Numbered from the stretch's first letter, positions 1 through 54,558 are shown. The stretch: 54,558 nt of DNA from a candidate division WOR-3 bacterium (GCA_039804025.1 JBDRZP010000017.1:1-54558); one strand, 5' to 3'. Made by a program: numbers and translations. Notes: a model not told the origin generated them from the sequence alone.

Positions 1-762
1 TCCAGATAAACCAAGATTAAATCTAACATTTTCATTTTTGTAATTTATGCTATCCCTTATTCCAGTTTGAGAACTAATCAAATAGGGAATAAAATCATTT
101 CTTTTTTCTTTTGAATAAATTCTTTCAGGAATTATAATCTTTGCTCCCTGCCCAAAAAAGGAAGGGATATTTTTTGAAAGCAAGGGGAAGGAGTAAAATG
201 TAAAAGTTTCTCTTGGTCTTATTCTTAAAAGTAAAAGGTTCCATTCCTGTTTTTCTTTACTTTCAAATCTTAAAGAGGAAAAAGGAATTTTGAATTCACA
301 AGACCAGAAAGAATCTGATATAGAGGATTTAACTTCAAAATATGTATCAAAAGACCAGTCTTCTATGTTTTGTGGAGGAGCTCCTTTTAAACCATCAAAT
401 TGAACACCTAAAGGATTTGTTCCAAAAATATAACCTTCTTTTTCTTTTCCGTAAGTATCAAGAAAAATAACAACCATATCATCCATTGCAAATTCATCCC
501 TCTTTGTTAGAGTTTTCCTTATAGTTTTCATATCATCATAGCATTTAAAGGCAAAATATATATTCTCATTATCATAACCGATAAATACTTCAGTTTTGAA
601 AGGAGGAATTTTACCTTCTTCTGGTTGAGTTTCAATGAATTCAGTGATTGGGGTTAAAGATGACCATTCATCCTTTGATAGAATCCCATCAATTACAATT
701 TTCCCTTCCTCAAATTTTTGAATGGTTAAAAGATAAGAGAATAAGAAAATCAATTTAATCAT
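1..762 (-). CDS. Secreted DUF5916-like protein, 3' end cut by window edge
   Basis: The first 254 codons are visible and the gene runs off the left edge in frame. It starts at ATG 762 behind a clear AGGAGG ribosome site. A short hydrophobic N-terminus (about residues 2-12) is followed by a beta-rich region of the type seen in CBM9-like domains: a DGILSKDEW motif near residue 25, VFIGYDNENIYFAFKCYD near 57, and VVIFLDTYG near 95. This order matches DUF5916 proteins, in which a CBM9-like domain precedes an outer-membrane beta-barrel; the barrel would lie outside the window. It follows the 61-aa peptide gene by 20 bases on the same strand and may be cotranscribed with the RiPP genes. The family assignment is from remembered motifs only, and function is unknown. 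Confidence 0.6.
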   Translation of the reverse strand, partial: MIKLIFLFSYLLTIQKFEEGKIVIDGILSKDEWSSLTPITEFIETQPEEGKIPPFKTEVFIGYDNENIYFAFKCYDDMKTIRKTLTKRDEFAMDDMVVIFLDTYGKEKEGYIFGTNPLGVQFDGLKGAPPQNIEDWSFDTYFEVKSSISDSFWSCEFKIPFSSLRFESKEKQEWNLLLLRIRPRETFTFYSFPLLSKNIPSFFGQGAKIIIPERIYSKEKRNDFIPYLISSQTGIRDSINYKNENVRFNLGLSG

Positions 763-782
763 TTAATTCCTCCTTTTTATTT

Positions 783-968
783 TTATTCAATTTTTTTATT
801 GAATGTATCTTTTTCAACATATCCTCCCCAACAGAATTTTTTACAATAAAGAAATTTAAAAGGTTTGTGTGTGGAAGGAGGACAAACATATTCATTACAA
901 TATTTTATTTTACAAGGTATCTGTTTTTTTAAATTTTGAAATTCTTCACCTTTATTTATTACCTTCAT
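783..968 (-). CDS. Cys-rich RiPP precursor candidate B, 61 aa
   Basis: A 61-residue peptide with five cysteines at 19, 24, 29, 42 and 46 (C-x4-C-x4-C-x12-C-x3-C). It begins MKVINKG and contains FLYCKKFCWGGY near residues 39-50. The 34-aa peptide at 3881-3985 begins MKIVNQG and contains ILYCGKFCFWGY, so the two share a leader start and a Cys/aromatic core. The start has a good GGAGG site that lies inside the 3' end of the ABC transporter gene, which it overlaps by 17 bases, suggesting translational coupling. Next to a radical SAM/SPASM enzyme and an ABC exporter, the natural reading is a substrate peptide for Cys-based crosslinking (sactipeptide or ranthipeptide style). The product chemistry is inference. 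Confidence 0.65.
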   Translation of the reverse strand: MKVINKGEEFQNLKKQIPCKIKYCNEYVCPPSTHKPFKFLYCKKFCWGGYVEKDTFNKKIE

Positions 969-2529
969 TTTGTTCCTCCTTTTTAATTTTTATAATTATA
1001 TCGAAAAATTGATTAAGAGTTTCAAATTGCGAGGGCGATGTAATTATAAATGTCTTATCTTTAAACTTTCCCATGGTCTCTAAAAACTTTTCCTTTCCAT
1101 TTTCGTCAACATTAGTAAAGGGTTCATCAAAAAGATATATATCACTTTTTTTAAGAAAACATCTTATTATATCAATTTTCTTTCTTTCCCCTGCTGAAAG
1201 CAAATTTACATTTTTTGTTTTTAAATGATTCAAATTAAAAATATCAAGATAATAGTCTATTTCCTCTTTTTTACATCCCGAAATAATTTCTAAATTCTCA
1301 TATATATTCCCGTCTATTAAAAGTGGAGGGGCAAAGGAAATTGAAATATTTTTTGAAAATAAACTTATTTCACCATTAAAAGGATAAAGACCACAAAGGG
1401 TATAAAGTAGTGTTGTTTTTCCACTCCCATTTTCTCCTAAAATTAAAACCCTTTTACCTTCAGGAATTTCAAAATCTGGATATTTAATTTTTTTATCAAG
1501 AAGACTAACTTCAACATTTTTAAATACAATCTTTTTATTATTTGAAAAATTAAATGAAACTTTATAAGGGGATGGAGAAAGCTCTTCCATTCTTTCTATT
1601 TCTCCAGTGCATTCCCTGATGTTTATTATTGAATTATACAGGTTTTCAACAGCAGAAATCAACTGCCATAATATTGTGCTAAAACCTAAATAACCACCTA
1701 TTGTTAACCTACCATTTAAAATTTCATAACCTGCAAAAATCAGTAACCCAATCTGCATAATCATCTGGAGAAATGCTTGAATATTGTTTATAGAAGCTGT
1801 AAAGAATGTTACTTTTGTTAAAAATTGAAGAAATTCTTTTAATTTCAATTTAAATTTTTTCTCTGCATGGTTAATTATTTCAAAAATTTTTATCAACTTA
1901 TAATTTTCAATTAAATTATTTAAAAAACCCTGAAGTAAAGCACTTTTTTCATCCCTTTCTTTAATAAAAATTTTATATTTTCCTCCGAAAAAGTAATTTA
2001 AAAAAGTATTTATTAAAAAAAATGGGATAATGAAAATGCATAACTGGGGAGCAATTAAGAAACCAATAGAAAAACCAAGTATACTCCAGAAAAGATTTAA
2101 AACAATACCAGAGGTTGTTGTTAATAAACTTGTTATTATTGAATCGGGCTCATCATGAATTCTTGATAAAAAATACCCTGAAGGACGTTTTGAAATAAAT
2201 TCATAATCGAGGGAATAGAAATTTTTAAGTAAATTTACCCTTAGTTTTATTTCGACCCTGTTTCTTAAATATCTTAAAGTTATAGTTGAAAAGAAACCCA
2301 AAAGTATTGATATCATCCAGGAAAAAAGTGTCAAAAAACCAAAACGAAAAAGAAAGTTAAAATCTTTATTTATTACACCCTTATCCACAATTTCTTTCAC
2401 TAAAAACGAAGTAATTGTAGCGAAAAATACACTTAAAAGGGTAAATAAAACAAAAACTGAAAATCTAAAGCTGTTGTTTTTCCATACTAAATTTTTGAAA
2501 GTTGAGAAAAATTTTTTAATTTCTCTCAT
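952..2529 (-). CDS. ABC transporter half-molecule (membrane plus ATPase domains), peptide exporter candidate
   Basis: 525 residues. The N-terminal half holds about six membrane segments, and the C-terminal ATPase has Walker A GENGSGKTT near residue 364, signature LLSAGERKK near 442 and Walker B DIYLFDEPF near 460. As a TM-NBD fusion it should act as a homodimeric exporter. There is no N-terminal C39 peptidase domain, so leader removal, if it occurs, needs another protease. Its start overlaps the stop of the upstream radical SAM gene by 4 bases and its 3' end carries the ribosome site of precursor B, so the three genes are tightly coupled. The likely cargo is the matured peptide; this is inferred from context. 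Confidence 0.85.
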   Translation of the reverse strand: MREIKKFFSTFKNLVWKNNSFRFSVFVLFTLLSVFFATITSFLVKEIVDKGVINKDFNFLFRFGFLTLFSWMISILLGFFSTITLRYLRNRVEIKLRVNLLKNFYSLDYEFISKRPSGYFLSRIHDEPDSIITSLLTTTSGIVLNLFWSILGFSIGFLIAPQLCIFIIPFFLINTFLNYFFGGKYKIFIKERDEKSALLQGFLNNLIENYKLIKIFEIINHAEKKFKLKLKEFLQFLTKVTFFTASINNIQAFLQMIMQIGLLIFAGYEILNGRLTIGGYLGFSTILWQLISAVENLYNSIINIRECTGEIERMEELSPSPYKVSFNFSNNKKIVFKNVEVSLLDKKIKYPDFEIPEGKRVLILGENGSGKTTLLYTLCGLYPFNGEISLFSKNISISFAPPLLIDGNIYENLEIISGCKKEEIDYYLDIFNLNHLKTKNVNLLSAGERKKIDIIRCFLKKSDIYLFDEPFTNVDENGKEKFLETMGKFKDKTFIITSPSQFETLNQFFDIIIKIKKEEQNEGNK

Positions 2530-3806
2530 TTAAATTTAAATTCGTAGATTTTCTTTAAATAATCTTTAAGTGAATACTTCCAGAATGAGCATTTAATAAT
2601 TCCCTTTAACCTTCTCAAAGGACAGGAACCATTACATAGTGGTAAAAACTTACAATAAACACAAAAATCTGGTAATTTAAATTTAAGATTACTCAATTTT
2701 TTATTAATTTTTTTATCAAAAATATTACCACAGCTTTCCTTTTCTCCAACAAGTTCAAGGCATTCTTTTAATCTTCCATCAGCATCAATTATAAAACTGT
2801 TTTCTGATACAAAACCACATCCACCTGCATGAGGTTGTGGATAAAGTTCAAAATTATTAAAACCTATCTCAAAAATTAAAGGAATTATATTTTCTGTAAG
2901 TATTTTCCCAAATTCTTTTTCATCAAAGTAAATATTTCTTTTATCAAGATTTTCTTCAAATTCACCCAGGATGGGAGAGAAATAGAAACTAATATTTTTG
3001 TCTTCATCAAATTTTTTCAAATCATTTAAAAGATTCTTAATACTAAAAATGTTTTCCTTATCAACCTGAATTCTTATTGAAATTTTTAAATCTTTAAATT
3101 CTTTGATTTTTTCTAAATTATTCATTAAAATTTCATAACTGTTATTTCTTCTTTTATTATGAAAATTTCTATCACCATCAAAGGTTATTTGGACAAATTT
3201 TAAATTGCAAATTTCGCAGAGTGCTTTTGCAGTGTCATAATTTAAATAATAACCATTTGTAATGATTGAAGAAGAGAAATTTAATTTTTTTTCTTTGGAT
3301 ATATTTTTTATGACTTCTCCAAACTTTAATACCATGTCAAGTTTTACCAATGGTTCCCCTCCAAAGAATAACACACTTATATTTTCTAGCTCATTTTTGC
3401 TATCTATAATTTCCTTTATAAATTCAATAGATTTTTTAAAAATTGATTCCTCCATATCATATTTTTTACTTCTTTCAAAACAGTAAGAACAATTGAAGTT
3501 ACAGAGCTGGGTTGGAACAAAAGTGATGCCTAAATATTTTTTATTTACATTTTCAATTTCATCGAAATTCTTTAAAAAAATTTCCCTATCATTTCCTTTA
3601 ACAATAAATCCATTTGAAGTAAACTCTTCTAACATTTTTTCGTTTTTATCCCATAAATTTTCATTTTTATAAAATTCAATATATTCCTTTTCATCAAGAA
3701 GAACAAAACCTTTTGACAGAATATTGTAAAGTAGAATTCCTTTATCAACTTCTATTTCTATATTATAATAGCTTTTTTTCCACTCAAACTCACTCTTTTT
3801 ATTCAT
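2526..3806 (-). CDS. Radical SAM/SPASM peptide-maturation enzyme
   Basis: 426 residues. The radical SAM cluster motif is CNFNCSYC at Cys 102, 106 and 109, followed by FFGGEPLV. The C-terminal SPASM domain (about residues 330-412) shows the full ligand pattern C-x13-G-x4-C, then CVYCKFLPLCNGSC (C-x2-C-x5-C-x3-C) and a last Cys, enough for two auxiliary Fe-S clusters. The first roughly 90 residues may be a leader-recognition region, but this could not be confirmed. SPASM enzymes of this build commonly install thioether or related crosslinks in ribosomal peptides. It lies 74 bases after precursor A and overlaps the exporter gene. Its start has no good Shine-Dalgarno site: the preceding 30 bases are nearly all A and T. 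The exact subfamily was not determined. Confidence 0.88.
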   Translation of the reverse strand: MNKKSEFEWKKSYYNIEIEVDKGILLYNILSKGFVLLDEKEYIEFYKNENLWDKNEKMLEEFTSNGFIVKGNDREIFLKNFDEIENVNKKYLGITFVPTQLCNFNCSYCFERSKKYDMEESIFKKSIEFIKEIIDSKNELENISVLFFGGEPLVKLDMVLKFGEVIKNISKEKKLNFSSSIITNGYYLNYDTAKALCEICNLKFVQITFDGDRNFHNKRRNNSYEILMNNLEKIKEFKDLKISIRIQVDKENIFSIKNLLNDLKKFDEDKNISFYFSPILGEFEENLDKRNIYFDEKEFGKILTENIIPLIFEIGFNNFELYPQPHAGGCGFVSENSFIIDADGRLKECLELVGEKESCGNIFDKKINKKLSNLKFKLPDFCVYCKFLPLCNGSCPLRRLKGIIKCSFWKYSLKDYLKKIYEFKFK

Positions 3807-3843
3807 CTTTTTTATTATTTTTTTTTATTATGGATTAATATGA

Positions 3844-3864
3844 AAGGGGGGGAGTACCCCCCTT
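3844..3864 (-). terminator. GC-rich hairpin between precursor A and the radical SAM gene (attenuator candidate)
   Basis: Read on the minus strand, AAGGGGGG pairs with CCCCCCTT around a loop of 4-5 bases (one extra C), and TTTCATATT follows. It is the strongest GC stem in a very AT-rich intergenic stretch and begins 17 bases after the precursor A stop. The trailing U-run is short, so partial termination or 3'-end protection is more likely than a full stop. Such hairpins are common after precursor genes that must be made in excess over their enzymes. Confidence 0.55.
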
Positions 3865-3880
3865 GTCTTATTTGGGTTTT

Positions 3881-3985
3881 TCACGCATCACCCCTATAAC
3901 CCCAGAAACAGAACTTTCCACAATACAAAATGGGACACTCATTTTGGAGTGGGACACTTGTTTTTCCTTGGTTTACTATTTTCAT
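3881..3985 (-). CDS. Cys-rich RiPP precursor candidate A, 34 aa
   Basis: A 34-residue ORF. It starts at ATG 3985 six bases after an AGGAGGG site and stops with TGA at 3881-3883. It begins MKIVNQG and has cysteines at 17, 22 and 26 (C-x4-C-x3-C) inside NECPILYCGKFCFWGY. The 61-aa peptide downstream has the same leader start (MK, two aliphatic residues, N, K/Q, G) and the same LYC-x-KFC-aromatic-GY core. Position directly before a radical SAM/SPASM gene is typical for a RiPP precursor. No GG-type leader cleavage motif is evident; the core probably starts around residues 12-16. The shared motif with an independent ORF makes chance unlikely. The product structure is unknown. Confidence 0.7.
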   Translation of the reverse strand: MKIVNQGKTSVPLQNECPILYCGKFCFWGYRGDA

Positions 3986-4009
3986 GTTTCCCTCCTTTTT
4001 ATTTTTAAT

Positions 4010-4051
4010 CCCTGAGTCGGGCTTTAACCAATTTCTCAGGGTCTTATTATA
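4010..4051 (-). promoter_or_regulatory. Promoter -10 and 5' hairpin of precursor A transcript
   Basis: On the minus strand a perfect TATAAT lies at 4051-4046, without a recognisable -35 (AAGGCT sits at 17 bp spacing). The predicted RNA would begin near 4040. Almost at once it meets a 7-bp inverted repeat, CCCTGAG (4041-4035) with CTCAGGG (4016-4010), loop 18 bases. A stem at the very 5' end can protect abundant short mRNAs. Together with the 3844-3864 hairpin it frames a transcript of roughly 190 bases holding only precursor A. Confidence 0.4.
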
Positions 4052-4061
4052 TATATAACAA

Positions 4062-4096
4062 TTTAAAAAGCCTTTTCGGTTTTTTTTTTTTTTTTT
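4062..4096 (-). terminator. Weak terminator-like A/T element after the sigma-like gene
   Basis: A run of 17 T (A on the transcribed strand) is followed on the minus strand by ACCGAAAAGGCTTTTT, a short stem with a U-run. It lies just past the stop of the sigma-like gene. The stem is only 2 GC pairs plus A/T pairs with a bulge, so termination would be weak. Confidence 0.25.
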
Positions 4097-4108
4097 GCAG
4101 TTTTGGAA

Positions 4109-5052
4109 TTATCTTTCAATTATCAGGGCAAACTTGTTTTTATGAAGTTCTTTTATCTTTATTGATAAAGGATTTTCATATAAATAAATTCTCTTTTTCT
4201 TTAAATTTGTAATCGGATCTTTTAAAGAAGTTAACCTTGAAAAAACTATTACCTTCCCCTTTTTAATCTCTTTGTCTGTTAATACAATCTTTAAATTACA
4301 CATAGAATTGCATTTCATTAAAATACCTTCTTTTTTATTCTTAAACTCAATATTTACATCTTCACAGGGACATAAAAATCTTAAAAATTTACTTAAAATC
4401 TTGCAAAAATCCTTATTTTTAATAAGCCTGTAAAACTTATAATAACCTTTATTTTTTAACCTCCAATTTTTATAATAGTCTATATTTTTCTTTCTCCAAT
4501 TAATAAAATAATCAGGATTTTCCTTTCTCCATTTACTTTGAAGCTCTTTCACCCTTTCTTCATTCTCAATCAACCATTTCCTTCTTAATTCTTTCCTGCT
4601 CCTTTTATCAGGATTAATTTTACTCTTTATCTCAGAAAAAATATCCTTAACCTTTTCGTAAGAAATATTTAATTTTTTTGAAATTTCTTTTAAATTAAAC
4701 CCTTGCCTTATTAAACTTATAATCCATAATTCTTCATCCTTTAATCTATATAAAATCCTTTTAAAGTATTCTAAAAATTCTTCACTTTTTACCTCATTTA
4801 GCACCTCAAATTCCTCATCCTCTCTTAAAATTAATTTTGTTTCCTTTTTTAAATAATTTAAAAAATGATTTTCTAAGGACTTAAAAAATAATTTTCAAAC
4901 TCTCTTTCATCCCCTTTAAATTTTTCCTTACATTTTTTAAAACATATAAATGCTTCAGATAAAAGATCCTCCTTATGATGGAAAAAATTATATTTTTTAC
5001 AAAAATTTAAAATTTTAATATTGATTTCTTTTAAATATTCTTCAAAATTCAT
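4109..5052 (-). CDS. Sigma-70-like protein spanning two frames (possible -1 programmed frameshift)
   Basis: Frame 0 starts at ATG 5052 (GGAGG site 5 bases upstream) and stops at 4873. It encodes a region-2-like stretch, KEDLLSEAFICFKKCKEKF. The -1 frame continues without a stop from 4882 to 4109: first FLKSLENHFLNYLKKE, which completes a region-2-like motif, then an HTH like region 4 (LKDEELWIISLIRQGF, LKEISKKLNISYEKVK). The two frames join at T_TTT_TTA (4888-4882), giving a product of about 314 residues. The C-terminal extension has Trp-rich near-repeats (RRKW, QSKW, INWR, KNWR) and a four-Cys region (CPC, later CNSMC). It may be a real frameshift gene, a disrupted gene or a homopolymer sequencing error. 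Location upstream of the RiPP genes suggests a regulatory link, which is inference. Confidence 0.6.
4882..4888 (-). other. U_UUU_UUA slippery heptamer in the sigma-like gene
   Basis: In the 0-frame the codons are TAT TTT TTA AGT CCT TAG. The heptamer T_TTT_TTA fits X_XXY_YYZ in the correct phase, and slipping back one base leads straight into the long downstream frame. The 0-frame stop comes two codons later. An all-A/T 9-bp inverted repeat with a 3-base loop lies 16 bases downstream (4845-4865); it is weak and further away than usual stimulators. Confidence 0.5.
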
Positions 5053-5053
5053 A

Positions 5054-5170
5054 TTACCTCCAAAAAATAAACATAGATTTTCCCCTAACTTTTTCAAGTT
5101 TTAAAAGCGCATCACACTTTTCCTTTCCTGATTTTTCATTCAAAACTTTCGGAACATTCATTATTTTCAT
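5054..5170 (-). CDS. Small ORF of 38 aa upstream of and coupled to the sigma-like gene
   Basis: The ORF starts at ATG 5170 and ends with TAA at 5054-5056, one base before the sigma-like ATG (TAATATG), with that gene's GGAGG site inside its last codons. This is the usual layout of a coupled leader ORF. Its start begins MKIMN, and its single Cys is in KEKCDALLKLEK. It has no Shine-Dalgarno site; a promoter -10 lies only 6 bases upstream of the ATG, which suggests a leaderless start. I do not recognise a family. Confidence 0.4.
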   Translation of the reverse strand: MKIMNVPKVLNEKSGKEKCDALLKLEKVRGKSMFIFWR

Positions 5171-5176
5171 ACTGAA

Positions 5177-5205
5177 ATTATATTAATATATATCAAATGA
5201 ACCAA
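5177..5205 (-). promoter_or_regulatory. Promoter TTGGTT-17-TATAAT
   Basis: On the minus strand the -35 TTGGTT is at 5205-5200 and a perfect -10 TATAAT at 5182-5177, with 17 bp between. Only 6 bases separate the -10 from ATG 5170, so transcription should start at or next to the start codon. Confidence 0.5.
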
Positions 5206-5290
5206 TAATTGCATTTATTCCAAATTAGTCCCATTGTTATGATTAAAACTTTCTTAGGGTCTTTTCGTTATAATCAAAATTTCTTATTTT

Positions 5291-5320
5291 TTGACCCTCA
5301 ATAAATCTTTATTTTAAAAT
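5291..5320 (+). promoter_or_regulatory. Promoter TTGACC-18-TAAAAT
   Basis: The -35 TTGACC is at 5291-5296 and the -10 TAAAAT at 5315-5320, spacing 18 bp. ATG 5327 follows the -10 by 6 bases, again predicting a leaderless message. Confidence 0.5.
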
Positions 5321-5326
5321 TAAAAT

Positions 5327-5662
5327 ATGACAACAGAAACAGTAAATATCCTTGCGCTTATTTTAGGAGTCCTTGCTTTGATTCAACCCCTCATCCTCTC
5401 CTATTTTACAAATAAACTCATACAAAAGGAAGATGAAAGAGCAAAGAAGATGATTGAAGCAACGCAAAGAATGATTGAAGCAACACAAAAAATGATTGAA
5501 GAAAGTAAAAAAGATACAGAAAAAATACTTGAAAGAACACAAAAGATGATTGATGAAGGGAATAAGAGACTTGAAAAATTTATAATGGAAACTCAAAGAA
5601 TGATTGATGAAGGAAATAAGAGACTTGAAATACTTCTATCAGAAGTTATTAAAAGAGTTTAA
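5327..5662 (+). CDS. Single-TM coiled-coil protein, 111 aa
   Basis: One N-terminal membrane segment (about residues 8-28, LALILGVLALIQPLIL) is followed by a charged helix of about 80 residues. The helix is built of short repeats: MIEATQR, MIEATQK and MIEESKK in tandem, then two copies of TQ(K/R)MIDEGNKRLE. The a/d spacing fits a coiled coil. There is no catalytic motif. Two other proteins with the same plan occur in the window (37135-37380 and 40429-40797). Its stop overlaps the convergent pgeF stop by 4 bases. Function is not recognised; a membrane-tethered scaffold or multimerising partner is possible. Confidence 0.65.
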   Translation: MTTETVNILALILGVLALIQPLILSYFTNKLIQKEDERAKKMIEATQRMIEATQKMIEESKKDTEKILERTQKMIDEGNKRLEKFIMETQRMIDEGNKRLEILLSEVIKRV

Positions 5663-6255
5663 TTAAAATACATAACACAATTTAAAATTCTTCTATCAGT
5701 CTTATCCCTTCTATAAGAGGGCAGAAAATTTTCTTCAAAGGTGCAAAGACTTGAAAGATGTATATTTTTAACTCCCATTTTTAAAAGCTCATATACAGTT
5801 TTTCCTCTTAAATCATAAAAAAATTTATTATTCCTTTTAAATAAAAATTGGTTGTCAAAATCTTTAAACTCAATTCCAACTTCATAACAGTTTGAACATA
5901 TTGAAGGTCCAAGATAAGCATAAAGATTTTTAGGGTTAAATCCATATTTTAAAAATTCTCTTATTCCCTTTTTTATTATCCCCTTAAAAAGTGAGCGCCA
6001 TCCTACATGAAAAATTCCGTAAAAAAAGGGATTTTCCGTTAATACAACAAGAGGAATACAATCAGCAGTCTTTACACATAAAATTTTACCAGTCCTTGTT
6101 ATAAGTCCATCACCCTCTTTATCCTCTTCCTCATAATCCTCGGCAAAAATCACTTTATCACCATGAACCTGATTTAAAGAAATATACTCAAATTCAGGTT
6201 TTTCATCAATTAATAAAATAATAAGATTATCCCCTATTTTCTTTTTGATTTTCAC
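5659..6255 (-). CDS. pgeF: Peptidoglycan editing factor PgeF / YfiH (LACC1 family)
   Basis: 198 residues with the family motifs NQVHG (His 31), KTADC (Cys 66), HVGWR (His 83) and LGPSICSNCYEVG. His-Cys-His form the metal and catalytic site of LACC1/YfiH proteins, which act on purine nucleosides; the E. coli member also removes wrongly incorporated L-Ser-type peptidoglycan precursors. It is somewhat shorter than typical members (about 240 residues), mainly at the N-terminus. The GTG start used here has a distant AGGAGG site (11 bases), so the true start is uncertain. A small ORF (6227-6325) overlaps its 5' end. Confidence 0.85.
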   Translation of the reverse strand: MKIKKKIGDNLIILLIDEKPEFEYISLNQVHGDKVIFAEDYEEEDKEGDGLITRTGKILCVKTADCIPLVVLTENPFFYGIFHVGWRSLFKGIIKKGIREFLKYGFNPKNLYAYLGPSICSNCYEVGIEFKDFDNQFLFKRNNKFFYDLRGKTVYELLKMGVKNIHLSSLCTFEENFLPSYRRDKTDRRILNCVMYFN

Positions 6256-6325
6256 TTAAAATTTTCCTCCTTTTCTGAAATGTAACCCATTCATCAAGAA
6301 TTTTAATTGCCTCTTTTTTATCCAT
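6227..6325 (-). CDS. Possible small ORF of 32 aa overlapping pgeF start
   Basis: The ORF begins with ATG 6325 and stops at 6227, overlapping the pgeF start by 29 bases in another frame; it contains the AGGAGG that serves pgeF. The start MDKKEAIKILDEW looks protein-like, but there is no ribosome site, only a TAAAAT about 8 bases upstream. It could be a coupling ORF or chance. No family is recognised. Confidence 0.25.
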   Translation of the reverse strand: MDKKEAIKILDEWVTFQKRRKILSENQKENRG

Positions 6326-6376
6326 AAAAATTTATTTTAAGTAAAAGTTAAAAATTTTTTAAAATTTTTATTTTCT

Positions 6377-6405
6377 TTGAAAAAAATAAATTTTTAGGTT
6401 ATAAT
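6377..6405 (+). promoter_or_regulatory. Promoter TTGAAA-17-TATAAT of the Crp-like gene
   Basis: The -35 TTGAAA (6377-6382) and -10 TATAAT (6400-6405) are 17 bp apart. The start codon at 6436 has its own GGAGG site, so this message has a normal leader. An A/T palindrome lies just upstream (about 6350-6372). Confidence 0.6.
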
Positions 6406-6435
6406 TTAGTATTTAGTGTAGTTGGAGGTATAAGT

Positions 6436-7071
6436 ATGAATAAAATTTTGTATAAAAAAAATGAATACATATTCAGGGAAGGAGATGAATCGGATCATAT
6501 ATATATCATAGATTCAGGTAAAGTTAAGATTTTTAAAGTTAAACAACACAAAGAAAAAATTTTAGCAGTATTAGGTCCCGGTGAGTTATTTGGAGAAATT
6601 GGAGTTTTATCAAAATCAAAAAGAAGTGCTAATGCTTTTACACTTGAAGACACTGTTTTAGAAATAATTAAGGAAGAGGAAATTTCTGATATTTTGGAAA
6701 AAAATCTTACTTTAAATTTAATAATTCAAACCCTAATAAAGAGAATTAAAAATTTAGATGGAAAAATAAACCTTATTTCTTTTCTTCATGAAGAATTTAG
6801 ATTATGTTTTTACTTTGGTGTTAAATATATGGAAGATAAGAAAACAGTTTTTGATATTGATGAAATTGCATATTTCACAGATATTGAAGAAGAAAAAATA
6901 TCTTACTTCTTAGATAATTTGGAACAAAAAGGCATTGTTAATAGAAGAGAAGATAAATATGTAATAATTAGAAAACCAGAATTAATTTTTGAACACACGA
7001 AGTATTTATTTTTAGAAGAAAAATTCAGAAGGAAAGAGAAATTAAAAGAAAAATTTTACCCTTTACTCTAA
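6436..7071 (+). CDS. Crp/Fnr-type regulator with cyclic-nucleotide-binding-like domain
   Basis: 211 residues. Residues 1-100 form the cNMP-binding fold, with FREGDESDHIYIIDSGKVKI and the phosphate-cassette-like GELFGEIGVLSKSKRSANA. A long dimer helix follows, then a C-terminal winged-helix-like segment (DIDEIAYFTDIEEEKISYFLDNLEQKGIV). It should sense a small ligand and bind DNA as a dimer; the ligand is not certain, since the cassette is only partly conserved. It has its own promoter and a GGAGG site. Its tail overlaps the tail of the convergent phosphodiesterase-like gene by 9 bases. Confidence 0.75.
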   Translation: MNKILYKKNEYIFREGDESDHIYIIDSGKVKIFKVKQHKEKILAVLGPGELFGEIGVLSKSKRSANAFTLEDTVLEIIKEEEISDILEKNLTLNLIIQTLIKRIKNLDGKINLISFLHEEFRLCFYFGVKYMEDKKTVFDIDEIAYFTDIEEEKISYFLDNLEQKGIVNRREDKYVIIRKPELIFEHTKYLFLEEKFRRKEKLKEKFYPLL

Positions 7072-8517
7072 AAGGGAAGAACCATCCATATCAGAAGGGA
7101 TTTCAAGATTTAAAAAATTAAGAACCGTAGGTAATATATCGGTTATTTTTGCGTAGCTTTTCTCTTTTAAACTAATCTTTCTTCCCTTTTGAGAAATTAT
7201 CAGTATCCCCTTAGTGTCATGGTCACCTGTTTTTTCTGTCATAGACTCACCAAAAAATTTTAAATCAGGAAAAGGAACCCAGGAGGAAACGTATGAAAAA
7301 TCATCAAGGGAATAAACAATATCGGGCATTAAATTTAAATTTTCACCTTTAAAAATTTCTTCCCTTTCAAAGATTTTTATGTTAACATTGAATTCTCTTG
7401 AAAGATCAATTAGAGATTTTTTTATATCTTCTATAATTTTTTCCCTTTCCTTTTTTTCTACAAAACCAAAAGGGAATCTATCTTTCTGATTTATGTATAT
7501 AAATCCATAATAACCGAATCCAAAAGCATAGGTTTTTTCAAAATCAATATCAGAATAGGAAAAACCAAGCTTTGAGGCAGTTTTACCGAAACTTTCTTTA
7601 TTTTTTCTCAAAATCCCCTCAAGACCCAATTTATAAATGATCTTTGATAGTTTTAAAGGTGAAAATCCACTTTTATAGGAAATCATTTTTAATAAGTTTT
7701 TGTAATTCTTTTTTAATTTCAAAAAACCCTCTTTTAAAAGAAAAGAATTTATATAAAAGTGTCCTTTTAGATCTTGGAATCCATGGTCTGACATTAAAAT
7801 AATTAAAGTTCCCTCAGGTAAATTTGAAACAATTTTATCTATTTCTTCATCAATTTTTTCATAGACAGATTCTACTTTTTCTTTATCATACCATAACCAG
7901 TGTTGGGCATGATCACAAGTCATGAAAACTCCCATAAATAAATCAAAATATTTATTTTTAACTAAATACTCCATAACATCTCCGTGAATCTCTGTAAGTT
8001 CTATTAAATCTTTGAAGAATATTTCGGGATTTTTCCTTGAAAATTTAACTTTTTCTCCTATCCTGTAATTGGGAAATTTCTTCAAAAGTTCATTTTTAAA
8101 CTCACTTGGATATGTAAAATCAGAGTTCAAGGAAGGTGTTAAAAAACCAGATACAAATATACCATTTATTTTTTCAGGCGGATATGTGAAAGGAACAAAA
8201 TAAATAATGGATTTTAAATTATTAAAGGATAAAATGTTCCATAATTTTTTTTGTTTTCTCAATTTAAAAGAGGACAACCTGTATTCAAGCTTATCATCCA
8301 ATTCAAAGAAATCAAGTATTCCATGCTTACCAGGATTTTTACCTGTCATAAAGGAAGACCAGGCTGAGGGTGTAAGTGGCGGAATAGTCGTTTCAAGTTC
8401 GTATTTTTTTCCTTCTTTTATGAGATTTGAAATAGCCTTTAATTTTCCTTTTTTACATAAAGGGTCAATTATTTTAAAAGTTGCACCATCTATTCCAATT
8501 ACACAAACCTTATTCAT
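7063..8517 (-). CDS. Alkaline phosphatase superfamily phosphodiesterase-like enzyme
   Basis: 484 residues. The N-terminus VIGIDGATF gives the first metal-binding Asp (10). PPLTPSAWSSFMTG around residues 47-59 carries the Ser/Thr nucleophile position, GKNPGKHGILDFF is typical of AP-superfamily type I phosphodiesterase/nucleotide pyrophosphatase-like proteins, and SDHGF near 245 and TGDHDTKG near 440 supply further metal ligands. No signal peptide is seen, so it is probably cytoplasmic. The substrate is unknown; members act on phosphodiesters or on phosphonate- or sugar-linked phosphates. It is monocistronic and convergent with the Crp-like gene. Confidence 0.8.
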   Translation of the reverse strand: MNKVCVIGIDGATFKIIDPLCKKGKLKAISNLIKEGKKYELETTIPPLTPSAWSSFMTGKNPGKHGILDFFELDDKLEYRLSSFKLRKQKKLWNILSFNNLKSIIYFVPFTYPPEKINGIFVSGFLTPSLNSDFTYPSEFKNELLKKFPNYRIGEKVKFSRKNPEIFFKDLIELTEIHGDVMEYLVKNKYFDLFMGVFMTCDHAQHWLWYDKEKVESVYEKIDEEIDKIVSNLPEGTLIILMSDHGFQDLKGHFYINSFLLKEGFLKLKKNYKNLLKMISYKSGFSPLKLSKIIYKLGLEGILRKNKESFGKTASKLGFSYSDIDFEKTYAFGFGYYGFIYINQKDRFPFGFVEKKEREKIIEDIKKSLIDLSREFNVNIKIFEREEIFKGENLNLMPDIVYSLDDFSYVSSWVPFPDLKFFGESMTEKTGDHDTKGILIISQKGRKISLKEKSYAKITDILPTVLNFLNLEIPSDMDGSSLLE

Positions 8518-8548
8518 AAAAGTTATTTTAAATTAATTCGTTTTTATT

Positions 8549-8576
8549 TTGAAAGTAGAGAATAAATTCCTATAAA
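8549..8576 (+). promoter_or_regulatory. Promoter TTGAAA-16-TATAAA
   Basis: The -35 TTGAAA (8549-8554) and -10 TATAAA (8571-8576) are 16 bp apart. ATG 8587 follows 10 bases after the -10 with no ribosome site, so the message may be leaderless or nearly so. It would drive the operon that runs from the TPR gene to sprA. Confidence 0.45.
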
Positions 8577-8586
8577 ATTATAAACC

Positions 8587-9282
8587 ATGAAAGAAGAAGA
8601 AAAACTATTTAATGAGGCAAAAAAATTATATAATGAAGGAAAATTCTGGGAGGCTTTGAAAATTATGAAAGACCTTGCACAAAAAAGAGAAAATTATGCT
8701 GATTTTCAGCATTTTCTTGGTGTCATATACTATTCTCTTTCAATGCTGGATGAAGCAATTTCCCAGTTTGAAAAGGCAATTGAGATAAATCCAAATTATA
8801 TTGAGGCACACCTTAATTTATCAATAGCACTTAATGATAAGGGGGATTATATAAGAGCAAAGGAACATTACGAAAAAGCTGTAAAACTGGAAAAGGAAGG
8901 AGGAAGAATACCAGTAAGTCTCAGAAACAACCTTGCAAATACCTATATGAAACTGGGAGACACCTTTTATGAAATAGGAGAATACGAAAGAGCAAAAGAG
9001 GAGTATGAAAAGGCAATTGAAATAGCACCTTATTTCCTTGATATAAGAACAAAGCATGCAAAAACTCTTATGCAATTGAATGAAATTGAAAAAGCTATCT
9101 ATTCCCTTGAGGAGATCCTTTTGTTAAATCCTAAATATGAAGAAGCAAAGGTAATACTTGGGATATGTTATTATAAAAAGGGAGAAAAAAATAAAGCAAA
9201 GGAAATTTTACAGGAAGTTTTAAAAATTAACCCTGAAAATTCAAAGGCAAAAGCCTATATTAGTATGCTCAAAAATGAATAG
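8587..9282 (+). CDS. Tetratricopeptide repeat protein
   Basis: 231 residues made almost wholly of TPR units of 34 residues. Clear ones include YSLSMLDEAISQFEKAIEIN near residue 50, KGDYIRAKEHYEKAVKL near 84, and IGEYERAKEEYEKAIEIAP near 133. There is no signal peptide or other domain, so it is probably a cytoplasmic scaffold. Its last 8 bases overlap the ileS start (ATGAATAG), so it leads the ileS-dksA-lspA-sprA operon. Partner unknown. Confidence 0.85.
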   Translation: MKEEEKLFNEAKKLYNEGKFWEALKIMKDLAQKRENYADFQHFLGVIYYSLSMLDEAISQFEKAIEINPNYIEAHLNLSIALNDKGDYIRAKEHYEKAVKLEKEGGRIPVSLRNNLANTYMKLGDTFYEIGEYERAKEEYEKAIEIAPYFLDIRTKHAKTLMQLNEIEKAIYSLEEILLLNPKYEEAKVILGICYYKKGEKNKAKEILQEVLKINPENSKAKAYISMLKNE

Positions 9283-12055
9283 CGAAAAACTAAAAGAAAC
9301 ACTTAATCTTCCAAATACAAAATTTCCAATGAAGGCCTCTCTTAAAGAGAGAGAGCCTCTCATGCTTAAATTCTGGGAGGAAAAGAGGATATATTTCCGG
9401 GTTCTTGATGAAGATAGACCCTTATTCATCCTTCATGATGGACCACCTTATTCCAACGGTCACATACATATAGGAACAGCAATGAATAAAATTCTTAAAG
9501 ATTTTATAGTTAAAAGCAAAATGATAATGGGATACAAAACTCCCTATATTCCTGGATGGGATAATCACGGAATGCCGATTGAAAATGAAGTAATAAAGGA
9601 AGATAGTGAAATAAGAGAAATCCTCTCAAAAGATCCATTTGCACTTAAAAAGGAGGAAGTTAGAAAAACCTTAAGAAAAAAATGTGAGAATTTTGCAAGG
9701 AAATGGATGAATATACAGAAAGAGGAATTTAAAAGGCTTTTATGTATTGGAGACTGGGAGAATCCTTATTTTACAATGCATCCTGAATATGAGGCTGAAG
9801 AACTTAAAATACTGGCTCAACTTGCAAAGTTAGGGTATATAGAAAAAGGATTTATGCCACTCCACTTTTGTGCTCATTGTAAAACTGTCCTTGCAATGGC
9901 TGAAATTGAATATAAAAATAAAACATCTCCATCAATTTACTTTTTAATGGAACCATTAAACATTAAAGAGTTTCCAGAAAAAACTTATATTCTTGTATGG
10001 ACAACAACTCCCTGGACAATAATTTCAAATGTTGCCCTTGCCTTTAACCCTTATTTCCATTATGGTGTAATTGAAACAGAAAAAGGGAGGTTCCTTTTTG
10101 CCCTTGAAACCCTTGATAGGTTAAAAGAAGAACTTCAATTCGAAAAATTTAATGTTTTAAAAGAATTTAAAGGAGAAGAACTTGAATTTAAAAAGTTTTT
10201 ACATCCCTTTTATAATAGAGAATCTATTGGAATCCTTGCAGAATTTGTTGAGAAAGAAACAGGTTCAGGAATAGTCCATATTGCTCCTGGACACGGAAAA
10301 GAAGATTTTGAAGTAGGAAGCAAATATAACTTACCTATATTATCCCCAATTGATGATGCAGGAAAATTTACAAAAGAAGCAGAAGGATTTGAAGGAATGG
10401 ATACAGATTCTGCATCACAAAAAGTAATAGAAATTCTTGAAAAAAATAATAAATTATTAAAGAAAGGAGAAATTATTCATTCCTATCCTCACTGCTGGAG
10501 ATGTAAAAATCCTTTAATTTTCAGAGCAACAGAACAATGGTTCTTAAGGGTTGACCACAAAAATTTAAGAAAAAGAGCACTGGAAGAAATTAATAAAGTT
10601 AACTGGATACCACCAGCCAGCAAGCAGAGCATTTATAATGCTGTTCTTGAAAGACCTGATTGGTGCATATCAAGACAGAGAGCATGGGGTCTTCCAATAC
10701 CTGCTTTTAAATGCAAAAAATGCTCTAAGAGTTTCATTGATCCTGATTATGTTTTAAAACTTGCAAATCTTGTAGAGAAAAAGGGATCACAGATTTTCTG
10801 GGAAGAAAATGAAATAGAGCTTCCACCCTGTCCTTTCTGTAAATCAAAGGAACTTGAGAAGGAAAAGGATGTCCTCGATGTCTGGATTGATTCAGGAGTC
10901 ACAAATTTAATTGTTCTTAAACAGAGAAATCTCTCTTGGCCAAGTGATGTTTTTATTGAGGGACCTGATCAGCACCGTGGATGGTTCAATGCTTCTTTAA
11001 TGATAAGTGTAGCCATAAAGGAAAAGGCACCTTATAAAACAGTTATAACCCATGGATGGACCCTTGATGAAAAAGGAAGGGCAATGCATAAATCCCTTGG
11101 AAATGTTATATCCCCCCTTGAGGTTATAGAAAAGTTCGGTTCAGAAATTCTAAGAGTATGGACAGCTTTTTCTGAATATACACAGGATGTGAGAATATCT
11201 GACAATATTTTGAACCTCATGGTTGAAAATTACAGAAAAGTAAGAAACACATTCAGATTCCTCCTCGGTAATTTATACGATTTTAATCCAAAGCAGAATT
11301 CAGTGAATTTTGAAGAAATGTTACCTGTTGATAAATATATGATGATTAAAACTGATGAATTTAAAGAAAAAATTATTGATTTTTATGAGGAGTATGCTTT
11401 TCACAGAGCCTTTCATCTTTATCATAGATTCTGTGCTCTTGATCTATCTTCCTTTTATCTTGATATATTAAAAGATAGACTTTATACCTTTTACTATGAT
11501 TCAAAAGAAAGGAGAAGTGCACAAACTGTCCTTTACTATATACTTAAAACACTCCTTGTTCTTGGAGCTCCTATTTTATCTTTTACCTGTGAAGAGGCAT
11601 ATCAGGAAATGCCTTATAAAGAAAAAGATAGTATATTCCTCGAAACCATAACAAAGGAAAGGAAATATAAGGATGATAACCTTGTAAAGGATTTTGAAAA
11701 AATTCTCGAATTAAGAGATATTGTCTTTAAATTACTTGAGGAAATGAGAATTAACAGAAAGATTGGCTCCTCCTTAGAAGCAGATGTTTACATTCAGGGA
11801 GAAGATGAGGTTATAGAAAAATATTTTGAATATTTACCAGAAATTTTTATAGTTTCACAGGTTAAAAGGGGTAAACCACAAAGTTTTGAACTTTCATCAG
11901 AAAAAGAAAATATTAAAATCTATGTTAAAAGAAGTGAGGGAGAAAAGTGTGATAGATGCTGGCGATACCTTGAAGAAGTTAAAAGAAATGAGAAAAAATT
12001 ATGTAAAAGGTGTGAAGAAGTTCTTTTAAAAAAGGAGTATTTATATGAAGGATAA
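9275..12055 (+). CDS. ileS: Isoleucyl-tRNA synthetase
   Basis: 926 residues, normal for the family. Charges tRNA-Ile with isoleucine. The class I HIGH motif is HIHIG in PPYSNGHIHIGTAMNK near residue 58, and the KMSKS-equivalent loop is AMHKSLGN near 608, with His in place of Ser. The editing domain is present (TTTPWTIISNVALAF near 250). The C-terminal zinc finger CDRCWRY...CKRCEE near 890-915 is complete, as in the bacterial form. The gene overlaps both neighbours and lies in the operon ending with sprA. Confidence 0.97.
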   Translation: MNSEKLKETLNLPNTKFPMKASLKEREPLMLKFWEEKRIYFRVLDEDRPLFILHDGPPYSNGHIHIGTAMNKILKDFIVKSKMIMGYKTPYIPGWDNHGMPIENEVIKEDSEIREILSKDPFALKKEEVRKTLRKKCENFARKWMNIQKEEFKRLLCIGDWENPYFTMHPEYEAEELKILAQLAKLGYIEKGFMPLHFCAHCKTVLAMAEIEYKNKTSPSIYFLMEPLNIKEFPEKTYILVWTTTPWTIISNVALAFNPYFHYGVIETEKGRFLFALETLDRLKEELQFEKFNVLKEFKGEELEFKKFLHPFYNRESIGILAEFVEKETGSGIVHIAPGHGKEDFEVGSKYNLPILSPIDDAGKFTKEAEGFEGMDTDSASQKVIEILEKNNKLLKKGEIIHSYPHCWRCKNPLIFRATEQWFLRVDHKNLRKRALEEINKVNWIPPASKQSIYNAVLERPDWCISRQRAWGLPIPAFKCKKCSKSFIDPDYVLKLANLVEKKGSQIFWEENEIELPPCPFCKSKELEKEKDVLDVWIDSGVTNLIVLKQRNLSWPSDVFIEGPDQHRGWFNASLMISVAIKEKAPYKTVITHGWTLDEKGRAMHKSLGNVISPLEVIEKFGSEILRVWTAFSEYTQDVRISDNILNLMVENYRKVRNTFRFLLGNLYDFNPKQNSVNFEEMLPVDKYMMIKTDEFKEKIIDFYEEYAFHRAFHLYHRFCALDLSSFYLDILKDRLYTFYYDSKERRSAQTVLYYILKTLLVLGAPILSFTCEEAYQEMPYKEKDSIFLETITKERKYKDDNLVKDFEKILELRDIVFKLLEEMRINRKIGSSLEADVYIQGEDEVIEKYFEYLPEIFIVSQVKRGKPQSFELSSEKENIKIYVKRSEGEKCDRCWRYLEEVKRNEKKLCKRCEEVLLKKEYLYEG

Positions 12056-12407
12056 GGAAATTGAGAAATTAAAGAAAAAAATAATAGAAAAAAGAGAAAA
12101 AATAATAAAATTTTTAGAAAAGGCTGAAAAGAGCGGGATGAGCTGGGCTGAAAGTGGTGAAAGGATATTTCACCATCATATTTCAGATACTGCCACTGAT
12201 GAGGAATTAAAGGAACTTGCTTTTATGAATGCTACAAGGTTAAGGGAAGAACTTGCTCTTATAGAAGATGCAATTTCAAGAATAAAAGATGGAACCTATG
12301 GTATATGTTTAAAATGCTCAAAACCTATTCCTTTATACAGATTAAAAGCAATACCCTATGCAAGATACTGTATTAAATGTCAGAAGGAAATAGAGGAGAA
12401 AGCATAA
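12045..12407 (+). CDS. DksA/TraR-family zinc-finger protein
   Basis: 120 residues. A coiled N-terminal helix region (EIEKLKKKIIEKREKII) is followed by an acidic helical part and a C4 zinc finger, CLKCSKPIPLYRLKAIPYA then CIKC. Proteins of this family bind RNA polymerase through the secondary channel or resemble those that do. It overlaps ileS by 11 bases and lspA by 31. Such genes often sit beside ileS and lspA in bacteria, so this is a conserved arrangement. Whether it carries true DksA activity cannot be told from sequence. Confidence 0.85.
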   Translation: MKDKEIEKLKKKIIEKREKIIKFLEKAEKSGMSWAESGERIFHHHISDTATDEELKELAFMNATRLREELALIEDAISRIKDGTYGICLKCSKPIPLYRLKAIPYARYCIKCQKEIEEKA

Positions 12408-12874
12408 AAGATATTTTAAAAAGAATACTATTCGGACTTTCTCTTGGAATTTTAGTTTTTATTTTAGACCAATTAACAAAGAACATAGCTTTAAAAAATC
12501 TTGAATACGGGGTTCCCTTTGAAATCCTTGGACCTTATTTTAGATTTACTCTTGTTTTTAACCCATACGGTGTTTGGGGTTTACCAATTACTAAGATTTT
12601 GCCTTATGAGCCTATAGCACTTTTTGCCATTTTACTTTTGTTTATTTTTATTGCCAAAGAAAAAAAATTTCTTTATAATATTTTTTACGGGTTTATATTG
12701 GGTGGAGCCTTTGGAAACCTTTTTGATAGATTAAGAATGAAAGCAGTTGTTGATTTTATAGAAATCGGTATTTCAGAGAACCTTCACTGGCCAATCTTTA
12801 ACATTGCTGATACCTTTATATCCATTGGGATTGTTGGAATAATATTTTTCTCAATCATAAGAAAGGAAAAATGA
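12377..12874 (+). CDS. lspA: Lipoprotein signal peptidase (signal peptidase II)
   Basis: 165 residues with four membrane helices. Cleaves the signal peptide of prolipoproteins in the inner membrane. The catalytic Asp residues are in FDRLRMKAVVDFIE (second Asp) and FNIADTFIS, and the NPYGVWG segment matches the family Asn-Gly motif. The assigned start gives a 31-base overlap with the zinc-finger gene. No other start fits the normal length better, since the first helix begins near residue 17. Confidence 0.93.
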   Translation: MSEGNRGESIKDILKRILFGLSLGILVFILDQLTKNIALKNLEYGVPFEILGPYFRFTLVFNPYGVWGLPITKILPYEPIALFAILLLFIFIAKEKKFLYNIFYGFILGGAFGNLFDRLRMKAVVDFIEIGISENLHWPIFNIADTFISIGIVGIIFFSIIRKEK

Positions 12875-15800
12875 TAATTTTGCTATTTATTTTAACTCAA
12901 TCTACATACCTTGATTCTCTTTTGCTTAAAAACCTTAATAGAAATTTTGAAACAGATAGTTTAAAAAATTTTGATAATTTTGAATTAATATTTTCCTATA
13001 GAAAAGAGCATCTCGTTAGAATAGAAAAAAAGGAAATAGAGAAAGACCTTGATAAAAAAATTGAAGAGATAACAAGGCAAGAATTAAATAAAAAAATAGA
13101 AGAAAAAGTAGCTTTAAGGGGAACAGGACTCATACCAGATATAACAATTCCAATTCCTGTTGAGCTTCCCTTCGGATTAACAGATGAAACCAAGGTAAAA
13201 ATAGGTGGATTTCAGAATTTATCAATGGGATTGCAGAGGGATGAATTTTCATCACAGTCAAGAAGAACACCTCAGGGTGCATCAAGTCCTGGTATAAAAC
13301 TTGAACAACAGCTAAAAGTTAATGCAGAAGGAATAATAGGGGGTAAAATACACCTTTTACTTGACCATGATTCTCAAAGGGAAACTCAAGATTTACAAAC
13401 AATCAAAATAAGATATGAAGGAGATGAAGATGAAGTAATAAAATACCTTGAAGGTGGAAATCAAATAGGAGAGAGAGGTGCTACCGGTGGTCTTTTCGGG
13501 CTTGCAGGAAAATTCCAGTTTGGTTCTTTTGATTTCGAAGCAACAGCATCAAGGGAAATGGGTAACAAAAAAGAAATCGTTCTTACAAAGGGTGGAGTTG
13601 TTGAAGATACTGTAAAAATTGAAGATAAGGATTATGAAAAAAATAAATTCTTTTTAATACCTATTTCACCTGGAGACCAAATAATAATAGATTCAATTTT
13701 CGTTTTTTATAATGATAATATTGAATCAAATGATACTTTAATAAGAAACCCCTTTAAAGGTAAAACCTTTCTTTATGAAAACCCTGATTCTTTCAGTAAT
13801 AAAATTTACACCTTTCAAATTCTAAAAAGAGACTCAGCATATTCAAACATATTTTTCAGTAACATAATTGAAATTAAAATCCCAACATCTACTGACTTTA
13901 TACTTGCTGTTGCATACAAAACTAAAAACTCAGGATGGATAGGAAAGTTAAATAAATCCAATCCCCTTGATACTTCAAACAAATTTCTTCTTCTAAGGGA
14001 ATATGGATTAAATAACTATAAAGACCCTACATGGAAATTCATGTTAAAAAATATTTATTATGTTGGTCAGATTGACTCTGCCTCATTAAAGATTGTAAGA
14101 TATGATTCTCCATACAATATTGAACAAGAAAATGGTAAGACTTTTCTACACATTTTAGGTCTTGATAAAAATTCAGATGGAGTTTTAGATAGATATATAA
14201 ATTATGGAGGGATAACCAATTTTATTCCTTATGTTAATGGTTATTTATTTATTCCAAAACCTGAACCCTTTGCCTATGATTCTCTGAGTGTAAAGGATAC
14301 AATAATTTACAGAACCTTTTCAGAAACAGAGATTTCCCAGAGAGATCATATTTATAAAATCATCACTGTTACAAGAAGGAGACCAACAACAATAAATCTT
14401 GGAATGACAGGAATTGTAAAAAATTCTGAGGAGGTTTATTTTGGAAGTGAAAGATGGGAATCTGGGAAAGATTATATAATTGATTATGATTCAGGTATTA
14501 TGCAGATTTTGAATAAGGATTACTTAAATGACCTTTCCCGTGAATTGAAGATTAAATTCAATGAAAGAGCTCTGTTTCAAACTAAAAAAAGAACCTTTAT
14601 GAATTTAAAGGGTAATTATAATATATCGGAGAATTCTAATCTTACTTTTGGTGTTGATTACAGGGGCGAGTCAACTGCAGAACAGAAAATAAGATTTGGT
14701 GAGGAACCTAAAAGGGTTTTTCTTTTTAATTCAAATTTAAATCTTGAAAGAGAGTTGCCTTTTAATTTCTTTTCTTTTTTACCCTGGTTAAAGGAATTAA
14801 GGGAACCCAAATTAAAAGTTTTATCAAGATTTAACCAGTCTTTCCCTGATCCCAATACAAGAAATTATGCATATCTTGATGATATGGAATCAGCTACTCT
14901 TGAAATTTTTGCTGATTTAAACCATTTTAACTGGATTTACGGTTCATTACCTTCATATTTAAAGGATTCAACAAATGGTTACATAAGAACTTTTGAAGAC
15001 TATTTTGAAAATAATTTAATATGGTTTGAAACAAATAAATTTTTATACAAGGATATTTACCCATATATTCCAGGACAGCAGGGTAACAGAACCTTAAGTG
15101 TGCTTGAAGTAATTTTAAAACCAGGGAGTAAAGGAGAGGCTGGATTTGCTTCCTTAAACCAACTTATCTCAAAAGACGGTGTTGATATATCATCTTACGA
15201 TTATCTTGAAGTGATTGTAAAGGGTAAAAGTGGTATAATGGGAATAGATATAGGTTCTGAAATAAAAGAAGATGCCTGTTTCAGAGATATTAGGGGTAAT
15301 TTAGTTGGAGTAGGAATAGAAAATTCAGAGGACGGAGCAAACGGGGGTTGGAAAGATTCAAAATTACAGGCAGATAGGGAAGATGTTGGGCTTGATATGG
15401 TGCCCGATGGAGCATCAGGTGATGCTGGCAATGATAATTATGAATATGGAAACATTAATAAAATAAATGGAACAGAAGGAAATGGAAAACTTGATACAGA
15501 AGATATTGATGGAGATGGTTTTAATCCTGATAGAGATGATTGCTTTACCTATATAATAGATTTAACAAGGGATTATTATCAGATATACAATGGTTTTAAG
15601 TTTTACAAAATACCCCTCGATAAATTCGCAAAGAAATATGGGAACCCTGAAATCATAAGAATAAAAAAAATAAGAATATTTTTCACAGGATTTTCAAAGA
15701 CTGATACAATCTATATAGCAAAAATTGGTATAACCGGGAATAAGTATATTTCCCAAGGAGTTTTTAATAATGGAAAACCTGTAAGTGACCCTGATAAAAA

Positions 15801-18276
15801 ACTCACAGTTTTAACCTACAGCAATCAGGAAGATGCAAATGTATATAAACCTCCTCCTGATGCAGTTATAGAAAAAACCCAGGAGGGTGAATCAGAAGAG
15901 AAAACACTTGTTTTAAGATTTGAAAATTTCGATCAGGGTGATTATGGAACAGCATCAAAAAAGTTGTTTTCACCACAGGATTACTGGCAGTATAAAAAAA
16001 TAAGTTTTTATTTAAAATCTTATCCAGATACATTAAGAGATAAACCCCATTTCTTTATAAAATTTGTAACAGTTGACACAAACAATTACTATGAATATAA
16101 AGTAGAAAATGTTCCTTCTGTTTGGGAAAAATATGAAATTGATATTGAAAAATTTACAAATCTTAAACTCAAAAGAGGAAAAGAAAACATAAATAAATTA
16201 TTCACAGACCCTGCTTTTCCTGGATATTATGTAAAGGGTGAGCCAAACTTTAAAAGAATAGACAGGTTCATTATAGGTGTTAAAAATGAAAGTGATAAAG
16301 TAATTTCAGGTGAAATATGGTTTAATGAACTCTTACTTAGATCCCCTGATAGAAAGGGAGCCTATTCTCTTGAAAATACAGTAGCAATGGATATGGGAGA
16401 AATTGGTAATATGAATTTAAACTATGCAAGGAGCTCTCCAGGTTTTTCCGGTATGAATTTACAGAGAGAAACTTTTTCAAATGAAGATATTGGTGGAAGT
16501 ATAAAATTAAACCTTGACAAATTATTCAATATTAATTTTTTAAATTTACCATTTAATTATTCTTTAAAAAATTCAAAGAGATTACCTATTTTCAAAACTG
16601 GAAGCGATGTGAGGCTAAATGAAAATCTCGCAGAAAGAGAAAAAAATACCTCTTTCAGTAATGGGTTTAATTTTTCTCTTTCAAGAAAAATTACATCTCA
16701 GGAAACAAGTAAGAATATTTTGGAAAGAATCATGAAATATACATTCAATCCTTTGAATTACAATTTATCTTATCAGTATAACAATAATTTGTCCCCTACT
16801 AATATAAATTATAACAGAAACTTTCAACAATCCCTTAGCTATAAACTTAATTTACCTTTCACTGGTTTAAGTTTTCTTAATCAAAAAATAAAACCTTTTC
16901 CACAGAATATTAATATAGCTGTAACTCACTCTAAAGTTAAAAATAAGGGATTATCTTTTGATCCCAGGGATTCTTTATGGGTTCAAACAAATATTTATAA
17001 AAGGGAAGGAGGGAACTTGGATTATAGTTTTTCAGGAATATCGCCTCTAAACTCAATAAATATCGATTTTGGAGGAAAAATTGACTATGATATAGGTTTA
17101 AAAAAATTAACAAATAAATTTTATGGTAAAGACATAAAAAGGTCTTCTTTTTATTACTTTAAATACAATCCCACACTTCCTTTAAATTTAAAAAAATTTA
17201 TAGGAAATTTAAGTTTCTCTTACAATCCAACCTTTAATGACGAACATGACCCTATAAATCAAAAGGATAGTATAAATCCTTTAAGAACTGTAAACAATAC
17301 ATCAAATTATACAATTCAGGGAAATGTTAATACTTTTGAAATTATATACTTCATTGTAAGTTTAGGTAATAAAGAAGCATTAAAAGATATAAATAAATTG
17401 AGAAGTATTTTCCAACCAGTTAATGTGAATTATTCAAGAAACTTAAATTCAAGATATTATGAATTAAGAAGAAGTCCGAGTTTTCTGTATGAAATAGGGA
17501 AAACAATGAATCCTCGCGTTGATTATGTTGAAAATATAAATAATAACATAAATGATTCAAGAAATTTAAATTTAAATACAGGAACAAGAATTCAGGATAT
17601 AAGTGTAAATCTTTCTTATGGATTAAGAAATAATTTGAGCTACCTTCCCTACCAGAGGACAAAAACAATTACAAAAGGGCAAAATTTCCCTAATATAACA
17701 GTTCAAATTGATATGATAAACAAGAAAATAAAATTTTTAGACCCTTTGCTTTCAAGTTTATCTTTTAAAACATCATACAATCTTGATGTATCAAAGGATG
17801 AAGGAACTAATGTTACAAATGAAAGAAGGTCTAAGAATTTCACACCTTTATTTTCAATTCAAGGAAGAACAAGGAATGGTATAGGACTTACTTTGAATTA
17901 TAATAAAAACGAAATAATAAATTTATCAAATTCAGCTGGTTTTATAACAGAATCTAAAACTTTTTCAAAGGGAATTAATATCAATCTTGATTTTTCAATT
18001 TCAAGGTCAATTTCTCAAAAATTATTCGGATTTTTAAAAGTAAAATCAGAAGTAAACGCAAATATTTCCTTTACAAACCAGAATAACAGAACTCAAATTA
18101 GGGGAATTGAACAGCAAAACAACACAAGCACAAATCTTAATGGAGCTTTAAATTTCAGGTTTACTGAGGATATAACAGGAAGCTTTGGTATTCTTTATAA
18201 TTCAAATAAAGATAACATTCAGGGAATAACAAACAAAAGGTATGAAATAAATTTTGGAGTTAGAATTAACTTTTAA
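12871..18276 (+). CDS. sprA: SprA-like giant outer-membrane protein (T9SS translocon)
   Basis: 1801 residues with a signal peptide-like start. SprA/Sov forms the 36-strand barrel through which T9SS cargo crosses the outer membrane. Family-like features are GLQRDEFSSQSRRTPQG near residue 120, the plug-like segment LDDMESATLEIFADLNHFNW near 670, a calcium-type DGDG/DPDRDD region near 880, and long runs of alternating beta-strands with Asn- and aromatic-rich ends to the C-terminus. It is shorter than Flavobacterium SprA (about 2400). Secreted proteins with type A sorting domains occur elsewhere in the window, consistent with T9SS. It overlaps lspA by 4 bases and ends 2 bases from the convergent recG stop. 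Confidence 0.8.
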   Translation: MIILLFILTQSTYLDSLLLKNLNRNFETDSLKNFDNFELIFSYRKEHLVRIEKKEIEKDLDKKIEEITRQELNKKIEEKVALRGTGLIPDITIPIPVELPFGLTDETKVKIGGFQNLSMGLQRDEFSSQSRRTPQGASSPGIKLEQQLKVNAEGIIGGKIHLLLDHDSQRETQDLQTIKIRYEGDEDEVIKYLEGGNQIGERGATGGLFGLAGKFQFGSFDFEATASREMGNKKEIVLTKGGVVEDTVKIEDKDYEKNKFFLIPISPGDQIIIDSIFVFYNDNIESNDTLIRNPFKGKTFLYENPDSFSNKIYTFQILKRDSAYSNIFFSNIIEIKIPTSTDFILAVAYKTKNSGWIGKLNKSNPLDTSNKFLLLREYGLNNYKDPTWKFMLKNIYYVGQIDSASLKIVRYDSPYNIEQENGKTFLHILGLDKNSDGVLDRYINYGGITNFIPYVNGYLFIPKPEPFAYDSLSVKDTIIYRTFSETEISQRDHIYKIITVTRRRPTTINLGMTGIVKNSEEVYFGSERWESGKDYIIDYDSGIMQILNKDYLNDLSRELKIKFNERALFQTKKRTFMNLKGNYNISENSNLTFGVDYRGESTAEQKIRFGEEPKRVFLFNSNLNLERELPFNFFSFLPWLKELREPKLKVLSRFNQSFPDPNTRNYAYLDDMESATLEIFADLNHFNWIYGSLPSYLKDSTNGYIRTFEDYFENNLIWFETNKFLYKDIYPYIPGQQGNRTLSVLEVILKPGSKGEAGFASLNQLISKDGVDISSYDYLEVIVKGKSGIMGIDIGSEIKEDACFRDIRGNLVGVGIENSEDGANGGWKDSKLQADREDVGLDMVPDGASGDAGNDNYEYGNINKINGTEGNGKLDTEDIDGDGFNPDRDDCFTYIIDLTRDYYQIYNGFKFYKIPLDKFAKKYGNPEIIRIKKIRIFFTGFSKTDTIYIAKIGITGNKYISQGVFNNGKPVSDPDKKLTVLTYSNQEDANVYKPPPDAVIEKTQEGESEEKTLVLRFENFDQGDYGTASKKLFSPQDYWQYKKISFYLKSYPDTLRDKPHFFIKFVTVDTNNYYEYKVENVPSVWEKYEIDIEKFTNLKLKRGKENINKLFTDPAFPGYYVKGEPNFKRIDRFIIGVKNESDKVISGEIWFNELLLRSPDRKGAYSLENTVAMDMGEIGNMNLNYARSSPGFSGMNLQRETFSNEDIGGSIKLNLDKLFNINFLNLPFNYSLKNSKRLPIFKTGSDVRLNENLAEREKNTSFSNGFNFSLSRKITSQETSKNILERIMKYTFNPLNYNLSYQYNNNLSPTNINYNRNFQQSLSYKLNLPFTGLSFLNQKIKPFPQNINIAVTHSKVKNKGLSFDPRDSLWVQTNIYKREGGNLDYSFSGISPLNSINIDFGGKIDYDIGLKKLTNKFYGKDIKRSSFYYFKYNPTLPLNLKKFIGNLSFSYNPTFNDEHDPINQKDSINPLRTVNNTSNYTIQGNVNTFEIIYFIVSLGNKEALKDINKLRSIFQPVNVNYSRNLNSRYYELRRSPSFLYEIGKTMNPRVDYVENINNNINDSRNLNLNTGTRIQDISVNLSYGLRNNLSYLPYQRTKTITKGQNFPNITVQIDMINKKIKFLDPLLSSLSFKTSYNLDVSKDEGTNVTNERRSKNFTPLFSIQGRTRNGIGLTLNYNKNEIINLSNSAGFITESKTFSKGININLDFSISRSISQKLFGFLKVKSEVNANISFTNQNNRTQIRGIEQQNNTSTNLNGALNFRFTEDITGSFGILYNSNKDNIQGITNKRYEINFGVRINF

Positions 18277-18278
18277 AT

Positions 18279-20354
18279 TTAAGCTATTTCAGTAAGCCAC
18301 AATCTTTCATCAAGAGATAAATTTTCTTTTAAAATAACATTTTCTCCTTTTTCTAAAAAAGGATCAACAGTTAATAAATTTTTCACAGTTTCTCTTACTC
18401 TTATTAAAAGCTCCTTATCCTCAACCAAATCACCAAATTTAAAGGAAAAGAAACCAGATTGAGCATATCCAAGTATATTTCCAGGACCCCTTAATTTTAG
18501 GTCAAGTTCTGAAAGTTTAAATCCATCCTGAACATTTCTAAAAGCTGAAATTCTCTTTAAGGTCTCAGGTGGCATATCTTTAGAACAGAAAATAAAACAA
18601 TAACCCTTTTCTAATTTTCTTGCAACTCTTCCTCTTAACTGATGCAGGGTAGAAAGTCCAAGCCTTTCAGCTCCTTCAATTACCATATATTTAACATCTG
18701 GAACATCTATTCCAACTTCAAGAACTGTGGTAGAAACAAGCACTTTTATATCTCCTCTTTTAAATTTTAACATTATCTCATCCTTTTCTTCCTTTCTCAT
18801 TCTTCCATGAATATAACTTATTGAAATATCTTTAGCCCATTTATTTTTTAATTCCTCATATAACTCAATACAGGATTTTGTATTAAGTTTCTCTGATTCT
18901 TCTATTAAGGGAGCAATAATATATGCTTTTGCCTTTTCATTATTTAATGCTTCAAAAAATCTCCTGTAAAATTCATCTCTATTTTCTATGTAAATAACCC
19001 TTGTTTCAACAGTTCCTCTTCCTGGTGGCATCTCTTTTAAAGTTAAAACATCAAGGTCACCGTAATAAGTTAGAGCAAGAGTACGGGGTATTGGAGTTGC
19101 TGTCATAACAAGAAAATGAGGGCTTTCTCCCTTTGAAAGTAACCTTGCTCTCTGAGAAACTCCAAACTTATGTTGCTCATCAATTATAACAAGTCCAAGA
19201 TTTTTAAATTCAAGTTTTTCTTCAAGGAGGGCATGGGTGCCGATTAAAATCTGTGTTATACCATTTCTAACCCTTTCATATATTTCCTTTTTCTCTTTTA
19301 AGGTTCTACTTCCTGTTAGAATATCACAAGAAACATTCAATTCTTTTAAAAAATTTAAAATAGTTTCGTAATGTTGAAAAGCAAGAATTTCTGTTGGAGC
19401 CATAAAAGCAACCTGGTATCCATTTTCTATTGCTCTCAGGGCAGAATAAATAGCAATAACTGTTTTACCTGAACCCACATCCCCCTGAAGAAGTTTACGC
19501 ATTGAGTAAGGTTTTGATAAATCAATCTCAATTTCCTTTATTGCCTTTTTCTGGGATTCCGTTAATTCAAAAGGTAAATTATCAAGAAATTTTTTTGTTA
19601 AAGTAGAAGGTAAAATAAAAGGCGGTGCCTTTGTTTTTCTTCTCTTATATATAAAAAGTTTTAAAAAGAAGTAAAAAAACTCTTCAAATTTTAAAGTATA
19701 AATGCTTTTTTCAATTAATTCATAAGATGAAGGAAAATGAAGATTTTTAATTGATTCTCTTTTACTTAAAAGCCCAAATCTTTTTCGTATATCTTCTGGA
19801 ATTGTCTCAGGAATTAAATTTAAAAATTGTTTAAGAGCCTCATGAATTATTTTTCTTAAAGTTTGCGGTTTGATTTCTTTACCAATGCTACTATAAATGG
19901 GAACTATTTTACCTGCATGAATCAAATCATGATTTTCTCTATCAAGTATTTCAAATTCAGGATGAAAAATTTGATAAATGGAACCAAATCTTTTCACTTT
20001 ACCAGAAACAATAATCTCCTTATCAAGAGGGAAATAATCCTTCATATAGGGTGCATTTACAAAAACAAGTTCCATAAATCCTGTTTCGTCTCTTATTATA
20101 ACTATAAATAACTTTTTATCCTTTGTCTTTCTTTCACCCCTTGTAAAGATTTTTCCCATAACTACAACTTCTTCATCTTCTTTTAGATCTTTTATTTTTT
20201 TGATTACCCTTCTATCAATATATTTTCTTGGTTTAAAATATAAGAGATCTTTTACAGTTTTTATGCCTGCTTTTAAAAAAACTTTCTTTCTTTTTGTTCC
20301 TACACCTTTAATTTTATCTACTGGAATTTCAAGATTTTTAATTCCACTTTTCAC
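18279..20354 (-). CDS. recG: ATP-dependent DNA helicase RecG
   Basis: 691 residues. Remodels stalled replication forks and Holliday junctions. The wedge/OB domain occupies the N-terminal third (KGVGTKRKKVFLKAGIKTVKDLL near residue 15). Helicase motifs are LLQGDVGSGKTVIA (I), IIDEQHKFGV (II), VMTATPIPRTLAL (III) and LGLSTLHQLRGRVAR (VI). The start overlaps the leuS stop by 4 bases, so it is the last gene of the long RNA polymerase operon. Confidence 0.96.
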   Translation of the reverse strand: MKSGIKNLEIPVDKIKGVGTKRKKVFLKAGIKTVKDLLYFKPRKYIDRRVIKKIKDLKEDEEVVVMGKIFTRGERKTKDKKLFIVIIRDETGFMELVFVNAPYMKDYFPLDKEIIVSGKVKRFGSIYQIFHPEFEILDRENHDLIHAGKIVPIYSSIGKEIKPQTLRKIIHEALKQFLNLIPETIPEDIRKRFGLLSKRESIKNLHFPSSYELIEKSIYTLKFEEFFYFFLKLFIYKRRKTKAPPFILPSTLTKKFLDNLPFELTESQKKAIKEIEIDLSKPYSMRKLLQGDVGSGKTVIAIYSALRAIENGYQVAFMAPTEILAFQHYETILNFLKELNVSCDILTGSRTLKEKKEIYERVRNGITQILIGTHALLEEKLEFKNLGLVIIDEQHKFGVSQRARLLSKGESPHFLVMTATPIPRTLALTYYGDLDVLTLKEMPPGRGTVETRVIYIENRDEFYRRFFEALNNEKAKAYIIAPLIEESEKLNTKSCIELYEELKNKWAKDISISYIHGRMRKEEKDEIMLKFKRGDIKVLVSTTVLEVGIDVPDVKYMVIEGAERLGLSTLHQLRGRVARKLEKGYCFIFCSKDMPPETLKRISAFRNVQDGFKLSELDLKLRGPGNILGYAQSGFFSFKFGDLVEDKELLIRVRETVKNLLTVDPFLEKGENVILKENLSLDERLWLTEIA

Positions 20355-22822
20355 TCAATAACAAAACTTATAATTTTACCCTTTACATAATGAACTTTCT
20401 TTATTTTTTTGTTATCAATATACTTTTTAACATTTGGAGAATTCTTGGCAATTTCAATAACCTCCTTTTCATCTAAATGGAGTTCTATTTCAATCTGACC
20501 CCTTACCTTTCCGTTAATTTGAACTGGTATAACAATTTTTTCTTCTTTTAAAAACTCAGTATATATTTTAGGCCAACTTTTTTTCATAAGAGTACCTTTT
20601 TCTCTATAAGACCATAATTCTTCGCAAAGATGGGGTGCAAAGGGATAAAGAAGCTTGATGAGTACGTATAAAGAATGAGCAAAAGAAGGAGAATTTTTAT
20701 TTTCAAAATTATATAAAAAATTAACAAAATCCATTAAAGATGCAAGAGCTGTATTGAATTTAAAGTTTTCAATATCTTCAGTCACTTTCTTTATAACACT
20801 GTAGCATTTATAAAGTAATTTTTTTTCTTTAATATCATAATTTGAAGGCGGATTCTCTTCTGCTTTTATAAATACCTCTTTATTTTCATCTATAATCCTT
20901 TTCACTCTTAAAAGGAATCTTTCTGCTCCTTTAACTCCTTCTTCAGTCCATTCAAAATCTTGCTCTGGAGGACCGGCAAAAAGAGTATAGACTCTTGCGA
21001 CATCTGCACCTTTATTTTTAACAAAATCCCTTATTAATACTGCATTACCCGCTCTTTTACTCATCATTTCAAGGTGACCATCCTTTGTTCTCTTTAAAAC
21101 CATTCCTTGTGTAAATAGTCTTACAAATGGTTCCGGTGTATTAACAAGACCTTCATCATAAAGAACCTTATGAATAAATCTTGAATAAATAAGGTGTCCT
21201 GTAGCATGCTCTACTCCACCTACATAAAAATCAACAGGCATCCATTTTTTTACAAGTTCCTTATCAAAAATTTTTTCATCGTTAGAGGGGTCAATATATC
21301 TTAAAAAATACCAGGAGGAATCCACAAAGGTATCCATTGTATCAGGGTCTCTTTTTGCCTTTCCCTTACACTGCGGACAAATTGTATTTATGAATTCTTC
21401 TGAAGATTCAAGTGGACTTACTCCTTTTGGAATATAATCCACAACTTCAGGAAGCAAAACCGGCAAATCCTTTTCAGGAACAGGAATAATGCCGCATTTC
21501 TCACAATGTATAATGGGTATCGGAGCACCCCAGTATCTCTGTCTGGAAATTAGCCAATCTCTTATTTTAAAGGAAACTTCATATCCTCCCAGATTTCTCT
21601 CTTTTAAATATTCATTTAATCTTTTGATACCTTCTTCTGAAGTTAAAGAAGAGAACTCACCCGAATTAACCATAATACCGTATTCTTCCATTGCTGAATC
21701 CATATCATCTACATTGCGAGGATAACCATCTTTCTGCACAACAATTTTAATTTTAAGTCCGTAAGTTTTTGCAAACTCAAAATCCCTCTGGTCATGAGCT
21801 GGAACACCCATAACAATTCCTGTTCCGTAATGGGTCAGAACATAATCTGCTGTATAAATTGGAAGTTCTTCCTTTGTTAAGGGATGAATAGCATAAAGTC
21901 CTGTAAATATACCCTCTTTTGTTTTTTGTTCCTTTGTTCTTTCTATATCTGACTTTAAAATTGATTTTTCTCTATACTTTATAAGTTCATCTTTATTAGG
22001 TGAAATTTCTATAATCTGTTCCATTAATTCATGTTCAGGAGCAATTGCAAGAAAAGTGACACCAAATATTGTGTCAATTCTTGTTGTAAAAACAGGTAAA
22101 TCAATATTTTTATCCTTTAATTTAAAGATAATTTTTGTTCCTTCACTTTTTCCGATCCAGTTCCTTTGCATTTCAATAACCTGTTTTGGCCATTTTCCTT
22201 CAAGATATTTAAGATCTTCAAGAAGTCTATCTGCGTATTCTGTTATTTTAAAAAACCATTGTAAAAGATTTCTTTTAGTAACAAAAGTTCCACATCTTTC
22301 ACATTTTTTATCAACAACCTGCTCATTAGCTAAAACCGTCTGACATGATGGGCAAAAATTAACATAAGCTTTTTTTCTATAGGCTAACCCCTTTTTATAA
22401 AGTAAAAGAAAAAGCCATTGAGTCCATTTATAATAATCTGGTTTACAGGTAAAAATTTCCCTTGACCAGTCATAGGATATTCCCATTTTCTTAATGTCCT
22501 CTCTTGAATCTTCAATATTTTTAAAAGTCCATTCCCTTGGATGTATACCCCTTTTAATTGCAGCATTTTCAGCAGGTAACCCAAAAGCATCCCATCCAAA
22601 GGGATGAAGAACATCTTTCCCCTTCATTCTGAAATATCTTGCAAGAACATCTGTTATTGTATAATTTCTTGCATGACCCATATGGAGATCCCCGGAAGGA
22701 TAAGGGAACATACCAAGAACATAAATTTTATCCTTTGGAGTCTTTGGAGCTGAAAATAAATTATTTTCTTCCCAGAACTTTTGCCATTTTTTTTCTATTT
22801 CATAAAAATTGAATTTCTCCAT
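20351..22822 (-). CDS. leuS: Leucyl-tRNA synthetase
   Basis: 823 residues. Charges tRNA-Leu. The HIGH motif is HMGH in PYPSGDLHMGHARNY near residue 44, and KMSKS is MMSKRAGN near 588. The zinc-binding insert is CPSCQTVLANEQ...CERCG near 155, and the editing domain and C-terminal anticodon domain are complete. It begins 2 bases after the rpoC stop and is cotranscribed with it and with recG, an unusual coupling of polymerase and tRNA synthetase genes. Confidence 0.97.
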   Translation of the reverse strand: MEKFNFYEIEKKWQKFWEENNLFSAPKTPKDKIYVLGMFPYPSGDLHMGHARNYTITDVLARYFRMKGKDVLHPFGWDAFGLPAENAAIKRGIHPREWTFKNIEDSREDIKKMGISYDWSREIFTCKPDYYKWTQWLFLLLYKKGLAYRKKAYVNFCPSCQTVLANEQVVDKKCERCGTFVTKRNLLQWFFKITEYADRLLEDLKYLEGKWPKQVIEMQRNWIGKSEGTKIIFKLKDKNIDLPVFTTRIDTIFGVTFLAIAPEHELMEQIIEISPNKDELIKYREKSILKSDIERTKEQKTKEGIFTGLYAIHPLTKEELPIYTADYVLTHYGTGIVMGVPAHDQRDFEFAKTYGLKIKIVVQKDGYPRNVDDMDSAMEEYGIMVNSGEFSSLTSEEGIKRLNEYLKERNLGGYEVSFKIRDWLISRQRYWGAPIPIIHCEKCGIIPVPEKDLPVLLPEVVDYIPKGVSPLESSEEFINTICPQCKGKAKRDPDTMDTFVDSSWYFLRYIDPSNDEKIFDKELVKKWMPVDFYVGGVEHATGHLIYSRFIHKVLYDEGLVNTPEPFVRLFTQGMVLKRTKDGHLEMMSKRAGNAVLIRDFVKNKGADVARVYTLFAGPPEQDFEWTEEGVKGAERFLLRVKRIIDENKEVFIKAEENPPSNYDIKEKKLLYKCYSVIKKVTEDIENFKFNTALASLMDFVNFLYNFENKNSPSFAHSLYVLIKLLYPFAPHLCEELWSYREKGTLMKKSWPKIYTEFLKEEKIVIPVQINGKVRGQIEIELHLDEKEVIEIAKNSPNVKKYIDNKKIKKVHYVKGKIISFVIE

Positions 22823-22824
22823 AA

Positions 22825-25800
22825 TTATGCCGCAAGATACTGTTCTTCCTCTTCAATTTTAGGCAAAACTTTAATCTGCTGAAATTCTCTTAAACCTGTG
22901 CCACAAGGAACAAGTGAACCTACAATCACATTCTCTTTTAAACCTTTTAATTCATCTCTTTTTCCATAAAGAGCAGCTTGAGCAAGAACTCTTGTCGTTT
23001 CCTGGAAAGATGCAGCAGAAATGAAACTATCTGTGGAGAGAGCTGCTTTTGATATTCCAAGGAGAACAGGAGAATAGACAGCTGGCCTTCCCCCCCTTTC
23101 CCTTGTTCTTTTATTTTCTTCCTCTAATTGTTCTATATTAACAAATTGTCCTCTAACAAAATGTGTATCTCCGGGATCCTCTACTTTAACATTCCTCATC
23201 ATCTGTCTTACAATTATACCTATGTGTTTATCATGGATTCTAACACCTGAGAGTCTATAAATCTCCTGTATCTGGTCCAAAAGGAATTCCTGAACTTCAA
23301 TTCTACCTTTAATTCTCAGAATATCATGGGGGTCAATAGGTCCGAGAGTTAGTGGTTCACCTGCGTTAATTTTTTCTCCATCATCAACAAGAAGATACTT
23401 GCTATATGGAATTTTATATGACATCTCAAGTCCTGATTCAGAAATTATTTTAACTTCTCTATAACCTTTTTCTGGCTTTCCAACTCTCACAACACCACTA
23501 ATTTCAGCGAGAATTGCTTTATCTTTTGGAACTTTAGCTTCAAAAAGATCATTTACTCTGGGAAGTCCACCTGTAATATCTCTTGTTTTTCCTGCTTCTC
23601 TTGGTAATTTAGCTACTATATCCCCAGCTTTTACTTCTTGACCTTCTCTAACAGTTAACCTTGCTTCTTTTGGAAGAGCAATCTCTTCAAGCACCTTTTT
23701 ATCTCTTAATATTTCTATTCTGGGATGTAATTTTTTGGATCTATCTTCAATAACTGTTATTTCAACTTTACCTTCTTCAGCAGTTTCAGTGTATGTAACA
23801 CCTTCCTCAAGGTCTACAAATTTAACCATCCCAGATTTTGTGGCAAGAATAGGTATTGTATAGGGTTCCCATTCACACAAAATATCACCCTTTTCAACCT
23901 CAGATTTATCTTTTACTTTTAATTCAGCTCCTTGAGGAACAGCAAAGTATCTTTTAACTTCAGGATTATCTTTGTGGGTTATAACAATCATCCCCTTTTT
24001 AGAAACAGAAACTATTTTACCTTCGCTATTTTCTGAAATATTTAAGTTAATAAAGAGAGCTTTTCCTGGGAAAGGTGCTTCATGTGTTGATTTTTCAAGA
24101 ACTCTTGTTGCAGCTCCACCTATATGGAAGGTTCTCAGTGTAAGCTGAGTACCAGGTTCTCCTATACTCTGTGCAGCAAGAACACCCACAGGTTCACCTA
24201 TTTCTACAACTCTTCCTGTGCCAAGATGCTTACCGTAACATTTTACACAAATTCCACCCTTTGATTCACATGTCAAAACATGACGAACTTTTACTTTTTC
24301 TATTCCAAGATCCTCTATTTCTTTAGCTTTTTCCTCTGTAATCAATTCACCTACTTTTACAATAATTTCACCTGTGAATGGGTTTCTAACATTTTCTGCT
24401 GAAAAATGTCCTTCTATTCTTTCTGAGAGAGTTTCAATAATCGTTTCACCTTCCTTTAGAGCACTTACTTCTCTTCCCTGAATAGTGCCACAATCTTCTT
24501 CAACTATAACCACTGACTGAGCTACATCAACAAGTCTTCTTGTAAGATAACCTGCATCAGCAGTTTTAAGAGCCGTATCGGCAAGACCTTTTCTTGCACC
24601 GTGTGTAGAAATGAAATATTCAAGAACAGTCATTCCCTCTTTCAAATTTGATTTAATGGGTGTTTCTATAAATTCTCCTGTTAAACCAATTATCCTTTTA
24701 GGTCTTGCCATAAGACCCCTCATTGCTGCAAGCTGTTTTACCTGGTCCAATGATCCTCTTGCACCAGAATTCATCATCATATATATGGAATTAAACCCGT
24801 CTCTATCATTTTTCATAAGTTCAACCATTTTTTCAGTTAATATTTCAGTTACCTCTGTCCATAAATCAAGAATAGCATTGTATCTTTCTCCTGCTGATAT
24901 TCTACCCTTTAAAAAGTTATTTTCTATTTTTTCAAGCTGTCTTTCGGTTTCTTTAAGAATTTTCTTCTTATCAGGAGGAACAATCATTTCATCAATACCA
25001 AAAGTGATTCCTGCTTTTGTAGCCCAGTAAAATCCAAGGTCCTTCAGTTTATCCAGAACTTCCTCACAAATAAGGGAACCCTTTCCAATATAAATTTCTT
25101 TTATTAATTCCTGTAATTTCTTTTTTGTCATCTCCTCATTAATGTATTCAAAACCTTCTGGAAGAGCTCTGTTAAATATTATTCTGCCAACTGTTGTCTT
25201 TTTATTTTTTAAAGGAACTTCATCAACATCAATTTCTGCGTGAAGGTCCAATTTTCCAAGTTCATAAGCAAGAATTGCCTCATTAAAGGTGCCAAATCTC
25301 ATTCCTTCTCCTTTTGCTCCTTTTCTTATTTTAGTGATATAATGCAATCCTATTACTATGTCCTGAGTTGGAGACATTAAAGGAGAACCATGAGCAGGTG
25401 AAAGAATATTATGTCTTGGTAGCATAAGAAAATGTGATTCAAGTCTTGCTTCTGGTGATATAGGAACATGAACAGCCATCTGGTCACCATCAAAGTCAGC
25501 ATTAAATGGAACACACACAAGAGGATGCAATTGTATAGCCTTCCCTTCTATTAATTTAGGATAAAAAGCCTCTATTGAGACTCTATGGAGAGTGGGAGCC
25601 CTATTTAATAAAACTGGATGGTCTTTAACAATATCTTCCAGAATCTCCCATACTTCCACAGGTCTTTCTCTAACAAGTTTTCTAGCACTTCTTAATGACT
25701 CAGCAATTCCTTTCTTTTCCAATCTTCTCTCTACAAAAGGTCTGAAAAGTTCAAGAGCCATTTCTTTGGGAATTCCGACTTCATTCAATTTCAAATCAGG

Positions 25801-26862
25801 ACCTACAACAATTACTGATCTACCTGAATAATCAACTCTCTTACCTAATAGATTCCTTCTAAATCTACCCTTTTTACCTCTTAACATATCGGAAAGAGAT
25901 TTATAGGGTTTGCCCTGCTTACCCATCACCGGTCTTGACCTTCTTGAATTATCAAGTAATGCATCAACAGCTTCCTGTAACAATCTTTTCTCATTCCTTA
26001 GAATTATTTCAGGAGCACCCATTTTTGTTATATTTTTTATCCTGTTGTTTCTATTTATAACTCTTCTATAAAGGTCATTTAAATCACTTGTTGCATATCT
26101 TCCGCCTTCAAGAGGGAAAAGGGGTCTCAAATCAGGTGGTATTACAGGTAATACCTCAAGAATCATCCACTCTGGTTTATTTCCTGAATTTATAAAAGCA
26201 TCTACAATCTGCAATCTTTTTAAAACTTTTCCTCTCATCTGTGTAGCTTTTTCAGTTCTCAATTTAACCCTGAGCTCTGCAGAAAGTTCTTCAAGGTCAA
26301 GTTCTTTAAGAAGTTTCTTTATTGCAGGAGCACCCATCTCGGCTATGAAACCATCCTTATACTCTGAAATTAATTCTTCATACTCTTTATCAGTTAAAAT
26401 TTGTTTTTTCTGCAAAGGAGTATCACCTGGATCAATAACAATATACTTATCATAATAAAGAATACTTTCAAGATCGTTTGAAGTTATATCAAGTAAAAGA
26501 GCAATTGTAGAAGGAGGAATTTTATAAAACCATATATGAGCAACTGGAACCGCAAGTTCAATATGACCCATCCTTTCTCTTCTTACAGAGGAAGAGGTAA
26601 CTTCTACCCCGCATTTATCACAAACAGTTCCTGCAAATCTTTTTCCTTTAAATGCTCCACAGGCACATTCATAGTCTTTTACAGGACCAAAAATTACTTC
26701 ACAAAAGAGTCCACCTTTTTCAGGTCTTTGAGTCCTATAATTTATCGTCTCTGCTGTTTTTACTTCACCATAAGACCAGCTTCTTATTGCCTCTGGTGAT
26801 GCAAGCTTAATCCTTATTGCTTTCAAAACTTCAGGTTGTAACCCTGCTACTAATTGTTTCAT
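22825..26862 (-). CDS. rpoC: RNA polymerase beta' subunit
   Basis: 1345 residues. The active-site loop NADFDGDQMAVH carries the three Asp residues that hold catalytic Mg. The N-terminal zinc ribbon (ECACGAFKGKRF, CDKCGVEV) and the second zinc site (CESKGGICVKCYG) are intact, and the trigger loop and bridge helix region near 740-950 are recognisable. No split or large lineage insertion is obvious. It is 20 bases after rpoB, with its own AAGGAGG site. Confidence 0.98.
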   Translation of the reverse strand: MKQLVAGLQPEVLKAIRIKLASPEAIRSWSYGEVKTAETINYRTQRPEKGGLFCEVIFGPVKDYECACGAFKGKRFAGTVCDKCGVEVTSSSVRRERMGHIELAVPVAHIWFYKIPPSTIALLLDITSNDLESILYYDKYIVIDPGDTPLQKKQILTDKEYEELISEYKDGFIAEMGAPAIKKLLKELDLEELSAELRVKLRTEKATQMRGKVLKRLQIVDAFINSGNKPEWMILEVLPVIPPDLRPLFPLEGGRYATSDLNDLYRRVINRNNRIKNITKMGAPEIILRNEKRLLQEAVDALLDNSRRSRPVMGKQGKPYKSLSDMLRGKKGRFRRNLLGKRVDYSGRSVIVVGPDLKLNEVGIPKEMALELFRPFVERRLEKKGIAESLRSARKLVRERPVEVWEILEDIVKDHPVLLNRAPTLHRVSIEAFYPKLIEGKAIQLHPLVCVPFNADFDGDQMAVHVPISPEARLESHFLMLPRHNILSPAHGSPLMSPTQDIVIGLHYITKIRKGAKGEGMRFGTFNEAILAYELGKLDLHAEIDVDEVPLKNKKTTVGRIIFNRALPEGFEYINEEMTKKKLQELIKEIYIGKGSLICEEVLDKLKDLGFYWATKAGITFGIDEMIVPPDKKKILKETERQLEKIENNFLKGRISAGERYNAILDLWTEVTEILTEKMVELMKNDRDGFNSIYMMMNSGARGSLDQVKQLAAMRGLMARPKRIIGLTGEFIETPIKSNLKEGMTVLEYFISTHGARKGLADTALKTADAGYLTRRLVDVAQSVVIVEEDCGTIQGREVSALKEGETIIETLSERIEGHFSAENVRNPFTGEIIVKVGELITEEKAKEIEDLGIEKVKVRHVLTCESKGGICVKCYGKHLGTGRVVEIGEPVGVLAAQSIGEPGTQLTLRTFHIGGAATRVLEKSTHEAPFPGKALFINLNISENSEGKIVSVSKKGMIVITHKDNPEVKRYFAVPQGAELKVKDKSEVEKGDILCEWEPYTIPILATKSGMVKFVDLEEGVTYTETAEEGKVEITVIEDRSKKLHPRIEILRDKKVLEEIALPKEARLTVREGQEVKAGDIVAKLPREAGKTRDITGGLPRVNDLFEAKVPKDKAILAEISGVVRVGKPEKGYREVKIISESGLEMSYKIPYSKYLLVDDGEKINAGEPLTLGPIDPHDILRIKGRIEVQEFLLDQIQEIYRLSGVRIHDKHIGIIVRQMMRNVKVEDPGDTHFVRGQFVNIEQLEEENKRTRERGGRPAVYSPVLLGISKAALSTDSFISAASFQETTRVLAQAALYGKRDELKGLKENVIVGSLVPCGTGLREFQQIKVLPKIEEEEQYLAA

Positions 26863-26882
26863 TCCTTTAACCTCCTTTTTTA

Positions 26883-29800
26883 CTAAATTTTTTCTTTTTC
26901 AATTTCTACATCTAAACATAGCCCTCTTAATTCATTCAACAATACATCAAAAGAAACAGGTAAAGAGGGCTCAGGTGCTTCTTCTCCTCTTATAACTGCT
27001 TGATACAATCTATTTCTCCCTTTAACATCATCAGACTTAACTGTTAAAATTTCTTGAAGTGTATAAGCTGCTCCATATGCTTCAAGTGCCCAAACTTCCA
27101 TTTCTCCAAATCTCTGACCCCCAAATCTTGCTTTTCCACCTAAGGGTTGTTGTGTTATCATTGAGTAAGGTCCTACAGCTCTTGCGTGAATCTTATCTTC
27201 AACCATATGAACAAGCTTCATCATGTAAATGTAACCAACAGTAACTTCTTGATCAAGAAATTCACCAGTTCTCCCATCTCTGATTTTTACTCTTCCATTT
27301 GCTGGCAAACCAGCTTCCTTTAATTCTTTTTCTATTTCTTCAATAGTCATACCTTCAAAAACCGGAGTGGCATAATACACTCCCTTTTTCTTCGCTGCCC
27401 AACCAAGTATTGTTTCAAGAACTTGCCCAACATTCATTCTTGAAGGAACACCAAGCGGGTTTAACACAATATCAATAGGCGACCCATCATCAAGGAATGG
27501 CATATCTTCAACAGGAGCAATCTTAGCAACAACTCCTTTATTTCCGTGTCTTCCTGCAAGTTTATCACCTACTTTCAATTCTCTTTTTTGGGCAACATAG
27601 ATTTTAATCAGCATATTAACACCATGAGGAAGTTCATCACCAATTTCAACAAGTTGCTTTCTTGATTCATATGTTTTTTGTATTTCTTCAAGTTTTTCAT
27701 TTGCTTTCCTTGTAAGTTCTATAACTTCTTTCTCTTCCTTTTTACTCCCTAAAAATCCTTCTTCAAAAACTACATCGAGGTATTTAGTTCCTCTGAAGAA
27801 ATCTTCATTAAATGTGCTACCCTTTCTTAAAAGAATTTTACCTCTTTTATTTCTAAGTGAAATTTCTGTTCTCTTACCAAGCAAAATTTTAGAGAGCCTG
27901 TCTCTAAGTGAATATATTACCTTTTCCCTTTTTCTCAAAAATTCCTCTTCCAGCTTTTGCCTTCTTTCTCTTATTATCTTTTTAGCAAGAGGATGATCAA
28001 AATTTCTTGTTAAAATTACTACATCAACCACAACACCCTGAACTCCAGGCGGTACTCTTAAAGATGAATCTTTAACCTCTCTTGCCTTATGTTCAAAAAT
28101 TGCTTGAATTAATTTATCTTCAGGGGAATATTCCTTTTCACCCTTTGGTGAAACTTTTCCTACAACAATATCATCTGGTCCGACTTCTGCTCCAATTCTA
28201 ATAATTCCATATTCATCAAGATTCTTTAAAGCTTCCTCACTTATATTTGGAATATCCCTTGTTATTTCTTCTGGTCCCAATTTTGTCTCTCTAACAGCTG
28301 TTTCAAGCTCCTTTATATGTATTGAGGTGAATACATCTTCTTTAACAAGCCTTTCAGAAACCACAATGGCATCCTCAAAATTATAACCATACCAGGGAAT
28401 AAAAGCGACAAGTAAGTTTCTTCCAAGAGATAACTCTCCCATATCTGTAGCTGCGTTATCTGCAAGTAAATCTCCTTTTTTAACTCTATCTCCAGGCTTA
28501 ACCCTTACTCTATGATGTAAAATTGTTTCCTGATTTGTTTTTTTAAAGTTTGTCAAATAATATATGTCAAGGTCCTCTTCCTCAAAGGGATCTGTTTTTG
28601 AAGGCTTATCCGGTTTTATAACAATTTTTTTAGCATCAGCCTCAAGAACAATACCATCCCTTTTTGCAAGAAGTACCATTCCCGTATCATATGCTATCTT
28701 TCTTTCCATACCTGTTCCTACTAATGGGGCTTCGGGTTCAATAAGTGGAACAGCCTGTCTTTGCATGTTTGAACCCATAAGAGCTCTATTAGCATCGTCA
28801 TGTTCCAGGAAGGGAATTAGAGAAGCCGAAGGAGAAACAAGCTGTCTTGGCGAAACATCAATAAAATCTACTTCTTCTTTTCTAACAGTAGGATAACCTC
28901 CTCCAAATCTTACAGGAACAAAATCCTGAACAATTTCACCTTTCTCGTTAATTTCTATATCCGCAGGTGCTATTTTATAATTCTTTTCTTCAACAGGTGT
29001 CATAAATACAACTTCGTCTGTTACTTTACCCTTTACAACTTTTCTTAAAGGGGTTTTTATGAAACCGTATTCATCAACTTCAGCATAGGTTGTTAAAGAA
29101 GTAATAAGACCTATATTCTGACCTTCAGGAGTTTCAATTGGACAGAGTCTTCCATAATGGCTTGGATGAACATCTCTAACCTCAAAACCTGCTGTTTCCC
29201 TTGTTAAACCTCCTGGACCTAAAGCTGAAAGTCTTCTTTTGTGAGTTAACTCAGCCAGAGGGTTTGTCTGGTCAAGAAACTGGGATAATCTATTAACTGT
29301 AAAAAAGGACTTTAAAAGATTTGCAATAATCTTGGGATTAATGAGCTGTCTTGGTGTCATAATCTGATCTCTCTCTGAAAGCATTTTTTCCTTTATGTTC
29401 CTCTGAAGTTTCATAAAGGCCATCCTTAGATGATTTGTAAGAAGCTCACCAACCCTTCTTACTCTTCTATTTTCAAGGTGATCTATATCATCAGGCTTTT
29501 CATTTCCATTATATAAATCAAGAAGTTTTTTGAAAAGAGCTATTAAATCCTCTTTGGTTAATTCGTGAACATTCTCATTAATGTTCAGTCCAAGTCTTGC
29601 ATTGAGTTTATATCTTCCAACAGCTCCAAGTTCCATTCTAACTTTTGAAAAGAATGTCTCATTAAAAAATTCTTCTGCTTCTTCTAAGCTTGGTGGCGCA
29701 ATATATTTTAGCAACCTGTATATAGCAACAAGAGCATCATATCTTGTTTTAGCTCTATCATGTCTTATTGTGGTCACGATAACATCAAGACCGGGTGTTC

Positions 29801-30620
29801 CAACATTATAAACCTTTACATTTTGAATACCCAATGCCTCAATGCCTGCTATAACTTTCTCTGTAACTAAATCCAAGGTATCATAAAGGAGTTCACCCTG
29901 TGGGCCTGCTATTTCCTCAGCAAGTATATAAAGTTCCGGTTCAATTGATTTTATAGGTTTCAATTCAGGTTCGCCAAAGAATAATTTTAAAATATCAGAA
30001 CTCTTCTCATACCCCATTGCTCTTATAATCCTTGTAACTGGAAATCTTCTTCTTTTAAGAATAGTAACCCCAAATACTTTCTGAGAATCTATTGAGAATT
30101 CAATCCATGGGCCTCTATAGGGAACAAAAAGAGCAATATATTTATATTTTCCCTCTTCCTGATCTATATCAAAATAAACTCCTGGGGATCTGTGCAATTG
30201 GTTAACTATAACTCTTTCAATACCGTTTACAATAAAAGTTCCTCTTTGGGTCATTAGAGGCAAATCAAGAAAGAAAACTTCTTCTTCCCTTACTTTTTTT
30301 GTTTTAGCGGTTTCTATATCAAGTTCTCTTAAACGAAATTTAACATAAATAGGTGCACTGTATGTTAAAGTTTTTTCAATACACTCTTCAGGAGTAAACC
30401 TTGGCTTTTCTACCCTGTATCCTACATATTCAAGAACAAATTTTTTACCTGGATCTTCAACCGGGAAAAATTCCCTTAAAAGACTTTCTAAACCCACATC
30501 TTTTCTTTTTTCTGGTTCTACATCTTCCTGAAGAAACTCTTTAAAAGAACTTATTTGAATTTTTAATAGGTCCGGTATGGGTAAAATTTCTTTTTTTGTT
30601 CCAATTCTTTCTCTTAACAT
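26883..30620 (-). CDS. rpoB: RNA polymerase beta subunit
   Basis: 1245 residues. The rifampicin region is readable: SQFLDQTNPLAELTHKRRLSALGPGG near 445-470. Other marks are GRLCPIETPEGQNIGL, the SNMQRQAVPL segment and KLAGRHGNKGVV near the active site. The usual Asp, His and Ser positions of rifampicin-sensitive enzymes are present. It follows rplL after a 75-base gap that contains a hairpin. Confidence 0.98.
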   Translation of the reverse strand: MLRERIGTKKEILPIPDLLKIQISSFKEFLQEDVEPEKRKDVGLESLLREFFPVEDPGKKFVLEYVGYRVEKPRFTPEECIEKTLTYSAPIYVKFRLRELDIETAKTKKVREEEVFFLDLPLMTQRGTFIVNGIERVIVNQLHRSPGVYFDIDQEEGKYKYIALFVPYRGPWIEFSIDSQKVFGVTILKRRRFPVTRIIRAMGYEKSSDILKLFFGEPELKPIKSIEPELYILAEEIAGPQGELLYDTLDLVTEKVIAGIEALGIQNVKVYNVGTPGLDVIVTTIRHDRAKTRYDALVAIYRLLKYIAPPSLEEAEEFFNETFFSKVRMELGAVGRYKLNARLGLNINENVHELTKEDLIALFKKLLDLYNGNEKPDDIDHLENRRVRRVGELLTNHLRMAFMKLQRNIKEKMLSERDQIMTPRQLINPKIIANLLKSFFTVNRLSQFLDQTNPLAELTHKRRLSALGPGGLTRETAGFEVRDVHPSHYGRLCPIETPEGQNIGLITSLTTYAEVDEYGFIKTPLRKVVKGKVTDEVVFMTPVEEKNYKIAPADIEINEKGEIVQDFVPVRFGGGYPTVRKEEVDFIDVSPRQLVSPSASLIPFLEHDDANRALMGSNMQRQAVPLIEPEAPLVGTGMERKIAYDTGMVLLAKRDGIVLEADAKKIVIKPDKPSKTDPFEEEDLDIYYLTNFKKTNQETILHHRVRVKPGDRVKKGDLLADNAATDMGELSLGRNLLVAFIPWYGYNFEDAIVVSERLVKEDVFTSIHIKELETAVRETKLGPEEITRDIPNISEEALKNLDEYGIIRIGAEVGPDDIVVGKVSPKGEKEYSPEDKLIQAIFEHKAREVKDSSLRVPPGVQGVVVDVVILTRNFDHPLAKKIIRERRQKLEEEFLRKREKVIYSLRDRLSKILLGKRTEISLRNKRGKILLRKGSTFNEDFFRGTKYLDVVFEEGFLGSKKEEKEVIELTRKANEKLEEIQKTYESRKQLVEIGDELPHGVNMLIKIYVAQKRELKVGDKLAGRHGNKGVVAKIAPVEDMPFLDDGSPIDIVLNPLGVPSRMNVGQVLETILGWAAKKKGVYYATPVFEGMTIEEIEKELKEAGLPANGRVKIRDGRTGEFLDQEVTVGYIYMMKLVHMVEDKIHARAVGPYSMITQQPLGGKARFGGQRFGEMEVWALEAYGAAYTLQEILTVKSDDVKGRNRLYQAVIRGEEAPEPSLPVSFDVLLNELRGLCLDVEIEKEKI

Positions 30621-30644
30621 TTTAAAATTTATAAAAGGTTTTTT

Positions 30645-30661
30645 GCCGGTATTGGACCGGC
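30645..30661 (-). other. Stem-loop in the rplL-rpoB gap
   Basis: GCCGGT and ACCGGC form a 6-bp perfect GC stem with a 5-base loop. On the transcribed minus strand it is followed by AAAAAA, so it is not a standard terminator for the operon; on the plus strand it is followed by TTTTTT. It sits where other bacteria have an attenuator or RNase III site between L12 and RNA polymerase genes. Confidence 0.5.
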
Positions 30662-30695
30662 TTTTTTATATTTTTTATATCAAGAAAAAATCTTT

Positions 30696-31088
30696 TTATT
30701 TTAACTCCACTTTAGCACCAAGGGCTTCAAGTTTTTTCTTTATTTCTTCAGCCTCTTCCTTTGATACACCTTCTTTGATAGGTTTTGGAACAGAATCAAT
30801 CAATTCTTTAGCCTCTTTAAGTCCTAAGCCTGTTATTGCTCTTACTTCCCTTAAAACCTTTATTTTTTCAGCTCCAGCATCTTGGAGAATCACAGTATAT
30901 TCAGTTTTTTCTTCCTTTACTTCAGCAGAAACTGCACCAGGAACAGCACCAGGAGCTGCTGCAAAAACAGGAGCCTGTGCAGACACTCCAAATTTTTCTT
31001 CAAGTTTCTTGATTAACTCCGCAAGTTCCAGTACTGTTAAGTTTTCTATTCCACCTATTATCTCTTCCAAGGTTAATTTTTGTGCCAT
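30696..31088 (-). CDS. rplL: Ribosomal protein L7/L12
   Basis: 130 residues. The N-terminal dimerisation helices ([29 protein letters not shown]), an Ala/Pro hinge near 40-50 and the conserved C-terminal domain ([24 protein letters not shown]) are all typical. Forms the ribosomal stalk that recruits translation factors. It is 20 bases downstream of rplJ. Confidence 0.98.
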
Positions 31089-31108
31089 TTTTTACCTTTA
31101 AAAATTAA

Positions 31109-31636
31109 TCAGGGATTAGAACCCTCTTTTTTGTTTTTAATTTCAACTAAAACATATAAAAGATTTCTTAAAAGTCCATTTAAAACAAATAAAAATCCAT
31201 AAAGAGGACCCCCTATTCTTGAAATTAAATTTTGTATTAATACATTCTTGGGAGGTAATTTTGCAAGTATGTTTACATCCTCCTCGGATATTATTCTACC
31301 TTCTATATAACCGCCTTTAATTTTTCCTTTTTCCTTTTCTTTTGAATATTCATAAAAAACCTTCAAAGGAGAAACGGGATCATCATAAGCTAAAAGTAGA
31401 GCAGAAACACCAGTAAGAAACTTTTCAAGACCTTCTATTTTCAAGTTATTTAGCGCTATTTTAAATAGAGTATTTTTACCAACTTTTAAAAGTCCTTTTT
31501 CCTCTCTTATTTTTTTCCTTAATTCGTTGAGTTCAGCCACATTAAAACCTGTAAAATCAACCACATACATAGCCTTAACATTTTCCAAAATTTTTGTATA
31601 ATTCTCAACAGCTTTAATTTTTTGTGCCGAGGGCAT
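31109..31636 (-). CDS. rplJ: Ribosomal protein L10
   Basis: 175 residues. Anchors the L7/L12 stalk on 23S rRNA. The N-terminus (AQKIKAVENYTKILENVKAMYVVDFTGFNVAELNELRKKI) and VGKNTLFKIAL match the family. It starts 1 base overlapping the rplA stop, so there is no room for a separate L10 leader RNA here. Confidence 0.96.
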   Translation of the reverse strand: MPSAQKIKAVENYTKILENVKAMYVVDFTGFNVAELNELRKKIREEKGLLKVGKNTLFKIALNNLKIEGLEKFLTGVSALLLAYDDPVSPLKVFYEYSKEKEKGKIKGGYIEGRIISEEDVNILAKLPPKNVLIQNLISRIGGPLYGFLFVLNGLLRNLLYVLVEIKNKKEGSNP

Positions 31637-32352
31637 TATGTTTTCCTCCTTCTTGCTTCTTCAATTGCGTAATTTAAATCTATTTTTAAACCAGGACCCA
31701 TGGTTGTTGAAAGGGTAATTTTCTCAATATAATTCCCCTTTACACCAGACGGTCTTGCATTTAAAACTTCATTCAAAAAAGCATAAAAATTTTCAATTAA
31801 CTCTGATTCAGAGAAAGTTACTTTACCAATTGGAGCATGAATATTACCTGTTTTATCAACTTTAAATTCTATTCTTCCCTTTTTAAGTTCTTTTACAACT
31901 CTTCCAATATCCTTTGTAACAGTCCCTGTCTTAGGTGAGGGCATTAAGCCCCTTGGACCCAAAATTTTACCCAGTTTTGAAACCTCTTTCATGGCTTCAG
32001 GTGTTGTAACAACAACATCAAAATCAAGCCACCCTTGATTTATTTTGTCAATATATTCTTTAAATCCAACATAATCAGCTCCTGCATCAAGAGCTTCTTT
32101 TTCTCCCTCACCAGGAGTTAAAACTAAAACTTTAACCTTTTTACCAGTTCCATAAGGCAAAAGACATGTTCCTCTAACCATCTGGTCAGCTTTTCTTGGA
32201 TCAACATTTAATTTGATGGCACATTCAACTGTTTCAGGAAATTTAGCTGTCGCAAGTTCTTTTAAAAGAGGTATAGCCTCTTCAGGTTTATAATATTTAT
32301 TTCTATCTACTTTTTCAAGTAAAGCCAAAAATCTTTTACTATGTTTTGGCAT
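31636..32352 (-). CDS. rplA: Ribosomal protein L1
   Basis: 238 residues. Binds the L1 stalk of 23S rRNA and often represses its own operon. Family marks are the KFPETVECAIKLNVDPRKADQMVRGT segment, GAD(Y)VG, LGPRGLMPSPKTGTVT near 135 and FKVDKTGNIHAPIGKVTF. It is 11 bases downstream of rplK. Confidence 0.97.
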   Translation of the reverse strand: MPKHSKRFLALLEKVDRNKYYKPEEAIPLLKELATAKFPETVECAIKLNVDPRKADQMVRGTCLLPYGTGKKVKVLVLTPGEGEKEALDAGADYVGFKEYIDKINQGWLDFDVVVTTPEAMKEVSKLGKILGPRGLMPSPKTGTVTKDIGRVVKELKKGRIEFKVDKTGNIHAPIGKVTFSESELIENFYAFLNEVLNARPSGVKGNYIEKITLSTTMGPGLKIDLNYAIEEARRRKT

Positions 32353-32363
32353 TTTTACCTCCT

Positions 32364-32801
32364 TTAAGATTCTATAACTTCAATTCCCATACTTTTTGCT
32401 GTTCCTTCAATAATCCTCATAGCTGCTTCCAAGGTAGTTGCATTTAAATCATTCATCTTCATTTTAGCAATTTCCTCAATATCCTTTTTTGTGACCCTAC
32501 CTACTTTAACCTTATTGGGCTCACCAGAACCCTTTACTATTTGAGCTTTCTTTTTTAACAACACAGAAGCTGGAGGTGTTTTTAAAACAAAATCAAAAGA
32601 TCTATCCTTATAAACAGTAATAAGAACAGGAATAATAAGACCAGCTTCCATCTTTTTTGTAGCTTCATTAAACCTTTTACAGAATTCCATTATATTAACC
32701 CCGTGCTGTCCAAGGGCAGGACCTATGGGAGGAGCAGGGTTAGCCTGCCCCGCAGGTATTTGTAATTTTATCTGGGTAATAATTTCTTTTTTTCCTTTCA
32801 T
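32364..32801 (-). CDS. rplK: Ribosomal protein L11
   Basis: 145 residues. The N-terminal motif [35 protein letters not shown] is near-universal, and the C-terminal rRNA-binding part ([10 protein letters not shown]) is intact. It is 3 bases after nusG and needed for GTPase-centre function. Confidence 0.98.
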
Positions 32802-32804
32802 TTT

Positions 32805-33368
32805 TTACCTCACTCTTTCAACCATATCAAAATCAAGGTCAGAGACCATTGTTGCTCTTCCAAAAATTGTTACAACTACATTTAATTTTCCTTTATCAGG
32901 GAATACTTTATCAACAATACCAGTGAAATTTTCAAAAGGTCCGGCAAGAATTCTAACTTTATCTCCTGGTAAAAAAGGACTTTCTGCCTTTCTTCTTTCC
33001 TGCTCCTCTTTTATTGTTAAAAGAAGTTTTTCAACTTCCTCTCTTTTAAGAATTGGAATATCTTTTGTAGGGTCTCTCGCCAGTAATGGCCTTAAACCCG
33101 CATAATTTTGAAGCATTGTAATAACTTCCCTTGCATCCTTTTTTATTTCAACAAGCACATATCCAGCAAAAAGGGGCTTCTGGTGCGGTACTCTTCTTCC
33201 GTCCTTTAAAATTCTAATTTTTGTCTCTGTAGGAACAAGAACCTGTTTTATTTTATCTTTCAAATTCTTTTCTTCAATAAAATTCTCAAGGATTTTTTTT
33301 ACTTTGTTCTCTCTTCCTGACAGTGTCCAGAAAACTATCCACTGAGTTTCTTCTTTTAAATCTTTCAT
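32805..33368 (-). CDS. nusG: Transcription antitermination factor NusG
   Basis: 187 residues. The NGN domain (residues 8-115, with RVPHQKPLFAGYVLVEI) binds the polymerase clamp, and the C-terminal KOW motif (FLPGDKVRILAGPFENFTGIV) reaches ribosome or Rho partners. The start overlaps the secE stop by 4 bases. Confidence 0.97.
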   Translation of the reverse strand: MKDLKEETQWIVFWTLSGRENKVKKILENFIEEKNLKDKIKQVLVPTETKIRILKDGRRVPHQKPLFAGYVLVEIKKDAREVITMLQNYAGLRPLLARDPTKDIPILKREEVEKLLLTIKEEQERRKAESPFLPGDKVRILAGPFENFTGIVDKVFPDKGKLNVVVTIFGRATMVSDLDFDMVERVR

Positions 33369-33556
33369 TTTAGTATTAAACCAATTAATCTTGAAAAAAT
33401 AAAGTCAAGCAAAAAAATAAAGATAGATACAATAATCGAAAATATAATTACACCTATAGTAGCACTCATAACGAGCTTTCTTTCAGGCCATGCCATTCTA
33501 TCCATTTCCACCTTTACCTCACGCAAAAAATTTATAAATTTTAAAACTGGATTCAT
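33365..33556 (-). CDS. secE: Preprotein translocase subunit SecE
   Basis: 63 residues, the usual short form with one membrane helix (residues 31-58, IGVIIFSIIVSIFIFLLDFIF) preceded by EVKVEMDRMAWPERK. Part of the SecYEG channel. It lies in the conserved rpmG-secE-nusG order. Confidence 0.96.
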   Translation of the reverse strand: MNPVLKFINFLREVKVEMDRMAWPERKLVMSATIGVIIFSIIVSIFIFLLDFIFSRLIGLILK

Positions 33557-33561
33557 ATTTA

Positions 33562-33717
33562 TTACTTAATTTTAGTTTCCTTATGCACTGTATGCTTTTT
33601 ACACCATTTACAGTATTTCTTTGTTTCCATTTTTACCATCTTTTTATCCTTTGATTTTGTAATTCTATAATTCCTTCTTTTACAAACCGAACAGGCTAAA
33701 AAAAACAATTCCCTCAT
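33562..33717 (-). CDS. rpmG: Ribosomal protein L33
   Basis: 51 residues, ATG at 33717, stop TAA at 33562-33564. The protein begins MRELFFLACSVCKRRNY and has the four-cysteine zinc form, CSVC and CKWC, in the known KMVKMETKKYCKWCKKHTVH context. It lies between tRNA-Trp and secE, 5 bases from the latter, a very common arrangement. Part of the large ribosomal subunit. Confidence 0.96.
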   Translation of the reverse strand: MRELFFLACSVCKRRNYRITKSKDKKMVKMETKKYCKWCKKHTVHKETKIK

Positions 33718-33745
33718 TAAGAGGTAATTCTCCTTTTATTAAAGA

Positions 33746-33819
33746 CAGGCCCGGAGGGATTTGAACCCCCAACCATCGGATTTGGAATCCGACGCTCTAC
33801 CTTGTTGAGCTACGGGCCT
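33746..33819 (-). tRNA. tRNA-Trp (CCA anticodon)
   Basis: A 74-base cloverleaf. The acceptor arms AGGCCCG and CGGGCCT pair fully; the D arm is GCTC...GAGC; the anticodon stem TCGGA/TCCGA encloses TTCCAAA with anticodon CCA; the T arm is GGGGGTTCAAATCCCTC. The discriminator base is G. The 3' CCA is not encoded (TGTC follows). It heads the rpmG-secE-nusG operon, as in many bacteria. Confidence 0.97.
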
Positions 33820-33834
33820 ATTTTGGGGTGTTTA

Positions 33835-33863
33835 ATTATACAATATTAAATTCAATTTGTCAA
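33835..33863 (-). promoter_or_regulatory. Consensus promoter TTGACA-17-TATAAT of the RNA polymerase operon
   Basis: On the minus strand TTGACA (33863-33858) and TATAAT (33840-33835) are both perfect and separated by exactly 17 bp. The start would be near 33828, 9 bases before tRNA-Trp. The -35 overlaps the last bases and stop codon of a dead transposase fragment (33860-34098), so the promoter straddles the end of an old insertion sequence. Confidence 0.85.
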
Positions 33864-34098
33864 GTTAGTGTAGAATACCATAACAATATTGAATTTTTCT
33901 AGCTCAATAAGATCTTTAGGAGTGCCTCCTACAAAATGTTCTTGTATAGTCCTCTTTAGACCTTTAAACTTTAAAAAGCATCCTTTGTTACCTTCTCGAC
34001 TATTTTTCAAAAAATTTGATAATCCCAAGCCTCTTTAAAGCAATTTCCCTCAATTTTTCCTCTCTATCATTATTTTTTAAACTTTTTCTCGTTCTCAT
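33860..34098 (-). mobile_element. Decayed integrase-type insertion sequence, copy 1
   Basis: A 239-base remnant with an internal deletion. The 5' part starts at ATG 34098 and reads like the start of copy 3 (DREEKLREIALKRLGIIKFFEK, then an in-frame stop). The 3' part reads KRTIQEHFVGGTPKDLIELEKFN, which resembles the region before the last helix of rve/IS481-like transposases, and ends LLWYSTLT-stop. Most of the catalytic core is lost. Copies 2 and 3 lie at 37554-37943 and 40838-41176 on the same strand. Family is inferred from residue pattern; no search was run. Confidence 0.7.
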
Positions 34099-34150
34099 AT
34101 TTTAATCTTAAAGTATTTTTAATTTATTTTTCAAATTATCTAATATCTCT

Positions 34151-34666
34151 TTAAAATTTTTCACCCTTTTCAATGAATTTTAAATTATCATTTTCTTTTT
34201 CTAAACCTGCTTCTTCAAAAATTTTATTTAAAACTCTTTTAACAATTTTATCAGGCATAATAGTATCAACTCCTCCCATCATCCTTAAATATTCAAATGT
34301 TATAAGACCAACACCTTTTATCTTTTCTATTAGATCACTTTTTAAGTTTTCAGGTTTTGCATTTTTTGCCCATAATCTTAAAGCATCTTTATCAGAAATT
34401 CCTTTTTCTTTTTTTAATTCACATAAATATTTGGAAATTTCTTTTATAACATGCCATGCCCTTTTATTTTTCCATATATAAAATGCTTTTTTATAATCAA
34501 ATTTTGATAAATCGCAAACATCCTTAATTATTCCTTTACCAACAAAATCTTCTTTAAATTTTAAAACTTTTGGAACAACTGCTGTAAAATAATTAAATCC
34601 TATTGATGTGAATGTTGCATCTATTATCATTAAAGGAACACCCCCTATTTTTCTGTTTTTAAACAT
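34151..34666 (-). CDS. HhH-GPD-like protein next to the restriction-modification genes
   Basis: 171 residues. Residues 115-148 (KIKGVGLITFEYLRMMGGVDTIMPDKIVKRVLNKI) resemble the helix-hairpin-helix plus Asp of base-excision glycosylases: KGVGLITF matches the hairpin of LPGVGRKTA, and MPDKIVKRV matches VDTHVKRV, keeping the catalytic Asp (139) but not the Lys of bifunctional enzymes. The rest (IWKNKRAWHVIKEISKYL) is helical. It lies downstream of an MvaI-like nuclease and methyltransferase. DNA glycosylases do accompany some methyltransferases to repair deaminated methylcytosine; that role here is inference. Another possibility is an uncharacterised protein with only the fold. Confidence 0.45.
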   Translation of the reverse strand: MFKNRKIGGVPLMIIDATFTSIGFNYFTAVVPKVLKFKEDFVGKGIIKDVCDLSKFDYKKAFYIWKNKRAWHVIKEISKYLCELKKEKGISDKDALRLWAKNAKPENLKSDLIEKIKGVGLITFEYLRMMGGVDTIMPDKIVKRVLNKIFEEAGLEKENDNLKFIEKGEKF

Positions 34667-34736
34667 TTATTACAATAGTATTTTAGACCTTCTACTCTGG
34701 AAATGTAAAAATTTAAAATCTTTTTAACTTTTGTTT

Positions 34737-35269
34737 TTATTTTTTCTTTTTATCAACAGGAACTTCTATTTCAATCAAATCAATTATATTCCCGTATTCT
34801 CGTTTAAATTTTTCAATGTCAAGAGCCACTTGTATTTTCTCGGCTTCTCTAAATCCTTCATGCAATTTACTTTTTGTTGCTTTATTTACTCTTCAGTTCA
34901 ATATCATCCCACCTTTTATTTTCCGGAAGATAAATTCAGGAAAACCCCGTTTTTTAGATTTTATCGCCTCGTAATAATTTAATAATTGATGGAGATACTC
35001 ACCTGTGATATCTTCACCTGTTTTAAGTTCAACGATAATTCCATTTTCCTCATTTTTATCAAATGCTATGAATCAATTTTTCCACCTTTTAAAATTTGAT
35101 CCTCATACTTTATGTTTACCTGAAGTTGCTTAAGATATTTTAACCCCTTTTTTCTGAATTCATAGGCAAGAGCAGTTTCATATTCCGTATCTTTAATAAA
35201 TCCAAATGGACCAACTTTTTTATAAACCTTTTCAGCCAATTCCCCTATTTTTCTCTTTAATTCTTCCAT
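34737..35269 (-). pseudogene. Frameshifted GxxExxY-like protein (PD-(D/E)XK-like)
   Basis: Frame 1 (35269-35066) reads IGELAEKVYKKVGPFGFIKDTEYETALAYEFRKKGL, matching the GxxExxY pattern, and stops at TAG. A second frame continues with NGIIVELKTGEDITGEYLHQLLNYYEAIKS, the E-x-K nuclease-like core. A third frame gives LPENKRWDDIELKSK, and the second returns with KLHEGFREAEKIQVALDIEKFKREYG. At least three lesions break a gene of about 177 codons. A further short frame ending in YYCNKCLKTEK (stop 34645-34647) reaches into the next gene. The gene begins 17 bases after the restriction enzyme gene. Confidence 0.65.
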
Positions 35270-35286
35270 TTTTGCTTCCTTGTTAT

Positions 35287-36000
35287 TTATAAAATTTTTA
35301 CTCTATTTTGATAACATAAGTCTAACTTATCGGGAAGTATTCTAAATCCGGTTCCATGGTCATGAGTTCTGCCGTCACAATATTGCCCAATTCTTATGTC
35401 AATTAAAATAATCCCTTCTTTTATAAGTTTTTTAAAACTTTTGAAGCTAAATTCGCTTAATAAATATCCTTCATTAAACCCAAATTCTTCATTTTTACCT
35501 TCACCTCTTGTTTCCGCTTTAATAAGTAATAAATTTTTTATTTTTCTTTCAAAAGCATCTTTTAATCTTTCTTCTTCCCAATACGCAATTACACCGTCCT
35601 TAAAATGAACTAAATTTATTTTATCTTTTTCAACGTCAATTTTGAATCCTAAATTCCCTTTAATTGTATTAAAATTCAATCCATTGACTGTTGTATGAAG
35701 TATTTTTCTATCTCCTCTTAGTGATGTATATCCATATTTTTCAAGTAAAATTGAATTTATTTTAGGTGGAGAAGGAGCAAGAGTAAACAAAGTTATCATA
35801 CTTTTTGCATCTTTTCTAAATGTTTTTAATTCTATCCACCCCAAAGCATTTGGACCTGGAACATTATTTTCATTTATTCCTAATAAATCTTCAAGAGTTT
35901 TTCCAATGCCAGTTTCTCCAACTCTATGAGTTTTTATAAATCCCATCTCTTTTATTTCAACTAATCTCTTTTTTAAATCCTCAAAAGAATTTAAACTCAT
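35287..36000 (-). CDS. MvaI/BcnI-type restriction endonuclease
   Basis: 237 residues. The N-terminus GETGIGKTLEDLLGINENNVPGPNALGWIELKT is the hallmark of the MvaI/BcnI family; the IELKT segment (Glu 57, Lys 59) supplies active-site residues. Later conserved parts include GYLLSEFSF and RTHDHGTGFRI near 215-228, with His candidates for catalysis. Such enzymes cut CC(W/S)GG as monomers; the exact site here is unknown. It overlaps the methyltransferase stop by 4 bases, forming one R-M operon. Confidence 0.88.
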   Translation of the reverse strand: MSLNSFEDLKKRLVEIKEMGFIKTHRVGETGIGKTLEDLLGINENNVPGPNALGWIELKTFRKDAKSMITLFTLAPSPPKINSILLEKYGYTSLRGDRKILHTTVNGLNFNTIKGNLGFKIDVEKDKINLVHFKDGVIAYWEEERLKDAFERKIKNLLLIKAETRGEGKNEEFGFNEGYLLSEFSFKSFKKLIKEGIILIDIRIGQYCDGRTHDHGTGFRILPDKLDLCYQNRVKIL

Positions 36001-36911
36001 TTAGGTCTCCAAAAGTCAAGTAAATATTCAAAAGTAGTACTTAAAGTTATATAATTACTTGGATAACCATAAATTCCAACCAGATTGACAAGATTTCTTT
36101 TATCCCAAATTATAATATTTCTTAATTCATAGCCAACTTTTTCCATTTCCTCAATAACATAACAATGAGTAGCATATCTTTTATTATTTTCCCAAAGATC
36201 ATTTAAATTTATTATACAATGCCTTTTAGGTCTTAAAATTGGCAAAATTCCTTTAAAAATTTCTGCAAGTGCTTTTGCAAACTCTTTTGGTGGCATAGTT
36301 CCAAGATCTCTCGGATTAAAGGAATATTGCTGAATTTTTTTGTAATATTTATTTTTTCTCAAATCACATCTTAGACTTTTATTTTTTCTTTCTCTTAAAA
36401 GTAAGGTTGCATATGGAGGTGAAGTTACGATTAGAGAAACTGTATTTTCTTTTAAATATTTAGGAATGTTTAAAGCATCATCACAAATTGCAATCTGCTT
36501 TGTTTTATTTTCAAAAATTTCAGGTACTTCTTCTAATCTTTTTTTTGCAAATTCTATATACTTAGGATTTAAATCAAAACCAACTGCATTTCTTCCAGTA
36601 TCTTTCGCAGCAATTAAAGTAGTCCCAATTCCAACAAATGGATCCAAAACCAATTCTCCTTTATGAGTCAAAAGCTCTATACATTTCTTAGGCAATGCTA
36701 TAGGGAAAACCGCTGGATGTATATCTTTATCTCTAATATCCCTTTTCTCATAATAGAATTCCCATATGGCAACTTGTCCTTTAACCCACTCTTTTGGGGA
36801 TATGCAACTTAAATAAGAATCTGGACAATCGCAAGTTTTTTTATAAGAAATTTCAATATAATTTTTAGCTTCATAGTGGAGAGCTGGTTCGTTAACTTTT
36901 TTCATTTTCAT
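35997..36911 (-). CDS. DNA methyltransferase of a type II R-M system (TSPPY motif)
   Basis: 304 residues. The SAM-binding motif DPFVGIGTTLIAA (near 90-102) precedes the catalytic TSPPY (163-167), so motif I comes before motif IV. N-terminal HPAVFPIALPKKCIELLTHKGELVLD is the usual motif X-to-I stretch. A (S/T)PPY motif fits N4-cytosine or N6-adenine methylation; the MvaI/BcnI-type partner makes N4-methylcytosine the more likely product. It should protect the host site cut by the neighbour. It has a strong own promoter. Confidence 0.88.
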   Translation of the reverse strand: MKMKKVNEPALHYEAKNYIEISYKKTCDCPDSYLSCISPKEWVKGQVAIWEFYYEKRDIRDKDIHPAVFPIALPKKCIELLTHKGELVLDPFVGIGTTLIAAKDTGRNAVGFDLNPKYIEFAKKRLEEVPEIFENKTKQIAICDDALNIPKYLKENTVSLIVTSPPYATLLLRERKNKSLRCDLRKNKYYKKIQQYSFNPRDLGTMPPKEFAKALAEIFKGILPILRPKRHCIINLNDLWENNKRYATHCYVIEEMEKVGYELRNIIIWDKRNLVNLVGIYGYPSNYITLSTTFEYLLDFWRPK

Positions 36912-36948
36912 GCTTTTGTTCTATAATATTTAACTTTTATTTTAAATT

Positions 36949-36978
36949 ATTATAAAACATTCTAAAATATTTTGTCAA
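36949..36978 (-). promoter_or_regulatory. Promoter TTGACA-18-TATAAT of the methyltransferase operon
   Basis: On the minus strand TTGACA lies at 36978-36973 and TATAAT at 36954-36949, with 18 bp between. It directs transcription of the methyltransferase starting at 36911. Confidence 0.65.
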
Positions 36979-37001
36979 ACTTGTTCTTTAATTAACAAGT
37001 T
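36978..37001. promoter_or_regulatory. Inverted repeat abutting the R-M promoter -35 (operator candidate)
   Basis: AACTTGTT and AACAAGTT form a perfect 8-bp inverted repeat with an 8-base centre, ending at the first base of the -35. Such sites upstream of R-M operons often bind a controller. No controller gene is next to it. The remaining gap up to 37134 shows only a weak ORF that I do not support. Confidence 0.35.
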
Positions 37002-37134
37002 AAAAGAAATGCACACAGCCATTTTATTTTTCTCAATATACTTATTGAAAATATTTACTGCCTTTTTTGTCTTTCTAATTATAACTTTTATATTTTTTAA
37101 GTTCTTCATAATCCATTTCTCTGCTATTATTATT

Positions 37135-37380
37135 CTATATCCTTTTTTTAATTTCATCCTTAAGTTCCTTAATTTCTTCTTCTATTTTCTTTATTTTCTC
37201 TTGAAATTTTTCATTTTCAAATTTTTCTATCATCCTTTCTTTTTCCAAATTTTCTTTAAATTTTTCTGTTGTCTCTTTTGTAAATTTTTTAATTTTTTCT
37301 ATTTCGTAATGTAAATACACAGCATAAATTAAAGTAAGACCGAGACCTATTAGTGCGATCCACAGATAAGTTTTATATTC
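37135..37380 (-). pseudogene. Single-TM coiled-coil reading frame without a start codon
   Basis: Reading in frame directly after the TAA of the 40-aa ORF, the sequence encodes a membrane segment (YLWIALIGLGLTLIYAVYLHY) and a charged coiled coil (EKFKENLEKERMIEKFENEKF and EKIKKIEEEIKELKDEIKKRI). About 81 residues in total. The only common start codon is GTG at 37320, which would cut into the membrane helix. It is therefore either a broken gene with the preceding ORF or a readthrough product. Its plan matches 5327-5662 and 40429-40797. Confidence 0.45.
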
Positions 37381-37503
37381 TTAAATTATAGAATCTAACC
37401 CGACAAGGTGTTTAAGAGTCTCTATACGATAATCCTCTTGTGTTATTCCCAGCAAAATAAATTTATTACACCAAAAATTTAAAAAAAGAATTACTACAGG
37501 CAT
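37381..37503 (-). CDS. Small ORF of 40 aa, in frame with the coiled-coil ORF
   Basis: ATG 37503 with AGGAGG five bases upstream; TAA at 37381-37383. N-terminus MPVVILFLNFWCNKFILLG is hydrophobic, followed by EDYRIETLKHLVGL. The next reading frame (81 codons) continues in phase directly after the stop codon. Sense and start signals look real, so this is either a small protein or the first part of a gene interrupted by one nonsense codon. Confidence 0.45.
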   Translation of the reverse strand: MPVVILFLNFWCNKFILLGITQEDYRIETLKHLVGLDSII

Positions 37504-37527
37504 AAAAACCTCCTTTTTAAAATGTAT

Positions 37528-37557
37528 ATAATAATTTTTCAATTATTTTAAAGTCAA
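37528..37557 (-). promoter_or_regulatory. Promoter TTGACT-18-TATTAT at the end of IS copy 2
   Basis: The -35 TTGACT (37557-37552) overlaps the stop codon of the copy 2 transposase remnant, the -10 TATTAT is at 37533-37528, spacing 18 bp. It would drive the 40-aa ORF at 37503. Confidence 0.5.
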
Positions 37558-37943
37558 TTATATGTATAATACCATAACATTTTAGACTGATAAGGATTAT
37601 TAATATATGTTTTTAAAAAATAATCAAGGGGAGAAAAATTATTTAAAGATTTATGGGGTTTAAATTGAATTTTTCTGGCTCAATAAGATCTTTAGAAGTG
37701 CCTCCTACAAAATGTTCTTGTATAGTCCTCTTTAAATCTTTCAACATAAGCATTTTCTCATAAAATCTTTTGCATTTTCACCTTATAAAGATTTGTAAGC
37801 ATAAGCAAAACCAAACTTTGTCTTTAATCCTTCTTAACTCCAAAAGCATCCTTTGTTGCCTTTTTGCCTATTTTTCAAAAAATTTGATAATCCCCATCAC
37901 TTTTTCCTCTCTATCATTATTTTTTAACTTTTTCTCTTTCTTA
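37554..37943 (-). mobile_element. Decayed integrase-type insertion sequence, copy 2
   Basis: The best preserved 3' part of the three copies. Frames read AYVERFKRTIQEHFVGG, then DLIEPEKFN, then KPHKSLNNFSPLDYFLKTYI and finally QSKMLWYYTYN-stop. VERF-x-RTIQE plus (R/K)PHKSLNNxSP is the characteristic ending of rve-core IS481-like transposases. The 5' end has lost its start codon by a 2-base deletion relative to copies 1 and 3; several frameshifts and a large core deletion make it inactive. Confidence 0.75.
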
Positions 37944-37949
37944 TTTTAA

Positions 37950-37973
37950 ATACCAATTTTATGTAAAATACTC
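37950..37973 (-). mobile_element. IS end fragment adjacent to copy 2
   Basis: Read on the minus strand, TATTTTACATAAAATTGG resembles the 3' end of copy 3 (TATTCTACATAAAGTTGG). It lies just upstream of the copy 2 start, in the same orientation, suggesting a fourth, almost fully deleted element that was in tandem with copy 2. Confidence 0.4.
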
Positions 37974-38019
37974 TTTTTTTGTTTTTTTTTCCTTATTTTA
38001 TTTTAATTTATTTTTCAGT

Positions 38020-40161
38020 TTACCTTGTGATTATAACTTTAAAAGGTTTATTCTCTTTATATTTTAAAAAGTAAATGCCAGGGCAAATTCCATCAACGGA
38101 TAATGAAATTTTTGAATTTAACTTATTCACCATATAAGTTCTAACTTTCTCACCAAGAACATTATAGAGTTCAAATTGACTTATTTTATCTTTAATCAAA
38201 GGACTTAATTCAATCTTTATTTCATTTTTAACAATATTACTTAATAACCTAAATCCTTCTTTTGAAAAATCTTTCTCCTTTATTCCTACTCCATAAAATT
38301 CATAAATCTGTAAACCAGCACCCAAATCAGTAACATAGGCATAATTGCCTGAAACATATACACCATAAGCATATTCAGGTAGAAGATAATATCCTACTTC
38401 AGATGGTAAAGAGGGATTTGAAACATCTATTATCCTTAAACCAGCCCCGAAATCAGCAACATATGCGTAATTTCCTGAAACATATACACTATAAGAAGAG
38501 CCAGGTGTATCATAATACCCTGCTTCATATGGTGATGAAGGAATTGAAACATCTATTATCCTTAAACCAGCATTATAATCAGCAACATATGCGTAATTTC
38601 CTGAAACATATACACCGTAAGACTTGCCAGGTGTATCATAATACCCTACTTCTGATGGTGATGAAGGAACTGAAATATCTATTATCCTTAAACCAGAATC
38701 ACCATCAGCCACATATGCATAATTGCCTGAAACATATACACCATAAGCCCAGCCAGGTGTATCATAATATCCTACTTCAGATGGTAAAGAGGGATTTGAA
38801 ACATCTATTATTCTTAGACCAGCCCCACCATCAGCAACATATGCATAATTGCCTGAAACATATACACCCTCTGCATAGCCAGGTGTATCATAATACCCTA
38901 CTTGAGATGGTGAAGAAGGAATTGAAACATCTATTATCCTTAGACCAGCAGTAAAATCAGCAACATATGCGTAATTCCCTGAAACATAAACACCCTCTGC
39001 ATAGCCGGGTGTATCATAATATCCTGCTTCATATGGTAATGAAGGATTTGAAACATCTATTATCCTTAAACCAGCCATCCAATTAGCAACATATGCATAA
39101 TTTCCTGAAACATATACACCATGAGAATAGCTAGGTGTATTATAATATCCTGCTTGTGATGGTGATGAAGGAATTGAAACATCTATTATCCTTAAACCAG
39201 CCCAGCCATCAGCAACATACGCATAATTCCCTGAAACATATACACCGTAAGATTCACCAGGTGTATCATAATATCCTACTTCAGATGGTGATGAAGGATC
39301 CGAAACATCTATTATCCTTAAACCAGCATAAAGATCAGCAACATATGCATAATTCCCTGAAACATATACACCATAAGAATAGCCGGGTGTATCATAATAT
39401 CCTACTTCATATGGTGATGAAGGATCCGAAACATCTATTATCCTTAAACCAGCATAAAGATCAGCAACATATGCGTAATTCCCTGAAACATATACACCCT
39501 TGGCATAGCCAGGTGTATCATAATATCCTACTTGAGATGGTGACGAAGGATCCGAAACATCTATTATCCTTAAACCAGCAGTATGATCAGCAACATATGC
39601 ATAATTTCCTGAAACATATACACCGTAAGAGTTACCAGGTGTATCATAATATCCTACTTCATATGGAGATAAAGGATTTGAAATATCTATTATCCTTAAA
39701 CCAGCCCACCTATCAGCAACATATGCATAATTCCCTGAAACATATACACCGTAAGAATAGCCAGGTGTAAAATAATGACCCAGTTTGTTTGGATTTGATG
39801 CATCTGTTACATCCCATATCTCAAGCCCTCCTTTTTCTGCTGCAATATATAATCTTTGATTTGCTGGTTCATAAAAAAGTCCATAAACAACTCCCCTTGT
39901 GTGAAATTCTGAGACCTTTACCGGATTTGAAGGATCTGAAACATTAAGAATATAAACACCCCCACCAGAGCCTAAAAACACTAAATTTCTTGAAGGATCA
40001 AAAATAGTTGCAGAAGAAGCACCAAATGGCCAGTTTCCTATGAAGCGGACATTCATTGAATCAAAACCTGCCTTTACCTCAATTTCAGAAGGAGGAAACA
40101 TTTCCAAGGGCTTGTAATTAACCCCCGCATTCATCAGATTTATAAGTATAAATACCCACAT
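38020..40161 (-). CDS. Repeat-rich LVIVD-like beta-propeller surface protein with T9SS sorting domain
   Basis: 713 residues. A short signal peptide is followed by two diverged repeats (about residues 45-135) and 12 near-identical repeats of 42 residues, consensus GVYVSGNYAYVAD-xx-AGLRIIDVS, of the LVIVD propeller type. The last about 85 residues (FRLLSNIVKNEIKIELSP to FKVIITR) with LYNVLGEKV and GIYFLKY form a type A C-terminal sorting domain, so the protein should cross the outer membrane by T9SS. It has its own promoter. A structural or adhesive role is likely; ligand unknown. Confidence 0.88.
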   Translation of the reverse strand: MWVFILINLMNAGVNYKPLEMFPPSEIEVKAGFDSMNVRFIGNWPFGASSATIFDPSRNLVFLGSGGGVYILNVSDPSNPVKVSEFHTRGVVYGLFYEPANQRLYIAAEKGGLEIWDVTDASNPNKLGHYFTPGYSYGVYVSGNYAYVADRWAGLRIIDISNPLSPYEVGYYDTPGNSYGVYVSGNYAYVADHTAGLRIIDVSDPSSPSQVGYYDTPGYAKGVYVSGNYAYVADLYAGLRIIDVSDPSSPYEVGYYDTPGYSYGVYVSGNYAYVADLYAGLRIIDVSDPSSPSEVGYYDTPGESYGVYVSGNYAYVADGWAGLRIIDVSIPSSPSQAGYYNTPSYSHGVYVSGNYAYVANWMAGLRIIDVSNPSLPYEAGYYDTPGYAEGVYVSGNYAYVADFTAGLRIIDVSIPSSPSQVGYYDTPGYAEGVYVSGNYAYVADGGAGLRIIDVSNPSLPSEVGYYDTPGWAYGVYVSGNYAYVADGDSGLRIIDISVPSSPSEVGYYDTPGKSYGVYVSGNYAYVADYNAGLRIIDVSIPSSPYEAGYYDTPGSSYSVYVSGNYAYVADFGAGLRIIDVSNPSLPSEVGYYLLPEYAYGVYVSGNYAYVTDLGAGLQIYEFYGVGIKEKDFSKEGFRLLSNIVKNEIKIELSPLIKDKISQFELYNVLGEKVRTYMVNKLNSKISLSVDGICPGIYFLKYKENKPFKVIITR
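38290..39780 (-). repeat. Twelve 126-base tandem repeats inside the propeller gene
   Basis: Each unit encodes 42 residues and is highly conserved in DNA as well as protein. Variation concentrates in the two codons after VAD (RW, HT, LY, LY, GW, WM, FT, GG, GD, YN, FG, LG) and in a second pair after TPG. Neighbouring units 3 and 4 share LY, suggesting a recent unit duplication. Copy number could vary between strains. Confidence 0.9.
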
Positions 40162-40188
40162 ATTTATACCTCCCTACTTAACAATCCA

Positions 40189-40218
40189 ATTTTATTTCAA
40201 AGTTTATAAAAAAGTCAA
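40189..40218 (-). promoter_or_regulatory. Promoter TTGACT-18-TAAAAT of the propeller gene
   Basis: The -35 TTGACT (40218-40213) and -10 TAAAAT (40194-40189) are 18 bp apart, on the minus strand. The gene start at 40161 has a GGGAGG site. The rest of the 40162-40428 gap is AT-rich, and I see nothing else in it. Confidence 0.55.
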
Positions 40219-40428
40219 ATAAGTTTAGAATAAAATTAACACTATTCCCAATTAACGAAGTTTAAATGATAACATAAACAAAAGTAAAAACTCCAATTAT
40301 CACTTCTTTAATTATTTGAAAATTAAAAAATTTCTATATACTCTTCTTTTATAAATTTTTTATATCAATTTTCGTATTCTTCAGGTCTTACTAAATTTTA
40401 AAAAATAAAATCTTTAGATTTTTTCTTT

Positions 40429-40797
40429 TTATTTCAAATGTCTTATAATCTCCAATACTTCTTTATGCCTTTCCTCTGCATTCTTTTCCATAACCCTTAA
40501 AGTCTCATCCATCTTATAAAGCATCTCACTTATCTTTTCTAACATCTCTGATTGCCTATTTAGAATTTCTGTATGTCTATTCAGTGTTTCTGATTGCTTA
40601 TTTAACATCTCTGTCATCTTATTTAGCATTTCAGTTTGCTTATTTAATATTTCAGTATGTTTATTCAAAATTTCATTCTGTTTATTTAGCATTTCATTCT
40701 GTTTGCTTATCATCTCTTTCATCCATCTGCCATTACTCCATGCAAAATAAGTTAAAACTCCTGCAAGCAATGTAAGACCTATTCCAAATATTTCCAT
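40429..40797 (-). CDS. Single-TM protein with perfect heptad coiled coil, 122 aa
   Basis: An N-terminal membrane segment (IFGIGLTLLAGVLTYFAW, residues 3-20) is followed by about nine heptads of the pattern NKQTEML (variants NKHTEIL, NKQSETL, NRQSEML), ending in a charged helix. The seven-residue repeat is so regular that the gene is a 21-base tandem repeat. It closely mirrors the plan of 5327-5662 and 37135-37380. No enzymatic motif. It is preceded by IS copy 3, whose end supplies the -35 of the predicted promoter; the -10 is only 8 bases from ATG. Confidence 0.7.
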   Translation of the reverse strand: MEIFGIGLTLLAGVLTYFAWSNGRWMKEMISKQNEMLNKQNEILNKHTEILNKQTEMLNKMTEMLNKQSETLNRHTEILNRQSEMLEKISEMLYKMDETLRVMEKNAEERHKEVLEIIRHLK

Positions 40798-40805
40798 AGC
40801 ATAAA

Positions 40806-40835
40806 ATTATAAAGCAAAAATGTATTAAATACCAA
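40806..40835 (-). promoter_or_regulatory. Promoter TTGGTA-18-TATAAT at the end of IS copy 3
   Basis: The -35 TTGGTA (40835-40830) lies 2 bases after the copy 3 transposase stop (40838-40840). TATAAT is at 40811-40806, spacing 18 bp, and ATG 40797 follows 8 bases later, predicting a leaderless mRNA. Confidence 0.5.
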
Positions 40836-40837
40836 CT

Positions 40838-41176
40838 TTATGTAGAATACCATAACATTTAGTTCAATAAAAATTTAAAATAAAATTACTCTACCAATTC
40901 TAAAATATTTATTTTTTACAAACCCAACCATTTAAAAATGAAAAATCTTTTGTCTTCTCTTTATTATTTCTTTTGATTTAGGAATAAGGACTCTATTTAC
41001 CCTGCAATGCCTTGAATTTCTTTTTCCATAAATATACCGTAGCCCTTGCCACTCCAAAAGCATCCTTTGTTGCCTTTTGCCTATTTTTCAAAAAATTTGA
41101 TAATCTCAAGCATCTTTAAAGCAATTCTCTTTAATTTTTCCTCTCTATCATTTTTTACTCTTTTTATCTTTTTCAT
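40838..41176 (-). mobile_element. Decayed integrase-type insertion sequence, copy 3
   Basis: The best preserved 5' part. From ATG 41176: KKIKRVKNDREEKLKRIALKMLEIIKFFEK, an in-frame stop, then QKATKDAFGVARATVYLWKKKFKALQG, a helix-turn-helix of the kind that opens IS481-like transposases, then KSKEIIKRRQK in another frame. The catalytic core is deleted, and the 3' end MLWYST-stop abuts a promoter. Its start nearly touches the DUF167 gene. Confidence 0.72.
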
Positions 41177-41397
41177 ATTTTAATTTCAAAGATCTTATTC
41201 CTTTCTTTAAACCCCTTTATAATTCTTATTTTTGATTCAGGAACTTTAAAGTAATCTGAAAGAATCTTAATTACTTTTTTATTTGCTTCACCCTTTATAG
41301 GTTTTTCCCTTACCTTTATCTCAAAAGAATTTTCAGAAATTTTAAAAATTTCATCCCTTTTTGATTCAGTAAAAACTTTTACTCTAATAATCATCAT
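41173..41397 (-). CDS. DUF167 / YggU-family protein
   Basis: 74 residues. The family core KVREKPIKGEANKKVIKILSDYF is clear, with surrounding VKVFTESKRDEI and KIRIIKGFKERNKIFEI. It is a small alpha/beta protein of unknown function. Divergent from the LOG-like gene with a 28-base gap; its stop reaches the start of IS copy 3. Confidence 0.85.
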   Translation of the reverse strand: MMIIRVKVFTESKRDEIFKISENSFEIKVREKPIKGEANKKVIKILSDYFKVPESKIRIIKGFKERNKIFEIKI

Positions 41398-41425
41398 ATA
41401 AAATTTTAAACTTATAATTTAAATT

Positions 41426-41878
41426 ATGCAAAAATTAATTGGTGTAATAGGTGGTTCAACCTGCACAAAAGAAATTTACGAGATTGCCTATGAAGTTGGT
41501 AAAAACATTGCTAAAAGTGGTAACATCTTAATCTGTGGAGGATTAAGTGGTGTTATGGAAGCAGCCTGTAAAGGTGCCTATGAGGCTGGTGGACTCACAA
41601 TAGGTATATTACCAGGTGATTCAAAAGAAGAAAGCAATAAATGGGTTAAAATACCTATAACTACTGGAATGGGAATGGCAAGAAATATAATAATAGTTAA
41701 ATCCTCTGACGGAATTATTGCTATTGATGGTGAATATGGAACACTCATGGAACTTGCAATTTGCAGTAAATTGAATAAACCCTTGGTAAAAATTAAAGTT
41801 CCTTTTAAAATTGAAGCAGGTATTGAAGAAAATAATCCTGAAAAGGCTGTTGAACTTTTATTAAAACTTTTAAAATGA
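41426..41878 (+). CDS. LOG-like / TIGR00725-type nucleotide-binding protein
   Basis: 150 residues with a Rossmann-like start (IGVIGGSTCTKEIYEIAYEVG), the segment GNILICGGLSGVMEAACKGAYEAGG and GEYGTLMELA near residue 111. These are shared by LOG phosphoribohydrolases and TIGR00725/Moco-carrier-like proteins. The full PGGxGTxxE signature of LOG enzymes is replaced by DGEYGTLMEL, so the second group is more likely. The TATAAT at 41413-41418 is 7 bases before ATG, suggesting a leaderless start. First gene of a four-gene operon. Confidence 0.75.
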   Translation: MQKLIGVIGGSTCTKEIYEIAYEVGKNIAKSGNILICGGLSGVMEAACKGAYEAGGLTIGILPGDSKEESNKWVKIPITTGMGMARNIIIVKSSDGIIAIDGEYGTLMELAICSKLNKPLVKIKVPFKIEAGIEENNPEKAVELLLKLLK

Positions 41879-43230
41879 ATAAGAAGTCCTCAATCCTTAT
41901 AATTGCCTGTATGTCCTCTTTTATAACACCTTTTATGGGCTCTTCAATAAATGTTGCATTACCAATCATGGGAAAAGAACTTTCTCTTTCAGCATCTGTT
42001 TTAGCATGGATTGCAACATCCTATTTACTTTCAGTTTCAATATTTCTTCTACCTTCAGGTAAAATAGCAGATATATACGGAAGAAAAAAAATATTTCTGT
42101 CAGGTCTCATAATCTACTCATTTTCTTCTTTTCTTTTATCCCTTTTTTCAAATCCCTTCTCTATAATCTTTTTAAGGGTAATTCAGGGAATTGGTGCAGC
42201 AATGATATTTGGAATGGGAATTGTTATATTGACAGAAGTTTTTCCAAAAGAAGAAAGAGGAAAAGCACTTGGAATAAATTCTGCTTCTGTATACACAGGA
42301 CTTTCTTTAGGTCCCTTTTTAGGAGGAATTTTAACTAAGGAATTCGGATGGAGAAGCATATTTATTTTTAATTCAATTTTTTCTTTTATAACAGCAATTT
42401 ATCTAATTTTGAGTTTTAAGATGGAATTTAAAAATTTAAAAAAAGAAAAATTTGATATTAAAGGTGCTACAATATATGGAGTTGCCCTATTCTTTCTTAT
42501 TTATGGTCTTTCACTATTGCCTTCAAAAAATGGTATAATATTTTTTTTAATTGGTGTCTCTGGAACTATTTTGTTTTTAAATTTTGAGATTAAAAACGAA
42601 TACCCTATATTAAATGTAAATCTTCTTAGAAAAAATTTAGTTTTTTCCTTTTCAAATCTTGCAACTTTTATAAACTATGCATCAACCGCAGGTGTTACAT
42701 TTATTTTAAGCCTTTATCTTCAATATATAAAAGGTATGAATCCAAGGGAAACAGGAATAATCCTTCTAAGTCAGCCAATTGTGATGGCAACAATTTCCCC
42801 CCTTGCAGGAAGATTGTCTGATAAAATAGAACCCAGCAAAGTCGCCTCCTTTGGTATGTTTTTAACATTTCTCTCTCTTTTAATATTTACATTTTTAGAA
42901 GAAAATACAAAAATCCTATTCATAATTTTTAATCTAATTCTTCTCGGTTTGGGACTGGGAACGTTTTCCTCTCCCAATACAAATGCTATTATGAGCTCAG
43001 TTGATAAAAAATTTTATGGTGTTTCTGCTGGAATGCTTGCCACAATGAGAGTTTTGGGCCAATTGTTCAGTATGGCACTTGTTACCCTCTTATTGACATT
43101 CTATATAGGAGGTAAAAAAATTGTTCCTGAAAATTTTCATCTGTTTTTAATAAGTTCAAAAATAACCTTTCTAACTTTTAGTATTTTATCTTTTATTGGA
43201 ATATTTATATCAATAAAAAGAAATAGATGA
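41875..43230 (+). CDS. MFS drug/proton antiporter, DHA2-like
   Basis: 451 residues with about 14 membrane helices. The N-terminal half has NVALPIMGKELSLSASVLAWIATSYLLS near residue 27, typical of the DHA2 (EmrB/QacA) branch; the loop motif GKIADIYGRKKIF (near residue 61) is the MFS signature A; GIGAAMIFGMGIVILTEVFP follows. Exports small molecules using the proton gradient; substrate unknown. It overlaps the genes on both sides by 4 bases. Confidence 0.88.
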   Translation: MNKKSSILIIACMSSFITPFMGSSINVALPIMGKELSLSASVLAWIATSYLLSVSIFLLPSGKIADIYGRKKIFLSGLIIYSFSSFLLSLFSNPFSIIFLRVIQGIGAAMIFGMGIVILTEVFPKEERGKALGINSASVYTGLSLGPFLGGILTKEFGWRSIFIFNSIFSFITAIYLILSFKMEFKNLKKEKFDIKGATIYGVALFFLIYGLSLLPSKNGIIFFLIGVSGTILFLNFEIKNEYPILNVNLLRKNLVFSFSNLATFINYASTAGVTFILSLYLQYIKGMNPRETGIILLSQPIVMATISPLAGRLSDKIEPSKVASFGMFLTFLSLLIFTFLEENTKILFIIFNLILLGLGLGTFSSPNTNAIMSSVDKKFYGVSAGMLATMRVLGQLFSMALVTLLLTFYIGGKKIVPENFHLFLISSKITFLTFSILSFIGIFISIKRNR

Positions 43231-44690
43231 TTAAAAAAGAAATTCTTTCAAATATAGAAAAAATAAACAATAAAAAGGAATTTGAAAAGTTTTTTTATAA
43301 TCTTTTAAATTCCTATAAAAAACATAAATCTCTTATAAAAATATTAGAAAAAAAATTTGATATTATTTTTGAACGAATTGACCCTAAATTTCTTAAAGAA
43401 ATATATTACTCAATTCCTTTATCCGAGGAAATTAAGCTTCTTTTTGCCAAAATTTTTTTTAAATATGGAGATTTAAATGAAACAAAAAATATATTAAAAA
43501 ATTTAGAAAGTTCTTTTAATTCATTATCAAATTATAGCAAATATACCTTTATTTCCATATATTCTGCTATTCTTATTGAAGAAGGAAATATTAGAAAAGC
43601 TTTAGTCTATATAAATAAAGGACTTTTACATCTTTCTAAAAAATTTAAAATAAACTTGAAAATTTTAAAAAACGAAATAATCCGTTCATATTTCTCTCCT
43701 GAACTTCATTATTCAGAACTATTAAGCATCACAAAAAAACTAAAAGATAAAAGAAAATATCTATCTCTTTTAATCCAAGAAGCCCTTTTAAATTTTTATA
43801 AAGGAAAATTTGAAAAATCTTACGATTTAATTGAAGAAGGCATTGAGATTGCAAGAAATAAAAAACTTTACGATATTACTGTTATCTTTTCCTGTATAAT
43901 GGCAAGAATTGAAAGATTAAAAGGTAATTTTGAAAAATCCCTTTCAATATTAAATTCCATCGAAGAATATTTAGAAAAAAGTGCCTTTCTTGGAAAATAC
44001 TATTTTTTAATTGAAAAAACTTCTCTCTGTATAGATTGGAATAAATTTGAGGAAGCAAGGAATATAATATCAAAAATAAATGAAAAAAATTTACCCCCTC
44101 TTTTAAAAAGCTACTATTACTTATTACTTATGAGACTTGCAAGAAAGGAAACAAAATTTTATCTTTTCAATACATATTCTGATAAATTTTTTTCTTTTAA
44201 ATTTTTAGAAATTGTGAAAAAATGGGAAGGTTTAATAGAAAAATTTCTTTTAAGTATAGAAAAATTTTCAGAAAGAGAAATTTTAAAATATATAGAAACT
44301 GTAAGAAAGAAAAAACTTATCTATTTTGAATTCCTTTTTGAAACTTGTCTTTTTATCTATTATCTTAAAAGAAAAGAAATAGAAAAAGCAAAGAGAATTT
44401 TAACTAACTTTAAAAGATACCCCGAGGCTTTTTTTGGTTATTTTAGAAGAGATGCTTTATTCTTTTATAGAACTATAAAGGAAAATAAAATAGATGAATT
44501 TATTTATTCAAATCATTATCTAAAAAAAATACTCATTAATATACTTTCTGACAAGGATGTTCTTTTAAAGGCAATCAAAGATAATGAAATTCCTATTGAA
44601 TTTTTACCTGAAATAATAGTTGATAAGAAAATTTATTCAAAATCAATTTTCAAAGAAATCAGTAAGAAGGGTAAGGAAGCAAAAAAATAA
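43227..44690 (+). CDS. TPR-like helical repeat protein upstream of the BTAD-like regulator
   Basis: 487 residues, almost entirely helical and rich in Lys and Ile. Repeat-like segments include KYGDLNETKNILKNLE near residue 79, EEGNIRKALVYINKGLLHL near 117, YKGKFEKSYDLIEEGIEIA near 192 and GNFEKSLSILNSIEEYL near 233. No ATPase or DNA-binding motif. Its 4-base overlap with the transporter and 11-base gap to the BTAD-like gene link them. Large SARP/BTAD regulators often carry a C-terminal TPR region on the same chain; here it may be a separate partner. This is inference. Confidence 0.6.
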   Translation: MIKKEILSNIEKINNKKEFEKFFYNLLNSYKKHKSLIKILEKKFDIIFERIDPKFLKEIYYSIPLSEEIKLLFAKIFFKYGDLNETKNILKNLESSFNSLSNYSKYTFISIYSAILIEEGNIRKALVYINKGLLHLSKKFKINLKILKNEIIRSYFSPELHYSELLSITKKLKDKRKYLSLLIQEALLNFYKGKFEKSYDLIEEGIEIARNKKLYDITVIFSCIMARIERLKGNFEKSLSILNSIEEYLEKSAFLGKYYFLIEKTSLCIDWNKFEEARNIISKINEKNLPPLLKSYYYLLLMRLARKETKFYLFNTYSDKFFSFKFLEIVKKWEGLIEKFLLSIEKFSEREILKYIETVRKKKLIYFEFLFETCLFIYYLKRKEIEKAKRILTNFKRYPEAFFGYFRRDALFFYRTIKENKIDEFIYSNHYLKKILINILSDKDVLLKAIKDNEIPIEFLPEIIVDKKIYSKSIFKEISKKGKEAKK

Positions 44691-44701
44691 TAAAAGATAT
44701 T

Positions 44702-45397
44702 TTGTATTATTTTCAAATTGAACCCCCTCCACTTACTATAAAACTCTTTGGAAATTTTGAAATAATTTTAGGTGAGGAAAAAATAATTCTTCAAAGAAAA
44801 AAATTAAGACAGTTTTTTAAAATCCTGGTTTTTATGAAAAACAGATGGGTAAGTAAAAGGAGAATTATTGAAATTCTTTATGGAAAATACTCTGAAAAAT
44901 ATGTCAAATCTATCTCAATTCTTTTTTCCTTTCTTAATAATGAACTTAATATTTTTCTTGAGAGAAATATAGAAGGTTACAGATTCTTAGAAAGAAAAAA
45001 TGTTTTTATAGATTATTTTGATCTAAAAGAAAAAAGGAATATGGGTGAAAGCTTTTTTGAAAAAGGTGATTATGGAAATGCTCTTAATTATTTTGAAAAA
45101 TTTATAAGTGAAACTGAAAATGAATTTTTAGAAGAAGATAAAGGAAATGAATTTTTTGATAATATTATTTCAGAACTTAAAAAAGAAAGAATAAAAGTTT
45201 TAGAAAAATTGGCTATAATTTATGAGAGTTTAAAAATTAGAGAAAAAGAAATAGAATGTTTAGAAAAAATTATAAAACTTGACCCCTATCTTGAATTTCC
45301 CTATAAAAAATTAATCCTAATATATGAGGAAATTAACGAAAAATTAAAGGCTAATTTAATTAAAGAAAAATATGAATCAATTGTAAAAAATTTGTAA
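44702..45397 (+). CDS. SARP/BTAD-like transcriptional regulator
   Basis: 231 residues, TTG start. Residues 5-95 form an OmpR-like winged helix: LTIKLFGNFEIILGEEKIIL, then RQFFKILVFMKNRWVSKRRIIEILYG and a recognition helix around KYVKSISILFSFLNNEL, with wing residues NIEGYRFL. The rest (SFFEKGDYGNALNYFEKFI to YKKLILIYEEINE) is a BTAD-type helical repeat domain. Regulators of this fold bind direct heptamer repeats spaced 11 bp next to the promoter. Exactly such a site (45381-45398) overlaps its own stop codon and precedes the next gene. The start codon is not certain; there is no good ribosome site. Confidence 0.75.
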   Translation: MYYFQIEPPPLTIKLFGNFEIILGEEKIILQRKKLRQFFKILVFMKNRWVSKRRIIEILYGKYSEKYVKSISILFSFLNNELNIFLERNIEGYRFLERKNVFIDYFDLKEKRNMGESFFEKGDYGNALNYFEKFISETENEFLEEDKGNEFFDNIISELKKERIKVLEKLAIIYESLKIREKEIECLEKIIKLDPYLEFPYKKLILIYEEINEKLKANLIKEKYESIVKNL

Positions 45398-45414
45398 ATT
45401 TCAAAGCTTATAAT
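45381..45414 (+). promoter_or_regulatory. BTAD-type operator and promoter of the VGIGT surface protein
   Basis: Direct repeats TTGTAAA at 45381-45387 and 45392-45398 are 11 bp apart, then 10 bases, then TATAAT at 45409-45414. The same arrangement, with a 21-base identical block, lies upstream of the secreted-protein operon at 49823-49790. The first repeat falls within the last codons of the regulator gene. No normal -35 is present, as expected for a site needing an activator. Confidence 0.65.
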
Positions 45415-45437
45415 CTACTATAAAAAGGAGGTTTAAG

Positions 45438-46064
45438 ATGAAAAACATTATACTGAGTATAATGGCTGGTGGTATTACAAATTTAATCCTTTCAGGATTA
45501 ATCATATCATCTTCTGGTTCCAGAAAAGAAGAAAACAAAATTTTTTGGATACAGCCTAAAATGGGCTGGGAAGTAAATTATGGAACAAACCAGATTTACG
45601 CTCTTGATAATTCTGGCGGAGTAAATCCTAATGTGGGTATCGGAACAGATAATCCATTGTCAAGATTCCACTTACTTGGTGATTTTTATAATCAGGGATT
45701 TGTGGGATCAAAAAGTTATTATGAACCCTCTGGAATAAGCTGGACTAATGTTGCAACGCTTAATTATACATCACATGGAACAGGAGAAGATGGTTCTGTT
45801 GTTTTAATATATGCTCACTTACAGACTAATGCTTCTGGAGGTGCTGTTGATGGATTTATAAGAGTTTTAAGAGATGGAACACCTATAGCAAGTGCTTGCG
45901 GAGGAGGATATTATGATATTTTGTATGGTCAATATGGTTACTTTGGTGTAACTCTTGTAAGTTATGATGAACCTGGTGCAGGTTCTCATACATATACATT
46001 ACAAAGGGAAAGTGTTTTACCACAAAATGGTTATACTTTTTTCGTTATAGAACTTAAAAGGTAA
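45438..46064 (+). CDS. Surface-type protein with a VGIGT motif, 208 aa
   Basis: The N-terminus (IILSIMAGGITNLILSGLIISSSGS) is a membrane anchor or signal. NPNVGIGTDNPLSRFHL near residues 69-85 is the motif common in tail-fibre-like and surface proteins. The C-terminal part is beta-rich and Gly/Tyr-rich (GGGYYDILYGQYGYFGVTL, QNGYTFFVIELKR). Strong AAGGAGG site and an activator-type promoter next to the BTAD-like regulator. Its tail overlaps the tail of the convergent subtilisin gene by 11 bases. It has no type A sorting domain. Exact role unknown. Confidence 0.6.
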   Translation: MKNIILSIMAGGITNLILSGLIISSSGSRKEENKIFWIQPKMGWEVNYGTNQIYALDNSGGVNPNVGIGTDNPLSRFHLLGDFYNQGFVGSKSYYEPSGISWTNVATLNYTSHGTGEDGSVVLIYAHLQTNASGGAVDGFIRVLRDGTPIASACGGGYYDILYGQYGYFGVTLVSYDEPGAGSHTYTLQRESVLPQNGYTFFVIELKR

Positions 46065-47808
46065 TAATTTTTTTAAATTTTTTTCTTTCTTTTATAAAAT
46101 AAATTTTTCTTTTTCTTAAATTTTCATTTATTTTTCTTCCGGTTATATCATAAAAAATTATTATTTTATTTTCTTCTTTTTTAACATTTTCCTCAATATT
46201 CGATACATTAACAAAAAAACCGTATGTAATTGTTGGTGCATTTTCAGGGTCAAAAGATATATTATCTGAAAGGTCTTTTGCTTTCAAATAGTATCTTATA
46301 AAGGTAGGACCATTAACATTAGGAATCAAAAATAAGAATTTAGATAAAAAAGAATCACATGGAAAAAGTGAATCCCATGGTTCACTGTTAAATTTATAAA
46401 ATAATTTTTTATTTTTCAAGCCAAACAGATCTTTAATCTCGGACCATATAAGAAAAGGACCAGAAAAATTTGTATCTGTCCATATTGTTGTGTTTAAAAT
46501 AGAAGGTCCTACTGTATCACCTCCTCCAAGGGCATAAAAAGCATCTATTCTACCAAATCCATATAAAGTATCATAACCTCTCGTTCCTAAATCTTTTGAA
46601 TAAATTCTCAGTATTTTCCTTATATTTTTAGTGGGTATCTTATGAGAAAGCATTAACGCAATAACACCTGACACATGTGGAGTGGCCATTGAAGTTCCAG
46701 CCATTCCTACATAAAAAAAGGTATCAGGTTTTGGTTTTGGAAAACCTATTTCCCTCATTCCAATTGTCTGTTGAACAACAAGGTCAGGAAAACCATTTCC
46801 ATCTCTATCTATTAAATCTCCACCTGGCGCAACAACATCTATTGTATCACCATAATTGGAATAAAAAGTTAAGGAATCAGCTGAATTTGTTGCTCCGACC
46901 CCTATTACTTCTTTATATGCTGCAGGGAAATAGGGTTCGCGATAGGCGCTATTTCCTGCACCAGCAACCATTATTACCCCTTTTGAATATGCATATTGAA
47001 TTGCCTCATAGAATATAGGACCTGGATCAACTGCGGATGCAATGCTCATATTTATAATATTACAACCGTGCTCTACTGCATAGTAAAGTCCATCTGTTAC
47101 CCAATCAGTTGAACCCCATCCATAAGAATTTATAACCTTTATTGGCATAAGGGTTATGTTGAATGCTATTCCTGCAACACCTTTTCCATTATTCGTGCTT
47201 TCAATTATTGTTGCTGAAACAAATGTTCCGTGACCGTGATCATCATTAGGATGAAAATCATTATGGACAAAATCAAAACCGTTTATAAAATTAGCCCTAT
47301 CAAAATCAGGTGCTTTTTTATACCAATCAGAATTTACTTCATCTCTCTCGTAAATTGGGACAGGAAAATCTTCAAAAGCACAACCTGTATCAAGAACACC
47401 CACTTTAACTTCGCTTTTTCCTCCCTGTTCAATATCCCAGGCTTGAAAAAGTCTTATTTTAGAAAAATGCCATTGATAAGAAAGATAGGGATCATTCGGT
47501 ATCCATTTTATATCATGAAGAGTTATATACCACTTAACATTTGGCTGAACATACATAACTTCACTTTCAGTTTTTAACTTATCGATCATCTTTTCTATAT
47601 TTTCTTCTGTGAAAACTGTATAAAAATTCCCATATTGGCTTTTTCTTAATATCTTTAAACCATTTTTAGAAAAAAATTCATCTTCCTTCACACCTTTTTT
47701 TAATTTAATCAGAATCTGATTTTCCACATATGAAGAGGAATTTTTCTTAACATCTTCTATTTTTATAATTCCTAAAAGTGTAAATAAAAAAAGTGTTACC
47801 TTACACAT
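46054..47808 (-). CDS. Secreted subtilisin-like S8 protease with T9SS-type C-terminus
   Basis: 584 residues. Signal peptide and inhibitor I9-like propeptide (residues 25-95, ILIKLKKGVKEDEFF, then VMYVQPNVKWY). Catalytic residues: Asp in VGVLDTG near 137, His in DDHGHGTFVS near 190, Ser in AGTSMATPHVSG near 373. A module of about 100 residues (NTTIWTDTNFSGPFLIW) follows and resembles the three modules in the neighbouring protein. The extreme C-terminus (IIFYDITGRKINENL, KRKIYFIKERKKFKKIITF) looks like a reduced type A sorting domain. Its start overlaps the upstream gene by 13 bases. Confidence 0.9.
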   Translation of the reverse strand: MCKVTLFLFTLLGIIKIEDVKKNSSSYVENQILIKLKKGVKEDEFFSKNGLKILRKSQYGNFYTVFTEENIEKMIDKLKTESEVMYVQPNVKWYITLHDIKWIPNDPYLSYQWHFSKIRLFQAWDIEQGGKSEVKVGVLDTGCAFEDFPVPIYERDEVNSDWYKKAPDFDRANFINGFDFVHNDFHPNDDHGHGTFVSATIIESTNNGKGVAGIAFNITLMPIKVINSYGWGSTDWVTDGLYYAVEHGCNIINMSIASAVDPGPIFYEAIQYAYSKGVIMVAGAGNSAYREPYFPAAYKEVIGVGATNSADSLTFYSNYGDTIDVVAPGGDLIDRDGNGFPDLVVQQTIGMREIGFPKPKPDTFFYVGMAGTSMATPHVSGVIALMLSHKIPTKNIRKILRIYSKDLGTRGYDTLYGFGRIDAFYALGGGDTVGPSILNTTIWTDTNFSGPFLIWSEIKDLFGLKNKKLFYKFNSEPWDSLFPCDSFLSKFLFLIPNVNGPTFIRYYLKAKDLSDNISFDPENAPTITYGFFVNVSNIEENVKKEENKIIIFYDITGRKINENLRKRKIYFIKERKKFKKIITF

Positions 47809-49769
47809 AGCATTTTTCTTATTTTTTTATTTTTTTCTGAATTCAGCACAATAAAGTATATTCCCCTTTTTAATTCTTTAAAGGAAAATTCATAAACACC
47901 TCTATTTACTTTACCCTCTAAAATTTTCTTCATTAACCCCCCATTAGCCTTATAGATTTTTAAAGATATAAAATCCTCTTCAGGAACAAATAAGTATAAC
48001 TTTTTATTTTTTATATCTTCATTAAATACAAGTTCACCTCTATTAACTAAATTTTCATCCACATTAACATAGTTTGCAATAAATTGATAATACTGGGTCG
48101 GATTAGAGGGATCTCTTCCAACATTCTGGTTATTATCCTTTGCTTTTAAATAATATCTTATTATAGATGTTTGAGTAATAGGTGGGATATGAAAATGAAA
48201 AGTATCACCTTTAACAGAATCATAGGGAAGTGAATCCCATGGATTAGTAAAAATTTTAAAGTATATTCTTGCCCATTGTATACCAGCAGGATCTTTTATA
48301 ACTGATTTTACAGGGAAAGGTCCATTAAAAGTAGTATCACGCCATACTGTTGTACCTGTAAAAGAAGGGGGCATATTATCAATAACATTAAATATATAAA
48401 CTGAATTAGGAGCATTCTGTGGATCGTATCCAACATTTCCATTATAAGAATAATCTTGAGCCATTAAATAATATTCTATCACTGTTGGAGGAATAACCTG
48501 AGGTATTTTAAAATAATAAGTGTTCTCTTTTACTGAGTCAGGAAATTTGGCATTATAAGGACCACTTCCCCCGATTCTATAATATAATAAAGCAAAATCT
48601 ATACATCCTCCAGAATCTATAATCGTAGATTTTACTGGATAGGGACCCGCGTAAGATGTATCATGCCATACTGTTGTGTTGTAAAATTTAGGTGGAAAAT
48701 TATCCTGCTGGGGATCAATAAAAAAGAAAGAATAAGTATTTAAAGGAGCTCCCTGTGGATCTGTTCCCCTATTATGATTAGTTGAATTGTCATATGCTAC
48801 AATATAATAATTACAAGTCACTGGTGGATTGACCTGTGGTATCGTAAAATAATAAACATTGTTTTTAACACTATCATGATAAACTCTAACCCATCCTGTA
48901 TTAGAAAATTTATAATAAAGTGAATCAGTATAAATTCCTGAAGGATCTGTAATTTTACTTTTTACTATGAAAGGACCATAACAGGAAGAAGAAAAAAGTT
49001 CTGTTTGGGAAAAAGTGGGTGGACTTACTTCATTTAATGTTGCACTTTTAAGTCTTATATATCTTTCAGCTGTTGTAAAATAAGGATTCATTTCAGGCGA
49101 TTGACTCATAATGGTAGCCGCTGAACCAAGATTCGGGACAACCCATTCATAGATATACCTATACTCATTTATTATTCCGTAATCATCATAGGCATGATAT
49201 CTCTGCCTAATTACAAGACATGGATAAGGACCTCCTAAGGGATCAGGTAAATAAAGAATCCCCTCCCTGACAACTGTATCATTATATTCCTCATGAACAA
49301 CATCCCCATAAAATTCCCAATTGTATTGAGTTATCCAGTTAGAACCAAGTTGCATTGGAAATTTATAAGGTATCCAGTATGGAGAATAATTTATCTGACC
49401 ATAAGATTGATTGTAAAACCCATAAACATACATACCATTTGAATTTTCTGATTCATACATATAAGTTAAAGGCTGACCTGTTATTTGTTGTCTTTCAGCA
49501 AACTGAGAACCAGGAGGTGGATTTCCTGGAACATTTGTCAAATCAAGTAAAGTACTTGTCCAAACTTGAGCAGTTGGTCCTGTCTCAAAATGCCATACAT
49601 TAGTCTGGTTAATTAAAGAATCCATATTAACAGCAATAGGTGAAGAATTAGCATACCATTGCCACTGATTTCCTATCTGATTCAATCCATATGGCCAGTT
49701 TGACTCATTTATTATTGTCTGAGATTTTAGAGATAAGATACATACAATTATAATTATTAATTTTTTCAT
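47796..49769 (-). CDS. Secreted protein with three repeated modules and T9SS sorting domain
   Basis: 657 residues with a signal peptide (KKLIIIIVCILSLKSQ). After about 235 residues of unique beta-rich sequence come three modules of about 100 residues, each beginning near a (T)VW-x-DT or similar phrase and containing GP(F/Y)xVKS and YYxxAxDxxxNxGxDP. The last about 75 residues (ELVFNEDIKNKKLYLFV, KRGIYFIVLNSEKNKKIRKML) are a type A sorting domain. Encoded directly before the protease and cotranscribed with it under the BTAD-type promoter. The modules resemble Ig-like or FN3-like folds, unconfirmed. Confidence 0.8.
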   Translation of the reverse strand: MKKLIIIIVCILSLKSQTIINESNWPYGLNQIGNQWQWYANSSPIAVNMDSLINQTNVWHFETGPTAQVWTSTLLDLTNVPGNPPPGSQFAERQQITGQPLTYMYESENSNGMYVYGFYNQSYGQINYSPYWIPYKFPMQLGSNWITQYNWEFYGDVVHEEYNDTVVREGILYLPDPLGGPYPCLVIRQRYHAYDDYGIINEYRYIYEWVVPNLGSAATIMSQSPEMNPYFTTAERYIRLKSATLNEVSPPTFSQTELFSSSCYGPFIVKSKITDPSGIYTDSLYYKFSNTGWVRVYHDSVKNNVYYFTIPQVNPPVTCNYYIVAYDNSTNHNRGTDPQGAPLNTYSFFFIDPQQDNFPPKFYNTTVWHDTSYAGPYPVKSTIIDSGGCIDFALLYYRIGGSGPYNAKFPDSVKENTYYFKIPQVIPPTVIEYYLMAQDYSYNGNVGYDPQNAPNSVYIFNVIDNMPPSFTGTTVWRDTTFNGPFPVKSVIKDPAGIQWARIYFKIFTNPWDSLPYDSVKGDTFHFHIPPITQTSIIRYYLKAKDNNQNVGRDPSNPTQYYQFIANYVNVDENLVNRGELVFNEDIKNKKLYLFVPEEDFISLKIYKANGGLMKKILEGKVNRGVYEFSFKELKRGIYFIVLNSEKNKKIRKMLCVR

Positions 49770-49789
49770 TTTTTAACCTCCTTTTTTTA

Positions 49790-49823
49790 ATTATAATCTA
49801 TTAAATTTACAAATTTTTTACAA
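49790..49823 (-). promoter_or_regulatory. BTAD-type operator and promoter of the secreted-protein operon
   Basis: On the minus strand TTGTAAA is at 49823-49817 and again at 49812-49806 (11-bp period), followed after 10 bases by TATAAT at 49795-49790. This is the same as the site at 45381-45414, including the linker bases. The start 49769 has an AGGAGG site. Confidence 0.65.
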
Positions 49824-49861
49824 AAAAGAAACTATTTAGCTTCAATAAAACCCTTTAAAGA

Positions 49862-51196
49862 TTAAGGACTATCTGAGATTAACCCTGAATCTTTATATTT
49901 CTTTAAATACTTCTTAAAAAGCAAAGTTTGTTTACTTTCAAGATCAACTTTTTTACCCTGAATAAATGCCATTAAAACATTCGTCTTTATATCAAGAGGA
50001 TTACCATCTGTAACTATTAAAGTTGCATCCTTACCCTTTTCAATTGAACCAACTCTATCCGATATACCGAGAATTTCAGCAGCATAAATTGTTATTGACT
50101 TTATACCCTCTTCTAAAGGCAAACCAAAAGCACAGGCAGTACTCACCTTATAGGGAAGATTCCTCGCATTACTCGCTGAAAAAGCACTCGCTGAATTTGC
50201 TATACAGAACTTAACACCTTCTTTATAAAGTTTATAAGGCAAAGTAAAAGGCTCGTCATATGGGTCATCTTCTCTAATAGGATTTGTGTGTATCCCTGTT
50301 ATTATTACAGGAATATTCTTACTCTTCAATTCGTAAGCCAACCTCCATGAATCGTAACCCCCAACCAAAATTAACCTAATATTTTTAAAATTACCAAAAA
50401 AATCAAGAGCATCTCTTATCTCGTAATACCCATCAGCATGAATAAATAGGGGCACCTCACCTTTTAAAAGTGGGATCATTGCTTCAAACCTCTCATCTGT
50501 ATCATAAAATTCACCTAATTTTTTATCAGAATACTTAGCTTTTAAATAGGAATAAGCATCCTCAAAAAATTCCTTGATCTTTTTAACCTTTTCTTCATAT
50601 TCTTTTAAAAGTTCTTCCTCTGATTTTGGTCTCATGTAAAATCTGTATGAAAACTCCCTTTTTGAAGGCCATTTGAGATGAATTCCTGATATGCTTTTTA
50701 AAACCATATCCTCATTTGTCCAACCATCAAGCATTATAACTGATGAACTACCTGTTATTATACCCCCTTGAGGAACAACATTACTTATTAAAATTCCATT
50801 TGCCCTTGTAACAGGTAAAAGTTCACTATCAGGATTTATCGCGACCTCTGCCCTTGCATTTGGGTTAAAATCAAGAACCTCAGCATAATCAAGAGTTGCC
50901 TCAATAGAAGAAATCTCGATAAGTCCTATAATTGAATTTGCATCTATAAAACCTGGATAAACATGATTCCCTTTAAAATCTATAATAACAGAATTTTCTG
51001 GAATTTTTATTTCTTTACCGAGATCAACAATCTTACCATCCTTAATTAAAATCTGACCATTTTCAATATCTCCATTTGTAACTGTATGAATAAATCCGTT
51101 AATAAGTGCAAGATATCCTTTTTGAGGTTCGCCGGGAATCTGAATATTTGAATAAAGTAAGGAAACTAAAAATGAAACTATAAATGTTTTTTTCAT
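49862..51196 (-). CDS. Amidohydrolase-like secreted protein, incomplete metal site
   Basis: 444 residues, hydrophobic N-terminus like a signal peptide (FIVSFLVSLLYSNIQIPG). The fold is that of imidazolonepropionase-like amidohydrolases: LINGFIHTVTNGDIENGQILIKDGKIVDLG, then VYPGFIDANSIIG and, near the end, VGSIEKGKDATLIVTDGNPLDI. The normal HxH after PGxxD is replaced by ANS (DANSI), while HADG near residue 249 is kept. With at least two metal ligands missing, catalysis is doubtful; a binding or scaffold role is possible. It follows the larger paralogue by 2 bases. Confidence 0.75.
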   Translation of the reverse strand: MKKTFIVSFLVSLLYSNIQIPGEPQKGYLALINGFIHTVTNGDIENGQILIKDGKIVDLGKEIKIPENSVIIDFKGNHVYPGFIDANSIIGLIEISSIEATLDYAEVLDFNPNARAEVAINPDSELLPVTRANGILISNVVPQGGIITGSSSVIMLDGWTNEDMVLKSISGIHLKWPSKREFSYRFYMRPKSEEELLKEYEEKVKKIKEFFEDAYSYLKAKYSDKKLGEFYDTDERFEAMIPLLKGEVPLFIHADGYYEIRDALDFFGNFKNIRLILVGGYDSWRLAYELKSKNIPVIITGIHTNPIREDDPYDEPFTLPYKLYKEGVKFCIANSASAFSASNARNLPYKVSTACAFGLPLEEGIKSITIYAAEILGISDRVGSIEKGKDATLIVTDGNPLDIKTNVLMAFIQGKKVDLESKQTLLFKKYLKKYKDSGLISDSP

Positions 51197-51198
51197 TT

Positions 51199-54100
51199 TT
51201 AACCCCCCATTTTAAATTTTTCAAAAGATGGTTTAGATTTTGTTTTATATTTATTATTGAGGTAGTAATTAACAAGTTCCATCTTTAATTTTTTATCCCT
51301 TTCCCTTAATTTTAAATCCATTTCTCTATCAAAAAATTTTCTACCCTCAATATAAACTTCAAGAACCTTACTGAAAGGTGAAAGAGGGTCATTATCCCAT
51401 ATAACAAAATCTGCTTCCTTCCCTTCTTCAAGAGAACCCACATATTTATCTACACCTAACTGTTTAGCCGGATTAATTGTAATAAGTTTTATAGCTTCCT
51501 CTTTTTTTAAACCCCCATATTTAACTATTTTTGCTGCTTCAGAATTCAACCTCCTTGCAACTTCTGAAAAATCAGAATGAAGGGAGGTCAAAACACCTGT
51601 TTTATACATAAGATAAGCGCCATAAGGAATAGCATCGTAAACTTCAAATTTATATGCCCACCAATCTGAAAAGGTTGTAACAGAAAAACCTGCTTCTTTT
51701 ATTTTCTCTGCAACTTTATAAGCCTCAAGAGCATGTTGAAAACTAACATTTTTTATCCCAAATTCTTTTGCGAGATTTATAAACATTAAAATCTCATCTT
51801 GCCTATAAGAATGAACCCATGCAAATCTTTTATTCCTTAAAACTTCAAGTATTGCCTCCTTTTCAAGATCTCTCCTTATAATTTCTCCCTTATCCTTTAA
51901 TTTTTTCTCGTAATCAAGGGCAGCTAAAAAATTATCCCTTATTATTTCTCTCACTCCCATTCTTGTTTTCGGATATCTTTTAGTTGGGATTTCCCAGTTT
52001 GATTGTTTTGGATTTTCTCCAAGAGCAAATTTAAGTAGAGGAGGAGCCTTTTTATATAAAAGTTCCTCAGGATTTTTAGAACCCCACTTTAATTTAATAA
52101 CAGCACACTGACCGCCTATTGGGTTTGCTGAACCATGAAGAACTGCCGTCATTGTAACCCCACCTGATAAAACCCTATAAATTTCAATATCATAAGGATT
52201 CAAAACATCTTCAATTCTCACCTCAGAAGTAATTGCATCACCTGACTCATTTACATCACCTGTTACTGCTATGTGAGAATGAGGATCAATAATTCCGGGT
52301 GTTACATGCTTTCCTTTTCCATTTATTATAATAGCATTTTTTGGAGGCTCAATATCTTTTGAAATCTTTTTAATTTTCCCATTTTCAACTAACATATCAT
52401 AACCTTCAAGAATACCCTTATCACTTGCAGTCCATAAGGTAGCATCCTTTACAAGTATATATTGAGGGGTTTCAGGTAATTTTTCGTAACCATAGGCAGT
52501 CATGGGAAAGAAAAATTCAACATCCTCAAATTTTGTAAGAGTTTCTTTTTTCTCCTCTTCCTTTTTTATCTTTTCCTTAAAATTCATCTGAAAATCAAAA
52601 ATTCTTCCATCAGGTAAAATCCCTTTTCCGATAATTATTCCATCTTCAAACTTTCCACTTAAATTTAAAAGTCCTTCAAATCCAATCTCTTTACCATTAA
52701 GAACAAGGTTAATGTGGGCAAAATCAAGTTTAATCTTATCAATATTTATTTTTTTATCACCATAAATGAATGTTCCAGAGTATTTATCCTCTGTTCCCTT
52801 TAATTCAATTTCTCCTTTGATTTCCTTTTTTTCTATATTCAAAACAATTTCCCATTTACCTTCTAAATCAGGAAATTCTTTTCTAATTATAATTCTTTTT
52901 CCATCAATAAAAACTTCGTAAATTTTTCCTTCTTTAAAAATATCACCATCAGTTATTAAAAGATGGGCAAGTTTACCTTTTTCTATTGATCCCATTTTAT
53001 CATCTATTCCAAGTAGTTTCGCTGGTATTTCAGTTAATGCTTTTAAAGCGTATTCTTCAGGAAAACCCCTTTCTATTATCTTTTTTAAATTATCCCAGAA
53101 TTCAGAAGGACTTTTTAATCCATAAGTTGTTAAAGCAAATTCGATTTTATTTTTATAGAGTAAATAGGGGTTATAAGAAGAATATTTATAATGTAAAAGT
53201 TTACTTAAAGGAATATTTAATGCCTCTTCAGGTGTTTCAAATTTTAAATCCTCTTCAAAATTTAAGGGTATTATTATAGGATTTTTAAATTCCTTTAAAA
53301 GTTCAATTTGCCTGTATTCATAACCTGATCCAAGGACAGTATAATCAAGATTAAATTCTCTTGCTATTTTTTTTGCCCTGTAAATATAAAGATCATCCTT
53401 TGTTTCAAAAATTACCTTCTTTTTACCATAAAGGAAATCCTCAAGGTCTTTTAAATTCTTTATAAATTCAGGTTTTTTCTCACTTTTATTTTTCTCGTAA
53501 TTTTCCCATACCTTTTTATGCCATATAACATCATAAAAAACTTGTCTTATTAAAGCAATAGCACCCATAAGAGAATTCGGATAATCTTCATCTTCTTTAA
53601 CATCAAAACTTATATGTTCAAAAACATCCTTCTTTAAAAGGGTTAAACTTGGTTTCTCATTTAAAAGGGAAAAAAGACTACTTTTACCTTTAAAAATACC
53701 CTTTTCAGGAACAAAAAGTGCTGCTGTAAAACCATTTGAAACATAATCCTTTATCATCTTTTCATCAGGAAAATATATATCCGCTATATCTACCTGAGGA
53801 TTCACATTATCATTCCAGTAATAAACACCCTTTTTAATTTCCTTTTTTTCCTTTGAGCCTGGAAAAAATGAGTAAGTAGAACCTGAAGTAGTTTCAATCT
53901 TCTTTTCACCCTTATAAATAAAATAGGGTTCTATAAATCCTGGATAAACCCATTTTCCTTTAAGGTCAATAGCATATGCATCAGATGGTATCTCAATATC
54001 CTTCCCCACCTTCTCAATAATCCCCTTCCTTATCACTATTTTTCCATTTTCAATTACTAAACCTGACTTTACTATTATTTTAGCATTTATAAGTGCATAT

Positions 54101-54207
54101 ACCATAGGTGGATTTTCTCTTATACCAAAAGTTGGGCCTATTTGAGAAAAAAGAAAATTAAAAGTGATTAAGAAAAATAGGAGTTTTTTATATAAACTTT
54201 TAAACAT
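51199..54207 (-). CDS. Tandem amidohydrolase, 1002 aa, only second domain with HxH
   Basis: Signal peptide (KLLFFLITFNFLFSQIG) followed by two amidohydrolase-like domains. Domain 1 (residues 28-450) has YPGFIEPYFIY where an HxH should be. A beta-rich insert (DLEGKWEIVLNIEKKEIKGEIEL) near 460-570 separates it from domain 2, which has PGIIDPHSHIAVTGD near 650 (HxH present), FQHALEAYKVAEKI near 834 and SLHSDFSE near 885 (Asp). The last domain thus looks catalytic and the first a paralogue that lost its metals. Periplasmic or exported; substrate probably peptide-like, unproven. Confidence 0.8.
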   Translation of the reverse strand: MFKSLYKKLLFFLITFNFLFSQIGPTFGIRENPPMVYALINAKIIVKSGLVIENGKIVIRKGIIEKVGKDIEIPSDAYAIDLKGKWVYPGFIEPYFIYKGEKKIETTSGSTYSFFPGSKEKKEIKKGVYYWNDNVNPQVDIADIYFPDEKMIKDYVSNGFTAALFVPEKGIFKGKSSLFSLLNEKPSLTLLKKDVFEHISFDVKEDEDYPNSLMGAIALIRQVFYDVIWHKKVWENYEKNKSEKKPEFIKNLKDLEDFLYGKKKVIFETKDDLYIYRAKKIAREFNLDYTVLGSGYEYRQIELLKEFKNPIIIPLNFEEDLKFETPEEALNIPLSKLLHYKYSSYNPYLLYKNKIEFALTTYGLKSPSEFWDNLKKIIERGFPEEYALKALTEIPAKLLGIDDKMGSIEKGKLAHLLITDGDIFKEGKIYEVFIDGKRIIIRKEFPDLEGKWEIVLNIEKKEIKGEIELKGTEDKYSGTFIYGDKKINIDKIKLDFAHINLVLNGKEIGFEGLLNLSGKFEDGIIIGKGILPDGRIFDFQMNFKEKIKKEEEKKETLTKFEDVEFFFPMTAYGYEKLPETPQYILVKDATLWTASDKGILEGYDMLVENGKIKKISKDIEPPKNAIIINGKGKHVTPGIIDPHSHIAVTGDVNESGDAITSEVRIEDVLNPYDIEIYRVLSGGVTMTAVLHGSANPIGGQCAVIKLKWGSKNPEELLYKKAPPLLKFALGENPKQSNWEIPTKRYPKTRMGVREIIRDNFLAALDYEKKLKDKGEIIRRDLEKEAILEVLRNKRFAWVHSYRQDEILMFINLAKEFGIKNVSFQHALEAYKVAEKIKEAGFSVTTFSDWWAYKFEVYDAIPYGAYLMYKTGVLTSLHSDFSEVARRLNSEAAKIVKYGGLKKEEAIKLITINPAKQLGVDKYVGSLEEGKEADFVIWDNDPLSPFSKVLEVYIEGRKFFDREMDLKLRERDKKLKMELVNYYLNNKYKTKSKPSFEKFKMGG

Positions 54208-54219
54208 ATTACCTCCTTT

Positions 54220-54558
54220 TTAGTTATTTTTGATAAAGTTTTCAATTTCACTTATAAGTTCCTCTTCAGCTTTTTCAATTTCAATACTTTTTTTAAACTT
54301 ACCTTTAACATAAATTGCAGCTTTTTTTTCACCAATACCTGGAAGGGAAAGACCAATATCAGCAAATTTTGATTCACCTGGACCATTTACAACACAACCC
54401 ATTACAGCAACTTTTAAATTTTTATACCTATCATCTACCTTTGATTTTTCCTCGAGATAGAGACTTACTTTTTCAGCAATTTCCCTAAAATAAGAGGATT
54501 TTGTTCTTCCACAACCTGGACAGGAGGTAATTTCTGCCTTAAATCTTCTTAAACCAAG
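54220..54558 (-). CDS. ispG: IspG (GcpE), C-terminal part, cut by window edge
   Basis: The last 112 codons are visible. The Fe-S ligand motif TSCPGCGRT (near the right edge) and MGCVVNGPGESKFADIGLSLPG are the IspG signature for the (E)-4-hydroxy-3-methylbut-2-enyl-diphosphate synthase of the non-mevalonate isoprenoid pathway. Frame continues to the window end. It is 12 bases upstream of the amidohydrolase gene and probably cotranscribed with it. Confidence 0.95.
   Translation of the reverse strand, partial: LGLRRFKAEITSCPGCGRTKSSYFREIAEKVSLYLEEKSKVDDRYKNLKVAVMGCVVNGPGESKFADIGLSLPGIGEKKAAIYVKGKFKKSIEIEKAEEELISEIENFIKNN

Follow-up and report, generated by a model that had tools for sequence, protein, structure and literature searches.

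The window, that is the whole stretch of 54,558 nucleotides analysed here from a candidate division WOR-3 bacterium, contains a predicted regulator gene followed by two convergent gene units, each of which is preceded by the same promoter arrangement. The features are listed below in window coordinates.

43227..44690, plus strand: TPR half (N-terminal) of the regulator, read as 487 aa; the frame breaks off at the A7 tract 44681-44687 with TAA immediately after
44687..45397, plus strand: C-terminal winged-helix and BTAD half of the regulator (SARP-like domain), TTG start only, no evident ribosome-binding site
45381..45398, plus strand: site 1, tandem heptamers TTGTAAA (45381-45387) and TTGTAAA (45392-45398), 11-bp period, overlapping the last codons and the stop of the regulator frame
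45409..45414, plus strand: -10 element TATAAT of site 1, no -35-like hexamer at 16-18 bp upstream
45426..45431, plus strand: ribosome-binding site AGGAGG of the VGIGT gene
45438..46064, plus strand: putative target 1, VGIGT protein, 208 aa, hydrophobic N-terminus
46054..47808, minus strand: putative target 2b, 584-aa subtilisin-like protease, Peptidase_S8 with a fervidolysin-type prodomain
47796..49769, minus strand: putative target 2a, secreted protein of 657 aa, with repeats of a domain of ~100 aa and a weak T9SS-type sorting domain at the C-terminus (Por_Secre_tail, below cut-off)
49777..49782, minus strand: ribosome-binding site AGGAGG of the 657-aa protein gene
49790..49795, minus strand: -10 element TATAAT of site 2, no -35-like hexamer at 16-18 bp upstream
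49806..49823, minus strand: site 2, tandem heptamers TTGTAAA (49823-49817) and TTGTAAA (49812-49806), 11-bp period, non-coding

The two promoter sites and the genes behind them

The pattern TTGTAAA-N4-TTGTAAA-N10-TATAAT is found exactly at 45381-45414 (plus strand) and at 49790-49823 (minus strand). The original prediction had described both copies and the 21-bp block identical between them (TTGTAAAAAATTTGTAAATTT) correctly, as well as their placement, one ahead of the VGIGT gene and the other ahead of the operon coding for the secreted protein and the subtilisin. A ribosome-binding site and a start codon follow closely in both cases: the start codon lies 20-23 nt past TATAAT at each site, with AGGAGG in between. 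The BTAD-like gene was also said to end inside the first site, and its stop codon TAA (45395-45397) indeed falls within the second heptamer. The 21-bp block could in part be due to coding constraint there, though site 2 is non-coding. The identity of the two sites is limited to the repeat block and the -10 element, the 7 bases ahead of the latter being unlike (CAAAGCT and AATAGAT), as is the sequence upstream of the block. No -35 element at 16-18 bp spacing is present in any of the four repeat-bearing promoters (two in this genome and two in G002, a relative of the same genus), where the hexamers score 1-2 out of 6 (AAAATT, AAAAAT, AAAAAA). Promoters of such layout probably need the help of a polymerase-contacting protein.

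The genes behind the sites had been predicted to converge and to code for secreted or surface proteins, in agreement with what is found here. The 3' ends of the two units overlap by 11 nt (the VGIGT gene ends at 46064 and the protease frame at 46054), and the protease gene start overlaps the 657-aa gene by 13 nt. The protease carries the same kind of repeat domain as the 657-aa protein, with 40% identity. The VGIGT protein was found in the three genomes of the genus only (60-genome search), and it has no convincing family in Pfam, NCBIfam or PHROG. Its structure model, built from a single sequence, has a pLDDT of 34, and therefore no fold is claimed. Elsewhere in the window, positions 38020-40161 code for a 713-aa secreted protein with ~13 LVIVD beta-propeller-type repeats and a C-terminal sorting-like domain (the long open frames on the reverse strand of this region are probably spurious owing to the repeats), and positions 40429-40797 for a protein of 122 aa that has a membrane-like N-terminus and repeats of a coiled-coil motif (LNKQ.EI/ML).

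Uniqueness of the sites and their distribution among relatives

The genome to which the window belongs (2.12 Mb in 47 contigs, 95.6% complete) was queried by pattern and profile searches. The 34-bp pattern has two exact matches; allowing 1-2 mismatches adds none, and at 3 mismatches there are 8, as against 9 matches for a reversed control pattern in the same genome. The absence of a third copy, originally noted for the window, thus holds genome-wide, and the pattern is not common elsewhere. A third genomic copy was rejected both by this search and by a check of the matches to the repeat pair alone, which with 1 mismatch fall mostly within open frames and none of which has a correctly placed -10 element and ribosome-binding site. 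The 21-bp block is also the longest identity over all pairs of upstream regions of the window genes, followed by identities of 16 (a ribosome-binding-site run) and 14. When the genomes were scanned openly for any exact heptamer pair of 11-bp period with a nearby -10 element and ribosome-binding site, independently of the TTGTAAA sequence, the window gave only sites 1 and 2, G002 only their two counterparts, and 19 kb of a third genome of the genus (G001) nothing. No such site was found ahead of the regulator's own operon, a point against the proposed regulator. By the distant WOR-3 homologues of the regulator no pair with a -10 element and ribosome-binding site was found, which is a weak test given the short contigs. 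The GC content of 30% and the A/T-rich motif make it necessary to consider similarity by chance. This is extremely improbable: none of 100 dinucleotide shuffles of the window gave two matches, even with 3 mismatches permitted, and a chance origin is refuted by the absence of the exact pattern from 20 Mb of order-3 Markov simulated sequence and by the conservation of the sites in G002.

The comparison of promoters in relatives, which the original prediction had proposed as a check, came out in its favour in G002, where the same cluster genes, the regulator and both exact sites are present, with the distance from block to -10 constant in all four promoters. G001 lacks both regulator and sites. 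It contains the same convergent genes (68% and 72% identity), and the -10 elements and ribosome-binding sites of the target promoters are kept while the repeats are absent from both; no TPR-BTAD protein is present, and the pattern was not found anywhere in this genome with up to 1 mismatch. The neighbours also differ, with a DUF6775 metallopeptidase-like gene upstream of VGIGT and a clpC-like gene beyond the 657-aa gene. The motif and the regulator are present or absent together across the three genomes compared, all of the same genus and two of them mutually close. Since site 1 overlaps the end of the regulator gene, its loss in G001 is not independent evidence, while that of site 2 is.

Two further observations concern these relatives. 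Directly upstream of the -10 element of the 657-aa gene, G001 (L068, C3, ~13580-13640, minus strand) has another kind of repeat array, with GAATATTTGAA three times; it includes a TTGAAT 17 bp from the -10 element, which could have a role as -35. An exact copy of the pattern was also found in G039, a MAG of another family of the class, on a contig (contig 74, L069) that is almost identical to the G002 cluster. It was rejected as an independent instance, as the genes resemble those of G002 and the MAG has a listed contamination of 7%; the contig is probably assembly cross-contamination.

The distribution of the sites bears on two other explanations. The first is that the promoters are alike by copying (gene conversion or a small duplication) and simply constitutive, with no dedicated regulator. 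A block identical in both sites and in both genomes exceeds the need of a loosely specified operator, and the -10 elements are perfect. However, the identity stops within the promoter, before the -10 element and upstream of the block, yet the spacing between block and -10 is exact in four promoters; the genes behind the two promoters are unlike each other, a -35 at normal spacing is missing, and the block is absent from the regulator-free relative, all of which makes copying unlikely.

The second, which we consider somewhat less unlikely but still improbable, is that the repeats are the operator of some other DNA-binding protein, one candidate being the only PhoB/OmpR-type response regulator that the genome encodes. 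Regulators of this type belong to a winged-helix family with the same kind of winged helix, and bind 11-bp direct repeats beside the -10 element (pho-box type sites). The own genome does have one OmpR-type response regulator, and the recognition helix of the TPR-BTAD protein is without the contact residues of AfsR (see below). The response regulator is nevertheless orthologous in all three genomes, with a nearly identical recognition helix (ERTVDVHIRNLRKKLG / ERTVDVHVRNLRKKLG), and so is present in G001, where the motif is not. It does not track the motif and was therefore rejected as the binder. A PhoB-type regulon would moreover be expected at more than two neighbouring genes. Unlike the PhoB/OmpR response regulators, the protein encoded beside the sites has no match to a receiver domain.

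The regulator gene and its predicted fold

At the junction between the TPR and winged-helix frames, the window reads GCA AAA AAA TAA, one base fewer than the junction of G002 (GCG AAA AAA ATA ATA AAA), which is one open frame. The window frames 43227-44690 and 44702-45397 are therefore best read as one gene that is split, and homologues elsewhere in WOR-3 are single proteins of ~720 aa with TPR first and winged helix-BTAD last. The TPR protein, which the original prediction had taken as a separate component of a surface system, is thus the N-terminal part of the regulator. For the transporter named in the same prediction, conservation is not supported: the MFS gene was found in the own genome only among seven searched (none of the six nearest relatives, although the G002 contig ends within the TPR part, too early to exclude the gene there), and it should not be counted within a conserved system. 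The MFS gene and that of a SLOG cluster-4 protein (41426-43230) immediately precede the regulator gene and overlap it. In G002, contig 5 (end of L040) stops within the TPR part of the regulator, and the remainder was not found elsewhere in that assembly.

The Pfam BTAD match of the regulator is weak (15.5 bits against a cut-off of 22.1), and a scan of GTDB with the window BTAD protein alone gave no relatives, while one with a 4-sequence alignment of homologues gave further WOR-3 members. The family alignment consists of 7 rows, namely the window protein and six GTDB homologues (five from WOR-3 and one from a Desulfuromonadales MAG). Its profile matches AfsR (4e-13) and EmbR (5e-10) in the PDB. 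The AlphaFold model of the winged-helix/BTAD half built from the same alignment (mean pLDDT 76, pTM 0.72) gives full-length matches to EmbR (2fez/2ff4) and AfsR (8hvr/8k60) with TM scores of 0.69-0.73. Among these structures is the complex of AfsR and RNA polymerase on the afsS promoter; the remaining top matches are partial ones to TPR. Profile and model thus bear out the original assignment to a BTAD/SARP-type regulator, and the 44.7-45.4-kb protein is predicted to be a winged helix followed by BTAD, folded as in SARPs. As a genome search with Pfam BTAD returns mostly TPR proteins, a two-domain profile was used instead. It detects a single winged-helix/BTAD protein each in the own genome and in G002, but none in G001. 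No ATPase family was matched by either half of the regulator, and the N-terminal part is TPR-like. In AfsR, T88, R92, R94 and K95 contact bases or the backbone close to them; at the aligned positions the window protein has I, F, N and N, and a distant WOR-3 homologue (L079) has V, V, R and D, although the alignment is loose and the model confidence around the recognition helix is moderate. In sequence, the recognition helix is thus unlike that of SARPs. Judging from this alignment, the DNA must be read by other residues, or the protein must read other DNA. We therefore class the regulator as SARP-like and not as a SARP.

The interrupted frame raises the question of the present state of the regulator. 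The gene is broken at a different A7 tract in each of the two related genomes: in the window (44681-44690) A7 followed by TAA separates the TPR part from the winged helix and BTAD, and in G002 (L040 ~10270-10285, minus strand) the frame continues across the junction, and the winged-helix part is broken by an additional A in a different tract. These interruptions could be due to slippage, phase variation or assembly error. It is possible, though we would give it the lesser weight, that the regulator is decaying or phase-variable, with A-tract indels switching the full-length protein off and on and the regulon silent at times. Against this, the C-terminal half is, on the evidence of 22 of 30 base differences falling at third codon positions, under purifying selection, and both copies come from single draft assemblies, in which errors are possible. 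The A-tract of the window is also phased as a -1 slippery site (A_AAA_AAA) with the stop directly after, and a -1 slip would yield the residues of G002, EAKKIIKD, so that an intact protein may still arise. Decay or phase variation is in any case compatible with the sites being a SARP-like operator, as it concerns only the present state of the regulator.

Comparison with SARP systems and proposed mechanism

For AfsR of Streptomyces coelicolor, the operator at -40 to -19 consists of two 11-bp repeats that are occupied by two SARP protomers, and sigma region 4 rests on the protomers rather than on a -35 element (PMC10936776). With the -10 element placed at -12 to -7 by our own count, its operator reads heptamer-N4-heptamer-N10-(-10), the same as sites 1 and 2, in line with the SARP-like geometry of the original prediction. 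SARP sites are described as direct heptamer repeats with a period of 11 or 22 bp next to the -10 element, at a stated distance of 8 bp (PMC10936776), compared with 10 bp here and, by our own count, in afsS. A further SARP trait is that the -35 of target promoters is poor or absent, as it is at both sites here. The resemblance to AfsR and its afs box includes the winged helix and BTAD fold with TPR in the same protein, and the tandem direct repeats of 11 bp that immediately precede the -10 element, with equal spacing and a poor -35. The domain order is however different, as AfsR, a large SARP, has winged helix-BTAD-NOD-TPR, while here TPR comes first and the SARP-like domain last, with no NOD ATPase found. 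The operator here is also AT-rich, the base-contact residues are not conserved, the phylum is WOR-3, and the targets are secreted or surface proteins, whereas AfsR is involved in antibiotic regulation. EmbR of Mycobacterium tuberculosis, which is together with AfsR the best full-length structural match for winged helix and BTAD, ends in an FHA domain instead of having an N-terminal TPR. For PimR, published work points to cooperative binding with one protomer per heptamer and 4-bp spacer, and this and other cluster-situated SARP/SARP-LAL activators share with the present locus a regulator located beside its targets and heptamers 4 bp apart (PMC5930380); they differ in their GC-rich CGGCAAG heptamers, other accessory domains and actinobacterial origin. 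BrpL (SSA_0427) of Streptococcus sanguinis, likened here by annotation, is not actinobacterial; it carries BTAD and TPR annotations and influences surface and biofilm properties (PMC5987052).

Since the AfsR layout equals that of the two sites, we read the locus as a SARP-like activator (TPR, winged helix, BTAD) whose dedicated local regulon consists of two promoters, and consider this reading likely. The sites are a real, conserved and unique pair, and most likely the operator of the adjacent regulator. As this gene adjoins two promoters with matching sites unique in the genome, its product probably turns on just the neighbouring secreted-protein genes. We infer that the tandem TTGTAAA heptamers, whose 11-bp period corresponds to one helical turn, would be occupied by two adjacent protomers just ahead of the -10 element, where these would replace the -35 contact for sigma region 4, as in AfsR. 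This would activate the VGIGT surface protein gene as well as the operon that encodes the secreted 657-aa protein along with the subtilisin-like protease, with the TPR part taking up a signal. Such a system would be of a kind already known and new as a variant, through its reversed domain order, the absence of a detected ATPase, its AT-rich operator and its occurrence in WOR-3. A more elaborate proposal, which we regard as doubtful, is that a SARP-type sigma-adaptation activator outside Actinobacteria, whose recognition helix and AT-rich operator differ from those of AfsR and PimR, has its amount or activity set by A-tract slippage (programmed -1 frameshifting at A_AAA_AAA or phase variation) and so acts as an on/off switch for a two-promoter cell-surface regulon.

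In the literature searched, nothing was found on transcription regulators of WOR-3, and little on SARPs outside the actinobacteria. The locus provides a concrete, small and testable candidate pair of regulator and operator in WOR-3, and assigns a likely regulator to surface proteins that are otherwise without a known role. It suggests that promoter activation of the SARP type, in which two protomers on 11-bp repeats replace the -35 contact, extends beyond the Actinobacteria with another DNA specificity.
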